DNA of 64,000 nucleotides from Acidimicrobiales bacterium (GTDB taxonomy: Bacteria > Actinomycetota > Acidimicrobiia > Acidimicrobiales > Iamiaceae), in the NCBI GenBank assembly GCA_025463985.1, contig JAODBM010000128.1, positions 1 to 64,000 on the forward strand, given 5' to 3'. The position numbers were made by a program, and so were the translations under genes. Below, one piece after another: positions 1 through 64,000 of this stretch (positions are counted from its first letter, which is position 1; every line of letters starts with the position of its first letter). The notes under the pieces were generated by a model, which was given only the letters and a program-made list of their open reading frames with translations, was not told the origin of the DNA and did not search any database.

Positions 1-345
1 GGCGCCGGGACCGGCGTGCCCTGCGCCAAGACCACGACCGCCGCGCCGTCCACGACGCCGGCCGGGGCGACCACGACCACCGCGGCCGCCGCGACGACCA
101 CCACCGCCCCGTGCGTCCCGGGCGCGACGGGCACGACGAACCTGGCCAACGCGAACGGCGCGGTCAACCTGCCCAACAGCGCGCTCGGCAGCGCCGACCT
201 CGGGGGCGGTGGAGCCCGGGCGGTCGCGGCCAGCCGCGGCACCGGGCCGAGCAACCAGGACGCGATCCTCACGATCCTCGAAGGGGCGGTGGCCTGCGCG
301 ATCGGCATGGCGCTGGCCGGGCGGCGGCGGGGGGCCGACGGATGA
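1..345 (+). CDS. C-terminal end of a Thr/Ala-rich membrane-anchored protein (5' truncated by window)
   Basis: The reading frame is open from the first base and ends at TGA 343-345, leaving 115 visible residues. The first half is a low-complexity Thr/Ala/Pro linker of the kind found in wall-spanning stalks. A short Asn/Gly-rich part with LPNSA follows, and then a hydrophobic segment (about residues 86-107) ends in Arg-Arg-Arg. This shape fits a surface protein held by a C-terminal membrane segment. The last bases overlap the start of the next gene (ATGA at 342-345), so the two are probably co-translated with the PstS-like and sortase-like genes downstream. No domain is recognisable in the visible part. 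Confidence 0.6.
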   Translation, partial: GAGTGVPCAKTTTAAPSTTPAGATTTTAAAATTTTAPCVPGATGTTNLANANGAVNLPNSALGSADLGGGGARAVAASRGTGPSNQDAILTILEGAVACAIGMALAGRRRGADG

Positions 346-2129
346 TGGCCAGCGCGCGCCGCCGCGCCGCGACGCCCGTCGCAGGGGCCGGCCTCCTCTC
401 ACTCGGCCTGATGCTGTGGTCGGCCGGCGCGGCGACGACGGCCAGCTCGGTCACGCCGGCGTCGACGACGACCACGACCGTCCCCGCGGCACCCGCCTTC
501 GCGACGGTGCCGATCAAGGGCGAGGGGAGCTGGGGTCCCTACAAGGAGATCGTCACCTGGCAGAACGACCTCATCACGTCCAAGCACCCGGTCGACCTCA
601 ACTACGTGAAGACCGGCGACCTGCTCGGGCGGCAGGACTTCGTGTCCGAGCTCACCGACTTCGTGATCTCAGGACCGCCGTTCACGCCGACCGACCTCGG
701 CCACCTCAAGGGCGGCGCGGCCGGGCTCATCGACGCGCCGATCCAGGTCGAGTCGCTGGCCTTCCTCCTCACGCCGCCTTATCCGGACGGCTTCCAGTGG
801 ATCAAGCTCCTCTGCGACCCGACCGACCCGACGATCCCCGATCCCTCGAAGTGCATCCAGAAGCACCAGTACGTCGGCGACATCAAGGTGCCGCCGCGGA
901 ACCTGGCAGCGATGGTGGTCAAGTACTCGGGGACGGGGAACCTGCCGCTCTCGGCCTGGAACCACCCCGACGTGCTCGCCGCGATGGGCGTCGACAACTT
1001 CACCGTCGCCCCCGATGCCAAGCCGGCTCCGGTGAACCGCTCCGACCCCTCGGGCACCGACTACTTCCTCCAGCAGTTCATCAAGCAAGCGGCGCCCGAC
1101 GTGTGGGCCGGCCTCCAGAAGGAAGACCCCGCGATCCACTGGGAGCCCATCACCGAGCGGCTCGCCCGGCAGGGGAGCGCGAGCCGCCAAGGCGTCGACC
1201 AGCAGTCGCTCACCCTCGGGCTCGGCGGCGTCGACCCCGCGACGGGCGGCCTGTCCGGGTTCACGGCCGGCACGCTCGCGCCGGTGCCCGCCTCGGCGTT
1301 CGCCGTGGTGCACCAGGCCTTCCCCAAGGCGCCGATCACGTTCGTCAAGACCAAGAACGCGGCAGGCGAGTGGGTCGGCCCCACCCCCGACTCGATCTCG
1401 AAGGCCGTCGCGGCCGGCGGCGACGCGCCGCTCTACGCGCTGACCCACAACGTCCCCGGCGCCTATCCGCTCGCGTGGGTGAACCACCTCTACGTGCCGG
1501 CCAAGGGCCTGAGCATCGAGAAGACCGAGGTGCTGGCCACGATGGTCCGCTACCTCGTGACCGACGGCCAGAAGGCGGCCCGGCCCGTCGGTGAAGGCGC
1601 GCTCTCGCCCGAGCTGGTCACCAAGGCCCTGGCCGCGGCCGACACGATCGTCTCGTCGAACTGCGTGGGCGCCGATCGCGCGATACAGAAGGACTCGACG
1701 CCGGGCCCCTACGCGCCGGCGACGGCGGACCTGGCGGAGGTCGGGCCGATGCTGCACTGCGTCGCAGTGGTCAAGCCCACCACCACGACGTCCACCCCGA
1801 CCCCGGTCACGACGGCCCCGCCCGCGACCTACGACACCACCCCGCTGCCGGCGACGCCGACGGTCCCGCTGCCCACCCCGCCGGTCGACACGACGCCGAC
1901 GAGCGCCGCGCCCACCGCGACCACGTCGCCCGCGAAAGCGCCGCCGATCCGGGTCCCGGTCAAGGGCAAGCCGGGGTCGTACTACTTCACGCTGGCGTCG
2001 ATGCCCAGCCCGGTGCCGACGGTCAGCGGGCCGGGGTTCGACCGCTTCGCCGCGCTGCTCGTGGGCGTCGGCGCCTACCTGATCGCGTTCAACCCGGTGC
2101 GCTCGCTCATCGTGCGGCGCCGCTCGTGA
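342..2129 (+). CDS. PstS-like substrate-binding protein with C-terminal membrane anchor
   Basis: The protein has 595 residues starting at ATG 342, which overlaps the previous stop; an ATG three bases on is an alternative. A basic N-terminus and hydrophobic stretch (about residues 8-30) form a signal peptide, followed by a Thr-rich spacer. The region from about residue 50 to 460 has the layout of the phosphate-binding PBP fold: a GEGSW opening, then NYVKTGD and a DFVISGPPFTP block resembling the PstS segment that binds anion. A long Pro/Thr linker (about 480-545) leads to a hydrophobic segment and a closing RRRS. It is therefore probably displayed on the outer face and membrane-anchored at its C-terminus. 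No phosphate transporter permease or ATPase genes are nearby, so a role other than phosphate import is likely. Confidence 0.6.
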   Translation: MMASARRRAATPVAGAGLLSLGLMLWSAGAATTASSVTPASTTTTTVPAAPAFATVPIKGEGSWGPYKEIVTWQNDLITSKHPVDLNYVKTGDLLGRQDFVSELTDFVISGPPFTPTDLGHLKGGAAGLIDAPIQVESLAFLLTPPYPDGFQWIKLLCDPTDPTIPDPSKCIQKHQYVGDIKVPPRNLAAMVVKYSGTGNLPLSAWNHPDVLAAMGVDNFTVAPDAKPAPVNRSDPSGTDYFLQQFIKQAAPDVWAGLQKEDPAIHWEPITERLARQGSASRQGVDQQSLTLGLGGVDPATGGLSGFTAGTLAPVPASAFAVVHQAFPKAPITFVKTKNAAGEWVGPTPDSISKAVAAGGDAPLYALTHNVPGAYPLAWVNHLYVPAKGLSIEKTEVLATMVRYLVTDGQKAARPVGEGALSPELVTKALAAADTIVSSNCVGADRAIQKDSTPGPYAPATADLAEVGPMLHCVAVVKPTTTTSTPTPVTTAPPATYDTTPLPATPTVPLPTPPVDTTPTSAAPTATTSPAKAPPIRVPVKGKPGSYYFTLASMPSPVPTVSGPGFDRFAALLVGVGAYLIAFNPVRSLIVRRRS

Positions 2130-3028
2130 CCACCCTCTACGAGGTGCCGGCGCCGCCGGCCGAGACGGCGGACGGGACACCGACGCCGGCTCCGGCTGCG
2201 ACCGCGGCGCGGCGCGAGCCGGCGGCGGACCCCTGGAAGGCCGACCTCTGGCGCTGGTTCATGCTGACCGCGCTGGCGCTCGTGGCGCTCTCGGTGGCCG
2301 TCGTGTTCCTCGACCACTTCATCGCGCCGGTGTTGGCCCGCGCCCGCCACCGCGCGCTGACCGCAGACCTGCTCGCCCAGCACGGCGCTCCCACGCCCGG
2401 CCAAGCCGCCGGCCTCCTCCAGATCCCCGCGATCGGGCTCAACGCGGTGGTCGTCGAGGGCGACCGCCCCCAGGACCTGCGGGCCGGGCCCGGCCACCGA
2501 CGCGGCACCCCGCAGCTCGGCCAGGCCGGCAACACCGTGCTCACCGGCCACACGAACCGCTGGGGCGCCGACTTCGTCGACCTCGCCAAGCTGGCCAAGG
2601 GCGACCGCATCGTGGTCGAGTCGCGGGTCGGCAGCCCCACCGCCTACGTGGTCACCGTCGTGCAGCAGGTGGGCCACGACGACGTGCGGCTCCTGCGAGC
2701 CTCGACCGACCACCGCATCACGCTCGTCGCCGGCGCCGGCGGCATGTTCTCGCGGCGACGGACGATCGTGCAGGCGGTCTCCGGTTCGAACTTCGGGCTG
2801 AAGCGGGCCGTCCGGCCGATCCCGCCCGACACGGCCGGGCCGCCGTTGGTCGGCAACGTCTACGCGCTGGCGCTGCTGCTGACGCTCGGCGGGGCGGCAT
2901 TCGCGGCGTCGAAGCTGCGCGGGCGGGTGCGCGCGCTGACGGTCGCGATCATGGTCGCGCCCCTCGTCGCGGGCGGCCTGATGGCCCTCCTGCTCGAGGT
3001 CGACCTGCTCCTCCCCGCGTTGCGCTGA
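2126..3028 (+). CDS. Sortase-fold (class E/D-like) membrane protein lacking the catalytic cysteine
   Basis: This 300-residue protein starts at GTG 2126, overlapping the previous stop (GTGA). A Pro/Ala-rich cytosolic N-terminus precedes a membrane segment at about residues 48-68. The sortase domain (about 95-225) shows the usual IPAIGLNAVVVEG start, a GPGH segment and LTGHTN, which holds the active-site His. Class E sortases next have a TLVTC motif carrying the nucleophilic Cys; here the matching segment reads TLVAG, followed by an Arg-rich strand (SRRRTIV) where the catalytic Arg would sit. Two further membrane segments follow at about 245-265 and 275-295. The fold assignment is good. Transpeptidase activity is doubtful because no Cys occupies the active-site position. 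It may act as a pseudo-enzyme or scaffold for the neighbouring surface proteins. Confidence 0.7.
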   Translation: MTTLYEVPAPPAETADGTPTPAPAATAARREPAADPWKADLWRWFMLTALALVALSVAVVFLDHFIAPVLARARHRALTADLLAQHGAPTPGQAAGLLQIPAIGLNAVVVEGDRPQDLRAGPGHRRGTPQLGQAGNTVLTGHTNRWGADFVDLAKLAKGDRIVVESRVGSPTAYVVTVVQQVGHDDVRLLRASTDHRITLVAGAGGMFSRRRTIVQAVSGSNFGLKRAVRPIPPDTAGPPLVGNVYALALLLTLGGAAFAASKLRGRVRALTVAIMVAPLVAGGLMALLLEVDLLLPALR

Positions 3029-3204
3029 CCACCCAGCGGGGCGGGCGCGAGCGCGTGCCGAACCGTTCGTCGGTGCCCGAGTGAACGGCTCCCCAACCCG
3101 CCCGGAACAAGTCCGGCACGGCCTTGTGACCAGGCAGTTCGTCTGCGGTAATCAGCTCGGCGCCGTCGGCGTCGACCCACGTTCCCGTCATTGAAAGGAC
3201 CCCG

Positions 3205-3834
3205 GTGCGAACGCAGCTCCGAGTTCTCGTCGCAGCAGGAGCCGCCTCCATCGGCTCCTTGCTCGTCGTGGCCCCCGCCCTCGCCGGCAACATCACCACA
3301 CCCTCCACCAACCCGTTCACCGTCCCCGGAGACACGACCGGCGCGCCGCAGGCGTTCACGGTCACCGGCTCCGGGTTCACCGCGGGCCAGCAGATCTACG
3401 TCGAGCAGTGCGACGGCGTGGCGCCGACGACACCCGGCTACCAGGTGACGACGCACTGCGACCTCGGCTCCTCGCCGTCGGCCGCGATCGCCGACTCGAG
3501 CGGCAACGTCACGTTTCCCGCCGCCGACCCCAACCTCGGCTTCACGCCGTTCAAGGGCGTGAGCCCGCAGGGCCAGTTCAACTGCCTGGCGCCCAACGAC
3601 GCCACGCCGAGCAACGGCCTCTCGTCGTACCGGAACTGCCAGCTGCGGCTCTCCAGCAACAACACCGCGACGACCGGCGACCAGGCGTTCATCACGATGA
3701 CGCTCCCCGACGCCGCGACCCCGCCCCCCGCCACCCCCGAGGCTCCCTACGCCGTGCTGCTCCCCCTCGGCGCAGTCGCCGTTGGCGGCGGCCTGTACCT
3801 CAACCGCCGCCGTGCCGCCCGGCACGCCGCGTGA
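3205..3834 (+). CDS. Secreted neocarzinostatin-like Ig-fold protein with PEAPYA C-terminal tail
   Basis: The gene encodes 209 residues from GTG 3205, with AAAGGA four to five bases upstream as ribosome binding site. A signal peptide ends near ALAG (about residue 27). The mature part begins with a strand pattern typical of neocarzinostatin-family domains (TGSGFTAGQQIYVEQC) and has four or more Cys that could form disulfides. The C-terminus is a three-part tail: PEAPYA, a hydrophobic stretch, then RRRAARHAA. Such tails usually direct surface attachment or membrane retention. A possible promoter (TTGTGA, 17 bases, GGTAAT) ends about 50 bases upstream. The function is unknown; the context suggests a cell-envelope protein handled together with the neighbouring binding proteins. 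Confidence 0.6.
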   Translation: MRTQLRVLVAAGAASIGSLLVVAPALAGNITTPSTNPFTVPGDTTGAPQAFTVTGSGFTAGQQIYVEQCDGVAPTTPGYQVTTHCDLGSSPSAAIADSSGNVTFPAADPNLGFTPFKGVSPQGQFNCLAPNDATPSNGLSSYRNCQLRLSSNNTATTGDQAFITMTLPDAATPPPATPEAPYAVLLPLGAVAVGGGLYLNRRRAARHAA

Positions 3835-3856
3835 TCACGGAAGGACGACGCAACTC

Positions 3857-5266
3857 ATGAAGCGCTTCTGGAAGGTCGCGGTCGCCGCGACCGCGGTCCT
3901 CACACCCCTCACCCTCGCCTCCACGGCGAGCGCCACCTCCCCGACGGGTTACGGCTTCGACCTGGCGCCGCACGTCATCGTCGGCGGCGGCTCGGACACC
4001 ACCTACAAGGCCATGGTCGGGCTCACCGACCTCTACCTCGGCTCACCGGGCTGCTTCACCACGACGCAGGTCGGCCCGAACCTCGGCAAGTGCATCACGA
4101 ACAACCCGAACCCGGAGACCAACACGGGGGGCAACTACCAGCACGACACCGTCGCGCAGGCCACGCCCGCCGGCTCGAGCTCGGGCATCGCCTCGCTCAA
4201 CGGGTTCATCCCAAGCGGCCAGGCCAACACCACCTATGCCGGATCGGTCAACTCGGTGCCCAGCTACCTGGGCTCCTCGGCGACCGGACCGAACCTCGAC
4301 TTCGCCCGCTCCTCCCGGGGGCCGAAGACGACCGGTGGCAACGCCATCGGCGGCAACGAGCTCGCCGCTGACACCTTCTGGGGCTACGGCCAGGACGGCG
4401 TCGAGGTGATGGTGTTCCAGGGCCGCTCGAGCATCCAGTCGGCCGGTGGGTCGGCGATCACGCCGACCGAGCTGTACCACATCTGGAACTGCGACTACGC
4501 GAACTGGAGCGACATCCCCTCGCTCGGGATCACCGTCGGCAGCGCCGACGACGGCCCGATCGTGCCGTGGGGCCTGAACTCCGCATCGGGCACGTTCGCC
4601 ACGTTCAACAGCTACATCATCGCCAACGGCGGTGCGCCGGCCAACTGGACGGTGAACGGCCAGACGTGTGACCGCAAGCTGGTGTCCGACGGGACGTTCC
4701 CGTTCGAGAACGACATCAAGCCGCTCATCAACGACGTCGGCGCCGCCAACCTCAGCACCAGCGCGACGTCGACCAACAACCCGAAGAACTGGATCTGGTT
4801 CGGGTCGTACGGCGAGCTGTCGTCCTTCCCCTACAAGGCCAGCTACCCGCTGGGTGGCACCACCTACTCGGCGGTCCCCGCTCCGGTCAACGGCAAGCTC
4901 CCGAGCACGTCGAAGATCCTGTCCAACACGTATCCGATCGGGCGCACGCTCTACCACGTGACCCGCAAGCAGGATGCGGACTGCGTCAAGACCGGCGCCG
5001 GGGCCTGCGACTTCGTCAACCAGCCCGGCCCGGCCATCAACGGCGGGACCGACCTGAACGTCCAGGGTGGCACCAGCGGCATCAGCGGCGCCGTGCGGGA
5101 GTTCACCCGGTTCATCTGCCGGTCCGGCAGCGTTGCCCACGCCACCGATCCCTACACCGGCAACAACTACGCCGGCGAGATCACGGCGGCCGTCAACAAC
5201 GCCGGCTTCACGGTGACGCCGTTCGCGCTCCGAGCGTCCGGCTCCTCGTGCCAGGTGATCAGCTGA
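3857..5266 (+). CDS. Secreted PstS-like periplasmic-binding-fold protein
   Basis: The protein has 469 residues; ATG 3857 is chosen because the signal peptide (MKRF start, hydrophobic core, cleavage near ASA) begins there and an AAGGA lies upstream. The mature protein starts with a VGGGSDTTYKAM segment and contains an FARSSRGP block, both matching anion-binding loops of PstS-type proteins. It has many Asn, Thr and Ser residues and several Cys, as expected for an exported protein. It lacks a lipobox and a C-terminal anchor, unlike the related gene at 342-2129. A strong hairpin follows the stop, so it closes the surface-protein locus. The ligand is unknown; no transport ATPase is adjacent. Confidence 0.6.
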   Translation: MKRFWKVAVAATAVLTPLTLASTASATSPTGYGFDLAPHVIVGGGSDTTYKAMVGLTDLYLGSPGCFTTTQVGPNLGKCITNNPNPETNTGGNYQHDTVAQATPAGSSSGIASLNGFIPSGQANTTYAGSVNSVPSYLGSSATGPNLDFARSSRGPKTTGGNAIGGNELAADTFWGYGQDGVEVMVFQGRSSIQSAGGSAITPTELYHIWNCDYANWSDIPSLGITVGSADDGPIVPWGLNSASGTFATFNSYIIANGGAPANWTVNGQTCDRKLVSDGTFPFENDIKPLINDVGAANLSTSATSTNNPKNWIWFGSYGELSSFPYKASYPLGGTTYSAVPAPVNGKLPSTSKILSNTYPIGRTLYHVTRKQDADCVKTGAGACDFVNQPGPAINGGTDLNVQGGTSGISGAVREFTRFICRSGSVAHATDPYTGNNYAGEITAAVNNAGFTVTPFALRASGSSCQVIS

Positions 5267-5292
5267 CCTGACCCCTCCCCCCACCACCGGTT

Positions 5293-5322
5293 CGGCCCGC
5301 CCCTCCACATGGGGGCGGGCCG
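5293..5322. terminator. Hairpin terminator between convergent genes
   Basis: A perfect 11-base inverted repeat (CGGCCCGCCCC / GGGGCGGGCCG) encloses an 8-base loop, 27 bases after the stop at 5266 and upstream of the end of the minus-strand gene at 5393. There is no T-run, which is common in high-GC actinomycetes. It can serve both strands. Confidence 0.6.
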
Positions 5323-5392
5323 TCCCGCGTCCCGAACGGGCTGGGTCGACGTGGCTCAGTTGACCCGCTCGCAAACCCAGCTCGGGCCGTGG

Positions 5393-8300
5393 CTACGACA
5401 GCGAGGCGCGAAGGTCGGCCAGCTGCGCCGCCACCGCCGCGTCGTAGGACGCGACCGAGCCGAGCTTCACGTCCTCGTAGCCGCGCACCAGCCCGGGGAG
5501 CGCGGCGATCGCGGTCGCCGCCGCCAGGTTGTCCGGCCGCAGCGCGCCGAGGAGGGTGTCGACGGTCGTGACGTACTCGGCGGCCAGGCGCCGCTCGACC
5601 ACCCGCACCGGCCCCCGCCCGAACGGATCGAGCCGGGTGCCGCGCAGGCGCCGGGACGCCCGCAGCGTGCGCATGACCGGCCGTCCCCAGCCGCCGACGT
5701 GGATCTTGCGGGCCAGGCCCCGGCTGCGCAGCGCGGGCGGGTGCAGGAGCCACACGGTCCGCCCCGAGGCCGACGGGTGATCGAGCAGGAGGCGGGCCAC
5801 CTCGTACTCGTCCTTGTAGGCGAACAGCTTGTACGCCCCATCGGCCACCGCAACGGCCAACGAGCCGTCGCCTCCGACGGCCTGCTCGGCGCGCCAGGTC
5901 CGGGCCACGAGGTCGAGGAACCGGGTCGCGAGACGGCGGTCCTGATACGCGATCAGCTCGGAGCCGAGCAGCGCGATGTGGTGCTCGTGGTCCTTGGGCA
6001 GCTCGTAGGCAGCAACCAGGTCGGTCACGTCGGCGGCGGGCCCCGGCTGGCCAGCGGCGGCCGGGAGCTGGCCGGCGGCCCACGCCCGCCCGAGGTCGAA
6101 GGCGGCGCGGTTGGCGTCGACCGCGACGCCGTTCTGGTCGATGGCGGCTTCGAGCGCGCCGGCCGAGACGGGCAGCAGGCCGAGCTGGCACGCCACGCCG
6201 AGCAATGCGACGTTGGCGGCCGCGGTGGTGCCCGTGGCCCGGCGGGCGAGCTCGTCGGCGTCGACGAACGTGGCCGCGCCGGCGCGCACCGAGCGGGTGA
6301 GGAGCTGCTCGAGCTCGGCGACCGGCACCCGTCGCTCGCCCAGCCCGAGGATCATGGGCCCGCTCAGCGAGCTGGCGAGCGAGCCGACCACCGCGGTGCG
6401 CTCGGGCGACGCGCCCTCCAGCGCAGCCGGGCGGGTGGCGGCCACGAGGTCGGCGGCGAGGAGGACGTCGACCTCGTCGGGCCCGAGCACGTTGGACCGC
6501 TCGGCCGCGCCGTCGCCGATGCGCAGGTCGGAGATCACCGCACCCGCCTTCTGTGACAGGCCCGTCTGGTCGAGGCCCCACACCTCCAGGCCGTCCAACA
6601 TGGCGGCGCGGGCCAGCAGGTGCGCGGCGGTCACCACGCCGGTGCCGCCGACGCCGGCGATCCGCACTGAGAGCGGTCGGTCGATCCGTAGCACCACGGC
6701 GTCGGGCAGCGCGGTCGGGTCGACGACCTCGACCTCGCCGGTCGGCGCCGCGCCCGCGACCAGCGTGAACGCCGGGCAGTCGCCGGCGAGGCACGAGAGG
6801 TCCACGTTGCAGGACTCCTCGTCGATCCTCGTCTTGGGGCCGAAGGCGGTGTCGACGGTCTGCAGGGACAGGCAGTTCGACTTCGTCTGGCAGTCGCCGC
6901 ACCCCTCGCAGACCCGCTCGTTGATGACCACTCGATGGATCGGCTTCGGCGCGAGGCCACGCTTGCGGGCCCGCTTGAGCTCGGTCGCGCACGCCTGGTC
7001 GTGGATCATCACGGTGACGCCGCGGACCGCGGCCAGCTCACGCTGCACGTCGATGACCGCGTCTCGGTCCCGGACCGACGCGCCGGCCGGCAACCGTGCT
7101 CGGCGGTACTTGGCCGTGTCGTCGGTGGTGATGATCACCTGCTTGGCGCCTTCGAGCATCAGCAGCTTGGTGAGGTCGAGGACCGCCATCCCACCGGCCA
7201 CGTTCTGGCCGCCGGTCATCGCCGAGACGCCGTTCCACAGGATCTTGAAGGTGATCGAGACGTCGGCGGCGATGGCGGCGCGCACTGCGAGGTGGCCCGA
7301 GTGGAAGAACGTGCCGTCGCCGAGGTTCTGCACGATGTGCGGGTCCTCCACGAACGGCGCCATGCCGATCCACTGGGCGCCCTCGCCGCCCATCTGCGTG
7401 ATGCCGATGCTCTGACCGACCCGCTCCTCGGGCATGAACCGCACGATCGAGTGGCAGCCGATGCCCGCGCCGACCAGCGTCCCTTCGGGCACGGTGGTGC
7501 TCACCGAGTGCGGGCACCCCGGGCAGTACCACGGCACGCGGCTCGCGGTGGTGACCGAGATCATCTCGCGCTTGCGCGGCGGCGCGATGAGGTCGCCGTC
7601 GAGCCGTGCCGCCAAGGGGCCGTGGAGGATCCGGGCCAGCGACGCTGCGTCCAGCGAGCCGTGCCGCGGGATGAACGGGGCGCCCTCGCGGTCACGCCGA
7701 CCCCACACCACCGGCCGGTCGGGATGGCTGGCCAGCAGGGCGCGCACCTGGTGCTCGACCAGCTCGCGCCGCTCCTCGACGACGAGGACGTCGTGCGCGT
7801 CCCGTCCGACCTCGGCGGCGAACCCGGGACCGATCGGGTAAGGCATGCGGATCTCGCTCACCCGCACGCCGAGGTGGGCCAGCGCCGCCTCGTCCAGCCC
7901 GAGCAGCCGCAGCGCCTCCAGCAGGTCGGTGACGACGGTGCCGCTCGCGACCAGGCTGATCCGCGCCCGGCGGGGCTCGACCAGCACGCGGTTCAGGCCG
8001 TTGGCGTCGCCGTAGCGGGCCGCGGCGTCGAGCCGCAGCGTCAGGACCTCGGGCTCGCGCGCCAACGTCGTGGGCGTCAGCAGGTCGCCGCTCACCGCGC
8101 TGGCCTCGAAGCCCGCGGGGAGCACGGGCACGATCGGATCGCCCACGACGACCGTCCCCTCCGCGTCGGCGATCGTCGTCACGAGCTTCATCGCGACCCA
8201 CGCCCCCGAGTAGCGCGAGAGCGCGGCCGCGTGCTGCCCGAGCTCGAGGACGTCCGAGAGCGTGCGGGGGAACAGGACCGGCATGCCCAGCTCGGCGAGC

Positions 8301-8788
8301 GCACCCTCCGAAGCGCTGGGCAGGGTCGAGGACTTGGCCGCCGGGTCGTCGCCGACGAGCGCGATGGCCCCGCCGTGACGGCTCGCGCCCGCGAAGTTCG
8401 CGTGCCGCAGGGCATCCATGCTGCGGTCGAGGCCCGGCGCCTTGGCGTACCAGACGCCGAGCACACCGTCGTAGCGAGCCGAGGCCAGCGTCGACGCGAG
8501 CTGGCTGCCCATCACCGCGGTGGCGCCGAGCTCTTCGTTGACTCCGGGCTGGTGGACGATGTCGACGCCCACCGTCGGCAGCACGCGCTGCAGCTCGCGA
8601 TCGAAGCCCGCCAGCGGCGAGCCCTGGTAGCCGGAGACGAAGGCCGCCGTGCGCAGGCCGCGCTCGCGGTCGCTCTTCAGCACCTCGACGAGGAAGCGGA
8701 TCGTGGCCTGCACGCCCGACAGGTGCGCCGTGCCCGGCCGCACCGGATCCGACGGAGGGGTGAGCCTGGACGTCTCGGTGAGCACCAT
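5393..8788 (-). CDS. Indolepyruvate:ferredoxin oxidoreductase, alpha/beta/gamma fusion
   Basis: This 1131-residue fused 2-oxoacid:ferredoxin oxidoreductase oxidatively decarboxylates aryl-pyruvates or related 2-oxoacids to acyl-CoA, passing electrons to ferredoxin. The N-terminal pyruvate-ferredoxin domain contains HQPGVNEELGA. The thiamine diphosphate region has CPGC and GIGCHS (about 410-445) and GDGTFFHSG (about 490). A CEGCGDC cluster (about 626) plus a second Cys group (about 655-670) resembles a 4Fe-4S site. The gamma domain starts with GVGGTGVV (about 710). The length agrees with the fused family (about 1150). The start at ATG 8788 leaves a 59-base divergent promoter shared with the Lrp-type regulator, which probably controls it. 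Confidence 0.9.
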   Translation of the reverse strand: MVLTETSRLTPPSDPVRPGTAHLSGVQATIRFLVEVLKSDRERGLRTAAFVSGYQGSPLAGFDRELQRVLPTVGVDIVHQPGVNEELGATAVMGSQLASTLASARYDGVLGVWYAKAPGLDRSMDALRHANFAGASRHGGAIALVGDDPAAKSSTLPSASEGALAELGMPVLFPRTLSDVLELGQHAAALSRYSGAWVAMKLVTTIADAEGTVVVGDPIVPVLPAGFEASAVSGDLLTPTTLAREPEVLTLRLDAAARYGDANGLNRVLVEPRRARISLVASGTVVTDLLEALRLLGLDEAALAHLGVRVSEIRMPYPIGPGFAAEVGRDAHDVLVVEERRELVEHQVRALLASHPDRPVVWGRRDREGAPFIPRHGSLDAASLARILHGPLAARLDGDLIAPPRKREMISVTTASRVPWYCPGCPHSVSTTVPEGTLVGAGIGCHSIVRFMPEERVGQSIGITQMGGEGAQWIGMAPFVEDPHIVQNLGDGTFFHSGHLAVRAAIAADVSITFKILWNGVSAMTGGQNVAGGMAVLDLTKLLMLEGAKQVIITTDDTAKYRRARLPAGASVRDRDAVIDVQRELAAVRGVTVMIHDQACATELKRARKRGLAPKPIHRVVINERVCEGCGDCQTKSNCLSLQTVDTAFGPKTRIDEESCNVDLSCLAGDCPAFTLVAGAAPTGEVEVVDPTALPDAVVLRIDRPLSVRIAGVGGTGVVTAAHLLARAAMLDGLEVWGLDQTGLSQKAGAVISDLRIGDGAAERSNVLGPDEVDVLLAADLVAATRPAALEGASPERTAVVGSLASSLSGPMILGLGERRVPVAELEQLLTRSVRAGAATFVDADELARRATGTTAAANVALLGVACQLGLLPVSAGALEAAIDQNGVAVDANRAAFDLGRAWAAGQLPAAAGQPGPAADVTDLVAAYELPKDHEHHIALLGSELIAYQDRRLATRFLDLVARTWRAEQAVGGDGSLAVAVADGAYKLFAYKDEYEVARLLLDHPSASGRTVWLLHPPALRSRGLARKIHVGGWGRPVMRTLRASRRLRGTRLDPFGRGPVRVVERRLAAEYVTTVDTLLGALRPDNLAAATAIAALPGLVRGYEDVKLGSVASYDAAVAAQLADLRASLS

Positions 8789-8803
8789 GGGCAGATGGTC
8801 GAG

Positions 8804-8868
8804 TATCTTCGGTGTTAGCGCAACAAGTTCGAAGGAGATTCTGAACTATGGGTGAGCAGCCGAAGATA
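8804..8868. promoter_or_regulatory. Inverted-repeat operator pair in the divergent oxidoreductase/Lrp promoter
   Basis: TATCTTCGG at 8804-8812 is matched by its exact reverse complement CCGAAGATA at 8860-8868, 56 bases apart centre to centre. One copy lies between the divergent starts and the other inside the first codons of the Lrp gene. This spacing, about five helical turns, suits wrapping by an Lrp-type octamer and autoregulation. A GAAGGAG ribosome binding site for the regulator sits at 8831-8837. Confidence 0.5.
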
Positions 8869-9318
8869 AGTGAGATCGACCTCGCCCTGATCGGCCTCTT
8901 GCAGAAGGATGCGCGGCGCACCAACCGCGAGCTGGCCGAGACGGTCGGCATCGCGCAGTCGACGTGTCATGAGCGCGTGCGCAGCCTGCGGGCCCGCGGC
9001 ATCATCCGCGGCTGGCACGCCGACGTCGATCCGGCCGCGCTCGGCCGTCCCATCAGCGCGCTCGTCAGCGTCCGGCTGCAGCCCAAGACCACCGCGAGCG
9101 TGCGGGCCTTCCAGCACGATCTCCTTCTGGTGCCCGAGACGCTCGCGGTGTGGATGGTGTCGGGCGCCGACGACTTCGTGGTCGAGATCGCCGTCCCCGA
9201 CGTCGGGCGCGTTCGGGACTTCGTGCTCGAGCACGTCACGAGCCGGCCTGATGTGGTCGACGCGCGGACGGCGCTCGTCTACGAGCAGGCGCGTGCGCCG
9301 TTCGTGGCCCCGCTCTGA
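8848..9318 (+). CDS. Lrp/AsnC-family transcriptional regulator
   Basis: The 156-residue length is typical of the family. An N-terminal winged helix (about residues 8-60) includes the opening I-D-x-x-L-I-x-L-L-Q-K-D-A-R and a recognition-helix segment TVGIAQSTCHERVR. The C-terminal RAM/ligand domain (about 70-145) has the expected alternating strands. The start ATG 8848 has a good GAAGGAG site ten bases upstream. It is transcribed divergently from the indolepyruvate oxidoreductase, so it probably senses an amino acid or 2-oxoacid and controls that gene. An inverted repeat flanking the promoter supports this. Confidence 0.9.
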   Translation: MGEQPKISEIDLALIGLLQKDARRTNRELAETVGIAQSTCHERVRSLRARGIIRGWHADVDPAALGRPISALVSVRLQPKTTASVRAFQHDLLLVPETLAVWMVSGADDFVVEIAVPDVGRVRDFVLEHVTSRPDVVDARTALVYEQARAPFVAPL

Positions 9319-9340
9319 GCCACCCCGCCCCGAGGCACGC

Positions 9341-9910
9341 TCACGACGCGGCCGCGGCCGCGGGCGTGGGCGCGGGCGGCCACGGGTGGTGGGGGAGCCC
9401 CTCGCCGTCGAGCGTGCGCAGCGCGGCGGGCACCATGCCGCCCCACCAGCCGACCACCAGGGCCAGCTCGAGCGTCGCCTCGGGCCCGAGCCGCTCCAGC
9501 AGCGCGGCCCGAGTCGTCGTCAGGTCGCGGCGGTCGAGCAGGTCGTCGGCGAACCGCCGCGCGAGCTGCAGGTCGGCATCGTCGAGGTCCTGGCCCTGCG
9601 CGAGCAGTGCGCAGTCGTCGGGCGTGAGGCCCGCGGCGAGCGCCATCGGCTCGTGCTCGTGCCACTCGTAGCCCAGCTGGTGCCGGTGGGCGAGGTGCAG
9701 GATCACCGCCTCCCGCACCCGGGGCGGCAGCGCTCCTTCGTGCAGCAGCGCGGTGCTCAGCAGCACGAAGGGTCGGAACGCGCGGCCCGCGTTGGCCATC
9801 AGCCGCAGGATCGGCAGGTCGTTGCCGGAGCGCTCGAGCTTCTCGAGGATGCGCTGGACCTCGCCGTCGGTGTCGGCGGCGCGGCGCTGGCCGAACGTGC
9901 CCTCGGTCAT
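9341..9910 (-). CDS. Carboxymuconolactone decarboxylase (CMD)/AhpD-like protein
   Basis: The 189 residues hold an alpha-helical CMD-type fold. The helix with REAVILHLAHRHQLGYEWHEHEPMA matches the family core, in which a Glu and a downstream His often take part in catalysis; the CxxC of peroxidase-type AhpD is absent. The tail is Ala/Pro-rich. It is the last gene of a minus-strand run that begins with another CMD-fold gene at 12949. Its substrate is unknown; the neighbours (thiolase, DUF35, alpha/beta hydrolase) suggest side-chain or ring degradation of a CoA-linked compound. Confidence 0.75.
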   Translation of the reverse strand: MTEGTFGQRRAADTDGEVQRILEKLERSGNDLPILRLMANAGRAFRPFVLLSTALLHEGALPPRVREAVILHLAHRHQLGYEWHEHEPMALAAGLTPDDCALLAQGQDLDDADLQLARRFADDLLDRRDLTTTRAALLERLGPEATLELALVVGWWGGMVPAALRTLDGEGLPHHPWPPAPTPAAAAAS

Positions 9911-9941
9911 CGCGGGCGCCTTCCCATGCGCTGGGTGGCCA

Positions 9942-11108
9942 TCAGCCGTCGGACCGGAGCATCACGCCCCCCGAGTTGAAGAACATGCCGCCCGGAGCGA
10001 CGAGCGCGTGCCGGGCGCCGGCCACCTGGCGGGCGCCGGCGGTGCCACGCAGCTGATCGACGGCCTCGCGGAAGTGGTTGGAGCCCTGCACGCCGCCGTC
10101 GGAGAGGCTGCCGCCGTGCGTGTTGACCGGCACCCGACCGCCCAGCAGCAGCCGGTTGGTGGCGGCGTCCCAGCTGTCGTCGAACAGCGCATCGGCCTCG
10201 CCGTCCCCGCAGAAGCCGAGCGCCTCGAACCAGCGCACGCAGATGATCGTGAAGCCGTCGTAGGGGAAGAAGACGTCGATGTCGTCGCGGCGGACGTCGC
10301 TGCGCCGCCACATCTCGCGGGCCACGATCTGCTGGCCGGTGTGGCCGAGGTCGGTCACCTGGTCCTCGTAGGGCAGGTCCGTCTGGCCCATCACTGCGGC
10401 GTGGATGAGCACCGGGACGTGCGGGAGGTCGAGGGCCCGCTCCGTCGACGTCACGATGAAGGCGTCGGCGCCGTCGACCGGATAGTCCATGTCGAAGGCG
10501 GTAAGTGGCTCGCGGACCATGCGAGCCGAGAGGTAGTCCTCCATCGTCAGCGGCTTGCGCATCGCCGCGTGCTCGTTGGCGATCGCGTTGGACCGGCTGT
10601 TGATCGCGACCTTGCCGAACACCTCACGGCCCACGCCGAACTGCTCGAGGTATCGCCCGGCCCACGGCGCGTAGCCCACGGGCGAGGCGAACGTGTCGGG
10701 GTCGGAGGCGAGCACGTTGAAGCCCGGCCCGGCACGCTCGCGGAACGGGTCCGCGATCGCCGAGCGCGAGACGCCCGTGGCCCGGTAGTTGCCGTGGTAC
10801 ACGAGCACGGTCTGAGCACTGCCGGCATGCACCGCGTTCATCGCCTCGATGAGCTGGTGCTGGAACGGTACGGTCGGGTTGGCCCACCACGTGCATGCCG
10901 GGATGCCGAGCGCTCCCTGCACTTGATGAGCGGGGATGACGCGGTTCGACCCGCAGAGTCCGTCGATCTCGTCCCGCTCGATGCCGGCGTCGCGGATCGC
11001 CGCGATGCACGCCTCCAGCACGAGGCTGGCCGAGGTGCGGCCGCTGTTGCGCGAGTACTCCGTCGTGCCCAGACCGACGATCGCCACCCGGTCCTTGATG
11101 TCGCTCAC
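9942..11108 (-). CDS. Thiolase-fold lipid-transfer/Ltp2-like protein (thiolase or retro-aldolase)
   Basis: The protein has 388 residues from GTG 11108, which overlaps the stop of the DUF35 gene (GTGA). It opens with RVAIVGLGTTEYSR, the usual start of SCP2/lipid-transfer thiolases. The region where degradative thiolases have their nucleophilic Cys carries none (TWWANPTVPFQHQ), while a VNTHGG motif near the C-terminus is kept. This pattern, with a DUF35 partner encoded directly upstream, resembles Ltp2 retro-aldolases of steroid side-chain degradation, which cleave beta-hydroxyacyl-CoA-type intermediates. A thiolytic role cannot be excluded. It is probably the catalytic half of a two-subunit enzyme. 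Confidence 0.75.
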   Translation of the reverse strand: MSDIKDRVAIVGLGTTEYSRNSGRTSASLVLEACIAAIRDAGIERDEIDGLCGSNRVIPAHQVQGALGIPACTWWANPTVPFQHQLIEAMNAVHAGSAQTVLVYHGNYRATGVSRSAIADPFRERAGPGFNVLASDPDTFASPVGYAPWAGRYLEQFGVGREVFGKVAINSRSNAIANEHAAMRKPLTMEDYLSARMVREPLTAFDMDYPVDGADAFIVTSTERALDLPHVPVLIHAAVMGQTDLPYEDQVTDLGHTGQQIVAREMWRRSDVRRDDIDVFFPYDGFTIICVRWFEALGFCGDGEADALFDDSWDAATNRLLLGGRVPVNTHGGSLSDGGVQGSNHFREAVDQLRGTAGARQVAGARHALVAPGGMFFNSGGVMLRSDG

Positions 11109-11545
11109 GCCGCACCCGCCGGGCGGAACGCGGGCACCGGCGAGCCGTCGCGCGTGATCCACGTGAGCTCCACGTCGTCGCCGATGCGGGGCTCGGGCAT
11201 GTCGACGATCGGCGCCGTGAACCGGAGGCCGTCCTGCTCGACGAGGTCGACGGCGGCGAGTGGGTACCCACCCCCGCCCGCAACGCCGGCGCTCGGCGCG
11301 GCCAGGTGCAGCACGGTGTGCAGCGCGACCGTGCCGCGGCCGCTCACCTCCGTGGCCCGGACGTCGGACGACCAGCACCGGGGACACACCGCTCGCGGCG
11401 GCTGGTGCCACAGTCGGCACTCGGCGCAGCGGTTGACGAGCAGCCGGCGCTCGAGCCGGCCGCGGTAGTGCTCGACGTTGTCCTGATCGATGCGCGTGTT
11501 CGGGTACGCCGCGAGGACCTCGTCGTCGGTGGCCGCTTCGCTCAT
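11105..11545 (-). CDS. DUF35 / Zn-ribbon OB-fold protein, partner of the thiolase-like enzyme
   Basis: This 146-residue protein has a rubredoxin-like zinc ribbon (CAECRLW and CPRC at about residues 39-56) followed by an OB-fold domain (VSGRGTVALHTVLH onward). DUF35 proteins bind acyl-CoA and form complexes with thiolase-fold partners such as Ltp2. The stop overlaps the GTG of the thiolase-like gene, showing tight coupling. ATG 11545 is preferred because AAAGG lies seven bases upstream; an ATG two codons earlier would leave only one base of spacing. Confidence 0.85.
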   Translation of the reverse strand: MSEAATDDEVLAAYPNTRIDQDNVEHYRGRLERRLLVNRCAECRLWHQPPRAVCPRCWSSDVRATEVSGRGTVALHTVLHLAAPSAGVAGGGGYPLAAVDLVEQDGLRFTAPIVDMPEPRIGDDVELTWITRDGSPVPAFRPAGAA

Positions 11546-11585
11546 GTGCATGCCTTTCGAGATCGGGTGGGTGCGGCTCCGCCGT

Positions 11586-12344
11586 TCAGCCTTCGACGCG
11601 GGACACGAACGAGCCGACCAGCTCGTTGAGCTCGGTCGGTCGCTCGATGTGCACCGAATGGCCGCAGCCGGCGAAGCGCTGCAGGCGGGCCGAGGGGATG
11701 GCCGCCGCCAGCCTCTCGCCAAGGCGGATGGGGATGGCGGCGTCGTCGTCGGCATGGATGACGAGCGTGGGCACCGTGAGCTCGCCGAGCTGGTCGGCGG
11801 ACGCCGCGTCGCGGAGCGCCGGAGCGAGGGCGGTGAAGCCGCGGGCGCGGTTCTCGTTTGCCATCGCGCGATAGGACGCCAAGAACTCGGCGTGCGAGGC
11901 CCGGAACGACTCGGAGAACGCACGCGTGACGTGCGCATCGGGCGAGGGTTGGGCGCGCGGCGCGCCGCCCCGCGACGCGGTCGGCGGCATGCAGGTGCTC
12001 ACGAGGACGAGCGAGCGGACGAGCTCGGGGCGCCGCACGGCGACGGCCTGGGCGATCATGCCGCCGAGCGAGAACCCGAGCAGGTGGACCGCGTCGAAGC
12101 CTGCGGCCGCCACGACCGCGCTGACGTCGTCGACGAGATCGTCGGGCGTCGCCGCCGCCCGGGCCCTCGACGACTGCCCGAAGCCACGGGTGTCCGGGAG
12201 GAGGAGCGTCAGCTCGCCGGCCAGCACGCGTTGGTGCACCCACGAGCGGCGATCGACCAGCCCGCCGTGGACCAGCAGCAGCGGCGGGCCCGCGCCGATC
12301 CGCTCGGTCGAGATGCCGCGGTCCTCGAGGCGGGTGGTCGTCAC
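11586..12344 (-). CDS. Alpha/beta hydrolase
   Basis: The gene encodes 252 residues from GTG 12344, overlapping the stop of the CMD-fold gene upstream. The order is typical: oxyanion loop LLLVHGG (about 23-29), nucleophile elbow GFSLGG (Ser about 95), acid in a VIHADDD segment and catalytic His in GCGHSVH. It resembles 3-oxoadipate enol-lactonase and meta-cleavage hydrolases. Pairing with a CMD gene directly upstream recalls the PcaC/PcaD arrangement of protocatechuate degradation, so a lactone or C-C bond substrate is plausible. The other genes of the operon (DUF35, thiolase-like) point to a CoA-linked pathway. Confidence 0.8.
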   Translation of the reverse strand: MTTTRLEDRGISTERIGAGPPLLLVHGGLVDRRSWVHQRVLAGELTLLLPDTRGFGQSSRARAAATPDDLVDDVSAVVAAAGFDAVHLLGFSLGGMIAQAVAVRRPELVRSLVLVSTCMPPTASRGGAPRAQPSPDAHVTRAFSESFRASHAEFLASYRAMANENRARGFTALAPALRDAASADQLGELTVPTLVIHADDDAAIPIRLGERLAAAIPSARLQRFAGCGHSVHIERPTELNELVGSFVSRVEG

Positions 12345-12949
12345 CGAGCCACGTCCGGCGGGTCCAGCGGCGCGATGCCCTCGTCGAGCGGCACGCCCCA
12401 CGCCCCGAGGAACCGCGCCAGCATCCCGTAGTAGGCACCCAGCACGGCGATCTCCGTGATGGCCCGCGGGCCGAGGTGGGCAAGCGCGGCCAGATCGCGC
12501 GCCGCGGGCCGCCGCCCGCAGGCGACGTCGCATCCCACCCGGGCCGCGGCGACGACCGGGTCGGCGGCGTCGGTCGCGAGCGCGGCCACGAGGGCCTCGG
12601 GTTCGACGCCGAGCCGGCGGGCGCTGCGGTGGTGCTGCGACCACTCGTACGTGCTGCCCAACGCCGCGGCGACGGCGAGGACGACCGACTCGCGCAGCGC
12701 GGGGTCGAGGACCGACCGCTCGCGCAGCATCGTGCCGAGCCCCGCGACCGCGCCGACGGCCTCCGGGCTGTTGCCGAGCGCCTTGAACACGTTGGGCACG
12801 CCGCCGCGGGCGCCGGCCACCGCGTCGTACGCGGCGGTGAGCTGGGGGTCGGCGGGGCTCGCCTCGACCAGCGGGAGCACCGCGGCACCGTCGGCCGATG
12901 GCACCGCCGACTCGCCGTCGGGTCGCTCGTCGTCGTACCCCATCGCCAT
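12341..12949 (-). CDS. Carboxymuconolactone decarboxylase-family protein
   Basis: The 202 residues form a single CMD/AhpD-like domain. The segment RESVVLAVAAALGSTYEWSQHHRSAR matches the family's long helix, with Glu and His at the usual catalytic positions and no CxxC. It is the first gene of a five-gene minus-strand operon (CMD, alpha/beta hydrolase, DUF35, thiolase-like, CMD) with 4-base overlaps at two joints. ATG 12949 is taken as start; an in-frame ATG two codons later is possible. The octamer TAGTCGTC follows at 12950-12957 and is repeated in inverse orientation at 13054-13061, so the divergent promoter may be jointly controlled. Confidence 0.75.
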   Translation of the reverse strand: MAMGYDDERPDGESAVPSADGAAVLPLVEASPADPQLTAAYDAVAGARGGVPNVFKALGNSPEAVGAVAGLGTMLRERSVLDPALRESVVLAVAAALGSTYEWSQHHRSARRLGVEPEALVAALATDAADPVVAAARVGCDVACGRRPAARDLAALAHLGPRAITEIAVLGAYYGMLARFLGAWGVPLDEGIAPLDPPDVAR

Positions 12950-13124
12950 TAGTCGTCAGGCTAGCAACTCCGAAATGTGCCCGTGAACCCGGCTCCGACC
13001 AGCGTCATTCTTGATCTTGATCGCGCTGAAGGCGGTGGCGTCGTGAGGCGTACGACGACTAGTGTCCGAGACCACTCGCCCACCTGGAAGCATGGTGGAC
13101 ACCCGCATCGCAAGGGAGACAGTG

Positions 13125-14330
13125 GTGACCCAGATGCCCGACGCGGCCGCGCTGCGCGGCCTCAAGATCGTCGAGATCGCTCATGTGATCGCCGGACCGC
13201 TCGCCGGAGGCCTGATGGCCGACCTCGGCGCCGATGTGATCCACGTCGAGCCGCCCGTCGTGGGCGACGCGCAGCGGGTGACCGGCAACCACAAGGACGG
13301 CGTCTACCTGTGGTGGAAGGTGTCGGGTCGCAACAAGCGCTCGGTCACGCTCGACCTGCGCCAGACCGAGGGCCAGCAGATCGCGCACGACCTGGTGCGC
13401 TGGGCCGACGTCGTCATCACCAACTTCCGGGTCGAGACGCTCGAGAAGTGGCATCTCGACTGGCCGTCGGTGCACGAGGTGAACCCCAAGGTCGTGATGC
13501 TGCAGGTCACCGGCTTCGGCGCCGACACGACCCTGCGCAACAGCCCCGGCTTCGGCAAGGTCGGCGAAGCCATGAGCGGTGTCGTGCACCTCACCGGCTT
13601 CCCGGACGGCCCGCCGATCCACACCGGCTTCTCGCACGGCGACTCGGTCACGGGCCTGTTCGGCGCGTTCTCGGTGCTCGCCGCCATCTACCGGCGCGAC
13701 AACGACCCCGACTTCGACGGCGAGTGGATCGACCTCGCGCTGTTCGAGGGCCTCTACCGGCTGTGCGAGTGGCAGGTGATCATGTACGACCAGCTCGGCG
13801 TGCCGCCGCTGCGCGCGGGCAACCGCCTGGCCAACGCCCCGGCGCCGGTGGTCAACACCTACCTCTCGCTGGACGACATCTGGATCACGGTCACCTCGGG
13901 GACGCCGCGCGCGGTCGAGAAGGTCGCCGCGCTGCTGGGCGAGCCGGCCAGCGACTACGACGAGCCGCGCAAGCAGTACGAGCGCGCCGACCGGCTCGAC
14001 GAGCTGCTGCGGCAGTACGTGGCCGGGCGCACGGCTGACGAGGCCCTCGAGATCATGGCTCGCAGCGAGGTCGTGGCCTCGAAGATCTTCAGCGCGAAGG
14101 ACATCGTCGAAGACCCCACCTACATCGAGCGCGGCAACGTGATCGAGATCGACGATCCCGACCTCGGCACCGTCAAGATGCAGCGGGCGTTCCCCAAGAT
14201 GGCCAACCACGGCGGGGCCGTCTGGCGCACGGGCGCTAAGCTCGGCGAGGACAATGCCCGCGTCTATCAGGACATCCTCGGTCTGAGCGCCGAGGAGATC
14301 GATCGCCTCGAGGGCCAGGGCGTCATCTGA
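13125..14330 (+). CDS. CaiB/BaiF (family III) CoA transferase
   Basis: The 401-residue protein moves CoA between carboxylic acids. The start GTG 13125 is chosen because AAGGGA sits seven bases upstream and the family's usual opening (LRGLKIVEIAHVIAGPLAGG) follows at once; an upstream GTG at 13062 would add 21 unmatched residues. The nucleotide-binding region has DLGADVIHVEPP, and the central HxGFSHGDSVTGLFGA segment is typical. Formyl-CoA transferase has its Asp nucleophile in a DVSMQD segment; here it aligns with IDLALFE, so a Glu may occupy that place. It overlaps the next gene by one base (TGATG). It probably activates a carboxylic acid for the degradation genes that follow. Confidence 0.85.
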   Translation: MTQMPDAAALRGLKIVEIAHVIAGPLAGGLMADLGADVIHVEPPVVGDAQRVTGNHKDGVYLWWKVSGRNKRSVTLDLRQTEGQQIAHDLVRWADVVITNFRVETLEKWHLDWPSVHEVNPKVVMLQVTGFGADTTLRNSPGFGKVGEAMSGVVHLTGFPDGPPIHTGFSHGDSVTGLFGAFSVLAAIYRRDNDPDFDGEWIDLALFEGLYRLCEWQVIMYDQLGVPPLRAGNRLANAPAPVVNTYLSLDDIWITVTSGTPRAVEKVAALLGEPASDYDEPRKQYERADRLDELLRQYVAGRTADEALEIMARSEVVASKIFSAKDIVEDPTYIERGNVIEIDDPDLGTVKMQRAFPKMANHGGAVWRTGAKLGEDNARVYQDILGLSAEEIDRLEGQGVI

Positions 14331-15268
14331 TGCCGCCGGACGGCGCGTCGAGCGCGCTCAGCGCCACGGCCGCTCGGGACTTCCTCTGCTCGCCGTGGAC
14401 CCGCGCGCAGGGGCTCGACCCCATCGCCACCGCCGGCACCTACGACACGTTCCTGACGATCGAGGTGCCGCTCCCGTGGCCGAAGGATGTCGCCGAGCTG
14501 CCGGTCGTGGCCGCGGCCGGAGATCAGGAGCGCACGCGGGTGCTGGCCGTGGTGCCGCGCCAGGGCGCCGAGCTCCCGCGGGTGACGCGCTGGCTGCGGG
14601 TAGGCCCCAACCGCTTCGACGGCCGCTCCTACGAGGCGGCTCCTGATCGGCTGGAGGTCCTCGTCGCCGAGCTCGCGGATCCCGATCGCGACCCAGCCGA
14701 TCCTGGCGTGCCGGCGGGCCCGACGGTGCTGGTGTGCGGGCACGGCCGGCGGGACCGGTGCTGCGGCCAGCTGGGCACCAAGCTGGCGCTGGACGTGGCC
14801 GGCCGACTGCCTGGGTTCGAGGTCCTGCGCTGCAGCCACACCGGGGGACACCGCTTCGCCCCCACGGCGGTGACGCTGCCCGACGGGCGCCTGTGGGCGC
14901 ACCTCGACCCGCTGATCCTCGATGGCATCGTCACCCGCACGATCGCACCCGCGGCCTTGCACGACCACTACCGCGGTTGCACCGCCGTCGACGGGTGGGC
15001 TCAGGTCGTCGAGCGGGCGCTCTTCGAGCACCACGGCTGGTCGTGGCTGGACGTCGACTTCACCGCTCGCTCGACCCCCGACGGCGAGGGTGCCGCCGAG
15101 GTGGAGTTCCGGTGGGATGGCCCGCGCCCAGGGAAGGCGACGGCCACGGTGCTGATCGACGGCGCCGTGCCCGTCCTCGACTGCGGCCTGCCGCCCGAGA
15201 TGGCCCGCAAGCGAGCCGCCCGGTTCGAGCTCGTCGACCTGCGGGTCGACGGCGCCCCGCCGGCCTGA
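14330..15268 (+). CDS. Sucrase/ferredoxin-like (Apd1-type) thioredoxin-fold protein
   Basis: The 312-residue protein belongs to the sucraseferredoxin-like family, which has a thioredoxin-like ferredoxin fold. The diagnostic segments are CGHGRRDRCCGQLG (about 139-152) and CSHTGGHRFAPT (about 169-180), whose Cys and His residues are candidate iron-sulfur ligands, as in yeast Apd1. Related actinobacterial proteins are thought to act in redox or metal handling, but no reaction is established. It shares one base with the CoA transferase stop (TGATG), so the two are co-translated, although a functional link is unclear. A long hairpin follows the stop. Confidence 0.75.
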   Translation: MPPDGASSALSATAARDFLCSPWTRAQGLDPIATAGTYDTFLTIEVPLPWPKDVAELPVVAAAGDQERTRVLAVVPRQGAELPRVTRWLRVGPNRFDGRSYEAAPDRLEVLVAELADPDRDPADPGVPAGPTVLVCGHGRRDRCCGQLGTKLALDVAGRLPGFEVLRCSHTGGHRFAPTAVTLPDGRLWAHLDPLILDGIVTRTIAPAALHDHYRGCTAVDGWAQVVERALFEHHGWSWLDVDFTARSTPDGEGAAEVEFRWDGPRPGKATATVLIDGAVPVLDCGLPPEMARKRAARFELVDLRVDGAPPA

Positions 15269-15287
15269 GCCGCACCGGCCTCTCGAA

Positions 15288-15331
15288 CTGGGTGGGACCG
15301 CGGTCGTCCTGACGACGCCGGTACCACCCGG
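15288..15331. terminator. Bidirectional hairpin between convergent genes
   Basis: Two 21-base arms (15288-15308 and 15311-15331) are complementary at 17 of 21 positions around a 2-base loop. The hairpin lies between the stop at 15268 (+) and the stop of the minus-strand dioxygenase at 15366, the expected place for a shared terminator. No T-run is present. Confidence 0.55.
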
Positions 15332-15365
15332 TTGGGTGTGCGGCCCGCCGGCCGGTCAGGTCAGG

Positions 15366-16229
15366 TCAGGTTTGGGGCTCGAGCGCGCCGAGCTTCTGGA
15401 AGAAGTCGCTCCAGCCGGCGTGGCTGATCGAGACCCGTCGCAGCGCGCGCCGCTCCTCGGTCCGGAGTGCGTCGCGTCCGTGCTGCAAGGCCACGTTGTC
15501 CCAGATCACGAGGTCCTGCGCACGCCAGTGGTGCTCGTACACGTAGTCCTCGTCGTAGATGTAGGAGAAGAGCTCGTCGAGCAGGTCGTTGCCCTCGCCG
15601 CGCTCGACGCCCTCGATCCACACGGTGGTGAACTGGCCCACGTACAGGACCGGGTCGTGGGTCACTGGGTGCGTGAGGACGATGGGATGGGCCTGGCGGG
15701 GGAACGCCGTCGCTGGCAGCTCGTCGGGCAGGCGGTGCCGCAGGGGACGAAGGTCGGGGTGCTTGGGATCGCTGTAGTCGGCCATGTCGACGGCCACCAT
15801 CGTGACGATGCGCCGGGCCAGCTCCGACGGCAGGCGATGGAAGGCGGCCTCCGGGCTGACGTAGCGCGTGCAGGTGACGTCGGGGGAGATGTCCATCCCG
15901 TAGAGCGAGAGCGCCAGCAGCGGGTGCGGCGTGTACGTGCGGTCCGAGTGGAAGTAGAGCCGCTCGGTGATCGGGAGGAACGCGTCCGGGTCGAGGTTGG
16001 AGACCATCGAGGCGCTCGAGCCGTCACCGAACTCGTCGACCACGGGGCCGAACGTCGAGACGGCGCGGATCTGGTCGTCGTACGAGAGGTCCTGGTCGCG
16101 GAAGACCAGGAGGCGCCGCTGTGCGTACAGGGCCCGCAGCTCCAACTGGTCGTCCTCCGCGATGGGCTCGCGCAGGTCGATCTCGCTGATCTCCGCCCCG
16201 CCGAACCCCGGCAGTGCCGACACCTTCAT
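15366..16229 (-). CDS. TauD/TfdA-family Fe(II)/2-oxoglutarate dioxygenase
   Basis: This 287-residue dioxygenase couples 2-oxoglutarate decarboxylation to substrate hydroxylation, often releasing a sulfonate, ether or amine group. The iron ligands are HSD (about residue 89-91) and the distal His in the WDNVALQHGR segment, with the following Arg binding 2-oxoglutarate. ATG 16229 has a GGGGGAG ribosome site eight bases upstream. It is divergent from an amidohydrolase across a 160-base region with a clear inverted repeat. Two further paralogs lie at 17643 and 18476 and share the C-terminal block V-x-E-H-x-W-x-x-x-D. The substrate is unknown. Confidence 0.85.
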   Translation of the reverse strand: MKVSALPGFGGAEISEIDLREPIAEDDQLELRALYAQRRLLVFRDQDLSYDDQIRAVSTFGPVVDEFGDGSSASMVSNLDPDAFLPITERLYFHSDRTYTPHPLLALSLYGMDISPDVTCTRYVSPEAAFHRLPSELARRIVTMVAVDMADYSDPKHPDLRPLRHRLPDELPATAFPRQAHPIVLTHPVTHDPVLYVGQFTTVWIEGVERGEGNDLLDELFSYIYDEDYVYEHHWRAQDLVIWDNVALQHGRDALRTEERRALRRVSISHAGWSDFFQKLGALEPQT

Positions 16230-16303
16230 GGCAGATCTCCCCCAGTGGACCGTGCGACGATCGGGATCGTACTGCTCCCGCCTGCCGCAAACAAGACACA
16301 TAT

Positions 16304-16325
16304 GGCAAAAGTTGATTACTTTGCC
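16304..16325. promoter_or_regulatory. Inverted-repeat operator between dioxygenase and amidohydrolase genes
   Basis: GGCAAA (16304-16309) and TTTGCC (16320-16325) form an inverted repeat around an AT-rich centre, with the outer match extended by GT/AC inside the arms. It lies in the AT-rich part of the divergent promoter, 65 bases before the amidohydrolase start and 75 bases before the minus-strand dioxygenase. The size suits a TetR- or GntR-type dimer. Confidence 0.45.
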
Positions 16326-16389
16326 TGACCCTCAGTAGTTTGCCCCGGACCGGAGCCGAGATGTCTCCGTGACGGTGACTGGAGCCGAC

Positions 16390-17529
16390 ATGCCGAACCT
16401 CGATGTGAAGACCGCCCCCGTCGTCGACGCCGACGGCCACGTGAACGAGAACCGCGTCGACTGGGTCGAGCGGCTCGGTCCCGACTTCGCGGACGTCGCC
16501 CCGCGCTTCCTCAACGGCCTGCACCTCCTCGTCGAGGGCCAGGTCCTCCCGCGCAGCCAGGACCTGCTCGGCCCGACCAACGACCCGCGCCCGAAGGTCC
16601 ACAAGTCCGACAAGTACTGGAGCAACCGGCCCGGCCAGCGCGACCCGGATGCCCGCCTGCGTGACATGGACGAGGAGGGCATCGACGTGGCCTTCCTCTT
16701 CGGCACCTACATCTCGCTGACCGGCATGGGCGGCATCAAGAACCCACGGTTGGCGGCCGCGCTGGCACGCTCCTACAACGACTGGCTGCACGACGAGTTC
16801 TGCTCGGCGGATCCCGCGCGCCTCAAGGCGGTGGCCGTGCTCCCGCTGCAGGACCCGGAGGCCGCCGTGGCCGAGATCGGGCGGGTGGCGGCGAAGGGCG
16901 TGCTCGGCGTGCACACGCTGCCGCAGATCCAGCGGACGCCGTTGCACGATCCCTCGTTCGACCGGGTCTGGGCCGCCGCGCAGGACGCCGACGTGCCGAT
17001 GTCGGTGCACATCGTCAACAGCTACGGCTCGATGGGCGACCTCTTCCCGACGTTCGGCCAGAAGCACGCGTTCGTGCCGGTCGACATGATGGCGGCCGTC
17101 ACCTCGTTCACCGCCGGCGGCCTGCTCGAGCGGTTCCCCCGCCTGAAGGTGGCGTTCTTCGAGGCCGGCGTGGGCTGGCTGCCCTGGCTGGCCGCGCGGC
17201 TCGACCAGCACGTCCAGCTCCTGCCCGACGACTTTCCGGCCCGCACTCGCCTGCCGAGCGAGTGGCTCAGCAGCGACCGGGTGTTCTTCGGGGTCGAGCC
17301 CGACGATCCGTTCATGGCTTCGGCCATCGCCGCGTACGGCGAGGAGCGGTTCCTGTACTCATCGGACTACTCCCACTTCGACTGCGAGTGCCCCGAGACC
17401 GTCGAGGAGCTCTTCGAGAACGAGGACCTCTCGCCCACGGCGCGGGAGAAGGTCGCCGGCGCCAATGCGGCGACGTTCTTCGGCCTCGGCGCCCTGGCCC
17501 CGCTCGCTCGACCGACCGTCGCCAGCTGA
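16390..17529 (+). CDS. Amidohydrolase-family protein (ACMSD-like, metal-dependent)
   Basis: The protein has 379 residues; ATG 16390 is chosen for the GGAG five bases upstream (an in-frame GTG at 16369 is an alternative). It belongs to the amidohydrolase-2 group that includes aminocarboxymuconate-semialdehyde decarboxylase. The opening motif is VDADGHVNEN, in which the second His of the usual HxH is Asn, as often seen in actinobacterial members starting DxDxHxxE. A central MSVHIVN His, a C-terminal FFEAGVGWLPW block and a YSSDYSH segment with the catalytic Asp are present. Likely roles are decarboxylation or hydrolysis of a ring-cleavage product. It is followed by a good promoter for the next operon. 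Confidence 0.8.
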   Translation: MPNLDVKTAPVVDADGHVNENRVDWVERLGPDFADVAPRFLNGLHLLVEGQVLPRSQDLLGPTNDPRPKVHKSDKYWSNRPGQRDPDARLRDMDEEGIDVAFLFGTYISLTGMGGIKNPRLAAALARSYNDWLHDEFCSADPARLKAVAVLPLQDPEAAVAEIGRVAAKGVLGVHTLPQIQRTPLHDPSFDRVWAAAQDADVPMSVHIVNSYGSMGDLFPTFGQKHAFVPVDMMAAVTSFTAGGLLERFPRLKVAFFEAGVGWLPWLAARLDQHVQLLPDDFPARTRLPSEWLSSDRVFFGVEPDDPFMASAIAAYGEERFLYSSDYSHFDCECPETVEELFENEDLSPTAREKVAGANAATFFGLGALAPLARPTVAS

Positions 17530-17538
17530 ACCGACACT

Positions 17539-17568
17539 TTGACAGATCGAGCAGAAACAGCCTAGATT
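17539..17568 (+). promoter_or_regulatory. Sigma-70-type promoter for the two-dioxygenase operon
   Basis: TTGACA (17539-17544), an 18-base spacer and TAGATT (17563-17568) make one of the best promoter matches in the window. It stands about 75 bases before the dioxygenase start at 17643, in a gap with lower GC than its surroundings. Confidence 0.55.
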
Positions 17569-17642
17569 GTGCTACGAATCCACCAGGACCGCCATGCCCA
17601 CCACCGGGCGCTGGGCGACCGGTCGAGACCAGGGGGACGGCC

Positions 17643-18476
17643 ATGAGCCTGTCATGGAAGCAGTTGCACCCGTTCGGGGCGGAGATCGACATCGACCTCG
17701 GCCAGCCACTGTCCGCTGAGCAGCAGCGCGAGCTCAACGAGCTGTTCGCCGAGCACCACCTGCTGGTGGCCGGCGGCCAGGCGCTCGACCGCGAGCAGCA
17801 GAACCGCCTCACGACCTACTTCGGTCCGCTGCTCGAGAACGACGTCGACATGGTGTCGAACGACCCGGCGGTCGGCATGTTCGGGTCCCAGCAGCTCGCG
17901 CTGCACTCGGACCTCTCGTTCGTGCCCATCCCGGTCCTCGTCGGCATCCTGCACGCGCTGGACGTCCAGTCGGGCACGTCATCGACGCTGTTCGCGAGCG
18001 GCGCCCGTGCGTACCAGCAGCTCGACCCCGAGCTGCGGGCGCGCATCAGCGGGCTCGAGGTCCTCAACGTGTTCCCGCACGACCAGACGAGGCGCAACCG
18101 GCTGTCGTCGCTGGCCGACGACGATCCTCGCGCCGCGCATCCGCTGGTCGGGACCGACGCGCGCTCGGGCCTGCCGTACCTCTACCTCTGCGAGATGCAG
18201 GTCGACAGCATCGTCGGGATGGATGCCGACGACGGCGAGGCCCTGATCCAGGAGCTGCTGGCGGTCATGACCGCGGCCGACAACATCTACGAGCACGTGT
18301 GGAAGCCGGGCGACTGCGTCATCTGGGACAACCTCGTCGTGCAGCACGGCCGGGCCGATGTGGCCGAGGTCGGGACGCGCACGCTGCAGCGGTCGACCGC
18401 GGCGACCATCGGCTTCTTCGAGCAGGTGCCGCAGTTCGGTTTTGCCGACGACGGCATGGTCACCAAGGTCGATTGA
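17643..18476 (+). CDS. TauD/TfdA-family Fe(II)/2-oxoglutarate dioxygenase (second paralog)
   Basis: The gene encodes 277 residues from ATG 17643. Iron ligands are HSD in LALHSDLSF (about residue 82-84) and the distal His of WDNLVVQHGR (about 239), with the downstream Arg for 2-oxoglutarate. It is shorter than the first paralog and diverges in the middle, where substrate specificity lies (about 100-190). It shares one base with the next dioxygenase gene (TGATG), indicating strict co-translation. Two TauD-type subunits made together could form a hetero-oligomer or act on successive positions of one substrate; this is inference. Confidence 0.85.
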   Translation: MSLSWKQLHPFGAEIDIDLGQPLSAEQQRELNELFAEHHLLVAGGQALDREQQNRLTTYFGPLLENDVDMVSNDPAVGMFGSQQLALHSDLSFVPIPVLVGILHALDVQSGTSSTLFASGARAYQQLDPELRARISGLEVLNVFPHDQTRRNRLSSLADDDPRAAHPLVGTDARSGLPYLYLCEMQVDSIVGMDADDGEALIQELLAVMTAADNIYEHVWKPGDCVIWDNLVVQHGRADVAEVGTRTLQRSTAATIGFFEQVPQFGFADDGMVTKVD

Positions 18477-19333
18477 TGGGCCTCACGGCCCGTGCCCTGC
18501 GGCCGTTCGGCGTCGAGGTCGCGTTCGACCCGCACGGCGAGCTGGATCCGTCGCTCCGAGACGAGCTCCGCCGGCTCTTCCTCGAGCACCACCTGCTCGT
18601 GATGCACAGCGACGGCATGACCGTCGCCGAGACGACCCGCATCTGCGGCGCGGTCGCCACCGTCCTCGAAGAGCCCGGCGTCGCGCCCGAGGCTTATGTG
18701 TCGAGCCCCTCCGGGAAGTCGGTCCTGCCCGACGTCGAGATCCCCTGGCACTCCGACATGAACTTCAACGAGATGCCGCACCTCGGCGCCTCCCTCTACG
18801 CCGAAGAGATCGACGAGCTGAGCAGCCCGACGTGGTTCGCGAACGCAGCGCGCGCGGCCGCCGAGCTGCCTGAGCCGCTGCGTGACCGGGTGGCGCCGCT
18901 GTGGTCACTGCACGAGCTCCCGGCCATCCCGGGCGCGGCCGGGGCCATGGCGGCGCCGGCGGGCTCGCCCGAGGTGCGCTCGACGCGCCACCCCGTGCTG
19001 TGGACGCATCCGATCACCGGCGAAGAGCTGCTCTACGTGTCGCAGCGCCAGGCCCAGCAGGCCGAGGTGCTCGAGGACCTCAGCGACGACGCCGCTCGCT
19101 CGCTGCTGGACGAGGTCTTCGCCCACCTCTACCAGCCCGCACATGTCTATGAGCACCACTGGACCGAGGGCGACCTGGTGATCTGGGACAACCTCGCCGT
19201 GCAGCACCGCAGGGGCTCGGTCGGCGGGCGCCGCACGATCCGGCGGCTCGCGCTCGTGGACGGCGACGGCGCGGGCGACCAGTACTTCAAGATCCAAGCC
19301 ATGGTCCGCGCGCAGGTCCAAGCGGCCCGTTGA
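18476..19333 (+). CDS. TauD/TfdA-family Fe(II)/2-oxoglutarate dioxygenase (third paralog)
   Basis: The 285-residue protein starts at ATG 18476 inside the previous stop. Iron ligands are HSD in IPWHSDMNF (about residue 87-89) and the distal His of WDNLAVQHRR (about 245). The metal motifs and the VYEHHW block are shared with the paralogs at 15366 and 17643, but the substrate-facing middle part differs. It belongs with the second paralog and the crotonase-like gene that starts 55 bases downstream. The likely role is oxidative removal of a substituent before beta-oxidation-type steps; the substrate is unknown. Confidence 0.85.
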   Translation: MGLTARALRPFGVEVAFDPHGELDPSLRDELRRLFLEHHLLVMHSDGMTVAETTRICGAVATVLEEPGVAPEAYVSSPSGKSVLPDVEIPWHSDMNFNEMPHLGASLYAEEIDELSSPTWFANAARAAAELPEPLRDRVAPLWSLHELPAIPGAAGAMAAPAGSPEVRSTRHPVLWTHPITGEELLYVSQRQAQQAEVLEDLSDDAARSLLDEVFAHLYQPAHVYEHHWTEGDLVIWDNLAVQHRRGSVGGRRTIRRLALVDGDGAGDQYFKIQAMVRAQVQAAR

Positions 19334-19387
19334 GCGCACCCACAGTCCTGGCACTCGCAGCGAACCCCGAAAGGTGATGCGAACACG

Positions 19388-20119
19388 ATGGGTTACACCG
19401 ACCTCACCTACCTGAACGTCGCGATCGACGAGGGCATCGCCGTCGTGACGATCGACGGGCCCCACGAGGGCAACGCCCTGACCTATGAGGGCCAGCGCGA
19501 GGTCGCGTCGATCCTGCCGCGCCTCGAGGCCGACGCCGACGTGGCGGCCGCCGTCTTCACCGGGGCCGGCGACGCGTATTGCTCCGGCCCCGCCCAAGAC
19601 TTCCTGGAGGCGGTGACGTCGGGCTCGCCCAGCCTCGTGCGCGAGGTCATGGAACGGGTCCACACGAACATCGAGAACTGCCTGCGGTTCTCGAAGCCGC
19701 TCGTCTCCGCGATCAACGGTCCGATCGCCGGCGCGCCGATGGCGCAGGCCATGTTGGCCGACGTGATCATCGTCGAGCGCCAGGTGCAGTTCGTCGACCA
19801 CCACGTGCCGCACGGCATCGCCGCCGGCGACGGCAGCGTGCTGGTCTGGCCGCTGGCCATGGGCGTGATCCGTGCCAAGCGCTACCTCCTCACCGGCGAG
19901 GGCTTCGACGCCGAGGAGGCGTTCCGCCTCGGTCTCGTCACCGAGGTCGTCGACCAGGGTGCGTCGTTGCCGCGGGCGTTGGAGTACGCCAGGAAGATCG
20001 CGTCCCACGGCGCGGCGGCCCGCCACACCAAGGCGGCGCTCAACGGGTGGCTCCAGCTCGGGCGGCCGGCCTACGACCGGGGCTGGGCCGGCGAGGTGCT
20101 CACCGTCTCGGGCGCCTGA
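19388..20119 (+). CDS. Crotonase-superfamily protein (enoyl-CoA hydratase/isomerase-like) with atypical active site
   Basis: The protein has 243 residues from ATG 19388. The oxyanion-hole segments are recognisable (an AVFTGAGDAYCSG strand and ISGPIAG-like region NGPIAGAP). The two catalytic Glu of enoyl-CoA hydratase are not found where expected: the first position aligns with Ala or Gln in AGAPMAQAM, and the second, normally FGLPE, reads FVDHH. A conserved-looking HHVPHGIAAGDG stretch replaces it. This group therefore probably carries out a different crotonase-fold reaction, such as hydrolysis, decarboxylation or C-C bond cleavage. It closes the dioxygenase operon and precedes the transporter promoter. 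Confidence 0.75.
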   Translation: MGYTDLTYLNVAIDEGIAVVTIDGPHEGNALTYEGQREVASILPRLEADADVAAAVFTGAGDAYCSGPAQDFLEAVTSGSPSLVREVMERVHTNIENCLRFSKPLVSAINGPIAGAPMAQAMLADVIIVERQVQFVDHHVPHGIAAGDGSVLVWPLAMGVIRAKRYLLTGEGFDAEEAFRLGLVTEVVDQGASLPRALEYARKIASHGAAARHTKAALNGWLQLGRPAYDRGWAGEVLTVSGA

Positions 20120-20141
20120 GGCCCTCATCGGCACCGAATGC

Positions 20142-20186
20142 GACAATATAAACACTTGCGACACTCTTAGCCAATAGTGTATTGTC
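20142..20186. promoter_or_regulatory. AT-rich promoter region with nested inverted repeats upstream of the ABC transporter
   Basis: GACAATA (20142-20148) pairs with TATTGTC (20180-20186), and inside it ACACT (20161-20165) pairs with AGTGT (20176-20180). The 45-base region is much more AT-rich than its surroundings and ends about 80 bases before the binding-protein start. It probably contains both promoter and operator for the transporter operon. Confidence 0.45.
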
Positions 20187-20266
20187 TGACGCAGGGCACC
20201 GCTCCTTCAGGGCGGACGATTCAGCGACTCGCGCGGCGAGCGTTGCTAGGCGCAAAAGGGGAGCAG

Positions 20267-21532
20267 ATGAAGGTATCTCGCAGGGTGCTCGGTCTTCTGG
20301 CTGTGGTGGCCCTGGTCTTTGCCGCGAGTGCTTGCTCGAAGGACAGCAAGACCAAAGCAGCGTCGTCGGGCGGCAATACCACCGCCAACACCAACACCAC
20401 CCTCCCGAAGGGTACGCCGATCGTGATCTACACGACCGCTCCCGAGGACACAGCTGTTGGTACGAGCCAGCCTGGCATCCAAGAATCCATGAAGGCGATC
20501 ACCGCCTATTACAACGGCCAGGGCGGGATCAATGGTCATCCCATTGACTTCCACTTCTGCAACGACAAGGAAGACGCCAACGCCCTCACGCAGTGCGCAC
20601 AGGAGGCGGTGACCGCGAAGGCGGCGGCGTTCATCAGCCCTTATGCGAACCTTCCCAACCACCTTCCCGTGCTCGAAGCGGCGGGGATCCCGGTGTTGGA
20701 CGCGGTCGCGCTGAACGCAAAGGCCTTCTCGGCTCCGAACAGCTACCTCGTCGCTCCTGGTGCCCTGGGTCTGGCCTTCGGGCTCGGTGACGTGGCCAGC
20801 AAGGCGGGCTTCAAGAAGGTCGTGGTCGTAGCCTCCCAGATCCCGGCGACCAAGCCGGTGACGGGCTCGTTCGTCAGCTCGGCCAAGAAGGCCGGCGTCG
20901 ACGTCTCGAAGCAGCTGTCCGTGCCGCCCACGCTGACCGACCTCTCGTCGATCGTCGCCCAGGTGGGCAACGCTGACGCAGCCTTCCTGCTCCTGCCCCC
21001 GCCGCAGGTGCTGGCCTACCTTCAGGCCGCCAAGCAGTCGAGTTCGACGGTTCCTCTCATGTCGACCTCCGGTCTCCTGCAGCAGGGTCAGATCGACCAG
21101 ACCGGTGGCGCATCGAGCCCCGCGGAGAAGGGCGTGCTGTCCAGCTTCTTCCCGACCGGCTCGAGCCCCCTCTGGGCCGACTTCAAGAAGGCGATCGACG
21201 CCTACAGCGGCAAGAAGGGCGACATCGACGTCGACAACACCGCTGTGCAGGGCACCTGGGTCACGATGAAGGTCTTCACCAACGTCGCCAAGACGGTGAC
21301 CGGTGACGTGACGGCGGCGAGCTTCACGGCCGCCCTGCAGAAGGCCAATGCCGTCGACACCGGCGGCCTCACGCCGACGCTCGACTTCACCAAGCCGTTC
21401 GGCTCGGCCGTGTTCCCCCGAGTCTTCAACCGGCGGATCTACTTCCAGCTGGTGAAGGACGGAAAGTTCGTCGACAACTCGGCCCTCGGAACTGTCGACA
21501 CGACGCAGGACTTCCTCAACTTCGGGAAGTAG
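20267..21532 (+). CDS. ABC transporter substrate-binding lipoprotein (branched-chain amino acid/HAAT type)
   Basis: The gene encodes 421 residues from ATG 20267, with AGGGGAG just upstream. A signal peptide ends in the lipobox ASAC (Cys about 20), so the protein is lipid-anchored. The mature part has the Leu/Ile/Val-binding type I fold: QPGIQESMKAITAYYNGQGGINGHPIDF near the start and repeated alpha/beta units to the end, but the ligand pocket differs from classical LivJ. The family also binds aromatic acids, amides and short fatty acids. It is the first gene of the transporter operon, and a strong hairpin separates it from the permease/ATPase genes, which would raise its relative level. Confidence 0.85.
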   Translation: MKVSRRVLGLLAVVALVFAASACSKDSKTKAASSGGNTTANTNTTLPKGTPIVIYTTAPEDTAVGTSQPGIQESMKAITAYYNGQGGINGHPIDFHFCNDKEDANALTQCAQEAVTAKAAAFISPYANLPNHLPVLEAAGIPVLDAVALNAKAFSAPNSYLVAPGALGLAFGLGDVASKAGFKKVVVVASQIPATKPVTGSFVSSAKKAGVDVSKQLSVPPTLTDLSSIVAQVGNADAAFLLLPPPQVLAYLQAAKQSSSTVPLMSTSGLLQQGQIDQTGGASSPAEKGVLSSFFPTGSSPLWADFKKAIDAYSGKKGDIDVDNTAVQGTWVTMKVFTNVAKTVTGDVTAASFTAALQKANAVDTGGLTPTLDFTKPFGSAVFPRVFNRRIYFQLVKDGKFVDNSALGTVDTTQDFLNFGK

Positions 21533-21569
21533 AGCGCAGAGCGACTCGCAATCACCGTGATGTACGTGC

Positions 21570-21625
21570 GGCGGTCGCGCCACCCTTTGGAACTCGTTCC
21601 GACAAAGAGGGGTGGCGCGACCGCC
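21570..21625 (+). terminator. Intra-operon hairpin between binding protein and permease genes
   Basis: A perfect 16-base stem (21570-21585 with 21610-21625) can be extended inside the loop by TTTG/CAAA. It follows the binding-protein stop by 37 bases and ends 41 bases before the permease start. It could be a partial terminator or an mRNA-stabilising structure giving excess binding protein over permease. Confidence 0.6.
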
Positions 21626-21666
21626 CTCGTGCTTCATCTCCCCAACAGCCGACCAGGATCCCCACG

Positions 21667-24468
21667 ATGACTGAACTGCTGAGGTTTGCGCTGCTCGGCC
21701 TCGGGACCGGCGCCATGTATGCGCTTGCGGCCCTCGGCATCGTTCTCATCTATCGCGGGTCGGGCGTGGTCAACTTTGGCCAAGGTGCGATGGGCATCGC
21801 CGCCGCGTACGTCTATTACGAGTGCCATGTCGTCCACGGCTGGCCGATCGCCGTCGCGTTCCTCCTCGGCCTGCTGTTCTCGGCCGGATTGGGCGTGCTG
21901 ACCCAAGTTCTGGTGATGCGACCGTTGCGGAACGCCTCGTCGCTGGTCCGGCTCGTCGCCACCTTGGGGGTCATGCTCACGCTGCAAGCCGCGGCGCTCC
22001 TGCGCTACGGGTCGACCAGCAGGTTCGTGGCCAGCGCGCTGCCGGACAAGGTGGTGAAGATCACCCCCCACCTCACGATCAGCCGCGACCGTCTCTACCT
22101 GCTCGCGATCGCCGCCGTGCTGACCCTCGTGCTGAGCGTCGTCTATCGCCGGACCAACTTCGGCCGGGCGACGTCGGCGGTGGCCGAGAACCAGCGGGCG
22201 GCGTCGTCGCTGGGCTGGTCACCCAACCTCATCGCCACCGTGAACTGGGGCGTCGGCGCCGCGCTCGGGGGCGTCGCCGCGATGTTGATCGTGCCGATCG
22301 TGAGCCTTCAGGTCGGCATCCTCACGAGCGTCACGGTGTACGCATTGGCCGTCGCGCTCGTGGCCGGGCTTTCGTCGTTCGGGATCACGCTGGCTGCCGG
22401 CCTCGTGCTGGGCGTCCTCCAGGCCTGGACGATCCGCTACGCCAGCAGCACGGTCGGGCTGTCCGACGCCCTCCCGTTCGTCATCATCATGATCGTGCTC
22501 GTCGTGCGGGGCCGGGGCCTCCCGCTCCGCGGCTCGCTCCTCGATCGCCTCCCGTCGGTGAGCTCGGGTCGGATCCGCCCGGTCCCATTGCTTGTCGCGG
22601 CGGTGCTGGCGACGGCCGCGATCCTGTCGGTCGACCCCTCCTGGGTGAACGCCATCACCGCCTCGCTGGTGATGGCGATCGTGCTGCTCTCGGTCGTGGT
22701 CCTCACCGGCTACGCCGGCCAGCTCTCGCTCGGCCAGTTCGCGCTCGCCGGGGCCGGCGCCTACATCTGCGGCCGGCTCGACGCCGCGGCGGGGCTGCCG
22801 CTGCCCCTGGCGTTCGTGATCGCGATCGCCTGCGCCGTGCCCATCGGGATCGTGTTCGGCCTGCCCGCCCTGCGCACCCGAGGCGTCAACCTGGCCATCC
22901 TCACCCTCGGCCTGGGCACCGCCATCGGCTCGGTCGTGTTCACGAACATCTCGCTCACCGGCAGCTCGGGCTTCGACTCGCTGAAGGCGGTGTCGATCTT
23001 CGGCCTCGACCTCTCGGCGGTCACCCACCCCGAGCGATACGCGCTCCTCGTGCTCGGGTGGTTCGTGCTGCTCGCGCTCGGCGTGGCCAACCTGCGCCGC
23101 AGCCGCGTCGGCCGGCGTCTGGTCGCCATCAGGACCAACGAGCGGGCGGCGGCCGCCCTCGGCATCAGCGTGTTGGAGGGGAAGCTCTACGCCTTCGTCC
23201 TCTCGACCGCGATCGCCTCGATCGGCGGCATCCTCCTCGCCTACGAGTCGACCTCGGTCACCTACAGCACGTTCTCGAACCCGTTCGAGTCGATCAACGC
23301 CGTCGCGCTCGCGGTGATCGGCGGTATCGGCTACCTGACCGGTCCGCTGTGGGGTGCCCTGCTGGCGACCGGCGGCCTCGGCGGCAAGATCGGCGAGTCG
23401 GTCTTCTCGGCCAACGTCGTGCGCTACCTGCCGCTGTTCGCCGGGCTGGTGTTCATCGTCATGCTCCTCCAAGACCCAGACGGGCTGGCCGAGGCCCACG
23501 TGAAGATGCTGCGCCGGCTCGGCCGGCTCGGGGCTCGCGGCAAGCCGCTGATCGACCGCGCCGGCCGCACGCTCAAGCGCGATCGGTCCCATCCCAGCGC
23601 CACGCCGGCCGCACCCGCCCTTTCGGCCGTGGCGCGCCCGGCCGTCCAACCCTTCACCCGCGTGCCGCCGACCGACCTGAGCGTGACCGGGCTGACCGTC
23701 CGGTTCGGCGGCCTGCTGGCCGTCAACGAGGTGTCCTTCGAGGTCAGCACCGGCCGCGTCACGGGCCTGATCGGCGCGAACGGAGCCGGCAAGACCACCG
23801 TCATCGACGCGCTCACGGGGTTCACGAAGCCCAGCGCGGGCCGTATCACGCTCAACGGCGTCGCCCTCGAACGGCAGTCGGCGACGCGCCGTGCTCGCCA
23901 GGGCATCAGCCGGTCGTTCCAGTCGCTCGAGCTGTTCGACGACATGACGGTCGAGGAGAACCTCCTCACCGCCGCCGAGCCGCGCGACCGCGCCTCCTAC
24001 CTGTCGGCGCTGCTCGGGATCGGTCGGCGCGGGCTGCCGGATGATGTGCGGGCCGTCGTCGAGGAGTTCGAGCTGACCGGTGACCTGGACCGCCAGGTCA
24101 AGGACCTGCCGTACGCGCAGCGACGCCTCGTGGCCATTGCCCGGGCCGTCGCCACCCGGCCGTCGATCCTCATGCTGGACGAGCCGGCCGCGGGCCTCTC
24201 CGACGCGGAGTCGACCGAGCTGGCCCACGTCGTGCGCCGGCTCGTCGAGCAGTCGGGCATCGGCGTGCTGCTCATCGAGCACGACATGCAGTTCGTGATG
24301 GGCCTCTGCGACGACGTCGTGGTCCTCGACTTCGGTCGCGTGATCGCGCACGGCCCGCCGGATGCGGTCCGCGCCCATCCCGCCGTGTTGGCCGCGTACC
24401 TCGGCGAGGCCGACGAACCCGAGAGCGACGCGGCCGACCGCGTGCACCCCGCGGAGGTCACGTTGTGA
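21667..24468 (+). CDS. Fused LivH-LivM-LivG: two permeases and one ATPase of a branched-chain-amino-acid-type ABC transporter
   Basis: This 933-residue protein joins three subunits normally encoded separately. Residues about 1-290 are a LivH-type permease (YRGSGVVNFGQGA motif). About 305-605 are a LivM-type permease (TGYAGQLSLGQFA and RTRGVNLAI motifs). After a Pro/Ala linker (about 620-665), residues 670-915 form a LivG-type ATPase with Walker A GANGAGKTT (about 702) and Walker B ILMLDEP. The ABC signature is degenerate (LPYAQRR where LSGGQ- or LSYGQ-like sequence is usual). LivH-LivM fusions are known in actinobacteria; including LivG is less common. The stop overlaps the GTG of the second ATPase. 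It imports the ligand of the lipoprotein at 20267. Confidence 0.9.
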   Translation: MTELLRFALLGLGTGAMYALAALGIVLIYRGSGVVNFGQGAMGIAAAYVYYECHVVHGWPIAVAFLLGLLFSAGLGVLTQVLVMRPLRNASSLVRLVATLGVMLTLQAAALLRYGSTSRFVASALPDKVVKITPHLTISRDRLYLLAIAAVLTLVLSVVYRRTNFGRATSAVAENQRAASSLGWSPNLIATVNWGVGAALGGVAAMLIVPIVSLQVGILTSVTVYALAVALVAGLSSFGITLAAGLVLGVLQAWTIRYASSTVGLSDALPFVIIMIVLVVRGRGLPLRGSLLDRLPSVSSGRIRPVPLLVAAVLATAAILSVDPSWVNAITASLVMAIVLLSVVVLTGYAGQLSLGQFALAGAGAYICGRLDAAAGLPLPLAFVIAIACAVPIGIVFGLPALRTRGVNLAILTLGLGTAIGSVVFTNISLTGSSGFDSLKAVSIFGLDLSAVTHPERYALLVLGWFVLLALGVANLRRSRVGRRLVAIRTNERAAAALGISVLEGKLYAFVLSTAIASIGGILLAYESTSVTYSTFSNPFESINAVALAVIGGIGYLTGPLWGALLATGGLGGKIGESVFSANVVRYLPLFAGLVFIVMLLQDPDGLAEAHVKMLRRLGRLGARGKPLIDRAGRTLKRDRSHPSATPAAPALSAVARPAVQPFTRVPPTDLSVTGLTVRFGGLLAVNEVSFEVSTGRVTGLIGANGAGKTTVIDALTGFTKPSAGRITLNGVALERQSATRRARQGISRSFQSLELFDDMTVEENLLTAAEPRDRASYLSALLGIGRRGLPDDVRAVVEEFELTGDLDRQVKDLPYAQRRLVAIARAVATRPSILMLDEPAAGLSDAESTELAHVVRRLVEQSGIGVLLIEHDMQFVMGLCDDVVVLDFGRVIAHGPPDAVRAHPAVLAAYLGEADEPESDAADRVHPAEVTL

Positions 24469-25229
24469 GCGGCCACGTGTCCTCGGTGTCGACCCTCGGC
24501 GCCGAGCCGCCCCCCGCTGAGCCAACGGTGCTGGCCCCGCTCCTCGAAGCTCGCGGGCTCGCGTGCGGGTACCGGGGCGTGTCGGTCGTGCGGGACCTCG
24601 AGGTCGAGGTCAACGCCGGCGAGGTCGTGGTGCTGCTCGGCCCGAACGGCGTCGGCAAGACCACGACGCTCCTCACGCTGGTGGGGGAGCTGCCGGCGGT
24701 GGCCGGCGAGGTCCGCTGGCAGGGCACGCCCACGCGCCGCTCGCTGGACTGGCGGGCGCGCCGTGGCCTGGCGTTCGTCCCCGAGGAGCGCGCCGTCTTC
24801 ACCGGCCTGTCGGCTCTCGACAACCTGCGGGTCGGCCGCGGTGACATCGACTTCGCGCTTGGGCTGTTCCCCGAGCTGGAACTGCACCTCGCCGTGAAGG
24901 GCGGCCTCCTCTCGGGCGGCCAGCAGCAGATGCTGATCCTCGCCCGGGCGCTGTCGCGCCGGCCGAAGGTGGTGGTCGCCGACGAGCTCTCCCTCGGCCT
25001 CGCGCCCCTGGTGGTCGAGCGGCTCTTCCGCGCCATCCGCGACGCGTCGAAGGAGGGGGTCGGCGTGCTGCTCGTCGAACAGCACGTCCGGAAGGTGCTG
25101 CCGTTCGCCGACCGGGCCTACGTGATGGCCAAGGGCCGCATCGTGCATGCCGGCACCGCCGACGAGATCACCGACCGGCTCGAGGAGATCGAGAGCTCGT
25201 ACCTCACCGGCAGCCCCGCCGACCGGTAG
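24465..25229 (+). CDS. LivF-type ABC transporter ATPase
   Basis: The protein has 254 residues from GTG 24465, overlapping the previous stop. Walker A is GPNGVGKTT (about residue 59), the signature is LLSGGQQQM (about 147) and the Walker B region VVVADELSLGLAP (about 166) matches LivF proteins. It supplies the second nucleotide-binding domain of the transporter and, unlike the fused LivG, keeps a standard signature motif. An N-terminal extension of about 25 residues precedes the usual start; a later start is possible but lacks coupling. The gene ends 12 bases before the convergent hydrolase gene. Confidence 0.9.
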   Translation: MSGHVSSVSTLGAEPPPAEPTVLAPLLEARGLACGYRGVSVVRDLEVEVNAGEVVVLLGPNGVGKTTTLLTLVGELPAVAGEVRWQGTPTRRSLDWRARRGLAFVPEERAVFTGLSALDNLRVGRGDIDFALGLFPELELHLAVKGGLLSGGQQQMLILARALSRRPKVVVADELSLGLAPLVVERLFRAIRDASKEGVGVLLVEQHVRKVLPFADRAYVMAKGRIVHAGTADEITDRLEEIESSYLTGSPADR

Positions 25230-25241
25230 CTGGCCGGGCGC

Positions 25242-26075
25242 TCAGCTCGACTCGCGGGGGCCGACCACGTTGGCGAGCGACCCGATCCCCTCGATGGTGA
25301 TCTCCACCCGCTGGCCCGGTTCGAGGTAGCGACCGTCCTCGTGGCCGACGCCGGCGCAGGTGCCGGTGAACACCACGTCGCCGGCGTGCAGTCGGGTGCG
25401 GGCGTCGATGTAGGCGACCAGTTCGGGCGCGCCCCACACCATCGACCCGGTGCGGTCCTGCTGGCGCACCTCGCCGTCGACGGTCAGTTCGATGGCAAGG
25501 TCGGGGTGGCCGTCGCCGAGCTCGTCGCGGGTGACGATCCACGGGCCGAGCGGGCTCGTGCCGTCGATGGCCTTGGCAGAGAACATGTCCATGCCGGTGA
25601 CGCCGCCGCTGAACTGCTGGTCTCGCGCCGACACGTCGTTGCCGATCGTGTAGCCGAGGATGCTCGACTCCGGATCCGCGCCCACCGGCGCACCGACGAC
25701 CACCACGATCTCGGCCTCGTAGTCGAGCTGCGTGGTGATGGCGGGGTAGCGGATCGGGTCGTCGGGACCGATCACGGTGGCGGGCGTCTTGAGGAACGCG
25801 GACGGGGCCTTCGGCATGGTGAGCCCCAGCCCGGCGACGTGCTTCGGGTACGTCGCGCCGGCGGCCACCACCGTGGAGCCGGGCTCGAGCGGTGCCAGCA
25901 GTCGCAGCGCCGCGAGCGGGCGTGCCGGACCGAGGTCGACCGCCGATCCCGGGTCGGCGGTGAGCTGCGCGGCCCACGCCGCGAAGTCGGCGAGCAGGGG
26001 TGCCGCCGTCCTGGCGTCGACGTCGATCGACGCCCAGAACGCGTCGCCGCCATCGGAGCATCGTGCGATCTTCAT
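25242..26075 (-). CDS. Fumarylacetoacetate hydrolase (FAH)-family hydrolase/hydratase
   Basis: The gene encodes 277 residues; ATG 26075 is chosen because a G-rich ribosome site lies about six bases upstream. The FAH domain (about 75-270) has the acidic metal ligands in DYEAEIVVVVG and a downstream Asp in GNDVSARDQQ, and ends with the family's FTGTCAGVGHE segment. Members hydrolyse acylpyruvates or hydrate 2-oxopent-4-enoates, steps that follow extradiol ring cleavage. An extradiol dioxygenase gene lies 93 bases upstream on the same strand, which supports a role in a meta-cleavage route. The octamer TAGTCGTC occurs upstream at 26128. Confidence 0.85.
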   Translation of the reverse strand: MKIARCSDGGDAFWASIDVDARTAAPLLADFAAWAAQLTADPGSAVDLGPARPLAALRLLAPLEPGSTVVAAGATYPKHVAGLGLTMPKAPSAFLKTPATVIGPDDPIRYPAITTQLDYEAEIVVVVGAPVGADPESSILGYTIGNDVSARDQQFSGGVTGMDMFSAKAIDGTSPLGPWIVTRDELGDGHPDLAIELTVDGEVRQQDRTGSMVWGAPELVAYIDARTRLHAGDVVFTGTCAGVGHEDGRYLEPGQRVEITIEGIGSLANVVGPRESS

Positions 26076-26168
26076 GGTCACCCCCAGGCGGTGGAACCGC
26101 GGACGCGGCCCCGACCCTTCCGCCAAATAGTCGTCGCTGTACTGACCACTAATCGTAGCGCCGTGGGC

Positions 26169-27077
26169 TCAGCCCCGGGGCGCCGCGTCGATCGGTCGGA
26201 CCGTGGAGGGCAGCCCTTCGACGAGCACCTTGTGGCCCCAGAGGCTCAGGCGCTCGGGCTTCGACTCTGGCGTCGTCGCCGTGACGTACTCGTCGCCGGT
26301 GATGTACTCGAGCATCAGGCCTGACGGGGAGTAGTGGTAGAAGGAGATCACCGCGTCCTGCGTGTGCCGTCCGATCGTGGTCTGGATCTGCAGGCCTCGC
26401 TCCTCGGCCAGGTCGTAGGCGATGCCGACGTCGTCGAGCTCCTGCACGGAGATCCCCATGTGGTGGATGCCGAAGTGGCCCGGGATGTTGGCGTAAGCGA
26501 TGGCGTGGCTGCGCAGGTTGCCGCTCGGCCGGTAGAACGCGCTCGACTTCCGCGACCCCTGGCCAGTCCAGACGAGACCCATGACGTCGGTGGCGAACCG
26601 CTTCAGCTCGTCGGTGACCTCGGGAACCGCAAGCACCACATGGCCGAGGCCGAGGTTGCCGGCCACGAACCCGCCGAACGCGCGGCCCGGTACGAACGAG
26701 TGCGGGAGCGACTCCTGGCCGTAGAAGATCTCGTGGCGATAGCCCACCGGATCGCGGAACGTCGCCAGCGCGTGCACGCCACGGCGCTCGGCGAGGTCGT
26801 CGTCGCCTGCGTCGACCGCGACGCCGCCGCGCTCCAGCTCGTCGACGGCGGCCTCGAACGCCGGGCGGTTCTGCAGCTCCCAGCCCATGTACGCGATCCG
26901 ATCGCGCTCACCCGCGTGCAGCGCGATCCGGTAGCGGCGATCGTCCATCCGGAGGTACACGGTCTCGGCGTCGCTGGCCGGCGCCAGGCCGAACCCGAGC
27001 ACGGCCGGGGCGTAGTCGGCCCACGCCTTGGTATCCACGGTGTCGAACCCGAGGTACCCGAGCGAGCAGATGTCCAT
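26169..27077 (-). CDS. Type I extradiol ring-cleavage dioxygenase (VOC fold)
   Basis: The protein has 302 residues and two vicinal-oxygen-chelate halves. The C-terminal half has the metal site of BphC/HsaC-type enzymes: His in GLGHVVLAVPE (about 148), His in HHMGISV (about 205) and Glu in MLEYITG (about 256). It would cleave a catechol or similar diol next to a hydroxyl group using Fe(II) and oxygen. ATG 27077 is preferred over ATG 27101 because the domain starts at once and a G-rich ribosome site precedes it. It is followed by the FAH hydrolase and preceded by a TetR gene 57 bases upstream. Confidence 0.85.
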   Translation of the reverse strand: MDICSLGYLGFDTVDTKAWADYAPAVLGFGLAPASDAETVYLRMDDRRYRIALHAGERDRIAYMGWELQNRPAFEAAVDELERGGVAVDAGDDDLAERRGVHALATFRDPVGYRHEIFYGQESLPHSFVPGRAFGGFVAGNLGLGHVVLAVPEVTDELKRFATDVMGLVWTGQGSRKSSAFYRPSGNLRSHAIAYANIPGHFGIHHMGISVQELDDVGIAYDLAEERGLQIQTTIGRHTQDAVISFYHYSPSGLMLEYITGDEYVTATTPESKPERLSLWGHKVLVEGLPSTVRPIDAAPRG

Positions 27078-27134
27078 CGGCCTTCCCCCCATTTCCCGCA
27101 CGTGAGGCGGCCAGTCTAGTAGTTGGTCGCCTAC

Positions 27135-27737
27135 CTACGCATGTGCAGCAGGCGGCTTGGCGGCGACCTCGTCGTCGAACAGCTCGGACGCCAGCAGGCT
27201 GCTCAACCGCTTCACGAAGTCGCCGTTCGCGAGGGGACCGTCGTCGGCGCCGACGATGCGATATGAGATCGCGACGCGCACCAGCAGCTCGGCGGCCAGG
27301 AGCGCCGACGCGCTCGGCGCCGCCTTGCCGCCCTTCGCTGACGGCTTGAGGTTGGTGGCCACGAGCCGGACGAGGTCGTGGAACTGCTCGTTGTAGAAGG
27401 TGCGCACGAACGTCGGCTCCGCGACCAGGAGCTGCGTGAAGATCGGCGTCTTGTCGACGTACTCGCGCATCGCCGCGACGACGTGATCGACGCGCTCCTC
27501 GCCGGTCAGCTCTTCGGCCACGTGCTGGTGCAGCGAGCGGCGGAAGTCGCGGCCCATGTGCGCGGTGAGGCCGTCGAGGAGGTCTTCCTTGGTGGGGAAG
27601 TACCGGTAGAGGGTGCCGCGCGAGATGCCCGCGAGCTCGCTGACCGCGCTGACCGAGAAGCGGCGCGATCCGTAGATGGCCAGCGCTTCGAGCGCACCGT
27701 TGAGGATGCGCTCCCTCATGACCTCGGCCGCGGACAC
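27135..27737 (-). CDS. TetR-family transcriptional regulator
   Basis: This 200-residue protein has a standard N-terminal helix-turn-helix (about residues 10-55: ILNGALEALAIYG, SVSAVSELAGISRGTLYRYFPTKEDLL) and a helical ligand domain. GTG 27737 is taken as start; ATG 27719 is an in-frame alternative. It is encoded upstream of the extradiol dioxygenase and FAH genes on the same strand and probably represses them in the absence of an aromatic or acyl-CoA ligand. The helix-turn-helix and length (about 200) are typical of the family, but the ligand cannot be read. Confidence 0.9.
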   Translation of the reverse strand: MSAAEVMRERILNGALEALAIYGSRRFSVSAVSELAGISRGTLYRYFPTKEDLLDGLTAHMGRDFRRSLHQHVAEELTGEERVDHVVAAMREYVDKTPIFTQLLVAEPTFVRTFYNEQFHDLVRLVATNLKPSAKGGKAAPSASALLAAELLVRVAISYRIVGADDGPLANGDFVKRLSSLLASELFDDEVAAKPPAAHA

Positions 27738-27862
27738 GCGCGTACGCTACCCGGGCCCATCGCTGTGGCCGGGACCCGACCGGCACAGCAGCGGACGTGA
27801 TCCCTCGGCCGCGTGGACGGGCGGCGACGGCGCCTCGGCCAGCGTGCGCCGGCGTGATCGGC

Positions 27863-28708
27863 TCATCGGCGCGTGGTGCGTCCGACCGCCGGCACGCTGC
27901 GACTGCGCCCGAGCCGACCGGCTCGCTCGTGCGGATCGACGATGTCGGCGGCGGCATCGGCCCCGACCTCGGCGACGAGCGCTTGGACCGCGCGATCGCT
28001 GCGCAGGCCTTCGGTCGCGAGCGTGATGAGGGCGGGGTCGTCGGACGACACCGCCCACATCTGCTCGTCGACCGAGCCGGCGATCAGCACCTGTCGCCGG
28101 TCCTCGACCACGACGAGCAGCCGGCAGCCGCCCTGCTCGAGCAGGGCGGTCGGGTCGGGGAAGCGGTGCTCGGTCACGTGGCCCGGCAGCGGCCCGGCGC
28201 CGTCGAAGCGCACGATCATCACGTCGACGCCGAGCTGCTGCGCCGCACGCAGCGCGGGCTCGAGCTCGTGGAGATCGTCGGCCCATCCCGAAACGTACAG
28301 CTCACGCTTGGCCGAGCCGACGAGGTCGACGGCCCGCTGCAGCACGGCCTCGCGCCCCTCGATGTGGTGCGACACCGGGACCTCGCGGGGCTGGGTCACG
28401 GCGTCGAGGTGCGTGGCCAGGACCTCGAGGCTCTGCTCGACGCGCGCCCGCACCCGTCGCAGGAGCGCATCGGGCGGGAGGGCGACGTACGCCGTGGTCT
28501 CGCTGTCGTGCACCTCGAACGCCGCACCACGCGCGCTCAGCTTGCTGAGCGTCTCGTACACGGTGCTGCGAGGCACCCCCGAGCGCTTGGCCACCTCGTA
28601 GCCGTTCAGCGGGCCCTCGCTCGCGATCAACGCCAGGTAGGCCTTGGCTTCGTAGCCAGAGAGCCCGATGTCCTGGAGCTGTGCGACGAGCTCGGCACTG
28701 GTGGTCAC
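27863..28708 (-). CDS. TrmB-family transcriptional regulator
   Basis: The 281-residue protein has the TrmB winged helix at about residues 5-75 (LQDIGLSGYEAKAYLALI, then VAKRSGVPRSTVYETLSKL), followed by a C-terminal sensor domain (about 110-260) of the phospholipase-D-like TrmB type. Family members sense sugars or other small ligands. The start is GTG 28708. It is divergent from the luciferase-like monooxygenase at 28853, and a near-perfect 24-base palindrome at 28738-28761 lies between them, a strong operator candidate. The C-terminus is Arg-rich and probably disordered. Confidence 0.85.
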   Translation of the reverse strand: MTTSAELVAQLQDIGLSGYEAKAYLALIASEGPLNGYEVAKRSGVPRSTVYETLSKLSARGAAFEVHDSETTAYVALPPDALLRRVRARVEQSLEVLATHLDAVTQPREVPVSHHIEGREAVLQRAVDLVGSAKRELYVSGWADDLHELEPALRAAQQLGVDVMIVRFDGAGPLPGHVTEHRFPDPTALLEQGGCRLLVVVEDRRQVLIAGSVDEQMWAVSSDDPALITLATEGLRSDRAVQALVAEVGADAAADIVDPHERAGRLGRSRSVPAVGRTTRR

Positions 28709-28737
28709 GCTCGGGATCCTAGGCGAGCGCTCGCTTC

Positions 28738-28761
28738 GACTGTCTGATGGATCGGACAGTC
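28738..28761. promoter_or_regulatory. 24-base palindromic operator, probable TrmB-family site
   Basis: GACTGTC-T-GAT / ATC-G-GACAGTC forms a palindrome with one mismatched pair around a central GG. It sits 29 bases upstream of the TrmB gene start and 20 bases before the -35 element of the divergent monooxygenase promoter. Confidence 0.6.
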
Positions 28762-28780
28762 TGAACGACTAAGACACTTC

Positions 28781-28810
28781 TTGACGTTCATGTCCTATTG
28801 CGGGTACGTT
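28781..28810 (+). promoter_or_regulatory. Promoter of the luciferase-like monooxygenase operon
   Basis: TTGACG (28781-28786), an 18-base spacer and TACGTT (28805-28810) lie 43 bases before the start at 28853. The surrounding TTCTTGACGT (28778-28787) is repeated exactly at the Rieske operon promoter (34612-34621), and the next bases are also similar. Confidence 0.5.
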
Positions 28811-28852
28811 TTGGCTCGTGCCGTGTGCCGTGCGAACCGCAAAGGACGCTCG

Positions 28853-29896
28853 ATGAAGTTTGGTCTGTTCCACAGCGTGCAGTGGCCGGCGGGCAGCGCC
28901 CAGTGCGACGTCTACCGGGAGGCGATCACCGAGATCGTCCACGCTGACGAACTCGGCTACCACTCCGCGTGGCTGACCGAACACCACTTCAGCCGGCACG
29001 GGATCATCTCCGACAGCCTCAGCGTCCTGAGCCACCTGGCCGGGCGGACCGAGAAGATCCGGCTCGGCACCGCGGTGACCGTGCTGCCGTTCCACAACCC
29101 GATCCGCCTGGCCGAGGCGGCGGCCACGGTCGATCTGCTGAGCGGGGGTCGCCTCGACCTCGGCGTCGGGCGCGGCTACCAGTGGAGCGAGTTCAACGGC
29201 TTCGACATCGAGATGAGCGACCGAGCGGCGCGCTTCGACGAGTGCCTCGACCTGCTCGTGCGGGCGTGGTCGGCCGGCGACGGCTTCGAGCACGCCGGGG
29301 ACTACTGGACGTTCGGGCTCGTCGATCCGCAGCCCAAGCCGGTGCAGCAGCCGCACCCGCCGATCTGGGTCGCGACCGACAGCGAGGACGGCCTGCGGCG
29401 CTGCGCCCGCGAAGGCTGGGGCGTGATGCTCCCGCAGGGCCGGCCGCTGCGGAACATCGAGCGCTCCGTCGAGCTGTACCGCAAGGTGCTCGACGAGGAG
29501 GGCCTCGCCTTCGATCCCGAGAAGCTGGTGGTCGCTCGCGCCTTGCACGTGGCGGCCACCGACGACGAGGCCATGGCGGTGGCCGGGCCCCAGTACGCCT
29601 CGTTCATCGAAGGTGCGCTCACCGCCGCGGCCGGGCCGAACGGACCGGCCCGGGCGCACAACCCGTTCGAGAGCGACACCTTCGCCAGCAGCTACGCCGA
29701 TTCGGTCGTGTTCGGCTCGCCCGAGACCTGCGTGACCAAGACCTTGCAGCTGCAGGATCTCGGCGTCGAGTACGTCATCTGGTTCACGCGGTTCGGGAAC
29801 CTGCCGCACGCCGCCACCATCCAGACGCTCGACCGCTTCGCCCGCGAGGTGGCCCCGGCGCTCTCGCACGGGTTCGTCTCCGAGGCGGCGATCTGA
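28853..29896 (+). CDS. Luciferase-like (LLM class) flavin/F420-dependent oxidoreductase
   Basis: The gene encodes 347 residues from ATG 28853 with AAAGGA upstream. The TIM-barrel LLM pattern is clear: MKFGLFH start, WLTEHHF (about 42-48), IRLGTAVTVLPFHNPIRLAE, then LGVGRGYQ (about 104-111) for cofactor phosphate binding. Such enzymes use FMNH2 or F420H2 for monooxygenation or hydride transfer. It heads a run of genes to 34166, including an amidohydrolase, an SDR and a second LLM protein. The stop shares one base with a 55-codon ORF. The cofactor cannot be decided from sequence alone. Confidence 0.85.
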   Translation: MKFGLFHSVQWPAGSAQCDVYREAITEIVHADELGYHSAWLTEHHFSRHGIISDSLSVLSHLAGRTEKIRLGTAVTVLPFHNPIRLAEAAATVDLLSGGRLDLGVGRGYQWSEFNGFDIEMSDRAARFDECLDLLVRAWSAGDGFEHAGDYWTFGLVDPQPKPVQQPHPPIWVATDSEDGLRRCAREGWGVMLPQGRPLRNIERSVELYRKVLDEEGLAFDPEKLVVARALHVAATDDEAMAVAGPQYASFIEGALTAAAGPNGPARAHNPFESDTFASSYADSVVFGSPETCVTKTLQLQDLGVEYVIWFTRFGNLPHAATIQTLDRFAREVAPALSHGFVSEAAI

Positions 29897-30063
29897 TGAG
29901 CCTGGCCGTCCTCGCTGTCTTCGCGCCCGAGGTCGACGAGCTCGATCGCGTCGATCACCGTATGGAAGCGTCGCCCGACATCCTGAAGCACTACTGGGTC
30001 TCGCCGGCGCGACCCGCACGCAACCTCGACCCTTCCGCACTCCTGCGGAAGGCGCTGTCCTGA
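29896..30063 (+). CDS. Short hypothetical ORF coupled to the monooxygenase gene
   Basis: A 55-residue reading frame starts at ATG 29896 within the stop of the LLM gene (TGATG) and ends 39 bases before the amidohydrolase start. The composition (mixed charged and hydrophobic residues, HYW near the middle) does not suggest a membrane peptide, and I do not recognise it. It fills a gap in an otherwise compact operon. It could be a real small protein, a decayed gene remnant, or untranslated. Confidence 0.35.
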   Translation: MSLAVLAVFAPEVDELDRVDHRMEASPDILKHYWVSPARPARNLDPSALLRKALS

Positions 30064-30102
30064 CCCACCGTCCAACCGCTCTTCGTAGCCCAGGGGAATC
30101 CG

Positions 30103-31143
30103 ATGATCATCGATCTTCACGCGCACAACCCGATGCCCGCCCTCATGAACCAGCATCCGTTCTGGGGCCCGTTCCGCGAGGTCGAGGACGAGGACGGCAA
30201 GGTGTGGCCGCTGCGCATCGGCGACTGGACCATCCACCTGAGCACGCCTGAGAAGGAGGCGGCGCTGAAGGCGGGCGTCGTCGAGGCGCCCGAGGAGATC
30301 TTCGCCAAGCGGGCCGACCCGGCGGTGCGGATCGAGCAGATGGACAAGGCCGGCATCGACAAGATGGTGCTGTCGATCACGTCGCACTGCTACATGTACC
30401 AGACCGAGCCCGAGTGGGCGCTCGAGTACGCCCGGCTCTACAACGACGAGAGCGCGAAGTACACGGCACCGTTCAGCGATCGGCTCTACTTCTGGGCCCA
30501 CGCCCCGCTGCAGGATCCGCAGGCCGCCGTCGGCGAGCTCGAGCGGGCCGTCACCCAGCTCGGGGCCAAGGGCCTCAACATGGGCGGGGCGAACTTCGGT
30601 GGGCTCGAAGCCGACTCGCCCGAGCTCTATCCGGTGTGGGAGAAGGCGTGCGAGCTCGACGTCCCCCTCTGGGTCCATGGCTACAACCAGTCGCTGAACT
30701 GGGGCGAGCGGGCGAAGGACGAGCGCTACGAGATCACCGCGATCGTCGGGATGATGTACGACGAGTCCAGCCTGTTCTGGAACATGGTCTGCGGCGGCGT
30801 GCTCGACCAGTTCCCCGAGCTCAAGGTGATCGTCACCCACGGTGGCGGGTTCACGCCGTTCCAGCTGGGCCGGTTCGAGAACACCAACGAGGTGCTGGCG
30901 ACCGCCAAGAACAAGAAGCCGGTGCGTGAGTACCTGTCGAACTTCTGGTTCGACCCGCTGGTCCACGACGTGCCGATGCGCAGGGCGATCATCGACCTGA
31001 TCGGTGCCGACCAGCTCGTGTACGGCACCAACTTCGGCGGCGCCGACGGCACCCGCGAGGACCTGCTCGCGCCCTTGGACATGCCCGACGAGGACCGCGA
31101 GAAGATCCACAGCGGCAACGCCGTCAAGCTGCTCAAGCTCTGA
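30103..31143 (+). CDS. Amidohydrolase-family (ACMSD-like) metal-dependent hydrolase/decarboxylase
   Basis: The protein has 346 residues. The metal site begins with IIDLHAHN (HxH at residues 5-7), followed by VWVHGYN-type His in PLWVHGYN (about 195), ITHGGG His (about 248) and a C-terminal YGTNFGG segment. That last position usually carries the catalytic Asp (GSDxP/GTDxP); here it is Asn. The enzyme may be altered in activity or use another acid. It is predicted to be cytosolic. Together with LLM and SDR neighbours it suggests stepwise oxidation and hydrolysis of a ring compound. Confidence 0.8.
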   Translation: MIIDLHAHNPMPALMNQHPFWGPFREVEDEDGKVWPLRIGDWTIHLSTPEKEAALKAGVVEAPEEIFAKRADPAVRIEQMDKAGIDKMVLSITSHCYMYQTEPEWALEYARLYNDESAKYTAPFSDRLYFWAHAPLQDPQAAVGELERAVTQLGAKGLNMGGANFGGLEADSPELYPVWEKACELDVPLWVHGYNQSLNWGERAKDERYEITAIVGMMYDESSLFWNMVCGGVLDQFPELKVIVTHGGGFTPFQLGRFENTNEVLATAKNKKPVREYLSNFWFDPLVHDVPMRRAIIDLIGADQLVYGTNFGGADGTREDLLAPLDMPDEDREKIHSGNAVKLLKL

Positions 31144-31180
31144 CCGACACACCACGACGACACGAGGAGAGGGATCTGCG

Positions 31181-32038
31181 ATGAGCAGTGGGGGAGAGCT
31201 GGACGGCCGGGTCGCGATCGTCACCGGGTCGGGCGCGGCCGGCGGCATCGGTGCCGCCTCGGTGCGCGCGCTGGCGGAGGCCGGCGCCCGCGTGGTGCTC
31301 GCCGACCTGGAGACGTCCGACGTCGCGGCGGTGGCCGAGGAGATCGCGAGCGACGGCCACGAGGTGGCCCACAAGACCGTCGACATCTCAGTGGAGGACA
31401 GCGTCAAGGACCTGATCGCGTTCACGCTTGAACGGTTCGGGCGCCTCGACGTGGTCGACAACAACGCGGCGTCGAACCACCTGGTGCCGTTCGACACCGA
31501 CCTGCTGGACGTGAGCGTCCACCTCTGGGACGAGATGTTCGCCGTGATCGCCCGCGGCACGATGCTCATGTGCCGGGAGTCGGTGCGCGTGATGATCGGC
31601 CGAGGCGGGGGCTCGATCATCAACGTGTCGAGCGGCAAGGCCCTGGCCGGCGACATCTCGGAAGCCGCGTACAGCGCCGCGAAGTCCGCGGTCAACACGC
31701 TCACCCGCACGGTCGCCACCATGTATGGCAAGCAAGGCGTCCGCTGCAACACGGTGTCGCCGGGCGTCATCCAGACCACCCTGATGAAGGCGGTCGTCCC
31801 GGAGACCATGGCCGACCTGTTCAAGCAGAACATCTTGACGCCCGACCTCGGCGACCCGTCCGACATCGCCAACCTGATCGTGTTCCTGGCGTCGGATCGC
31901 TCGAAGTACATCACCGGGCAGCTCATCCCGGTCGACGGCGGGTTCTCGGCGCACCTGCCGTCGGTCGCCAGCGTGAGCCGGCTCGACCTCGACGACAAGT
32001 ACCTCAACCCGCTGGAAGGCACGAGTCGCCCGGCGTGA
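31181..32038 (+). CDS. Short-chain dehydrogenase/reductase (SDR)
   Basis: The gene encodes 285 residues from ATG 31181, with GAGGAGAGGG upstream. The classical SDR features are TGSGAAGGIG (about 15-24, NAD(P) binding), NNAAS, a catalytic Ser in INVSSG and YSAAK (Tyr about 167). Asp in VLADLE at the end of the second strand favours NAD. The C-terminus extends about 25 residues beyond the usual end (VDGGFSAH). It overlaps the start of the phosphotransferase-like gene by four bases. It probably oxidises an alcohol formed in this pathway. Confidence 0.85.
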   Translation: MSSGGELDGRVAIVTGSGAAGGIGAASVRALAEAGARVVLADLETSDVAAVAEEIASDGHEVAHKTVDISVEDSVKDLIAFTLERFGRLDVVDNNAASNHLVPFDTDLLDVSVHLWDEMFAVIARGTMLMCRESVRVMIGRGGGSIINVSSGKALAGDISEAAYSAAKSAVNTLTRTVATMYGKQGVRCNTVSPGVIQTTLMKAVVPETMADLFKQNILTPDLGDPSDIANLIVFLASDRSKYITGQLIPVDGGFSAHLPSVASVSRLDLDDKYLNPLEGTSRPA

Positions 32039-33135
32039 GCACGGTGAGCGGGATCGCCGAGAGCACCCGACTCCGGTTGGAGGAGTGGCTGGGCGGTGCT
32101 CTCGCGACGCCGCTCAGCGTGACCTCGGTGGCGATCCCCAAGCAGGGCTACTCGAACGAGACCTGGTTCGTGGAGGCCGTCGACGACGAGCACGAACGTC
32201 CCCGTTCGCTCGTGATCCGGGTGCAGCCGGCGACCTCCCGGCTGTTCCCCTCGACCGACGTGCTGCACCAGTGGCGGGTCATGAGCGCGCTGGCGGACAC
32301 CGGCGTCCCACTCCCGCCGCTCGTGGCCGCCGAGCCCGACACCAGCGTCCTCGGCACCGCCTTCTTCGTGATGGAGCACGTGACCGGGCGCATCCCACCC
32401 GACCTGCCGCCGTACAACGTGGGCGGCTGGGTCGTCGACCTCGCCCCCGACGAGCGCCGCACGGTGTGGGAGCGCGGCTTGGAGGCGTTGGCGCGCGTCC
32501 ACGCCGTGCCGCTGTCCCGGGTGCGCTTCCTCGAGGACCTCGGGCCGGGCGGCGCCGGTCTCGACCAGTACCTGCACTGGGTCGAGGGCTGGTACCGCTG
32601 GGCCAGCGAGGGCCGCGACCTGCCGTTGCTCGACCGGGCGATGGCCGCGTTGCGCAGCCGCATGCCGGCCGACGCATCCGTGGGCTTGGCCTGGGGCGAC
32701 GCCCGTCCCGGCAACATCATCTACGGCCCGGACCTCGACGTCGTGGCCATCCTGGATTGGGAGATGGCCGCGCTCGGCCCGCCGGAGATGGACCTGGCCT
32801 GGTGGCTGTTCGCCGATCGCTTCTACAGCGAGGGCTTCGCCGTCCCACCGCTCGACGGCCTGCCGACCCCGGCCGAAAGCGTCGCCGTGTACGAGGATGC
32901 GTCGGGTTGCAAGGCGCAGGATCTCGACTACTACGGCCTGCTCGCAGCGTTCCGCATGGCCATCGTCATCGTGCGCTCGACCACCGACCACCTCAGCTCG
33001 GGGTTGTTGTCGCCGGACACGACCATGGACTCGGCCAACCCCGCGACTCGGATCGTGGCCGAGCTGCTCGGCGAGCCCATCCCTGACCTCAGCCCCGAGT
33101 TCGCGAAGGTCATCGAAGCGCGGACCCGCACGTGA
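32035..33135 (+). CDS. Aminoglycoside phosphotransferase (APH)-family kinase-like protein
   Basis: The 366-residue protein starts at GTG 32035 (GTGA overlap); a GTG three codons on is possible. The APH fold shows VIRVQP where the ATP-binding Lys is often found, a catalytic loop WGDARPGN (about 219-226) with the Asp base, and the metal-binding ILDWE segment (about 238). Actinobacterial relatives linked to acyl-CoA dehydrogenases (ACAD10/11-like) phosphorylate hydroxy-acyl-CoA so that it can be dehydrated. Placement in a catabolic operon fits such a role better than antibiotic resistance; this is inference. Confidence 0.75.
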   Translation: MSTVSGIAESTRLRLEEWLGGALATPLSVTSVAIPKQGYSNETWFVEAVDDEHERPRSLVIRVQPATSRLFPSTDVLHQWRVMSALADTGVPLPPLVAAEPDTSVLGTAFFVMEHVTGRIPPDLPPYNVGGWVVDLAPDERRTVWERGLEALARVHAVPLSRVRFLEDLGPGGAGLDQYLHWVEGWYRWASEGRDLPLLDRAMAALRSRMPADASVGLAWGDARPGNIIYGPDLDVVAILDWEMAALGPPEMDLAWWLFADRFYSEGFAVPPLDGLPTPAESVAVYEDASGCKAQDLDYYGLLAAFRMAIVIVRSTTDHLSSGLLSPDTTMDSANPATRIVAELLGEPIPDLSPEFAKVIEARTRT

Positions 33136-34166
33136 GACGCGATCAGGTCGGGACATACCTGCTGCCCGGGCGCGTGTTCGATCCGCTGGACGGACCGCGC
33201 CAGGCGCGCGACGCCGAGCGGCTCGCGCTCGGCGCCGTCTGGCTCAGCGACCGCTACGACCAGAAGGAGGTCGGCGCCATGCTGGGCGCGGTCACGCAGG
33301 CCACCTCCCGCATCCGCGTCGGCAGCGCCATCACCCACCCGCACACCCGCCACCCGCTCGCGCTCGCCGGCATGGCCACCACGCTCCAAGCGCTCTCGGC
33401 CGGGCGGTTCACGCTCGGCCTCGGTCGCAGCGGCGGCGGGGTGTGGGCGCAGCGGGGTCTGCCCGATCCGAGCACCGCGATGCTGCGCGATGTCGCGGTC
33501 CTCCTGCGGCGGCTCTGGGCCGGCGAGACGATGGCGTACGAAGGGCCGCTCGGACGCTTTCCGGAGCTGCGCACCACGCACACCTACGACGGGCCGATGC
33601 CCCGCCTCCACCTGGCCGCGATCGGGCCGCGCACGCTCGCGCTGGCCGGCGAGGTCTACGACGGCGTGATCCTGCACCCGCTGCTCACGACCGAGGCCGT
33701 CGCCCGCTCGGCGGCGCTGGTGCGCGGGGCGGCAGAGCGGGCCGGGCGCGATCCCTCGACGGTGCAGATCGTGGCCACGGTGATGGTCGCCCAAGGCCTG
33801 CCCGAGGAGCAGGCGGCGGCCGTGCTCGGAGGCCGCGCCGTCACCTACTTGCAGACGCCCGGCTTCGGTGAGGTGCTGGCCCGGGCCAACGGCTGGGATC
33901 CGGCGACGGTCGATCGGCTGCGGGCCCACCCGATGTTCCACGACCTGCGCGGCGGTCTCGCCGACTGGACCTTCACGTTGCCCCAGCTGGCCGAGGCCGC
34001 ACGCGTGCTCCCGCCCCCGTGGATCGAGGACGGCACGGTCAGCGGCGACGTGGCCACCTGCGTCGAGCGGCTCGATGCGTACCTGGATGCGGGCGCCGAC
34101 GAGCTCCTGCTCCACGGCAACGCGCCCTCGGCGTTCGAGTCGCTGATGGCGGCGATCGCGCCGTAG
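33132..34166 (+). CDS. LLM-class F420-dependent oxidoreductase (TIGR03857-like)
   Basis: The gene encodes 344 residues from GTG 33132, overlapping the previous stop. The start (YLLPGRVFDP) and the segment AVWLSDRYDQKEVGAMLGA match a distinct actinobacterial luciferase-like family associated with F420. The FTLGLGRSGG motif binds the cofactor phosphate. It differs clearly from the LLM protein at 28853, so the operon encodes two non-redundant oxidoreductases. The product is probably a dehydrogenase or reductase acting on the pathway intermediate. It ends the plus-strand operon. Confidence 0.8.
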   Translation: MRRDQVGTYLLPGRVFDPLDGPRQARDAERLALGAVWLSDRYDQKEVGAMLGAVTQATSRIRVGSAITHPHTRHPLALAGMATTLQALSAGRFTLGLGRSGGGVWAQRGLPDPSTAMLRDVAVLLRRLWAGETMAYEGPLGRFPELRTTHTYDGPMPRLHLAAIGPRTLALAGEVYDGVILHPLLTTEAVARSAALVRGAAERAGRDPSTVQIVATVMVAQGLPEEQAAAVLGGRAVTYLQTPGFGEVLARANGWDPATVDRLRAHPMFHDLRGGLADWTFTLPQLAEAARVLPPPWIEDGTVSGDVATCVERLDAYLDAGADELLLHGNAPSAFESLMAAIAP

Positions 34167-34219
34167 GTCGTCGGCGGCGGCGTCGCCGTAGGCGCAGGCC
34201 GGTGCGTGCGCCGCATGGC

Positions 34220-34534
34220 TCAGGCCCGTTCGCAGTGCGCCCTGACCTCGAGGCCGTCCGCCGAGACCCAGCCCTGCCCTCGGGCGTAGTCGATCATCGC
34301 CGTGAACTCGGCTGCCGGTGGACCGCCCTCGGTGCCGACCCCGGCGCCGCTCCGCAGGGCATCGATCGAGAGCCACGCCACCGTGCCGTCGAGTCGGCCG
34401 AACGGCTCGAGCAGCGAGCCCACCACCTCGGGGGCGGCGTCGGCGGGGGAGATGGTGACCTTCAGCGAGCGCGTCTCGCGGGGTTCGCCCAGCTCGATGC
34501 CGGGGGTCGCACCCGCCATGATCCGCAGCTCCAT
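34220..34534 (-). CDS. Small conserved-looking hypothetical protein
   Basis: The 104-residue protein starts at ATG 34534 with a strong GGAGGAG seven to eight bases upstream, which makes translation likely. The predicted structure is mixed alpha/beta without signal peptide or membrane segment; a central WLSIDALRSG segment and a C-terminal YARGQGWVS helix stand out. I do not recognise the family. It is monocistronic and divergent from the Rieske dioxygenase operon across a 176-base promoter region, so it may be co-regulated with it. Confidence 0.65.
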   Translation of the reverse strand: MELRIMAGATPGIELGEPRETRSLKVTISPADAAPEVVGSLLEPFGRLDGTVAWLSIDALRSGAGVGTEGGPPAAEFTAMIDYARGQGWVSADGLEVRAHCERA

Positions 34535-34614
34535 CGTGTCTCCTCCACGTGACCGGCCGGCGCACAGTCTGGTCGATCGACGACCGCCCGCAGACAGCAC
34601 GAGTAGAACATTTC

Positions 34615-34642
34615 TTGACGTAAGTGTCTAGCCTGGTACCAT
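34615..34642 (+). promoter_or_regulatory. Promoter of the Rieske dioxygenase operon
   Basis: TTGACG (34615-34620), 16 bases, then TACCAT (34637-34642), 68 bases before the start at 34711. The decamer TTCTTGACGT and the GTC a few bases on match the promoter at 28778, pointing to a shared activator or repressor. Confidence 0.5.
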
Positions 34643-34710
34643 CGCCGCGCGGACCATGTGAGCGGCCGCCCCGCCATGGCCCCGGGGGAACTCCAGCCAA
34701 GAGGAGCGAG

Positions 34711-36096
34711 ATGGCGATCAGCGGTTTGGAAGTCACGAGCGAGCCCACGCTGCGCGACGGCACGACGCTGGGGGACCTGATCAACGAGGACCAGCGCGAG
34801 GTGTCGTTGCGGGTGCTCGCCGACCCGGAGCTCTATCGCCTCGAGCTCGAGCGCATCTTCGGCCGCTGCTGGATCGCGGTGGCCCACGAGAGCGAGCTGC
34901 CCGAGCCGGGCTCGTTCGTCGTGCGCTCGATCGGCGAGGACTCGGTCGTCGTCACCCGCTCCGAAGACGGCGACATCAACGTGCTCCTGAACGTCTGCAC
35001 GCACCGCGGCATGCCCCTGTGCCGCGTCGGTCGTGGCAATGCCAAACGCCTCCGCTGCCCCTATCACGGCTGGGCGTTCAACACCGACGGTCGGTTCCTG
35101 GCCGCGCCGTTCGAGAAGCAGATGTACGGCCCGGACATGGACAAGGTGGCCCTGTCGCTCAAGACCGCTCGTGCGGAGGTCTACGCCGGCATCGTGTTCG
35201 CCTGCTGGGACCAGTCGGCGCCGCCGCTCGTCGACTACCTCGGTGACATCGCCTGGTACCTGGACATCATGTTCTCCCGCACCGACGCCGGGCTCGAGGT
35301 GGTCGGCGAACCGCAGCGCTTCATCATCGGAGCGAACTGGAAGGCCGCATCGGAGCAATGGGCCGGCGACGGCTACCACGCCATGACCCTCCATCACTCG
35401 CTCACCGACCTCGGCCTCGCCGACTACTCGAAGGGCTCGTGGGCGATCAACGTCAGCACCATGGGCCACAACCTGCGCTGCACTGACAACCCCAAGAAGT
35501 TCTGGGGTGCGAACACCGATGGCCTCTCGCTCGAAGAGAAGCTGCGAACGCTCCCGCCCCCCGGCACCACGCCCGAGATGCTCGATGAGGTGATGCGCCA
35601 CCTGTCCGAGCCGCAGCTGCAGATCCTCACCGACACCCCGCCGTCGGTCGGCCAGATCTTCCCGAACCTGTTCGTGTGGAACAGCCCGGGCCTGTCGGCC
35701 GATGGAACGATCTCGGCCATCACCCGCATCCACACGATGTTCCCGCGGGGCCACGACAAGATGGAGCTCGTCTCATGGGCGCTGGTCGAACGAGATGCGC
35801 CCGAAGACGTGAAGCGCAAGGCGCGGCAGACCTCGGTGCTGATGACCGGGATCAGTGGGTTCATCGAGCAGGACGATGCCGAGACCTGGCCGGCCATCCA
35901 GCGCTCGGCCAACGGCACCCAGGGCCAAAAGCTGACCATGAAGTACATCGCCGTCCTCGGCGAGCAGCGTCCCGAGGGTTGGCCCGACGGTGCCACCGTC
36001 TATGACGGCTTCAGCCGTGACGATCCTCAGTGGAACTGGTGGCTGCGCTACCGCGAGCTGATGACCACCGGCCCGGCTGCGTCCGAGGCCTGGTGA
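34711..36096 (+). CDS. Aromatic-ring-hydroxylating dioxygenase, large (alpha) subunit, Rieske type
   Basis: The protein has 461 residues from ATG 34711 with GAGGAGCGAG upstream. The Rieske [2Fe-2S] ligands are CTHRG (about residue 95) and CPYHGW (about 115). The catalytic domain has the mononuclear iron site D-x2-H-x4-H in DGYHAMTLHH (about 219-228) and the third ligand Asp in EQDDAETW. It inserts both atoms of oxygen into an aromatic ring to give a cis-dihydrodiol, with electrons from a reductase and ferredoxin not found in this window. The beta subunit and a diol-dehydrogenase-like SDR follow in the same operon. Confidence 0.93.
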   Translation: MAISGLEVTSEPTLRDGTTLGDLINEDQREVSLRVLADPELYRLELERIFGRCWIAVAHESELPEPGSFVVRSIGEDSVVVTRSEDGDINVLLNVCTHRGMPLCRVGRGNAKRLRCPYHGWAFNTDGRFLAAPFEKQMYGPDMDKVALSLKTARAEVYAGIVFACWDQSAPPLVDYLGDIAWYLDIMFSRTDAGLEVVGEPQRFIIGANWKAASEQWAGDGYHAMTLHHSLTDLGLADYSKGSWAINVSTMGHNLRCTDNPKKFWGANTDGLSLEEKLRTLPPPGTTPEMLDEVMRHLSEPQLQILTDTPPSVGQIFPNLFVWNSPGLSADGTISAITRIHTMFPRGHDKMELVSWALVERDAPEDVKRKARQTSVLMTGISGFIEQDDAETWPAIQRSANGTQGQKLTMKYIAVLGEQRPEGWPDGATVYDGFSRDDPQWNWWLRYRELMTTGPAASEAW

Positions 36097-36650
36097 GCGA
36101 CATGGCGCTGCACGATGCACCCGCAGAGACACGGCACCGTTGGCGCGTCGGGACCGAAGCGCACAACGAGGTGCTCGACTTCCTCATCGAAGAGGCATGG
36201 ATCCTCGACGACGGCCGCTACGCCGCATGGCTCGAGATGCTCGGCGAGGAGATCGAGTACTTCATGCCGACCCGCTCGACCGTCTATCGCAACGACGGGC
36301 TCGGCTTCTCCGAGAACATGGGCCACTACGACGAGACCCGCAAGTCGCTCGAGCTGCGGGTCCGCCGGTTGCTCGAATCGACGAGCGCGTGGACCGAGGC
36401 GCCGCCGAGCCGCACCCGTCGGCTCGTCACGAACGTGCAGGTCTGGGACGGCGATGCGCCCGACGAGTACCTCGCCAGGAGCGCGTGCTTGCTGCTGCGC
36501 AACCGCATCGACAACCCGACCTTCGACATGTTGTCGACGAGCCGCCGCGACACCGTGCGTCGCTCGGGCGACAGCTTCGTGCTGATCAAGCGGCGCATCG
36601 AGATCGACCAGGCGACCCTCGGGACGCCCAACCTCTCGATGTTCTTCTAG
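36093..36650 (+). CDS. Aromatic-ring-hydroxylating dioxygenase, small (beta) subunit
   Basis: The gene encodes 185 residues from GTG 36093, overlapping the alpha-subunit stop; ATG 36102 is an alternative. The SnoaL/NTF2-like fold of beta subunits is visible: EVLDFLIEEAWILDDGRYAAWLEML at the start, a central TRRLVTNVQVWDG strand and a final IDQATLGTPNLSMFF, which closely matches the usual C-terminal end of beta subunits. It has no cofactor and stabilises the alpha3beta3 complex. Eight bases separate its stop from the SDR gene. Confidence 0.92.
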   Translation: MSDMALHDAPAETRHRWRVGTEAHNEVLDFLIEEAWILDDGRYAAWLEMLGEEIEYFMPTRSTVYRNDGLGFSENMGHYDETRKSLELRVRRLLESTSAWTEAPPSRTRRLVTNVQVWDGDAPDEYLARSACLLLRNRIDNPTFDMLSTSRRDTVRRSGDSFVLIKRRIEIDQATLGTPNLSMFF

Positions 36651-36658
36651 GAGCGGGC

Positions 36659-37471
36659 GTGGGACGTCTCGACGGACGCGTGGCGCTGATCACCGGCGCC
36701 GGAGAAGGCATCGGCCGCGGCATCGCCCGTCGCTTCGCCACCGAGGGTGCGGCGATCGTCATCGCCGAGCTCGACGTCGAGCGCGGCCAGCGAGTCGCCG
36801 ACGAGGTCGAGGCGTTGGGCGCCAAGTGCTTGTTCGTCGAGACCGACGTCAAGGAGCGCGCCGCCGTCTTCGCGAGCGTGGGCGCCGCGACGGAGACCTT
36901 TGGCCGGCTCGACGTGCTCGTGAACAACGCCATCGCGCTCGCGCCGCGGGTCTTCTTGGAAGACAAGACCGACGAGATGTTCGAGCACTCGTTGCGGGTC
37001 GGGCTCTGGGCGAACCTCTGGGCCATGCAGGCCGCGTTCCCGACCATGAAGGCCCAAGGCGGCGGATCGATCATCAACTTCCGCTCGCTCGACGGCGAGC
37101 TGGGCCACTGGCTGCAGTCCGACTACAACGCCAGCAAAGAGGCGATCGGTGGGCTCACCCGCTCGGCGGCCGCCGAGTGGGGTCGCTACAACATCCGCGT
37201 CAACGCCATCACCCCCGCAGCGGCCGGAGCCGGCCACGAACAGCTCAGTCGCGAAGACCCCGAACGCCTCGCGAAGATCGAGAGCTCGGTGCCCCTGCTG
37301 CGCATCGGCGACCCCGAACGCGACATCGGCGGTGCCGCGCTCTTCCTGGCCACCGACGACTCCTGTTACGTGACCGGCGTGACGCTCTACGTCGACGGTG
37401 GCCTCCACCTGCCGCGCTACGACACCAAGCCGTACGACCTGTTGGCCGCTCGGGCCGACGGGCCCAGCTGA
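36659..37471 (+). CDS. SDR oxidoreductase, probable cis-dihydrodiol dehydrogenase-type step
   Basis: The protein has 270 residues from GTG 36659, with GGAG seven bases upstream. SDR motifs are TGAGEGIGRG (about 12-21), VNNAI, and YNASK (about 158-162). The catalytic Ser region reads INFRSLDG in place of the usual INxSS, so the Ser is displaced or replaced. The segment IAELDVERG suggests NAD preference. Its place directly after the Rieske alpha/beta genes points to oxidation of the dihydrodiol to a catechol; this is inferred from context. Confidence 0.8.
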   Translation: MGRLDGRVALITGAGEGIGRGIARRFATEGAAIVIAELDVERGQRVADEVEALGAKCLFVETDVKERAAVFASVGAATETFGRLDVLVNNAIALAPRVFLEDKTDEMFEHSLRVGLWANLWAMQAAFPTMKAQGGGSIINFRSLDGELGHWLQSDYNASKEAIGGLTRSAAAEWGRYNIRVNAITPAAAGAGHEQLSREDPERLAKIESSVPLLRIGDPERDIGGAALFLATDDSCYVTGVTLYVDGGLHLPRYDTKPYDLLAARADGPS

Positions 37472-37504
37472 CCCGCCGACCGTCGCTCGCCTCGGTGCTG
37501 CAGC

Positions 37505-38116
37505 TCAGGCCCGCAGGCTCGCCATCGCCCGATCGGCGATCACTTGGGCGATCTTGGCGGGCGAGTCCCGGCCGGCCGGGTCGTACCACTGATAGGGCCA
37601 GTTGACGACCCCCAGCACCACCTTGGTCAGGATGTTGGTGGCGTCGTCGGCGACGCCGAGCTCGTCGCGTGAGCGCTCGATGAGGGCACCGATGCGTCGC
37701 TCGTATGCGAAGCGCTTGGCGGCCACCGTCCGATACCGCTCGCTGGTCAGGAAGCGCATGCTCTCGTAGGCCACACGGGTCTGGCGCGTCAGCTCGCAGA
37801 CGAGCTCGACATGGGCGACCAGCACCTGTCGCAGCTGGGCGGGAGCGGTGCCCTCGGGCCCCGCCAGCCAGCCGGCCAGCCCGTCGAGGAACCGCTGGTG
37901 CAGGTCGTCGACGATCTCGAACAGCAGGTCGTCCTTCGTGCGGAAGTAGTAGGTGAGGTGGCCCTTCTCGATGCCCGCGGCCGCGGCGACCTCGCGCAGC
38001 GATGCGCCGACATAGCCTCGCTCGGCGACCACGTCGATGGCGGCGCGCACGATGCGATCGTGGCGGCCGCCTGCGGGTTGGTCCCGCGGGTGGTCAGCCG
38101 TCGACACCTCGCTCAC
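37505..38116 (-). CDS. TetR-family transcriptional regulator
   Basis: The gene encodes 203 residues from GTG 38116, overlapping the stop of the SDR upstream. The helix-turn-helix lies at about residues 20-65 (IVRAAIDVVAERGYVGASLREVAAAAGIEKGHLTYYF), and the rest is the helical ligand domain. The QTRVAYESMRFL and WPYQWYDPAGRDSP segments recall TetR regulators of acyl-CoA metabolism (KstR2/FadR-like in shape). It is co-transcribed with an SDR and divergent from a 3-hydroxyacyl-CoA dehydrogenase-like gene; the TTTG-N8-CAAA repeat in that promoter is its likely operator. Confidence 0.88.
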   Translation of the reverse strand: MSEVSTADHPRDQPAGGRHDRIVRAAIDVVAERGYVGASLREVAAAAGIEKGHLTYYFRTKDDLLFEIVDDLHQRFLDGLAGWLAGPEGTAPAQLRQVLVAHVELVCELTRQTRVAYESMRFLTSERYRTVAAKRFAYERRIGALIERSRDELGVADDATNILTKVVLGVVNWPYQWYDPAGRDSPAKIAQVIADRAMASLRA

Positions 38117-38856
38117 ATGGAGATCCCGCCGTCGACCGGGAGCACGACGCCGGTGATGTAGGCGGCCTCGTCGGAGGCCAGGAAGCCCACTGCCGCCGCC
38201 ATCTCGCGCGGCTCGCCGAACCGACCTTGCGGGACCTGCGCCGTCAGCTCCGCCTTCTTCTCCGGCGGGATCGAGGCGACCATCGCGGTCTCGGCGTTCG
38301 GCGAGATCGCATTGACCGTGATGCCGAAGCCGGCGACCTCCTTGGCCACGGTCTTGGTGAACCCGATGATGCCGGCTTTGGCGGCGGCGTAGTTGGCCTG
38401 GCCGACGTTGCCGTGCAGGCCGGTGTAGGAGGTCACGTTGACGATGCGCCCACTGCCGCGGGTGCGCATGCCCGGGATGACGGCCCGGGTCAGATTGAAC
38501 GTGCCGGTCAGGTGGACGCCGAGGACGGCGTGCCATTCGTCGTCGCTCAGCTTCCACACCACGCGGTCGCGCGTGATGCCGGCGTTGTTGACCAGCACGT
38601 CGACGCCGGAACCGAACTGGTTGGCCGCGTCGATGAGCTCGTTGGCGCTCGTCGGGTCGGCGACGTCGCACACGATGGGACGGACGCGCTCGCCGGCGCG
38701 CTGCCACGCGGCCGCGAGCGCCTCGGCGTTGAAGTCCGCCGGCACGACGAGGGCACCGGCGTCGTGGAACATCGCCGCCAGCGCCTGGCCGATGCCCTGG
38801 GCGGCACCGGTCACGACCACCGTGCGGCCCGAGAAGTCGAAGGACAGGTTCACCAC
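38113..38856 (-). CDS. SDR oxidoreductase (3-oxoacyl-reductase-like)
   Basis: This 247-residue protein shows the FabG-like pattern: TGAAQGIGQ (about 16-24), VLVNNAGITRDRVVWKLSDDEW, NVTSYTG, YAAAK (about 155-159) and a closing PVDGGISM. It starts at one of two adjacent GTG codons (38856 or 38853). It is probably a reductase or dehydrogenase acting on a 3-oxo/3-hydroxyacyl-CoA. It precedes the TetR gene in a two-gene operon and faces the 3-hydroxyacyl-CoA dehydrogenase-like gene across a 45-base promoter, an arrangement typical of a locally controlled beta-oxidation step. Confidence 0.85.
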   Translation of the reverse strand: MVNLSFDFSGRTVVVTGAAQGIGQALAAMFHDAGALVVPADFNAEALAAAWQRAGERVRPIVCDVADPTSANELIDAANQFGSGVDVLVNNAGITRDRVVWKLSDDEWHAVLGVHLTGTFNLTRAVIPGMRTRGSGRIVNVTSYTGLHGNVGQANYAAAKAGIIGFTKTVAKEVAGFGITVNAISPNAETAMVASIPPEKKAELTAQVPQGRFGEPREMAAAVGFLASDEAAYITGVVLPVDGGISM

Positions 38857-38873
38857 GTCAGCGTGCCTGATAA

Positions 38874-38889
38874 TTTGTCAAGCGTCAAA
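38874..38889. promoter_or_regulatory. Inverted repeat in the divergent SDR-TetR / dehydrogenase promoter
   Basis: TTTG-N8-CAAA (38874-38889), with C and G matching inside the arms, occupies the AT-rich centre of the 45-base gap between the starts at 38856 and 38902. It overlaps the place where core promoter elements must lie, so a bound TetR dimer would block both directions. Confidence 0.45.
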
Positions 38890-38901
38890 GAAAGGACGGC
38901 C

Positions 38902-39690
38902 GTGTCGACTGAAGATCGCGCAACGCAGGTGGTGGTCATCGGGGCCGGGGTGATGGGCTCGGCGATCGCGCAGGTGCTCGCCACCGCCGGCTGCCACGTG
39001 GTCTGCTGCGACCGCTCGACCGACCAGCTCGCGGCCGCCGCGCGCCTGGTGGTGCACGGCCGCTACGGCTGGGAGCGCGCGGTGGAGCGGGCGAAGCTCA
39101 GCGCGGCCGACGCCACGGCCGCGCGGCTGCGCCTCACCTTCGCCGACGACCTCGCCGCGGTCGCCAGCGCCGACGTGGTCGTCGAAGCCATCCCCGAGGA
39201 CTTGGCCGCCAAGATGGCGCTCTTCGCCGAGGTCGGCGGCCGGGCCGCCGACGCGGTCGTGCTCGCGAGCAACACGTCGGGTCTCCCGGTGGTCGCGCTG
39301 GCCGCCGCAGCGGGCCGGCCGAGCCGGTTGCTCGGGTGGCACTGGTCGTCTCCGGCGCAGGTCATGTCGCTGGCCGAGATCGTGCGCACGGAGCTGACCG
39401 ACGATGACGCGATCGCCACGGTCACCGAGCTCGCCGTCCGCTGCGGGAAGCACCCGGTCCTGGTGCGCGAGAACCCGCAGGCGTGGGGGTTCGTCGCCAA
39501 CCGCGTGCTGCGCGCCGCCATCCGTGAGGCTCGGCTCGTGGAGGCGGAAGGGGTCGCGTCCGCCGCCGACATCGACGCGATCATGGTCGGCGCGTTCGGC
39601 TGGCCGGTCGGGCCGCTCTCCGTGCTCGAAGGGGCGAGCGAGGGCTGGGGCGACGACCGCGGCGGCAGCGTGTCGACCCTGCTCGGCTGA
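38902..39690 (+). CDS. 3-hydroxyacyl-CoA dehydrogenase, NAD-binding domain protein
   Basis: The protein has 262 residues from GTG 38902 (AAAGGA upstream). The Rossmann start VVVIGAGVMGSAIAQVLATAG (residues about 10-30) and the EAIPEDLAAKMALF, SNTSGLPV and GWHWSSPAQVM segments match the HAD family; in the common form the last reads HFFNP and supplies the catalytic His, which here may be the His of GWHW. The C-terminal helical domain is shortened and has a single VANRVLRAAIREA repeat. It may act on an unusual beta-hydroxyacyl-CoA or hydroxy acid. The stop lies inside a shared terminator stem. Confidence 0.8.
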   Translation: MSTEDRATQVVVIGAGVMGSAIAQVLATAGCHVVCCDRSTDQLAAAARLVVHGRYGWERAVERAKLSAADATAARLRLTFADDLAAVASADVVVEAIPEDLAAKMALFAEVGGRAADAVVLASNTSGLPVVALAAAAGRPSRLLGWHWSSPAQVMSLAEIVRTELTDDDAIATVTELAVRCGKHPVLVRENPQAWGFVANRVLRAAIREARLVEAEGVASAADIDAIMVGAFGWPVGPLSVLEGASEGWGDDRGGSVSTLLG

Positions 39691-39718
39691 CGGGTCGCGA
39701 CGCCTGACGACCGTCAGC
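39686..39718. terminator. Shared terminator spanning both stop codons of convergent genes
   Basis: GCTGACGG (39686-39693) and CCGTCAGC (39711-39718) form an 8-base stem, extendable by a G-U and a C-G pair. The TGA of the plus gene is in the left arm and the TGA of the minus gene in the right arm. Confidence 0.55.
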
Positions 39719-40499
39719 TGATCGTGTAGCCGCCGTCGATCGTCATGACGTCGCCGGTGTGGAACGACAGCGTCGGATCGAGGAGCATCACGGCGGCGCG
39801 GCCGTAGTCGTCGGGCGTGCCCCAGCGCCTCGCGGGCGTCCGGCGCACGATGGCCTTCTCCAGGGCACCGGGGCCTGCAGTGGTGCCGAAACCGGACTCG
39901 ATCAGCTCCGTCTCGGTCCAGCCCGGCGCGAGCGCATTGCAGCGGATGCGCTGTGGCGCCAGCTCGGCAGCGATGGTGCGCACCAGGGAATCGACACCCG
40001 ACTTCGCTGCCGCGTAATGGCTCTTCCCGGGCGCGCCATAGTGCGTGATGATCGACGAGATGGCCACCAGCGCGCCGGGTTCGCCTTGCGCGACCATCTG
40101 GCGGGCGACGTGCTGGAGCGACACGAAGACGCTGGTCAGGTTCATGTCGATCAGCTCGCGCCAGTCGACGCTCGGCATATCGAGGAATGCGACGTCGGTC
40201 CCGGGCATCGCCGCGTTGGCGACGAAGCCGTCGATGCGACCGAACCGTTCGAGCGTCGCTCGGATCGCGTCGTCGACGGCGTCAGCATCTCCGACGTCAC
40301 AGGCAACCGAAGCAGCCGACCCTCCGGCCGCGCCCAACGAAGCGGCCGCGGCCGCGTTCTTGTCGACGTTGCGCCCCCAGATCATCACTGCCGCGCCGGC
40401 CGCGGCCGCCGCTCGCGCCAGGCCGAGCCCGATGCCGCCATTGCCACCGGAGATGGCCACGACTCGACCGTCCAACGACGGATTTGCCGGCTCGGTCAT
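39714..40499 (-). CDS. SDR oxidoreductase
   Basis: The 261-residue protein has SDR motifs SGGNGGIGLG (about 18-27), VANAAMPG, AISSI and YAAAK (about 163-167), and ends in MTIDGGYTIS. ATG 40499 is chosen because the family start (LDGRVVAISGG) follows closely; the frame stays open for 55 more codons upstream to 40664, a low-complexity stretch unlikely to be translated. The substrate is unknown. It lies alone on the minus strand between the dehydrogenase-like gene and SurE, separated from the latter by a hairpin region. Confidence 0.8.
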   Translation of the reverse strand: MTEPANPSLDGRVVAISGGNGGIGLGLARAAAAAGAAVMIWGRNVDKNAAAAASLGAAGGSAASVACDVGDADAVDDAIRATLERFGRIDGFVANAAMPGTDVAFLDMPSVDWRELIDMNLTSVFVSLQHVARQMVAQGEPGALVAISSIITHYGAPGKSHYAAAKSGVDSLVRTIAAELAPQRIRCNALAPGWTETELIESGFGTTAGPGALEKAIVRRTPARRWGTPDDYGRAAVMLLDPTLSFHTGDVMTIDGGYTIS

Positions 40500-40571
40500 G
40501 CCGGGCGCGCTGAGGAAGTCGATGTGGATGCTCGCGGTGTGCTCGGGATGCGGTGCACGCGCCCTCCTGAT

Positions 40572-40607
40572 GGTCGTGGACATCGCGCTGGTCGTGGATA
40601 TCGCGCG
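40572..40607. repeat. 18-base tandem duplication upstream of the SDR
   Basis: Two adjacent 18-base units (40572-40589 and 40590-40607) are identical at 16 of 18 positions (GGTCGTGGA-YATCGCGC core). They lie 70-110 bases upstream of the SDR start. They may be a duplicated binding site or a chance slippage event. Confidence 0.5.
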
Positions 40608-40670
40608 GGTCGGATCGGGCGCACCGCCGTCGGTCAGCCGGTCGGCCGCTTTGTCGCCCGTCAAACATAG

Positions 40671-40735
40671 CGGGACTTGGTCCCGGGGCGCCGCCGCGCA
40701 CGTCCACCAGCAGGAGGTCTGGCGCCTCGGGCGCC
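40671..40735 (-). terminator. Hairpins downstream of surE
   Basis: Reading the minus strand after the surE stop (40748), a GGCGCC-tcg-GGCGCC hairpin lies at 40721-40735, and a second stem (CGGGAC / GTCCCG, 40671-40685) is followed on that strand by the T-rich CTATGTTTGA. The second has the look of an intrinsic terminator. Confidence 0.5.
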
Positions 40736-40747
40736 GACTCCGGCAGA

Positions 40748-41593
40748 TCAGGCCGCGGGAAACCGTGGACGGTCGGAGTCGTCGGGCACGTGCCGCACCG
40801 GGTGCACCTCGGCCCCAGGCGCGACCCGGGGGACGTACACCTGCTCCGGCGTCGACGGCTCGTTCCGGTCGGGCCAGGCCTCGGTCACGCCGACGAGGGC
40901 GGTGAGCGAGGCCCAGCCGGCCTGCACGGTTCCCTGGTCGGTGTCGGGCTCGGGCTCGTGGCCGCTGGGCGCCAGCTCGAACTGCAGGTGATCGTCGCCG
41001 AGGGGCGAGACGGTCGCCCGCACCGCGCCGACCCCGGCCAACCTCGCCCAGCGCACGCCGAGGACCTCGTCGCGGGGGAGGCTGGGGACGTTCAGGTTCA
41101 GCACGGAGCCGCCGGGCCCCGCGACGAGCCGCTCCAGGGCATCGACCGCGATCGCCGCCGCGGTCTCCCAGTGCCAGGGAGGGCCCAGGTCGACGCTGAC
41201 CGCCAACCCGCGCAGGCCGAGGCTCTGTGCGGTGAGGGCCGCGCCGACGGTGCCCGAGTGCAGGAGCGAACGGCCCGTGTTCAGCCCCGCGTTGATGCCG
41301 GAGACGACGACGTCGGGCGGGTCGCCGAAGCCGCCGAGCCGCGCCGCCACGACCGCCAGCGCCGGCGGCCCGGACAGCGCCCAGGCCTCGACGTCCTCCA
41401 GCCCGTCGATGCGCACCCGCCGCACCGGCAGGGGCACGTCCGGGCGGACGGCGCCGAGCGACGCGCCGCTGCCGCTGTAGTCCCGGTCGGGCGCCACCAC
41501 GAGCAGGTCGTGACCCGCGCCGGCGAGGTGCCGGGCGAGGGCCTGGATGCCCTCGGCCTCGATCCCGTCGTCGTTGGTGACCAGCAGCCTCAC
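40748..41593 (-). CDS. surE: SurE-type 5'/3'-nucleotidase (survival protein E family)
   Basis: The gene encodes 281 residues with the complete SurE core: MRLLVTNDDGIEAEG (metal-binding Asp pair at 8-9), APDRDYSGSG, and VSGINAGLNTGRSLLHSGTVGAA (about 95-118). The enzyme removes phosphate from nucleoside monophosphates and other small phosphates in the cytosol. The C-terminal half is acidic and Pro-rich. It lies 18 bases downstream of the aldo/keto reductase gene and probably shares its mRNA. A second function on a pathway phosphate ester is possible but not supported by sequence. Confidence 0.88.
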   Translation of the reverse strand: MRLLVTNDDGIEAEGIQALARHLAGAGHDLLVVAPDRDYSGSGASLGAVRPDVPLPVRRVRIDGLEDVEAWALSGPPALAVVAARLGGFGDPPDVVVSGINAGLNTGRSLLHSGTVGAALTAQSLGLRGLAVSVDLGPPWHWETAAAIAVDALERLVAGPGGSVLNLNVPSLPRDEVLGVRWARLAGVGAVRATVSPLGDDHLQFELAPSGHEPEPDTDQGTVQAGWASLTALVGVTEAWPDRNEPSTPEQVYVPRVAPGAEVHPVRHVPDDSDRPRFPAA

Positions 41594-41611
41594 GATCGCA
41601 CCGTCACGCGG

Positions 41612-42493
41612 CTAGATGCGCTCGAGCGGGCCGCCGTCGAACAGCGGCGCCATGTCGAGCGCGTCGGCATCGGCCGCCAGCTCCTGCTCGGTCGGTGCCG
41701 TCGGCTCGCCTTGGGCGGCGTCGAGCGTGGCTTCGAGCAGCGTGGCGTCGCTGGAGGTGTTGAGGAAGACCTGCGGGTTGGCGAGCACGAACTGCACCGC
41801 ATGGGCCAAGGCCGCGCTCGGCGGCAGCGGCTCGTACCACGAGTACTTCGGGGCGGTGGACTCGGGCGTCCAGCGCCGGCGCGCGATCGATTTGATGGTC
41901 TGCACCGCGACGCCGCGCTGCGCGCACACGTCGAGCAGCTGATCGACCGAGGCTCGGTAGGTCGGGTCGCGCAGCAGCACGTGGTTGTACGGGAAGAGCA
42001 CCGACGCGAAGTCGAAGCGCTCGAGGCTCATGAGGTGGCGTTCGATGATGCGCAGCCCGTGGCCGGTCACGCCGATGTGGCGCACGAGGCCCTCGTCGCG
42101 GGCCCGGCGGAGCGCCGCGACCGCGCCACCCGGACCGTGCGCGACCTCGAACTCGTCGGGCTCGACCAGGTTGTGGAGTTGGATGAGATCCACGGAGTCG
42201 ACCCCGAGCCGCGTCAACGACAGCTCGAGCTGCGCTCTCGCGCCGTCGCCGGTCCGTTCGTCGGTCTTCGTGGCCAGGAAGTAGTCGGCCCGATGGGCGG
42301 CGAGGAAGGGCGCCAGCCGCAGCTCGGAATCGCCATATGAGGCCGCCGTGTCCAGGTGGTTGATGCCGGAGCGACGCACGATCTCGAGGACTTGATCGGC
42401 CCGCTCCTGGCGCATCGTCCCGAGTGCCGCGGCGCCGAAGATGAGCCGTGAGCTTTGGTGTCCCGTCCTGCCGAACGGTCGCAAAGGGATCAT
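41612..42493 (-). CDS. Aldo/keto reductase
   Basis: The protein has 293 residues from ATG 42493; an in-frame ATG at 42535 would begin inside the operator palindrome and is less likely. The catalytic tetrad is present: Asp and Tyr in LDTAASYGDSE (about 45-50), Lys in LATKTDE (about 74), His in LIQLHN (about 107). A (beta/alpha)8 barrel with NADPH dependence is expected. The C-terminal part (from about 230) has several Ala/Asp-rich helices. It is divergent from the SRPBCC-sulfatase operon and upstream of surE. Confidence 0.85.
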   Translation of the reverse strand: MIPLRPFGRTGHQSSRLIFGAAALGTMRQERADQVLEIVRRSGINHLDTAASYGDSELRLAPFLAAHRADYFLATKTDERTGDGARAQLELSLTRLGVDSVDLIQLHNLVEPDEFEVAHGPGGAVAALRRARDEGLVRHIGVTGHGLRIIERHLMSLERFDFASVLFPYNHVLLRDPTYRASVDQLLDVCAQRGVAVQTIKSIARRRWTPESTAPKYSWYEPLPPSAALAHAVQFVLANPQVFLNTSSDATLLEATLDAAQGEPTAPTEQELAADADALDMAPLFDGGPLERI

Positions 42494-42529
42494 CTGCCGC
42501 AGGGTATCGCTGGCCCGCCAGAAGAGTAG

Positions 42530-42546
42530 TGACACTTAGGGTGTCA
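42530..42546. promoter_or_regulatory. 17-base palindromic operator in the divergent reductase/SRPBCC promoter
   Basis: TGACAC-ttagg-GTGTCA is a perfect inverted repeat with 6-base arms. CTTAGGGT recurs 16 bases later (42535-42542 and 42551-42558), giving two related sites. The element lies 37 bases from the reductase start and 49 bases from the SRPBCC start. No regulator gene is adjacent. Confidence 0.55.
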
Positions 42547-42594
42547 ATAGCTTAGGGTCGGACGCATGTTGGGACCTCGACAAGGCGCCGAGCG

Positions 42595-42999
42595 ATGAGC
42601 CCGGCGCGGGCGAGCGTGCGACGACACGCGCGGATCGCCTGCTCACCTGATGACCTCTGGGCGCTCATCGGTGACCCGGCGCGGATCCAGGAGTGGTGGC
42701 CGGGCATCGTGGCCTCGACCGTCGACGGCACCTCGCGGGTGATCACCACCGGTGCCGGCATCCCGATCCCCGAAGAGATCCTCACCAACGACCCGCTGCA
42801 GCGCCGCTTCCAGTACCGCATCACGGGCCCGATGGTGCGCGAGCACCTGTCGACCATCGACGTGCTCGACCTCGGCGACGGCACGAGCCTGGTCGTCTAC
42901 AGCGCCGACGCCGACCCGTCCACCATGGCCCTGGTCATCGCCGGGGCCGCGGGCAACGCGCTCGAGCACCTCCGCACGATGATGGAAGGACCGCACTGA
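42595..42999 (+). CDS. SRPBCC (START/Bet v 1-like) small-molecule-binding protein
   Basis: This 134-residue protein follows the polyketide-cyclase/SRPBCC pattern: an N-terminal strand, the helix DDLWALIGDPARIQEWWPGI (about 19-38), several strands, and a long C-terminal helix ending in NALEHLRTMMEG. These proteins bind hydrophobic ligands or act as cyclases or lyases. Its stop shares one base with the sulfatase start (TGATG), so it may hold or process the sulfatase substrate or product. No catalytic residues can be assigned. Confidence 0.75.
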   Translation: MSPARASVRRHARIACSPDDLWALIGDPARIQEWWPGIVASTVDGTSRVITTGAGIPIPEEILTNDPLQRRFQYRITGPMVREHLSTIDVLDLGDGTSLVVYSADADPSTMALVIAGAAGNALEHLRTMMEGPH

Positions 43000-44531
43000 T
43001 GGGCCGCAAGATCCTCCTCGTCACGACCGACCAGCAGCGCTACGACACGCTCGGCTGCAACGGCGGCACCCTCGCCCGCACGCCGGTCGTCGACGCGCTG
43101 GCGGCCGCGGGCATCCGCTACGAGCGGGCCGTGCCGCAGTCGGTGGTCTGCATGCCGTCGCGAGCCACGATCCTGACCGGACAGCACCCGACGACCCACG
43201 GCGTGTGGATGAACGGCGTGCCGCTGCCGGTCGACGCCCCCTCGGTCGCGGGGCAGCTGCACGACGCCGGCTACCGCACCGCGCTCATCGGCAAGGCCCA
43301 CTTCGAGCCGTACTTCGATCCGTTCATGCGCTTCGCCGAGAACGCCCTCGCGGCCACGGGCACCACGCCGCCGAACGGCACGCACCGCGGGTTCGAGCAC
43401 CTGGAGTTCGCGACCCACGGCGCCATGGGTCTCCTCCACTACGCCCGCTGGCTCCGCACCGAGCACCCCGAGGCGGTCGGCATGTTCTACGCGACGGTCG
43501 ACGCCGACCTGCAGGTGAACGCGGCCGGCGGCGGCGACACGGGCGCGGCGCAGGTCAAGGTCAACCCGGTGCCCCGCGACTGGTACCACACGGACTGGGT
43601 GGCCGACCGCACGATCGCGTGGCTCGACTCCGTCGCCGCCGACGACGACTGGTTCTGCTGGATGAGCTTTCCCGACCCGCACCATCCATGGGATCCACCG
43701 GAGTCGGAGATGGGCCGCGTGGACTGGCACGACGTGCCGCTGCCCGCGGGATACCCCGAGTCGGCCGCCGAGCGAGAGGCGATCCTCGACCGCAAGCCGC
43801 GCCACTGGCGGCTCTGGTACGACGGCACGCTCGTCTCCAACTACGAGGCACCCGCGGCGTGGGTGCCGGCCACGATGACCGCCGATCAGGTGCGCGAGGT
43901 CAACGCCCGCAACGCCGTGGAGTGCGAGCTCATCGACGAGGCGCTCGGCCGCGTCCTGGCGGCCATCGCGGCGCGGGGGTGGGACGACGACCTCGACGTC
44001 GTGTTCACGACCGACCACGGCGAGCTGCAGGGCGACTTCGGGCTCATGTTCAAGGGGCCGTACCACGTCGACGGGCTGATGCGGCTGCCGCTGATCTGGC
44101 GCCCCGCGCCCCGCGTCGGTGCCACGCCGTCGGTGGTCACGACCCCCGTCGGCCTCGTGGACCTCGCGCCCACGTTCTGCGCGATCGCCGGCATCGCGGC
44201 CGGCGATTGGATGCAGGGCCAAGAGCTGCCCGTCGACGATGTCGGCGGGCCCGAGCGGGTGCTCACCGAGTGGGACAGCGAGCTGTTCGGCGTCGCCGTG
44301 CACCTGCGCACGATCACGCGAGACGGCTGGGTGTGCACCGCCTACCGGCCCGGCACCGTCCACGACGGGACCGAGGGCGAGCTGTACGACCTGGCCGGCG
44401 ACCCGTTGCAACGGGAGAACCGCTGGGACGATCCGGCGCAGCGGTCACGGCGTGACGACCTGCTCAGCGACCTCTGGGACAGCCAGCCGCCCGTCCACGA
44501 GCCGAAGCTCGAGCTCCAGGCGCCCGTGTGA
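42999..44531 (+). CDS. Type I sulfatase (arylsulfatase family)
   Basis: The protein has 510 residues from ATG 42999. The sulfatase signature VVCMPSRATILTG (Cys 51) contains the C-x-P-S-R motif that a formylglycine-generating enzyme converts to formylglycine; no such enzyme gene is in this window. Further alkaline-phosphatase-fold residues are the Asp in LLVTTDQQRYD (about 11) and TTDHGE (about 330). No signal peptide is visible, so it appears cytosolic, as do choline-sulfatase-like enzymes. It lies between an SRPBCC gene and a beta-propeller gene, overlapping both. The substrate is an unknown sulfate ester or phosphonate. Confidence 0.88.
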   Translation: MGRKILLVTTDQQRYDTLGCNGGTLARTPVVDALAAAGIRYERAVPQSVVCMPSRATILTGQHPTTHGVWMNGVPLPVDAPSVAGQLHDAGYRTALIGKAHFEPYFDPFMRFAENALAATGTTPPNGTHRGFEHLEFATHGAMGLLHYARWLRTEHPEAVGMFYATVDADLQVNAAGGGDTGAAQVKVNPVPRDWYHTDWVADRTIAWLDSVAADDDWFCWMSFPDPHHPWDPPESEMGRVDWHDVPLPAGYPESAAEREAILDRKPRHWRLWYDGTLVSNYEAPAAWVPATMTADQVREVNARNAVECELIDEALGRVLAAIAARGWDDDLDVVFTTDHGELQGDFGLMFKGPYHVDGLMRLPLIWRPAPRVGATPSVVTTPVGLVDLAPTFCAIAGIAAGDWMQGQELPVDDVGGPERVLTEWDSELFGVAVHLRTITRDGWVCTAYRPGTVHDGTEGELYDLAGDPLQRENRWDDPAQRSRRDDLLSDLWDSQPPVHEPKLELQAPV

Positions 44532-45769
44532 GCGGGCGGTCGCCATGGCCGGCCGAGGACGGCGGGCCCCGGCGCACCCAGACGGTCGACGGCGGGCTCG
44601 GGGTCGTGGCCGGCGAGCGGCTGGCGATCACGTCGCGCGTGGCTCCGGCCGTGACGATGGTGGTGGGGTCGGCGGCCGGCGACCTGTTCCTGCTGCGCCA
44701 CACCGCGGGCGACGACGCCGTGTCGTTCGTCGAGCGCATCGACCCGTCCAGCCTCGAGCCCGAGGCGCGATCGCCCGACCTGCCCGGGGGACCCACCTGG
44801 CCCGGCGGCATCGGCGTGCACGAGAACGGGTCCGTCTACGTCGTGTTCGGCCGCCACGCCCACCGGCTCGACCGTGACCTGCAGGTCGTCGCGTCCCGGT
44901 CGCTGCCCCGCAACCGGCCCTACAACAGCTTCGTGACGCTCCCGGACGGCCACCTGGTCACCAAGGACTTCGGCGGCTCGCGGCCCGGCCATCCCGTCGC
45001 CGCGTCGGAGCGGGAGCCCTGCGAGCTGGTCGTGCTCGAGCCCGAGCGCCTCGAGATCGTGGACCGGCTCGTGCTGCCGGAACCGTCGATCGCGCGGCTC
45101 TCCGCGGATGGCGACGACGTCTACGTGGTGGGCGACACCAGCCTGCTGCGCGTCCGCTGGACCGGCTCGGCGCTCGACCTCGACGAGTCCTTCTCGACCC
45201 GCTACCGCACGATGGACGGCCAGACGTTCGGGTGGGACTGCGTCATCGCCGCCGGCTCGGCCTGGTTCCTCGACGACGGTGACGGCAGCGAGCACTACTC
45301 GGGCACGCTGCGCGGCCACGGCCTCTCCACCGCGCCGCTGCACCTCGTGCGCGTCGACCTGGCCCGCGCCGAGCTGACCACGGTCGAGATCTGCGGGCGG
45401 CCCGGTGGGCTCGTGGCCAACCCACCCGTGGTGGACGAGGCCCGCGGGATCGTCGTCGGCTACGACAGCGGCAACGGCGTGCTCGCTGCCTTCGACGTGC
45501 ACACGCTCGCGCCGGTCTGGACCCGCGACCAGGATCACGCCAGCCACCTGCTGCTCTACGCGGCCACTGGCGAGCTCGTGACCGGCGACCACGCCGACGT
45601 GGTCGTGCTCGACATCGCCACCGGCCGGGAGCTGGCCCGAGCCGACACCGGCTCCGACATGCAGTCCGTGCTGTTCCCGACCCCCGGCTCGGCACGCGAC
45701 TTCTACGTCTGCTCCTTCCTCGCCGTGACCCGCGTGGAGGTGGTCGCGGCGGGAGCGACGTCGACCTAG
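44528..45769 (+). CDS. Predicted beta-propeller protein of unknown function
   Basis: The gene encodes 413 residues from GTG 44528, overlapping the sulfatase stop. The sequence is a succession of four-stranded blades with repeating patterns such as NGSVYVVF, LPDGHLVTKDFGG, DGDDVYVVGD and ATGELVTGD, typical of PQQ-like or SGL-like six- to seven-bladed propellers. No signal peptide is seen, so it is probably cytosolic. No metal or active-site residues can be named. It is co-translated with the sulfatase and may be a lactonase-like enzyme or a binding partner. Confidence 0.65.
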   Translation: MSGRSPWPAEDGGPRRTQTVDGGLGVVAGERLAITSRVAPAVTMVVGSAAGDLFLLRHTAGDDAVSFVERIDPSSLEPEARSPDLPGGPTWPGGIGVHENGSVYVVFGRHAHRLDRDLQVVASRSLPRNRPYNSFVTLPDGHLVTKDFGGSRPGHPVAASEREPCELVVLEPERLEIVDRLVLPEPSIARLSADGDDVYVVGDTSLLRVRWTGSALDLDESFSTRYRTMDGQTFGWDCVIAAGSAWFLDDGDGSEHYSGTLRGHGLSTAPLHLVRVDLARAELTTVEICGRPGGLVANPPVVDEARGIVVGYDSGNGVLAAFDVHTLAPVWTRDQDHASHLLLYAATGELVTGDHADVVVLDIATGRELARADTGSDMQSVLFPTPGSARDFYVCSFLAVTRVEVVAAGATST

Positions 45770-45839
45770 GGGCCGCCACGCGGCACGATCCGAACCTCGT
45801 CGTTGCGCCTACGCTGCCGCCGACGAGGGAGGGTGCAAG

Positions 45840-46499
45840 TTGACGACAGACACGTCTCCGACGGCCTCACCGCCGGTGCGGATGGTGACGGTGTCCGCGA
45901 CCTATGGCGCCGGCGGATCCATCGTTGCGCCGCGGTTGGCCGAGCGGCTCGGGCTGCCGTTCGCCGACCGCCTGATCCCGGCCCGCGGGAGCACGGACCT
46001 GCCTTCGGCGGAGGAGAGCCTCACCGACGAGGAGCGAAACCAGGTCCGCGGCCGGCGACTGTTGGACCGCTTGGTGATGCTCGCCCCGAGCATGAACCTG
46101 CCCACGCCCGATGCGGCGGACCTGCGAGACCAGCTCCGTGATCGGGTCGCGGCCAGCCTGCGCGACCTGGTCGATCAGGGCGGTGCCGTGCTCCTCGGGC
46201 GTGCCGGAGCGGTCGTGCTCGCCGATCGGCCGGGCGCGTTCCACGCGCGTCTGGACGGCCCCGAAGCGCGCCGCATCGAGCGCGCCAGCAGGACCGAGTT
46301 GATCGATGTGGCCACGGCCCGGGACCGGTTGCGGGAGACCGATGCCGCCCGATCGCGCTACGTCCAACGGTTGTATGGTCGCGATCCGGCCGATGCGACG
46401 CTGTATCACGTCGTGCTCGACCCGACGGTCCTGCCGGTCGACGACCTCGTGGAGATCCTGGCGATCGCGGCCGAGGCGTTCTGGCGGCAGACGTCATGA
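45840..46499 (+). CDS. Cytidylate-kinase-like P-loop protein
   Basis: The protein has 219 residues. The start is TTG 45840, supported by GGGAGG seven bases upstream. The P-loop segment VSATYGAGGSIVAPRLAERLGLPFADR (about 18-44) is characteristic of the cytidylate kinase-like family 2, which differs from true Cmk; the C-terminal half has TARDRLRETDAARSRYVQRLYG, a lid-type Arg-rich helix. The nucleotide or small-molecule substrate is unknown. It overlaps the DHA2 exporter by four bases (ATGA), so the two proteins probably work together. Confidence 0.75.
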   Translation: MTTDTSPTASPPVRMVTVSATYGAGGSIVAPRLAERLGLPFADRLIPARGSTDLPSAEESLTDEERNQVRGRRLLDRLVMLAPSMNLPTPDAADLRDQLRDRVAASLRDLVDQGGAVLLGRAGAVVLADRPGAFHARLDGPEARRIERASRTELIDVATARDRLRETDAARSRYVQRLYGRDPADATLYHVVLDPTVLPVDDLVEILAIAAEAFWRQTS

Positions 46500-48064
46500 C
46501 GGCCCCGACGGAAGGTGCCGCGTACGACCGTCGTTGGTGGACCTTGGCGGTGCTGTGCATCTCGCTGATGGTGATCAGCGTCGACAACACGATCCTCAAC
46601 GTCGCGCTCCCGTCGATCGTGAGCGACCTGCACGCCCAGGGCTCGCAGCTGCAGTGGATCATCGACGCCTACACGATCGTCTTCGCCGGCTTGCTGCTCA
46701 CCGCGGGATCGCTCGGCGACCGGCTCGGGCGCAAGGGTGCGCTCACGGCCGGCCTCGCCCTCTTTGCCGTGTGCTCGGCGATCGCGTCACGGGCGACGTC
46801 GCCGAACATGCTCATCGCCTCACGGGGCTTGATGGGCATCGGCGGCGCGTTCATCTTCCCGACCACGCTGTCGATCCTCACCAACACCTTCGTGGGTCGC
46901 GAGCGGGCGCGGGCGATCGGCATATGGGCCGGCGTGTCGGGCCTGGGCATCGTGGTCGGGCCGCTCGGCGGCGGCTTGTTGCTGGAGCACTTCTCGTGGG
47001 GATCGGTGTTCCTCGTGAACGTCCCGATCTGCATCACCGCGGCCGTGCTCGGGCTCATCTTCGTGCCGAAGTCGCGCGACCCCGGCGAGGGCCGGCTCGA
47101 TCCCGTGGGCGCCGCACTGTCGATCGTGGCGCTCAGCGGCTTGCTCTACGGCATCATCCAAGGCCCCGATGCGGGCTGGAGCTCGCCCGCCGTGCTCGGC
47201 GCCCTCGGCGGTGGCGCAGCCGTCCTCGCGCTGTTCTTGTACTGGGAGACGCACACGGCATATCCGATGCTCGACGTGCGCTTCTTTCGCAATGCGCGGT
47301 TCTCCGCGGCGTCGGCGACGATCACGCTCACCTACTTCGCGCTGTTCGGCTCGACGTTCCTCCTGACGCAGTACTTCCAGTTCGTGCTTGGCTATTCGCC
47401 GCTGAAGGCCGGGCTCATGACGGCGCCGGTGGCGATCGGCATCATGGTCGGCGCCCCCCAAGCGCCCAAGCTGGTCGAGCGCTTCGACACCAAGCGCGTC
47501 GTCGTCGGCGGGCTGCTCCTGGTCGCCGTGGCCCTGTCGATGTACGCGTCCGACACGATCATGTCGTCGGTCGTCCTCGGCGGCCTCGTGCGCGTGCTGT
47601 TCGGTCTCGGCATGGGGTTCACCTCCGCGCCGGCGACCGAGTCGATCATGGGCTCGCTGCCGCCGGGCAAGGCCGGCGTCGGCTCGGCGGTCAACGACAC
47701 CACCCGCCAGACCGGCGGGGCGCTCGGCGTGGCTGTGATCGGCAGCATCTTCGCCCTCCGCTACCACGCTGCGGTCACCAACATCGCCGGCGTGCCCGCC
47801 TCGGTGCAGGCACAGGTGCGCGACTCGATCGGCAAAGCGCTCGTCGCCGCCCAGCGGCTCCCCGCGCAGCAGCAGCGGCTCGTCCAGGGGGTCGCTGACA
47901 ACGCCTACGTCAACAGCATGCGCCTGGCCTTCGCCGTGGCCACCGGCGTGATCCTCGTCGCCGCGTTCGTGTCGTGGCGCTGGCTTCCCGCCCGAGCCCC
48001 CGCGGACCCGGTCAACGTCGACGAAGCCGAGCTCGCCGAGGCCACCGAGGGTGCGCACCCCTGA
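46496..48064 (+). CDS. DHA2-family (14-helix) MFS exporter
   Basis: The 522-residue protein starts at ATG 46496 inside the stop of the kinase-like gene. Motif C-like and DHA2 signatures are clear: ISVDNTILNVALPSI in helix 1, LTAGSLGDRLGRKGAL (motif A), GRERARAIGIWAGVSGLGIVVGPLGGG (motif C). About 14 hydrophobic segments fit a proton-driven drug or metabolite exporter in the cytoplasmic membrane. A periplasmic-side helical insert (about 440-475) precedes the last helix. It may export a compound modified by the co-translated kinase-like protein. Confidence 0.9.
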   Translation: MTAPTEGAAYDRRWWTLAVLCISLMVISVDNTILNVALPSIVSDLHAQGSQLQWIIDAYTIVFAGLLLTAGSLGDRLGRKGALTAGLALFAVCSAIASRATSPNMLIASRGLMGIGGAFIFPTTLSILTNTFVGRERARAIGIWAGVSGLGIVVGPLGGGLLLEHFSWGSVFLVNVPICITAAVLGLIFVPKSRDPGEGRLDPVGAALSIVALSGLLYGIIQGPDAGWSSPAVLGALGGGAAVLALFLYWETHTAYPMLDVRFFRNARFSAASATITLTYFALFGSTFLLTQYFQFVLGYSPLKAGLMTAPVAIGIMVGAPQAPKLVERFDTKRVVVGGLLLVAVALSMYASDTIMSSVVLGGLVRVLFGLGMGFTSAPATESIMGSLPPGKAGVGSAVNDTTRQTGGALGVAVIGSIFALRYHAAVTNIAGVPASVQAQVRDSIGKALVAAQRLPAQQQRLVQGVADNAYVNSMRLAFAVATGVILVAAFVSWRWLPARAPADPVNVDEAELAEATEGAHP

Positions 48065-48118
48065 GGCGGGCCGGACGGGAGGTCTCGCAGCGCCCGCCCG
48101 GATCGGTTGCAAGAGTCG

Positions 48119-48124
48119 TATCAT
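48119..48124 (+). promoter_or_regulatory. -10 element placed for a leaderless phaC transcript
   Basis: TATCAT ends seven bases before the ATG at 48131, so transcription would start at or next to the start codon. No ribosome binding site is present. Leaderless mRNAs are common in actinomycetes. Confidence 0.35.
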
Positions 48125-48130
48125 TTAGCG

Positions 48131-49804
48131 ATGGGCGAAGCAACGGGCGAAGATGCAGGTGTCACCGGGGTCATACGAGGGGCGAATCCGTTCGTCGGGC
48201 TGACGCGGCGGCAGACGATGGCGGCCGCGGGTCGTTGGGCGACGCATCTGGCGCGTCGGCCGACGCTGCTGGCGTCGTCGGTGGCGGGCTTCGCTGCGGA
48301 GGAGCTGCGGATCGCGGCGGGCCGGTCGTCGCTGCATCCCGACCCGCGTGACCGCCGGTTCGTCGATCCGGCGTGGCAGGGGCCGGTGTGGCGCCGCGTC
48401 GCCCAGACCTACCTGGCCGGCCGCGACGCGATCTTGGGCTCGGTCGACGAGCTCGACCTGGACGACAAGAGCGCGGATCGCGCGCGGTTCGCGTTGATGC
48501 AGATCACCGAGATGGCGGCGCCGACCAACGTGCTGGCCGGCAACCCCGCGGCGCTCAAGCGGGCGGCCGAGACACGTGGGCGTTCGCTCGCGCGCGGCGC
48601 CCGCCATCTGGCGCACGACGTCCGCCGCAACGGGGGCATGCCGAGCCAGGTCGACACCCGGCCGTTCACCGTCGGCGAGAACGTCGCCGTCGCCCCGGGC
48701 GCGGTCGTGCATCGCACCGAGCTGTTCGAGCTGATCCAGTACCAGCCGACGACCGCGCAGGTGCACGAGCGCCCGGTCCTGATCGTCCCGCCGCAGGTGA
48801 ATCGCTTCTACTTCATCGATCTCGCCCCGAAGCGAAGCTTCGTCGAGTACGTGGTCTCCCGTGGCGTCCAGACGTTCCTGATCTCGTGGCGCAACCCCAA
48901 GCCGGTCAATCGCGAATGGTCGCTCGACACCTACGCGGCCGCCATCGTCGAGGCCCTGGAGGTGGTGGCCGACATCAGCGGCTCACCCGACTGCAACGCC
49001 ATCGGCTTCTGCGCCGGTGGCATCACGCTGTCCGCGGTCATGGCTCACCTCGAAGCGACGGATCAGCGCCTCGTCGAGTCGCTGTCGTTAGCGGTCACTA
49101 CGATCGACACGGCGGCAAAGAGCACGATGAACGCGTTCGCGAGCGAGCGCAGCGTGGCGGCCGCGATCCGCAAATCGCGCCGCAAGGGGATGCTCGAGGG
49201 CTCCGAGCTGGCAAAGGTGTTCGCCTGGGTGCGACCCAACGACCTCGTGTGGAACTACGTGGTCTCGAACTACCTGATGGGCGAGAACCCGCCGGCGTTC
49301 GACATCCTGGCGTGGAACGCCGACGTGACGAACCTGCCGGCGGCGCTGCACGCAGAGTTCGTGCAGCTCTTCACGGACAACCTGCTGCTGCAGCCCGGCG
49401 GCATCACGACGCTCGGCACCCCGGTCGACCTCGGCACGATCACCACCGACGTGTACATGGTGGCCGCCATCAACGACCACCTGGTGCCGTGGCAGGCGGT
49501 CTATGAGGGCACGCAGGCGTTCGGCGGCGACGTGCGGTTCGTGCTGTCGAACAGCGGCCACATCGCGGCGCTCATCAACCCGCCCGACAACCCCAAGGCG
49601 AGCTACCTGGTGGGTGACGATCAGCCGTCCGACCCCGCGCTCTGGTTGAAGGAGGCCGAGCGCACGGCCGGCAGCTGGTGGACCGACTGGACCGAGTGGG
49701 TGCTTCCCCGCTCCGGTGGACGACGCCCGAAGCCTCGCAAGCTCGGGAACCGCAACCACCCGATCATCGAACCGGCCCCCGGCCGCTACGTCCTCGAGCG
49801 TTGA
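48131..49804 (+). CDS. phaC: Polyhydroxyalkanoate synthase
   Basis: The gene encodes 557 residues from ATG 48131. It polymerises (R)-3-hydroxyacyl-CoA into storage polyester. The lipase-like box is GFCAGG with the nucleophilic Cys at about 293; the catalytic Asp is in AINDHLVPW (about 448) and the His in NSGHIAAL (about 476). The class I/II features SWRNPKPVNREWSLDTY and VPPQVNRFYFIDLAPKRS are present. The length is close to class I synthases (about 560-600). It heads an operon with an acyl-CoA ligase and a PHA-depolymerase-like hydrolase. No phasin or PhaB is nearby. Confidence 0.92.
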   Translation: MGEATGEDAGVTGVIRGANPFVGLTRRQTMAAAGRWATHLARRPTLLASSVAGFAAEELRIAAGRSSLHPDPRDRRFVDPAWQGPVWRRVAQTYLAGRDAILGSVDELDLDDKSADRARFALMQITEMAAPTNVLAGNPAALKRAAETRGRSLARGARHLAHDVRRNGGMPSQVDTRPFTVGENVAVAPGAVVHRTELFELIQYQPTTAQVHERPVLIVPPQVNRFYFIDLAPKRSFVEYVVSRGVQTFLISWRNPKPVNREWSLDTYAAAIVEALEVVADISGSPDCNAIGFCAGGITLSAVMAHLEATDQRLVESLSLAVTTIDTAAKSTMNAFASERSVAAAIRKSRRKGMLEGSELAKVFAWVRPNDLVWNYVVSNYLMGENPPAFDILAWNADVTNLPAALHAEFVQLFTDNLLLQPGGITTLGTPVDLGTITTDVYMVAAINDHLVPWQAVYEGTQAFGGDVRFVLSNSGHIAALINPPDNPKASYLVGDDQPSDPALWLKEAERTAGSWWTDWTEWVLPRSGGRRPKPRKLGNRNHPIIEPAPGRYVLER

Positions 49805-49818
49805 GGCCGAACGCCCCG

Positions 49819-51414
49819 ATGATGGACTTCGACTTGAACGCGTGGTCGCTGTTCGGCCACGCCGAGGTCCACCACGGCAACGTCGAGATCGTCAGCCGGC
49901 TCGTGTCGGGCGACGTCCACCGCTACAGCTACCGCGAGATGAGCCGACGCTCCCAGCAGCTGATGCACGCGCTCGACGCCCTGGGCGTGGCCCGCGGCGC
50001 GCGGGTCGCGACCCTTGCATGGAACGGCTATCGGCACCTCGAGGCGTACTTCGCCGTGCCGTGCACGCAGCGGGTCCTGCACACGCTCAACGCCCGTCTC
50101 TCCGAGGACGAGCTCGCGTACATCATCGGTCACGCCGAGGACGAGGTCGTGCTCGTCGATGCCGATCTGCTGCCGGTGTTCGAGGCCATCGCCGATCGGG
50201 TGCCGACGGTCGGGCACGTGGTGGTCATGGCCGATCGTGTGCCGGTCACGTCGCTCCCGAACGTGATCGCCTACGAGGAGCTCATCGCCGGTCGGAGCGA
50301 GGAGTATCCGCGAAGCGACATCCCCGAGAGCACTCCTTTCGGGCTCTGCTACACGTCGGGCACGACCGGTCAGCCCAAGGGCGTCATGTACACCCATCGC
50401 TCGACCTTCTTGCACAGCCTTGCGGTCACGTCGGCGGCGGCGATGGCCATCGGTCCGGGTGACTGCGTGCTGGCCCAGGTGCCGATGTTCCACGCCAATG
50501 CCTGGGGGATGCCGTTCGCCGCGACGTCGGTCGGCGCCAAGCAGGTGTTCGCCGCCGGGCCGTTGGACCCGGCCGGCTTCGTCGATCTGCTCGTGGACGA
50601 ACAGGTGACCATCGCCGGTGGCGTGCCCACGGTGTGGCTGGCCGTCGCCGACGAGCTCGCGAGCCGCGACGTCGCCCTGCGCGATCTGCGCCACATCGTG
50701 TGCGGCGGCAGCCAGCCGCCGCGTTCGCTCATCGAGCGCTACCGCGACGAGTTCGGAGTGCCCATCATCCAGGCCTGGGGCATGACCGAGACGTCCCCGC
50801 TCGCGTCGATGGCGTGGCCACAGCACCGCATGCGGACGTGGGACGACGACGCGATCACCGACGCGGCGCGCTCGCAGGCCGGGGTGCCATTGCCGGGTCT
50901 CGACGTGAGCATCCGCGACGAGATGGGTGCCGAGGTCGCGTTCGACGGCGCAACCATGGGGGCGCTCCACGTGCGTGGCCCATGGGTGCTCGACGGGTAC
51001 TACCGCCAGGACCATGACGCGCTGACGTCCGACGGTTGGTTCCCGACCGGCGACGTCGCCGTCGGGTCGCCCGAGGGCTACTTCGTGATCGCCGACCGCA
51101 CGAAGGACCTCATCAAGTCCGGCGGCGAATGGATCTCGTCGGTCGACATGGAGGCTGCCATCATGGCGATGCCCACCGTGGCCGAGGCCGCGGTGATCGC
51201 CATACCCGACCCAAAGTGGCAGGAGCGTCCACTGGCATACATCGTCGTCCAACGCGGGGCCACGGTCACACTCGATGCGGTGCGCACCCACCTCGCCGAC
51301 TCCGGGTTCGCCCGCTGGCAGCTGCCCGACCGGATCGAGATCATCGACGCCGTGCCCAAGACCGGCGTCGGCAAGTTCGACAAGAAGGTCCTCCGCGCCC
51401 GACACGCTCGATGA
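49819..51414 (+). CDS. AMP-forming long/medium-chain fatty-acid-CoA ligase
   Basis: The protein has 531 residues; the start is one of two adjacent ATGs (49819/49822). ANL-superfamily motifs are in order: YTSGTTGQPKGVMYTH (about 178-193), MTETSPL (about 321), the TGD hinge region in GWFPTGDVAV and the C-terminal Lys region PKTGVGKFDKK (about 515). It resembles AlkK/FadD-type ligases. It would activate free fatty acids or PHA breakdown products to acyl-CoA. It lies 14 bases after phaC and overlaps the hydrolase gene by four bases, which supports a PHA storage/reuse operon. Confidence 0.9.
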   Translation: MMDFDLNAWSLFGHAEVHHGNVEIVSRLVSGDVHRYSYREMSRRSQQLMHALDALGVARGARVATLAWNGYRHLEAYFAVPCTQRVLHTLNARLSEDELAYIIGHAEDEVVLVDADLLPVFEAIADRVPTVGHVVVMADRVPVTSLPNVIAYEELIAGRSEEYPRSDIPESTPFGLCYTSGTTGQPKGVMYTHRSTFLHSLAVTSAAAMAIGPGDCVLAQVPMFHANAWGMPFAATSVGAKQVFAAGPLDPAGFVDLLVDEQVTIAGGVPTVWLAVADELASRDVALRDLRHIVCGGSQPPRSLIERYRDEFGVPIIQAWGMTETSPLASMAWPQHRMRTWDDDAITDAARSQAGVPLPGLDVSIRDEMGAEVAFDGATMGALHVRGPWVLDGYYRQDHDALTSDGWFPTGDVAVGSPEGYFVIADRTKDLIKSGGEWISSVDMEAAIMAMPTVAEAAVIAIPDPKWQERPLAYIVVQRGATVTLDAVRTHLADSGFARWQLPDRIEIIDAVPKTGVGKFDKKVLRARHAR

Positions 51415-52226
51415 TGGCCCTCGAGGAGGGGACCACGGACGTGCGCGTCGCCGGCGTCCGCCTGCGGGTGCGCGTGATGGGTGACGGGCCACCCCTCCTG
51501 TTGCTCATGGGCCTCGGCGGCAACCTCGACATGTGGCAGCCGCTGTCCGCCGCGCTCAAAGGTCGCCGGCTCATCATGTTCGACATGCCCGGCAGCGGGG
51601 GATCGAGCGGCCCGCGGCTCCCGCCGACCATGGCCCACAACGCGTGGCTCGTGAACCGCGTCCTGCGCCGGCTCGGGCTCGACGAGGTCGACGTGCTCGG
51701 CTACTCGTGGGGCGGGATGCTCGCGCAGCAGGTGGCGCTCCAGCACCCGGCGCGGGTCCGAAAGCTGGTCTTGGCCTCGACCCACGCCGGCCTCGGCAGC
51801 ATCCCGGGCCGGCCGTCGGTCATGCGGATCATGGCGACGCCCCGCCGCTACTACTCCCGGTCCTACCTCCGGGCGGTCGCGCCGAAGATCTACGGCGGCA
51901 AGGCGCGGACCGCAACGGACGTGGCCACCCAAGCCGACCAGCGGCTGACGCGGCCGCCGAGCCGCCTCGGCTATATGACCCAGCTCATCGCCGCCGGCAC
52001 GTTCAGCAGCCTCGCATGGCTGCCGCTCGTGGTCGTCCCCACCCTCGTGCTCTGCGGCGACGACGACCCGCTGGTCCCCACCGTGAACGCCCACATCCTC
52101 GCCCACCGACTCCCCAACGCCCAGCTCAGCATCGTCGCCAACGCCGGCCACCTGCTGCTGATGGACAGCGTCGACGAGGTGGTCCCGATCATCGAGCAGT
52201 TCTTGGCCGGGGGCACGCGCCAGTAG
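51411..52226 (+). CDS. Alpha/beta hydrolase, probable intracellular PHA depolymerase (PhaZ-like)
   Basis: The gene encodes 271 residues from ATG 51411 (ATGA overlap). The hydrolase fold has LLLLMGLGGNLDMW (oxyanion region), the nucleophile elbow GYSWGGMLAQQ (Ser about 103), an acid in LCGDDDPLVP (about 222) and the His in NAGHLLLMD (about 248). Medium-chain-length PHA depolymerases carry a very similar GxSWGG-x-LAQQ elbow and hydrophobic SRLGYMTQL segment. With phaC and an acyl-CoA ligase in the same operon, depolymerisation of stored polyester is the most likely role; a general esterase cannot be excluded. Confidence 0.75.
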   Translation: MMALEEGTTDVRVAGVRLRVRVMGDGPPLLLLMGLGGNLDMWQPLSAALKGRRLIMFDMPGSGGSSGPRLPPTMAHNAWLVNRVLRRLGLDEVDVLGYSWGGMLAQQVALQHPARVRKLVLASTHAGLGSIPGRPSVMRIMATPRRYYSRSYLRAVAPKIYGGKARTATDVATQADQRLTRPPSRLGYMTQLIAAGTFSSLAWLPLVVVPTLVLCGDDDPLVPTVNAHILAHRLPNAQLSIVANAGHLLLMDSVDEVVPIIEQFLAGGTRQ

Positions 52227-52245
52227 GGTCGGGCGCTCCCCAGCT

Positions 52246-52268
52246 CTCCTCCTGTGGTCGAGGAGGAG
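52246..52268 (+). promoter_or_regulatory. Hairpin that sequesters the ribosome binding site of the antiporter gene
   Basis: CTCCTCCT (52246-52253) pairs perfectly with AGGAGGAG (52261-52268) across a 7-base loop. The right arm is the very strong Shine-Dalgarno sequence of the gene starting at 52276. The structure could act as a switch on translation, for example by temperature or ligand, or merely as a weak upstream terminator. Confidence 0.5.
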
Positions 52269-52275
52269 GCATCCC

Positions 52276-53301
52276 GTGATCCACGTCCTCTTGCTCGTCG
52301 GTGCGGCGGTGGCGATCTATGTCGCCTGTGAGTGGTTCATCAATGCGGTCGAATGGCTCGGCGTCCAGCTGAAGGTCGGCCGCATGGCCGTCGGGACCCT
52401 CCTCGCCGCCATCGGCACGGCGCTGCCGGAGAGCGTCGTCACCTTCGTCGCCGTCGTGTTCGGCCACGGCGCTGCCAGCAAGGACATCGGCGTCGGCGCC
52501 GCGATGGGCGGCCCGCTCGTGCTGTCGACGATCGCCTATGCGTTCGTCGGCTTCGTGCTGATCTCGCGCACCCGACGCCTCGACACGCCGGTGGGTCCGG
52601 TCGCCGAACCCACGGCTGAAAGCGACGGCCAACGACCCGTGGACACGCGCCGGCTGGCCCGGGACCAGATGTGGTTCCTCGCCGTGTTCGTGTTCAAGGT
52701 CGGGCTCGGGCTCGTCGCGTTCGCCATCAAGCCATGGCTCGGCGTGCTGTTCTTTGCCGCCTATGGCGTGTACTTCGCGCGCGAGCTCGGCAACCGCGAA
52801 GGCTCCGGCGACGCGCACGACCTCGACCCGCTGCGCCTGCAGCCAAAGGCGGCCACGCCGTCGGCGGCCGCGGTCATCGTGCAGACCACGGCCACGCTCG
52901 CGGTGATCTTCGTGGCGTCGCAGGTCTTCGTGCGCCAGCTCGAATGGGCCGGCCCGAAGCTCGGCCTGTCGGCCACAGTCACCGCGCTCTTGCTGTCCCC
53001 TGTGGCGACCGAGCTGCCCGAGATCATGAACGCGCTGCTGTGGGTGCGGCAGGGCAAGATCGACCTCGCGCTCGCCAACATCAGCGGGGCGATGATGATC
53101 CAGGCCACCGTGCCCAGTGGCCTGGGCATCCTGTTCACGAAGTGGCGGTTCAACGGGCCGCTCCAGGCCGCCGGCATCACCACGATGGCCGCGATCGTCT
53201 ATCTGCTGTTGACGATGCGCGCCAAGCGGCTCACCGCCGGGCGCCTCGCGGCCGGCGCCGCGTTCTATGTCGCGTTCGCCATCGCGCTCGCCTTCATGTG
53301 A
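52276..53301 (+). CDS. Sodium/calcium exchanger-family (CaCA) cation antiporter
   Basis: The protein has 341 residues from GTG 52276. It has about 10 membrane segments in two inverted halves. The alpha-repeat signatures are GTLLAAIGTALPESVVTFVAV (first half, Glu about 51; only the core cited) and SPVATELPEIMNALLW (second half), the paired acidic residues that bind the cation. A cytosolic loop of about 40 residues between the halves is rich in charged residues. It probably exports Ca2+ or another divalent cation in exchange for Na+ or H+. Its ribosome binding site lies in a hairpin, and its stop is part of a shared terminator. Confidence 0.85.
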   Translation: MIHVLLLVGAAVAIYVACEWFINAVEWLGVQLKVGRMAVGTLLAAIGTALPESVVTFVAVVFGHGAASKDIGVGAAMGGPLVLSTIAYAFVGFVLISRTRRLDTPVGPVAEPTAESDGQRPVDTRRLARDQMWFLAVFVFKVGLGLVAFAIKPWLGVLFFAAYGVYFARELGNREGSGDAHDLDPLRLQPKAATPSAAAVIVQTTATLAVIFVASQVFVRQLEWAGPKLGLSATVTALLLSPVATELPEIMNALLWVRQGKIDLALANISGAMMIQATVPSGLGILFTKWRFNGPLQAAGITTMAAIVYLLLTMRAKRLTAGRLAAGAAFYVAFAIALAFM

Positions 53302-53334
53302 CGGCGCCGCGCCGCGGCCTGCGAGCTGCCGTCA
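53299..53334. terminator. Shared terminator spanning the stop codons of convergent antiporter and MarR genes
   Basis: TGACGGC (53299-53305) pairs with GCCGTCA (53328-53334). The TGA of the antiporter is in the left arm and the TGA of the MarR gene in the right arm, the same design as at 39686-39718. Confidence 0.5.
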
Positions 53335-53772
53335 GGCGCGGCCCAGCTCGCCGAGCAGCGCGACGAGCTCGGCGTGGCTCTGGGCGACCCCCGGGCAGTG
53401 CTCGAGCACCGAGGCCATCACGTCGTCGATCACGCCGCTCGCGTCCGAGACCAGCTCTTGGCCCGCGGGCGAGAGGGTGGCGGGGGCCAGCCGCGCATCG
53501 CGCTCGTTCTTGACGGTGGCCACGAACCCGAGCTGCTCGAGCGGCCGCAGCGCACGAGTGACGCCTGAGGGCGTCAACCCCACGGTGCGCGCCAGCTCCA
53601 CGCGGCTCGCACGCGCTTGAGGTGCGTCGGCGAGCGCTCGCAACAGCCGATACTCGCCCAGGCTGATGCCGCGGATGCTCGCCAGGTGGCCGTCGAGCCG
53701 CCGTTCGACGGCGTTGCTCGCGGCGGCGAGCGCGAGCGCAAGCTCGTGTCCTGTGCCCGTCCGGTCGTCCAT
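53332..53772 (-). CDS. MarR-family transcriptional regulator
   Basis: The gene encodes 146 residues from ATG 53772; ATGs at 53787 and 53808 are alternatives. The winged helix (about 45-105) contains SLGEYRLLRALADAPQARASRVELARTVGLTPSGVTRALRPLEQLG, the standard MarR order, followed by a wing NERDARLAPATLSPAG and dimerisation helices. On the minus strand TATGCT lies six bases before the ATG with no ribosome site, suggesting a leaderless transcript. The regulated target is not obvious; neighbours are an antiporter and an SDR. Confidence 0.88.
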   Translation of the reverse strand: MDDRTGTGHELALALAAASNAVERRLDGHLASIRGISLGEYRLLRALADAPQARASRVELARTVGLTPSGVTRALRPLEQLGFVATVKNERDARLAPATLSPAGQELVSDASGVIDDVMASVLEHCPGVAQSHAELVALLGELGRA

Positions 53773-53856
53773 GGCGAAAGCATACATGATCCGTGAGCAA
53801 TCACGCATCGCGCATTGGTTCGTCGGTCTGAGCAGCAGCTGCCGAGGGCGAGGCCG

Positions 53857-54618
53857 TCAGATGAGGGCGAGCCCGCCGTCGACCGTGAGCGTGTGGCCGG
53901 TGATGTAGGAGGCGTCGTCGGAGAGCAGGAACGTCGTGGCGGCGGCGACGTCCCAGGCGCGGCCCTGATGGCCCAGCGGCACCGGCGTGCGCCCGCGCGA
54001 CGGGCGACCGGCGGTGGCGGCTCGCCCGAGCGGCGTGTCGATGAGGCCCGGGGCGACGACGTTGGCGCGCACGCCGGCGCGGGCGCCCTCGAGCGCGACG
54101 TGGCGGCACAGCCCGATCAGCCCGGCCTTCGACGCGTCGTACGCCGGCAGGCGGCTGCCCGGCTGCAGTCCGGCCAGCGAGCCGACGTAGACGATCGACC
54201 CGCCGTCGCCGAGGAGCGGGAGCGCGGCGCGCGACAGCAGGAACGGGCCGCGCAGGTTCACCGCGAGCGTGCGGTCCCAGTCCGCCGCGCTCGTGCCCCG
54301 CAGCCCACCGCCCAGCGCGATGCCGGCGTTGCACACGAGCCCCGAGAGGCCGGCGGCCTCGTCGACCATGCGCTCGCAGTCGGCTTCGACGCTGACGTCG
54401 CCGACCACGACCTGCGCCTCAGCGCCCTCAGCCTCGACCAGGCGAGCGGTCGCGGTGGCGGCGTCCTCGTCCCGGTCGGCGCACACCACGCGTGCACCCT
54501 CGCGGCCGAGGGCGACCGCGATGGCCCGGCCGTTGCCGATCGGGGCGTCGGGCTCCGCGCTCGGTCGCGTGCCGGCGCCGACCACGAGCACGGTCCGTCC
54601 GGCGAATCGGCCGGCCAT
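53857..54618 (-). CDS. SDR oxidoreductase with extended nucleotide-binding loop
   Basis: The 253-residue protein starts at ATG 54618, overlapping the previous stop by one base. The Gly-rich loop is unusual: VVGAGTRPSAEPDAPIGNGRA places about ten extra residues between the first Gly and the final G-x-G of TGxxxGxG. Other motifs are normal: CADRDE, VCNAGIAL, YDASK (about 155-159) and TVDGGLALI. This loop type occurs in an SDR subgroup of actinobacteria. It forms an operon with a CMD-fold gene; the substrate is unknown. Confidence 0.8.
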   Translation of the reverse strand: MAGRFAGRTVLVVGAGTRPSAEPDAPIGNGRAIAVALGREGARVVCADRDEDAATATARLVEAEGAEAQVVVGDVSVEADCERMVDEAAGLSGLVCNAGIALGGGLRGTSAADWDRTLAVNLRGPFLLSRAALPLLGDGGSIVYVGSLAGLQPGSRLPAYDASKAGLIGLCRHVALEGARAGVRANVVAPGLIDTPLGRAATAGRPSRGRTPVPLGHQGRAWDVAAATTFLLSDDASYITGHTLTVDGGLALI

Positions 54619-55181
54619 CAGGCGACCGGTCCGAAGCCGATGACGCCGTCCTCGAGTGGGACGCCCAGGGAGTTGAGCGTGCAGGACACGAGCAGGTAGT
54701 GGCCGACGACCATCGGCACCTCGATCAGCTGCCGTTCGTCGTAGCGCTCGGCCAGCGCCGCCCACGTCTCGTCGCCGATGCAGCTGTCGTCCTTCAGCTC
54801 GTCGGCCGCCCGGAGCAGGACCGCGTCGAACGGCGCCCAGCCCGGGGCGTCGGGCCCGGCCTTGATCCGCTCGATCTCCTCGTCGGTCAGGCCCGTGGCC
54901 CGGCCGATCGTGACGTGCTGCGCCCACTCGTACTCCGCCCTGCAGCGCCAGCCGATGCGCAGGATCAGCAGCTCGCGCTCGCGGGCGGGGAGCTTGCCGG
55001 CCAGGAGCTTGCCCCCGAAGGGCATCCAGCGGCGGAAGAGGCCCGGGTGGCGCACGAGCGTGGCGAAGATGTTGATCGTCGACCCCACGTCGACGCCGGC
55101 CAGCAGCTCGGCTTGCACCGGATCTCGCTCGTCAGCCGGGAGCGGTGCGATGCGCGGGCGGGCGGGTCGGGCTGGCGACAT
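54618..55181 (-). CDS. Carboxymuconolactone decarboxylase-family protein
   Basis: The gene encodes 187 residues. The CMD core helix ARERELLILRIGWRCRAEYEWAQHVTIGRATGL (cited in part; about 70-102) has Glu and His at the usual positions, and a LTDEEIERIKAG segment follows as in many family members. It is the third CMD-fold protein of the window and the most typical. It lies upstream of the SDR and is divergent from a nitroreductase across 102 bases. It probably acts in the same small pathway as the SDR, perhaps on a quinone or lactone. Confidence 0.8.
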   Translation of the reverse strand: MSPARPARPRIAPLPADERDPVQAELLAGVDVGSTINIFATLVRHPGLFRRWMPFGGKLLAGKLPARERELLILRIGWRCRAEYEWAQHVTIGRATGLTDEEIERIKAGPDAPGWAPFDAVLLRAADELKDDSCIGDETWAALAERYDERQLIEVPMVVGHYLLVSCTLNSLGVPLEDGVIGFGPVA

Positions 55182-55283
55182 GGTGGCTCCACGGGTGGCT
55201 CGGGTCGGGCGCCGCCCACGATCGCACGTGCAGGGCCCAGGCGCCGGAGGGAGCGACGGCCTGCCGGTCCTAGGGTGCCAGCC

Positions 55284-55910
55284 ATGACCGACGACGGGTT
55301 CAGGGATCTGATGCGCACGACGCGGGCGACGCGGCGCTACACCGACGAGCCGGTGAGCGACGAGATCCTCCACCGCTGCCTCGAGGCGGCGACGTGGGCG
55401 CCCTCGGGCGGCAACCAGCAGTCGTGGCGGTTCGTGGTGCTCCGCTCGCCGGCGGCCCGAGCCGCCGTGGCCGAGGGGGCGCGCGCGGCGCTGGAGGTGA
55501 TCCAGGACGTCTACCGCATGGTCCGGCCCGAGCCCGACGACACCTCGCGCCAGGCGCGCTCGGCGCGGGCCGTGTTCGAGCTGCACGAGGGCGCGGCCAG
55601 CGTGCCGGCGGTGGTGCTCTTCGCGATGCAGCCGCAGCAGATGACGCCGCCGCTGTTCCAGGGCGCATCGATCTATCCGGCGATGCAGAACTTCCTGCTC
55701 GCAGCGCGAGCCGAGGGCCTGGGTGCGCTCGTGACCGGCTGGCACACCACCGGCGAGGCCGCGCTGCGCGAGGTCGTCGGCGTCCCCGACGACTGGCAGC
55801 TCGCGGCGCTGGTGATCGCCGGCTGGCCGCGGGGAAGCCTCGGCCCCGTCCGCCGGCGGCCCGTCGAGGAGGTCGCCGCGCTCGACGCCTGGGACGCTCC
55901 CTTCGTGTAG
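55284..55910 (+). CDS. Nitroreductase-family FMN oxidoreductase
   Basis: The protein has 208 residues from ATG 55284. FMN-binding Arg residues lie in TRATRRYTDEPV (about 12-23), the APSGGNQQSWRF segment (about 39-50) is typical, and GLGALVTGWHT (about 148-158) forms the second flavin contact. It is expected to reduce quinones, nitro groups or enones using NAD(P)H. TAGGGT ends seven bases before the ATG without a ribosome site, a pattern of leaderless transcription. It faces the CMD-SDR operon. Confidence 0.88.
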   Translation: MTDDGFRDLMRTTRATRRYTDEPVSDEILHRCLEAATWAPSGGNQQSWRFVVLRSPAARAAVAEGARAALEVIQDVYRMVRPEPDDTSRQARSARAVFELHEGAASVPAVVLFAMQPQQMTPPLFQGASIYPAMQNFLLAARAEGLGALVTGWHTTGEAALREVVGVPDDWQLAALVIAGWPRGSLGPVRRRPVEEVAALDAWDAPFV

Positions 55911-56047
55911 CCCACGAACCCGCAGCTCCGGTGGCCGCACCTGCGCCACCCACTGGCCCGGGAGCGGGGACGTCGCGTGGACGAACTACGTTCTCGACGC
56001 CACCTCTGGCGAGGCGGCGCCGGCTGCGCGCGACGAGGAGACGAGAC

Positions 56048-56461
56048 ATGGTCGAGGTACGACGAACCTGCGAGCTCGGGTCACCGGTGGCCGACGTCTG
56101 GGCCCTGGTCCGCGACTTTCAAGCGCTGATCCTCGAGTTCGGGCTGCCCGTGACCTTCGAGGGCGAGGGCATCGGCCAGACGCGCACGATCGCCGGTGCG
56201 ACGGGCAACATCACCGAGCGGTTCGACGCGTGCGACGAGGCTCGACGAGAGATCGTGTATTCGATCGTCGACGGCGACGTGCCGGTCAGGGACTACCGGG
56301 CCACGATGCAGCTGACGGAGATCGGCGCCGATCGAACCAGGCTGGATTGGACCGGGGTGTTCGAGGTCGGGGACCCCGCGAAGGTCGACGAAGCGTCGCG
56401 GTTCATCGGCGGCAACTACAAGGCCGGCATGGCCGGCTTGCAGCGGCGCTTCGGCGCGTAG
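56048..56461 (+). CDS. SRPBCC-family (polyketide cyclase-like) protein
   Basis: The gene encodes 137 residues from ATG 56048 with GAGGAG seven bases upstream. The fold is a helix-grip: N-terminal strand, DVWALVRDFQALILEFG helix, antiparallel strands (ERFDACDEARREIVYSIVDG), and a C-terminal helix ending in GNYKAGMAGLQRRF. This closely matches plant PR-10-like/MxaD-type family members. It probably binds a hydrophobic small molecule. It stands alone between the nitroreductase and the signalling cluster. Confidence 0.75.
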   Translation: MVEVRRTCELGSPVADVWALVRDFQALILEFGLPVTFEGEGIGQTRTIAGATGNITERFDACDEARREIVYSIVDGDVPVRDYRATMQLTEIGADRTRLDWTGVFEVGDPAKVDEASRFIGGNYKAGMAGLQRRFGA

Positions 56462-56600
56462 CGCCACCGGGGGCCCGATCAGTGGGTCCCTCGACGCGGC
56501 GATACGTCGCCTATCCTGAGCGCAGTCACTGGTCGGCCGTCACGTCTCTTGACCCTGGAATGGCCACCTTCCTTTGGCGTTCGCCATCAGGAGGGCCTCC

Positions 56601-56990
56601 ATGGGTCAGGTCATGTCAGATGCCGACGATGACGCCGATGCGGCGCAGCCCGAGTGGCTTGCTGCGGTGGGGATCCTCAGCAGCGACATCGGGGCGATCG
56701 TTCGCGATCGGCGGACGGTGCTGGTGTCGTTGCGTGGCCACGTCGACCTCGTGGTCGCCGACGAGCTCCAGCGGGCCGTGAGCGCCGTGATCGACGACGA
56801 TGTCGAGCGCGTCATCTTCGAGCTCGAGCACCTCGAGTTCATGGACGCGGCCGGCCTGCGGGTGCTGGTGTCCGCTCGCGCGCGCCTCGGCGGTGCCATC
56901 GGCTCGGTCGTCGTGCGGAACCCCAGCGCCATGATCCGTCGCGTCCTCGAGGTCACCCTGCTCGGCGACATGCTGGCCGACGTCGATTGA
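56601..56990 (+). CDS. STAS-domain anti-sigma factor antagonist
   Basis: The protein has 129 residues from ATG 56601 (AGGAGGG about five to six bases upstream); an earlier in-frame start at 56574 is less well supported. The STAS domain (about 30-125) has VLVSLRGHVDLVVADELQ and the phosphorylation-site loop EFMDAAGLRVLVS, where the usual Ser is Ala (DAAGL where SpoIIAA has DSSGL). It may therefore not be switched by phosphorylation. It is co-translated with a GAF-ANTAR gene (TTGA overlap). Confidence 0.8.
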   Translation: MGQVMSDADDDADAAQPEWLAAVGILSSDIGAIVRDRRTVLVSLRGHVDLVVADELQRAVSAVIDDDVERVIFELEHLEFMDAAGLRVLVSARARLGGAIGSVVVRNPSAMIRRVLEVTLLGDMLADVD

Positions 56991-57688
56991 GCTCGGCCGG
57001 ACCGCGGCGCCTCCGCATCTTGGCCAAGTTGGCCGAGGGCGACCGCGGTCTGGACTCGACCAGGCTGTGCGAGGTCTGTACCGACGTCATCGGTGTCAGC
57101 GGGTCAGGGATCATGCTCATCGACGGCGACGTCATGCAGGGCTCGGTCTGCAACTCCAACGCCGTGAGCGCACAGGTCGACCAGCTGCACTTCGCGCTCG
57201 GCGAAGGGCCGTGCGTGGACGCGCACGACCACGATCGTCCGGTGCTCGAACCGAACCTGGCGGCGCCGGCCGCCGTGCGGTGGCCGGCGTTCAGCGACGC
57301 CGCGCTCGCGCTCGGCGTCCGGGCGATCTTCGGCTTCCCGCTCCATGTCGGAGCGGCCCGGTTCGGCGCGCTGGACCTCTACAACGACACGCCCGGCCGG
57401 CTCACCGACGACCAGTTCGCGGACACGCTGGTGATGGCCGACGTCGCCGCTCATGCCGTGCTCCTGATGCAAGCCGAAGCACCCCCCGGACAGCTCGCCG
57501 CAGAGCTCGAAGCCGGTGGCAGCTTTCAGTTCGTCGTCCACCAAGCGTCAGGCATGGTCTCCGCCCAGCTGAGCGTCTCCGTCGGGGAGGCGATGACGCG
57601 GCTGCGGGCCTACGCGTTCGGCGACGGCCGCCCGCTCGCGGAGGTCGCGCGCGACGTGGTCGAACGAAGGCTTCGCCTCGATCGTTGA
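56987..57688 (+). CDS. GAF-ANTAR regulator (RNA-binding antiterminator type)
   Basis: The 233-residue protein starts at TTG 56987, overlapping the STAS stop; no better start lies nearby. A GAF domain (about 10-150) contains CEVCTDVIGVSGSGIMLI, GEGPCVDA and FGFPLHVGAARFGALDLYN. The ANTAR domain (about 170-225: VHQASGMVSAQLSVSVGEAMTRLRAYAF, then EVARDVVERRL) is a three-helix RNA-binding module that promotes antitermination. It probably senses a ligand or redox state through GAF and acts on mRNA leaders. A related protein follows at 57809. Confidence 0.82.
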   Translation: MSSAGPRRLRILAKLAEGDRGLDSTRLCEVCTDVIGVSGSGIMLIDGDVMQGSVCNSNAVSAQVDQLHFALGEGPCVDAHDHDRPVLEPNLAAPAAVRWPAFSDAALALGVRAIFGFPLHVGAARFGALDLYNDTPGRLTDDQFADTLVMADVAAHAVLLMQAEAPPGQLAAELEAGGSFQFVVHQASGMVSAQLSVSVGEAMTRLRAYAFGDGRPLAEVARDVVERRLRLDR

Positions 57689-57808
57689 CCTCAGAGCCCG
57701 AACCAGCGCCGCCGACATGGGGCGCCAATCCAGCCTCGCGACTTGCGATTTATCATTGCAAAGCCCGTGCCCCGCCGCGGCGGAGCGTGCAACCTGATCG
57801 GGGAACAG

Positions 57809-58543
57809 ATGACCAGAGAACGCATCATGGCGCAGACGTTCGTCGATCTCGCCGACACGCTGGTCGCGGACTTCGACGTCGTCGACGTGCTCACGCTGCT
57901 CGTCGATCGCTGCGTCGACGTGCTCGACGTCGCCGCCGCCGGATTGATGATCGTGGGTGCCGACGGAGAGCTGCGAGTCATGGCCTCGTCGAGCGAAGCC
58001 ATGCGGGTGGTGGAGCTGTTCGAGCTGCAGTCTCATGAGGGGCCCTGCCTGGACTGTCACCGGCTCGGCGAACCCGTGTCCGAGCCGAACCTCGACGAAC
58101 ATCGCCAGCGCTGGCCGCGCTTCGCTCCCGAGGCGCTCGCGGCGGGCTTTCGCTCGGTCCAGGCGGTGCCCATGCGGCTGCGCGGAACGATCCTCGGCGC
58201 GGTCAACCTGTTCCAGATCGACGCCGGCGATATCAGGCCGGCAGACGTTGCTGCCGCTCAGGCGTTCGCGGACATCGCCACCATCGCGCTGTGCCAGCAC
58301 CGGGCCGCGAAAGAGGCCCAGGAGCTCAACGAGCAGCTCCAGACCGCGCTCAACAGCCGGATCGTCATCGAGCAAGCCAAGGGGGTCGTTGCGCAGTCCC
58401 GGGGGCTGAGCATGGAGCAGTCGTTCGCCACCATGCGGCGCTACTCGCGCGACCACAACGTGCGCCTCGGCGACGTGGCGGGCCGGCTCATCGATGGAAC
58501 CTTGAGCCCGGCCGTTCTCGGGCCCAGCGCCTCCATCGAGTGA
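57809..58543 (+). CDS. GAF-ANTAR regulator (second)
   Basis: The gene encodes 244 residues from ATG 57809, with GGGGA upstream. The GAF domain (about 10-160) includes CVDVLDVAAAGLMIV, EGPCLDCHRLGEPV and QAVPMRLRGTILGAVNLF; a coiled segment AKEAQELNEQLQTALNSR links it to ANTAR (about 185-240: IVIEQAKGVVAQSRGLSMEQSFATMRRYS). The ANTAR signature is closer to the consensus than in the preceding gene. A CCGCCGCGGCGG palindrome and a TATCAT element in the 120-base upstream gap may hold its promoter or an RNA target. Confidence 0.88.
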   Translation: MTRERIMAQTFVDLADTLVADFDVVDVLTLLVDRCVDVLDVAAAGLMIVGADGELRVMASSSEAMRVVELFELQSHEGPCLDCHRLGEPVSEPNLDEHRQRWPRFAPEALAAGFRSVQAVPMRLRGTILGAVNLFQIDAGDIRPADVAAAQAFADIATIALCQHRAAKEAQELNEQLQTALNSRIVIEQAKGVVAQSRGLSMEQSFATMRRYSRDHNVRLGDVAGRLIDGTLSPAVLGPSASIE

Positions 58544-58605
58544 CGGCGCACCGCTGCTGAAGCGTCTCGACCGCCGAGCCGAGCCGAGCCGGGCACCGTG
58601 CCTGG

Positions 58606-59475
58606 TCAGGGCTGGAACGTGAACAGAAACACCTGGGTCGCGTAGGCGACGAGCCGCGGCGCTTGATCACAGCCCGGGCCGCAGTCCCAGAGCGCCATGT
58701 CCGCCGACGCGTAGCCGTCACCGGCGTGGCGGGCGGTGTTGTGCATGAGCACCCAAGGCGACCGGCACTCGGCGAGCAGATGGACGGTGAGGTCGATGCT
58801 CGGCGCGAACCAGTTGCTCTCCCGGCCGGTCTTCTCGCCGACCGCACCCGGCATCGTGTCCGCGAGCACCACCAGGCCCAGCGGGTCGAGGGTGCCGTCG
58901 TCGAGGAACGGCGGGTCGTCGAACCGATGCCACGACACCACCTCGGCGCGGTCGGGCTCGTAGTCCTCCCACGGCGCGTGCCCGCGCACGGCGCGCCCCT
59001 CGGCGTGCTGCCAGAAGGGCATCGGTTCGAACGGCTCGACGTCGGGTGGTGGTGGATCCCGCCACGACGGGCAGTCGTCGGGGTGCGGGCGCTCGGCCGG
59101 CGGCTCGAGGTCGGTGAACTCGAAACCTCGCCGTGATTCGCCGAACACCGCGGTGGTCAGGTGCCCGCGGCTCGCCTCGTCGTTGCGCACCTCGGCGCGC
59201 GCGTGAGACATGGTGCGCCCCCGGCGCAGCACATCGACCTCGATCGTGACCGGTCCGTCGGCGACCTGGGCGGCGAACGTGGTGTGCAGCGTGCGGAGCC
59301 GGTGGGTCGGCGCCGCGAGCGCGTCCTGCATCGCCCGCAGGGCCATGGCGGTGACGACGCCGCCTTGGGGCAACGGACGCAGGTTCCAGATCGGATCGAT
59401 CGAGCCTGCATAGATGCCCTCGGTGACGCAGCGCACCTGGGTCGAGTCGACGAAGGCGTTGCCCACGACGTGCAT
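58606..59475 (-). CDS. Acyl-CoA thioesterase-type double-hotdog protein
   Basis: The protein has 289 residues and two hotdog folds, as in TesB/ACOT8-like thioesterases. The N-terminal half shows PLPQGGVVTAMALRAMQDAL and LHTTFAAQVADGPVTIEVDVLRRGRTMSHARAEV; the C-terminal half has FAPSIDLTVHLL and the closing ATQVFLFTFQP. It probably hydrolyses acyl-CoA to free acid and CoA. It lies 118 bases downstream of the thiolase gene on the same strand and may belong to the same fatty-acid or side-chain pathway. Confidence 0.8.
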   Translation of the reverse strand: MHVVGNAFVDSTQVRCVTEGIYAGSIDPIWNLRPLPQGGVVTAMALRAMQDALAAPTHRLRTLHTTFAAQVADGPVTIEVDVLRRGRTMSHARAEVRNDEASRGHLTTAVFGESRRGFEFTDLEPPAERPHPDDCPSWRDPPPPDVEPFEPMPFWQHAEGRAVRGHAPWEDYEPDRAEVVSWHRFDDPPFLDDGTLDPLGLVVLADTMPGAVGEKTGRESNWFAPSIDLTVHLLAECRSPWVLMHNTARHAGDGYASADMALWDCGPGCDQAPRLVAYATQVFLFTFQP

Positions 59476-59593
59476 CCTGGTGGCGGGCGTCGCGCCCGGT
59501 CAACGGCGTTTCCGGTGGCGGCCGTGCGCGACCTACGAGCGGCGAGGGCGGACCGGCCGACACGCGGTCGCGGCGAGCCGGCCCGCGCTCGTC

Positions 59594-60832
59594 TTAGATG
59601 CGCTCGATGATGATGGCGGGGGCCATGCCGCCGGCCGCGCACATGGTGACGAGGCCGTAGCGGCCGTCGGTGCGTTCGAGCTCGTCGAGGATGGTGCCGA
59701 TGAGCAGGCTGCCGGTGGCGCCGATGGGGTGGCCGAGGGCGATGGCGCCGCCGTTGACGTTGATCTTGGTGCGGTCGATGTCGAGGTCGCGGATGAACTT
59801 CTCGGCGACGACGGCGAAGGCTTCGTTGACCTCGAACAGGTCGATGTCGTCGATGGTGAGGCCGGCCTTGGCCAGGACCTTGCGGGCGGCGGGGACGGGG
59901 GCGTTGAGCATGAGGGTGGGGTCGTCACCGATGTTGGCGGTGGCGATGACCCGGGCCCGTGGGGTGAGGCCGTGGGCTTCGGCATAGGCCGGGCTCGTCA
60001 TGAGGATCGCGGCGGCGCCGTCGACGACACCTGAGGAGTTGCCGGCGTGGTGGACGTGGGTGATCTCGAGGCCGGGGTAGCGGCGCAGGACCATGTCGCG
60101 GTAGGTGGTGCCGGCTTCGTCGAGCGCGAGGTCGGCGAGCTTTCCGAACGACGGCGCGAGCGCGGCGAGGGACTCGGCGGTGGTGCCGGGGCGCGGGAAC
60201 TCTTCGCGGTCGAGGGCGACGGTGCCGTCCTCGTTGTGGACGGGGATGAGGCTGCGGTCGAAGCGGCCTTCCTTGATGGCGATCTCGGCGCGGCGCTGGG
60301 ACTCGGCGGCCAGCGCGTCGAGGGCGCTGCGGTCGATGCCCTCCAGGCTGGCGATGGCGTCGGCGGCCACGCCCTGGTTGGTCTGGGGGTGCACGCCGCG
60401 GAGGTGCTCGTTGCCGCCGTCGAGGAACGGCGACCGGCCGGGGAGCGAGTTCTGCTTGTAGGACGACATCATCTCGGTGCCGCCGGCCACCACGACGTCC
60501 TCGAGGCCGGCCATGATCATGCCGGCGGCGAAGTTGGCGGCGGTGATCCCCGAGCCGCAGAACCGATCGAGGGTGACGCCGCTCGCGGTGATGGCGTAGC
60601 CGGCGTCCAGCGCGGCCATGCGACCGAGGTCGCCGCCCTGGGTTCCCATCTGCGCGCTGGTGCCCCACACGATGTCGTCCACGTCGCCCGTGTCGAGGTC
60701 GTTGCGCTCCGCGATGGCCGCCAGCACGGCGGAACCGAGCCGCTGCGGGTGGATGTCGGCGAGCGCACCCTTGCCGACCTTGCCGATCCCCCGGGGGGTA
60801 CGGCAGGCGTCGATGATCCAGGCCTCGGACAT
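59594..60832 (-). CDS. Acetyl-CoA C-acetyltransferase (degradative thiolase, FadA-type)
   Basis: The gene encodes 412 residues from ATG 60832, with GAGG eight bases upstream. All thiolase motifs are present: nucleophile Cys in DRFCGSGI (about 92), GGTEMMS, the His in VNVNGGAIALGHPIGATG (about 362) and the second Cys in TMCAAGGMAPA (about 392). It cleaves 3-oxoacyl-CoA with CoA in beta-oxidation or condenses acetyl-CoA. Unlike the Ltp2-like protein at 9942, it has a full active site. A 7-base hairpin (60851-60868) lies in its leader. Confidence 0.93.
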   Translation of the reverse strand: MSEAWIIDACRTPRGIGKVGKGALADIHPQRLGSAVLAAIAERNDLDTGDVDDIVWGTSAQMGTQGGDLGRMAALDAGYAITASGVTLDRFCGSGITAANFAAGMIMAGLEDVVVAGGTEMMSSYKQNSLPGRSPFLDGGNEHLRGVHPQTNQGVAADAIASLEGIDRSALDALAAESQRRAEIAIKEGRFDRSLIPVHNEDGTVALDREEFPRPGTTAESLAALAPSFGKLADLALDEAGTTYRDMVLRRYPGLEITHVHHAGNSSGVVDGAAAILMTSPAYAEAHGLTPRARVIATANIGDDPTLMLNAPVPAARKVLAKAGLTIDDIDLFEVNEAFAVVAEKFIRDLDIDRTKINVNGGAIALGHPIGATGSLLIGTILDELERTDGRYGLVTMCAAGGMAPAIIIERI

Positions 60833-60909
60833 GGGTGGTACCTCGTTTGCTCGGCGGACTCCCGCCGAATCCTGGCAGATCGCCGGGCCGGCAACCACGC
60901 CCACGCCTC

Positions 60910-60937
60910 GCCGACGAGCGCCCTCGGGCTCGTCGGC
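60910..60937 (-). terminator. Hairpin terminator between the kinase-like and thiolase genes
   Basis: GCCGACGAGC (60910-60919) and GCTCGTCGGC (60928-60937) form a perfect 10-base stem with an 8-base loop, 30 bases after the kinase-like stop at 60967 on the minus strand. It probably separates that transcript from the thiolase gene. Confidence 0.6.
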
Positions 60938-60966
60938 TCGCCCGGCGCGACGGCGATGCTCGGTGG

Positions 60967-61485
60967 TCAGGCGTCCCGCACGTCGCCCGGGAGCAGGTCG
61001 AGCACGGCCGTGGCGGCGGCCTCGGCGTCGAGCGCATCGACGTCGACGACCGCGTCGGCGACACCCTGGTAGAGGTGGGCCCGCTCCTTGGCCATCGCGG
61101 CGAGCACGTCTTTGGGGTGATCGCCCAGCAGGGGGCGGTGGTCTCCGTGCCCGACCCGAGCGGCCAGCGTCGCCGGGTCGGCCCTCAGCCACACGACGAA
61201 GGCGTCGTCGAGGGCCGCGCGCACGGCCGGATCGAGGACGGCGCCGGCGGGTGCGGCGATCACCGTCGGCTCGTCGCCGGCGATGGCGTCCAGCACCACG
61301 GCCGACTCGAGCTGCCGGTACGCGGCTTCACCCCCCGCTTCCCACAGCTCTCGAACGGTCTTGCCGGTCCGGGCCTCGATGGCGCGATCGGCGTCGACCA
61401 GCGTCCGACCGGTCCGCGCCGCAACCAGCGCGCCGACGGTGGACTTCCCGGTCCCCATGAGGCCGACGAGCACGACGGGGATCAT
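60967..61485 (-). CDS. Shikimate kinase-like P-loop protein with altered substrate motif
   Basis: The 172-residue length is typical of shikimate kinase. The P-loop GLMGTGKSTVG (about 8-18), VDADRAIEARTGKTVRELWEAGGEAAYRQLES (cited in part) and the lid Arg in RPLL (about 121) match the family. The shikimate-binding Gly-Gly-Gly motif, normally TGGGAVL, reads APAGAVL, so two of three glycines are lost. No other aromatic-pathway gene (aroB, aroC, aroE) is adjacent. It may be a divergent or repurposed kinase. Its start overlaps a very short upstream ORF. Confidence 0.75.
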   Translation of the reverse strand: MIPVVLVGLMGTGKSTVGALVAARTGRTLVDADRAIEARTGKTVRELWEAGGEAAYRQLESAVVLDAIAGDEPTVIAAPAGAVLDPAVRAALDDAFVVWLRADPATLAARVGHGDHRPLLGDHPKDVLAAMAKERAHLYQGVADAVVDVDALDAEAAATAVLDLLPGDVRDA

Positions 61486-61574
61486 CGGTCGGCCAGGCGG
61501 TCGAGCATCCGCAGCAGGTCGTGGTCGTCGACGACCAGCGCGGAGGCGGGATCCGGGGTGTCGTCAGCGCGCAT
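61482..61574 (-). CDS. Possible very short ORF coupled to the kinase-like gene
   Basis: A 30-residue frame starts at ATG 61574 and its stop overlaps the kinase-like ATG (ATGA). A GTG six codons upstream would give 36 residues, and the same frame is open further up without a clear start. It contains a LLRMLDRLADR helix. The overlap is suggestive, but the length is marginal, so this may be a leader peptide or simply non-coding. Confidence 0.3.
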   Translation of the reverse strand: MRADDTPDPASALVVDDHDLLRMLDRLADR

Positions 61575-61681
61575 CGTGCACAGGTCTTGCACACTGAGCG
61601 GGCACGGGCAATCGCCGGCATCGATCTGGCCGGGCGCGGCTGCCTCTGCTGAGGTCGGCCCAGCCGGGTAGATCCCAGCCC

Positions 61682-62356
61682 ATGACTCGAACGGGGCGTG
61701 TGCGCGTGGCTGCGGTCAACGACTACCACCTGGTGGTCGCAGGCGTCGCCGCGCTGTTGAGCAAGTTCTCCGACCGGTTGGTCGTCGTGGATCAGCTCAT
61801 CGTCGGCGAACCGCTGGACGGACCGGTCGACGTGGCGCTCTACGACACCTATGGGCGGGAGGGGGTCGCGGCCCCCACGCTGCGGGCGTTGGCCGACACG
61901 CCCGAGATCAGCCACGTGGCCGTGTTCTCGCTCGATCTCCACCCCGACCTGATCGCGGCGGGCCGAGCCGCCGGAGCGCACGGCTTCATCTCGAAGGGCC
62001 TCTCCGGTGCCGAGATCACCGACGCCATCGTCCGCGTCGCGGACGGCGAGCTCGTCGTCGCGTCGACGCCATCACCGCGCCCCACGCTCGGCGATCTCCT
62101 CTGGCCCGGCAAGTCGGACGGCCTCACCGAACGAGAGAGCCAGGTGCTGATCCTCGCGGCCGAGGGGCTGTCGAACCGCGAGATCGGCGCGGCGCTGTAC
62201 CTCTCGCCGGAGACCGTCAAGGGATACGTCAGCCAGGTTTTGACGAAGCTCGAGCTGCGCAATCGGGTGGAGGCGGCGCGCTGGGCCCACCGCAACACGA
62301 CCTTCGTGCGTCTCGGCCACCTGGGTGAAGCCGACTTGGAGGCGGCCGGTAGCTGA
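61682..62356 (+). CDS. NarL/FixJ-type response regulator with LuxR helix-turn-helix
   Basis: The gene encodes 224 residues from ATG 61682. The receiver domain (about 8-125) has the phospho-acceptor candidate Asp in VALYDTYG (about 54) and the conserved Lys in GFISKGLS (about 105). The acidic pair that binds Mg is weak (AVNDYHL has one Asp), so control by phosphorylation is uncertain. The LuxR DNA-binding domain (about 145-205) has LTERESQVLILAAEGLSNREIG and ETVKGYVSQVL. No sensor kinase is adjacent. A hairpin terminator follows. Confidence 0.88.
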   Translation: MTRTGRVRVAAVNDYHLVVAGVAALLSKFSDRLVVVDQLIVGEPLDGPVDVALYDTYGREGVAAPTLRALADTPEISHVAVFSLDLHPDLIAAGRAAGAHGFISKGLSGAEITDAIVRVADGELVVASTPSPRPTLGDLLWPGKSDGLTERESQVLILAAEGLSNREIGAALYLSPETVKGYVSQVLTKLELRNRVEAARWAHRNTTFVRLGHLGEADLEAAGS

Positions 62357-62380
62357 CCGGACGGGGGTCGCCCGGCGCAT

Positions 62381-62401
62381 CAACCCCCGGTCGGGGGGTT
62401 G
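62381..62401 (+). terminator. Hairpin terminator after the response regulator
   Basis: CAACCCCC (62381-62388) and GGGGGTTG (62394-62401) form an 8-base stem with a 5-base loop, 25 bases after the stop at 62356. Confidence 0.6.
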
Positions 62402-62419
62402 TCACCCACCTCAGTGACA
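62400..62419. promoter_or_regulatory. Inverted repeat upstream of the STAS gene
   Basis: TGTCAC-N8-GTGACA forms 6-base arms directly after the terminator, about 145 bases before the STAS start at 62566. It is a candidate operator; the rest of the 209-base gap holds no recognisable gene. Confidence 0.4.
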
Positions 62420-62565
62420 CGCACAGTGGTGCGGGCAGACGATGAACGAACGGATCCACCGGCGGCGGAAGTCCCTCGCTCACGTACCCGACTGGTCGGC
62501 TCGCCCACGTGGTGGTGCCTGCCGCTGCTGCCCCCCGCCGACGCCCCGGGAGACGCCGCCCCCCG

Positions 62566-62892
62566 ATGACCCACTCCACCGACCCCGTCCTCACGATCAC
62601 GGTGGCTGTCGCTGCCGGCGGCCATGTCGTCGTCCGGCCCGCGGGCGAGGTCGATGCCGCCACCGCGCCTGAGCTGCTCGCCGCCCTGCTCGGGGCCTGC
62701 TCCCCGCAGCTCACGGTGCTCGAGGTGGACATGGCCGGCGTCGCCTTCCTGGACTCGGCCGGCATCTCCGCGCTGCTCGCCGGACGCGCGCGGGCCGCCG
62801 AGCACGGCGCCCGCTTCACCGTCTCCAACGTCCAGCCGGTGGTGCGACGGGTCCTCGACGTCACCGGCCTTTCGGAGACGTTCCTGGACTGA
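62566..62892 (+). CDS. STAS-domain anti-sigma factor antagonist
   Basis: The protein has 108 residues from ATG 62566. The single STAS domain has VVVRPAGEVDAATAPELLAALL at the start and the phosphorylation loop VAFLDSAGISALLAG (Ser about 66), which matches the SpoIIAA pattern with the Ser present, unlike the STAS protein at 56601. In its unphosphorylated form it would bind an anti-sigma factor kinase and free a sigma factor. No cognate kinase or phosphatase is in the window. The start lacks a clear ribosome site. Confidence 0.85.
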   Translation: MTHSTDPVLTITVAVAAGGHVVVRPAGEVDAATAPELLAALLGACSPQLTVLEVDMAGVAFLDSAGISALLAGRARAAEHGARFTVSNVQPVVRRVLDVTGLSETFLD

Positions 62893-63045
62893 GCACCGCA
62901 CAACACGGACGAGGATGCGGCCCCGCCCACAGCTCGCGCGTGCGGCCTGACGGGCCCCACCTCGGCGGGGTCATCGGCCGGCTCGACGCGTTTCCTGCGG
63001 AGACCACCACTAAGTTCCCGTGCTGCGACCCGAACTGCGGGTGTG

Positions 63046-64000
63046 ATGAGTGCACAGGGGACGGCTGTGGCCGACTGGCCGTTTGTGGGGCGCAACACGG
63101 AGACGCGGCGGCTGGACGGCTGGGCCGCGAGCCTGGGTCCCGCCCTGTGCGTCCTGTCGGGCGAGGCGGGCTCGGGCAAGTCGAGGCTCGCCTTCCGCTG
63201 GCTGGCCTCGCTCCCCCCAGGCACGCCGCACGAGCTCGTGCTCTGCGGGCGGGAGCTGGCCGACGTGTCGTTCGGCTGCCTCGGGCCGCTCATCGGGCAG
63301 GCAGGACAGGAACCGACGTCGTTGCCGGGGACGGCAGCCGAGGCGTCGCTGCGGCGCGTCACCCGCGCCGGGGGACTCGTGGTCGTCGAGGACGCGCACT
63401 GGATCGATGCCGCCTCGGCGCTCCTGCTGCAGGACCTCGTGACCGACGAGGCGGTACGGGTGCTGCTCACGCTGCGCAGCGGCGAGCGGGTCCGTCCCGA
63501 GCTGGCCGACCTGCTCGTCGCCGGCGCCGGGATCGAGGTCGAGCTCGGCGTCCTGGACGACGCCGAGCTGGACCAGCTCCTCTCGGAGGCCTTCGGCGGC
63601 CCCGTCGACCCGGCGTTCGTCGCCTCGGTCCGCCGGATGACCGACGGCAACCCGCTGTACGTGCGAGAGCTCGTGAGCGGCCGACTCGGCACCGATGCGG
63701 TGCTCGTCGACGGGCTGTGGACGCTGGCGGGGCCCCTCGCCGTCTCACCGCTGCTCACGGATCTGATCTCGGCGCACATCGACACCCTCTCGCCCCCGGC
63801 GCGCGTCGCCCTCGGGCTGATCACGGAGGCCGGGACCATCGAGGAGGTGCACCTCCTGGCGCTCGTGACCCCCGAGGCCGTGGAGGAGGCCGAAGCCGCC
63901 GGCCTCGTGGAGCGCCTCGACCAGGACGGTGTGCGCGCCCTGCACGTCGCGCACGCCCTGTTCCAGGAGGTCGAGCAGGCTCGCACGCCGCTCGTCGAGC
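63046..64000 (+). CDS. LuxR-family large ATP-binding regulator (LAL/MalT-like), 3' truncated by window
   Basis: The frame opens at ATG 63046 and stays open to the window end (318 codons seen of an expected 850-950). The N-terminus has FVGRNTE, then Walker A SGEAGSGKSR (about 38-47) and Walker B LVVVEDAHWID (about 110-120), followed by NPLYVRELV and an LSPPARVALGLITEAG segment typical of AAA-type ATPases of the LAL family. A LuxR helix-turn-helix is expected at the missing C-terminus. It probably activates genes in response to a small inducer. The 153-base gap upstream holds no other gene. Confidence 0.8.
   Translation, partial: MSAQGTAVADWPFVGRNTETRRLDGWAASLGPALCVLSGEAGSGKSRLAFRWLASLPPGTPHELVLCGRELADVSFGCLGPLIGQAGQEPTSLPGTAAEASLRRVTRAGGLVVVEDAHWIDAASALLLQDLVTDEAVRVLLTLRSGERVRPELADLLVAGAGIEVELGVLDDAELDQLLSEAFGGPVDPAFVASVRRMTDGNPLYVRELVSGRLGTDAVLVDGLWTLAGPLAVSPLLTDLISAHIDTLSPPARVALGLITEAGTIEEVHLLALVTPEAVEEAEAAGLVERLDQDGVRALHVAHALFQEVEQARTPLVE

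Follow-up and report, generated by a model that had tools for sequence, protein, structure and literature searches.

The window, 64,000 nucleotides from the start of a contig (C99) of an Acidimicrobiales bacterium, begins inside gene A, which encodes a PstS-type protein and is followed by genes B to E on the same strand (Table 1). Four-nucleotide overlaps join A to B (ATGA at 342–345) and B to C (GTGA at 2126–2129). Gene C starts with GTG, and its frame is intact with no internal stops. The part of gene A present in the window encodes a Thr/Ala-rich linker, GPSNQDAILTILEG, a transmembrane (TM) segment and an Arg tail. The protein of gene B scores 52 bits against TIGR00975, under the cut-off of that family. 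Its AlphaFold2 model (mean pLDDT only 67) has M. tuberculosis PstS-1 as the top Foldseek match (probability 1.00, E 4e–16), and a PstS fold is predicted for it on the strength of this model. We found no LPxTG, LAxTG or other LxxTG motif in its tail. Gene B of the window retains NRSDPSGT, whereas most of its homologues lack the phosphate-binding motif R-x-D-x-SGT that A proteins keep; such motif-poor B proteins, PstS-like in fold, are encoded for example in loci L070 (6160–7908) and L083 (5524–7668). Gene D ends in PEAPYAVLLP followed by a TM segment and an Arg tail. A homologue of gene E in locus L073 reaches 70 bits against TIGR02136 and 45 bits against PF12849.

Table 1. Genes and residues at the start of the window
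Feature	Position	Strand	Remarks
Gene A, C-terminal end, PstS-type	1..345	+	Tail like the A proteins of loci L070 and L035
Gene B, 595-aa protein, predicted PstS fold	342..2129	+	Signal peptide, Thr/Pro-rich linker, C-terminal TM
Gene C, 300-aa Cys-less sortase-fold protein	2126..3028	+	N-terminal TM, sortase domain, two C-terminal TM helices
Sortase domain of gene C	2417..2776	+	PF04203, E 3.5e–22; genome scan match 2417–2776
Arg125, at the position of class E Tyr229	2498..2500	+	From alignment
His142, catalytic His position, kept	2549..2551	+	Within LTGHTN
Gly203 (codon GGC), at the catalytic Cys position	2732..2734	+	TLxTC motif reads TLVAG
Arg212, catalytic Arg position, kept	2759..2761	+	Within FSRRRTIV
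Gene D, 209-aa secreted surface protein	3205..3834	+	Weak chromoprotein/neocarzinostatin-like domain, NF040680 20 bits (below cut-off)
Gene E, PstS-like protein, secreted, no TM anchor	3857..5266	+	TIGR02136 27 bits (below cut-off)

The cysteine is the defining residue of sortases. An earlier note on this DNA had read gene C as a sortase-fold protein that keeps its active-site His and lacks this residue, and the comparisons bear it out. Residues 98–217 match the Pfam Sortase family PF04203 with 78.9 bits (cut-off 26.6). The AlphaFold2 model, built from 53 sequences, is sortase-like (mean pLDDT 84.3, about 86–96 in the sortase core), and Foldseek matched it to solved sortases in the PDB with probability 1.00 and E down to 2e–12. 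The alignment places Gly203 at the Cys position. Another Cys reaching the active site, the outcome that the note had named as contrary to its reading, is excluded within the chain, as there is no Cys in the entire 300-residue protein.

Class E enzymes are among the best sequence matches of gene C with a solved structure. SrtE1 of Streptomyces coelicolor (PDB 5cuw; PMC5148588) is alike in fold, in its N-terminal TM topology and in the positions of His and Arg. However, gene C lacks the catalytic Cys, an aromatic at the position of Tyr229 and an LAxTG partner in its locus, which is likely a pst locus, and its 69.4 bits against NCBIfam class_E_sortase fall far under the cut-off of 160. Tyr229 of SrtE1 lies in the beta3/beta4 loop and has been proposed as the reader of LAxTG in class E (PMC5148588). 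An aromatic occupies this position in 104 of 108 class-E-type sortases with Cys versus 0 of 28 Cys-less proteins.

Within the order, the full-length proteins closest to gene C are Cys-less as well (TLVTS, TLITS, TLVSS). A profile of the family gives at least 241 bits for Cys-less homologues and at most 158 for ordinary sortases, and the clade numbers at least 28 sortase-fold proteins. Over 28 members, in the most divergent of which the alignment columns are partly uncertain, the Cys site holds Ser in 18, Ala in 7, Thr in 2 and Gly in 1, the His site holds Arg in 13, His in 12, Lys in 2 and Ala in 1, and the catalytic Arg is retained in 17. In trees computed with the catalytic columns omitted, the window protein groups with the other Cys-less members on one branch (SH-aLRT 99 for the order and 98 for the phylum, within the limits set by long branches and about 105 columns). 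Of the label "class E-like" the fold stands, but the proteins form a separate clade that also lacks the LAxTG-reading aromatic and often His and Arg; the His of the window protein is real but no hallmark of the clade.

Among five close relatives dN/dS is 0.14–0.30 for gene C, which indicates purifying selection, and 0.13–0.19 for gene B. Gene C could be a decaying pseudogene or the product of a sequencing error, GGC being one base away from a Cys codon. We give this virtually no chance, as the clade shares the loss over many genomes, with changes in adjacent residues too, intact frames and a low dN/dS. A lone mutation or a pseudogene was ruled out by the homologues and dN/dS together, and the note had rightly judged that the gene does not look like one. 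The Cys-less proteins form an old, maintained family, very probably of dead enzymes, spread across Actinomycetota. That they retain an enzymatic activity, using Ser or some other residue as the nucleophile on a new sorting motif, is very improbable. The frequent Ser at the Cys position would suit such an activity, as would the His and Arg kept in the group closest to the window protein, but the window protein has Gly and others have Ala or Thr, His and Arg disappear piecemeal, and we found no common tail motif on the partner proteins. From sequence comparison, the gene C protein is very probably not a sortase enzyme, and a role other than transpeptidation, as the earlier note had supposed, is the best reading and well supported by comparison.

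To place the family in its genomic context, sortase-domain proteins were collected with their flanks and scored for the residue in the Cys column and for the distance to pst genes. Order-wide, 148 domains were obtained, 21 Cys-less and 127 with Cys. In this set, which includes some loci picked for their proximity to pst, 15 of 21 Cys-less domains lie within 6 kb of pst genes versus 4 of 127 Cys-containing ones. The remaining six Cys-less loci are cut by contig ends, and two of these have a matching pst half on another contig. Because of the way some order-wide loci were picked, we made a separate sample of 36 genomes, selected for a low number of contigs and not for the Cys trait, in which all PF04203 hits were taken (40 genomes reduced to 36, with G041, G071, G079 and G162 omitted before their regions were read). 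Here 6 of 6 Cys-less domains are linked to pst versus 1 of 100 with Cys (Fisher test, P-value 4e–9). A phylum-wide search added seven Cys-less members, of which five lie outside the order. In neighbourhoods of 14–20 kb, annotation puts pst genes, A/B-type proteins or both next to six of the seven; at the seventh (G398), on a stretch with no usable gene annotation, a pstC/pstA-like sequence adjoins.

Complete loci, such as L070, read pstC-pstA-pstB-A-B-C-D-E. Here A is PstS-type and B a divergent PstS-like protein, both with a C-terminal TM segment, C is the Cys-less protein, D a surface protein with a PEAP tail and E a secreted PstS-like protein. In L080, L083 and L230, B and C are instead found upstream of pstC. 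Across Actinomycetota a large, membrane-anchored PstS-fold protein adjoins the Cys-less gene, and the Cys-less homologues for which the note had proposed a search have PstS-like genes beside them wherever both flanks are present. We are highly confident, on these comparative grounds, that the Cys-less clade has a dedicated tie to pst loci. The surface-protein operon proposed earlier therefore stands as to its coupling to an anchored PstS-like gene but not as to its generic nature: once neighbourhoods were read, the generic link was replaced by one to an extended Pst phosphate-uptake locus.

The window contig itself carries no pst genes, and the pst linkage of the window copy rests on an inferred join with a second contig. 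Genes A, B, D and E of the window match the pst loci of relatives. In the same genome (G000), contig C111 (locus L039) has the order C'-response regulator-pstC-pstA-pstB-A and stops within the low-complexity linker of A, and the window contig begins in a linker of the same kind. The 423 aa encoded by the C111 fragment and the 114 aa in the window add up to 537 aa, while homologues of A measure 528–546 aa. In G167 and G072 the assembly is interrupted at this site or close to it, and a different contig carries the pst half. The missing 5' part of gene A is thus probably the end of C111, and the two contigs likely meet within the linker of A. This would unite the window locus with pst genes. The join would probably put two Cys-less copies in one pst locus, C' (TLVTSAAG) being the second Cys-less copy of this genome. 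The genome also has two Cys-containing sortases (L001, L002).

The position of C' beside a response regulator and pstC could point to a sensor, whose basic pocket would bind phosphate or an anionic polymer of the wall and signal to the Pst/Pho system. Such a pocket could be made up of the Arg that 13 of 28 members have in place of His, the catalytic Arg retained in 17 and a Ser. However, the window protein has His and Gly and not a double-Arg pocket, and several clade members lack the Arg; we consider a sensor unlikely.

Two pst loci (L088 and L089) carry an intact class-E-type sortase, and in these A and B are tagged with LAYTG, LSFTG or LAFTG before the TM segment. Both loci hold several LAxTG-tagged proteins, PstS-like ones included, which are possible wall-anchored phosphate-binding proteins. 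At 26 Cys-less loci, in contrast, we found one marginal LxxTG tag among 45 A and B tails, which show TM anchors, and no shared tail motif on the partner proteins. The catalytic Cys, the LAxTG-reading residue and the tags are thus lost together. We regard this as a correlation rather than a line of descent, because the intact pst-linked sortases branch away from the Cys-less clade and are not found beside it in trees. At one Cys-less pst locus, L090, small surface proteins with LARTG and LSRTG tags persist (7300–9057, 8667–10547).

The tails also bear on whether the gene C protein acts as a regulator or competitor of an active housekeeping sortase, by shielding A and B from cleavage or by forming a mixed complex. 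The genome does encode the Cys-containing sortases L001 and L002, and A and B retain a sortable-looking TM segment with an Arg tail. Yet A and B carry no LAxTG to protect and the gene C protein has lost the LAxTG-reading aromatic, which makes such regulation improbable.

Our best explanation, to which we give an even chance, is that gene C encodes a pseudosortase, i.e. a catalytically dead, membrane-bound protein dedicated to the extended Pst system of Actinomycetota, where it would act as a non-catalytic scaffold. The sortase fold seems to have been taken over for nutrient transport. The groove or surface of the pseudosortase would hold the C-terminal stalk or TM region of the tail-anchored A and B without cleavage, and A and B would thereby stay uncleaved and grouped beside the PstCA permease. 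Binding to A, B or PstCA is putative; chaperone, scaffold and signalling roles are indistinguishable from these data, a scaffold being the most likely of them. Against a scaffold, gene C and the PstS-like gene might lie side by side only because they share a regulon, and L090 shows that a Cys-less locus can still have LSRTG/LARTG-tagged proteins.

An assembly scaffold of this kind would have its closest functional parallel in the pseudo-signal-peptidase SipA of streptococcal pili. SipA of Streptococcus pyogenes has a signal-peptidase fold without catalytic residues and is essential for pilus polymerisation (PMC4049620). The likeness would be one of working: a dead secretion or surface-display enzyme, kept beside the proteins it serves and proposed to bind a surface partner. 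The fold and the process differ, and SipA is essential by experiment, whereas a role of this kind for gene C is putative.

In a canonical Pst system PstS is a single soluble or lipid-anchored protein, and a sortase-fold protein is, to our knowledge, absent. The loci described here share pstC, pstA, pstB and PstS-type proteins with PstSCAB but differ in having a sortase-fold protein and several proteins of the PstS-like type, of which two are tail-anchored. More tentatively, and somewhat short of an even chance, pseudosortases phylum-wide may be a structural subunit of the actinobacterial Pst complex and the first non-catalytic sortase-fold protein, serving nutrient transport instead of anchoring to the wall, with two copies in some loci, probably that of the window included. 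We found no earlier description of inactive or pst-linked sortases in open-licence full text or in family libraries, neither of which is all-covering. Given a maintained Cys-less clade tied to phosphate transport, the proteins annotated as sortases by Pfam would include a separate non-catalytic family, and the Pst systems of these Actinomycetota would have unrecognised subunits. The two natural arrangements, an intact sortase with LAxTG-tagged PstS-like proteins and a dead one with untagged, TM-anchored proteins, make a shift from anchoring machinery to scaffold directly testable.

D proteins (in the window and in L035, L036, L037, L038, L074, L078, L088 and L089) have a C-terminal signal of their own in common, PEAPxAxLLP (PEAP or PETP) followed by a TM segment and an Arg tail. 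This signal differs from LPxTG and PEP-CTERM, and it occurs in pst loci of both kinds, Cys-less and Cys-containing.
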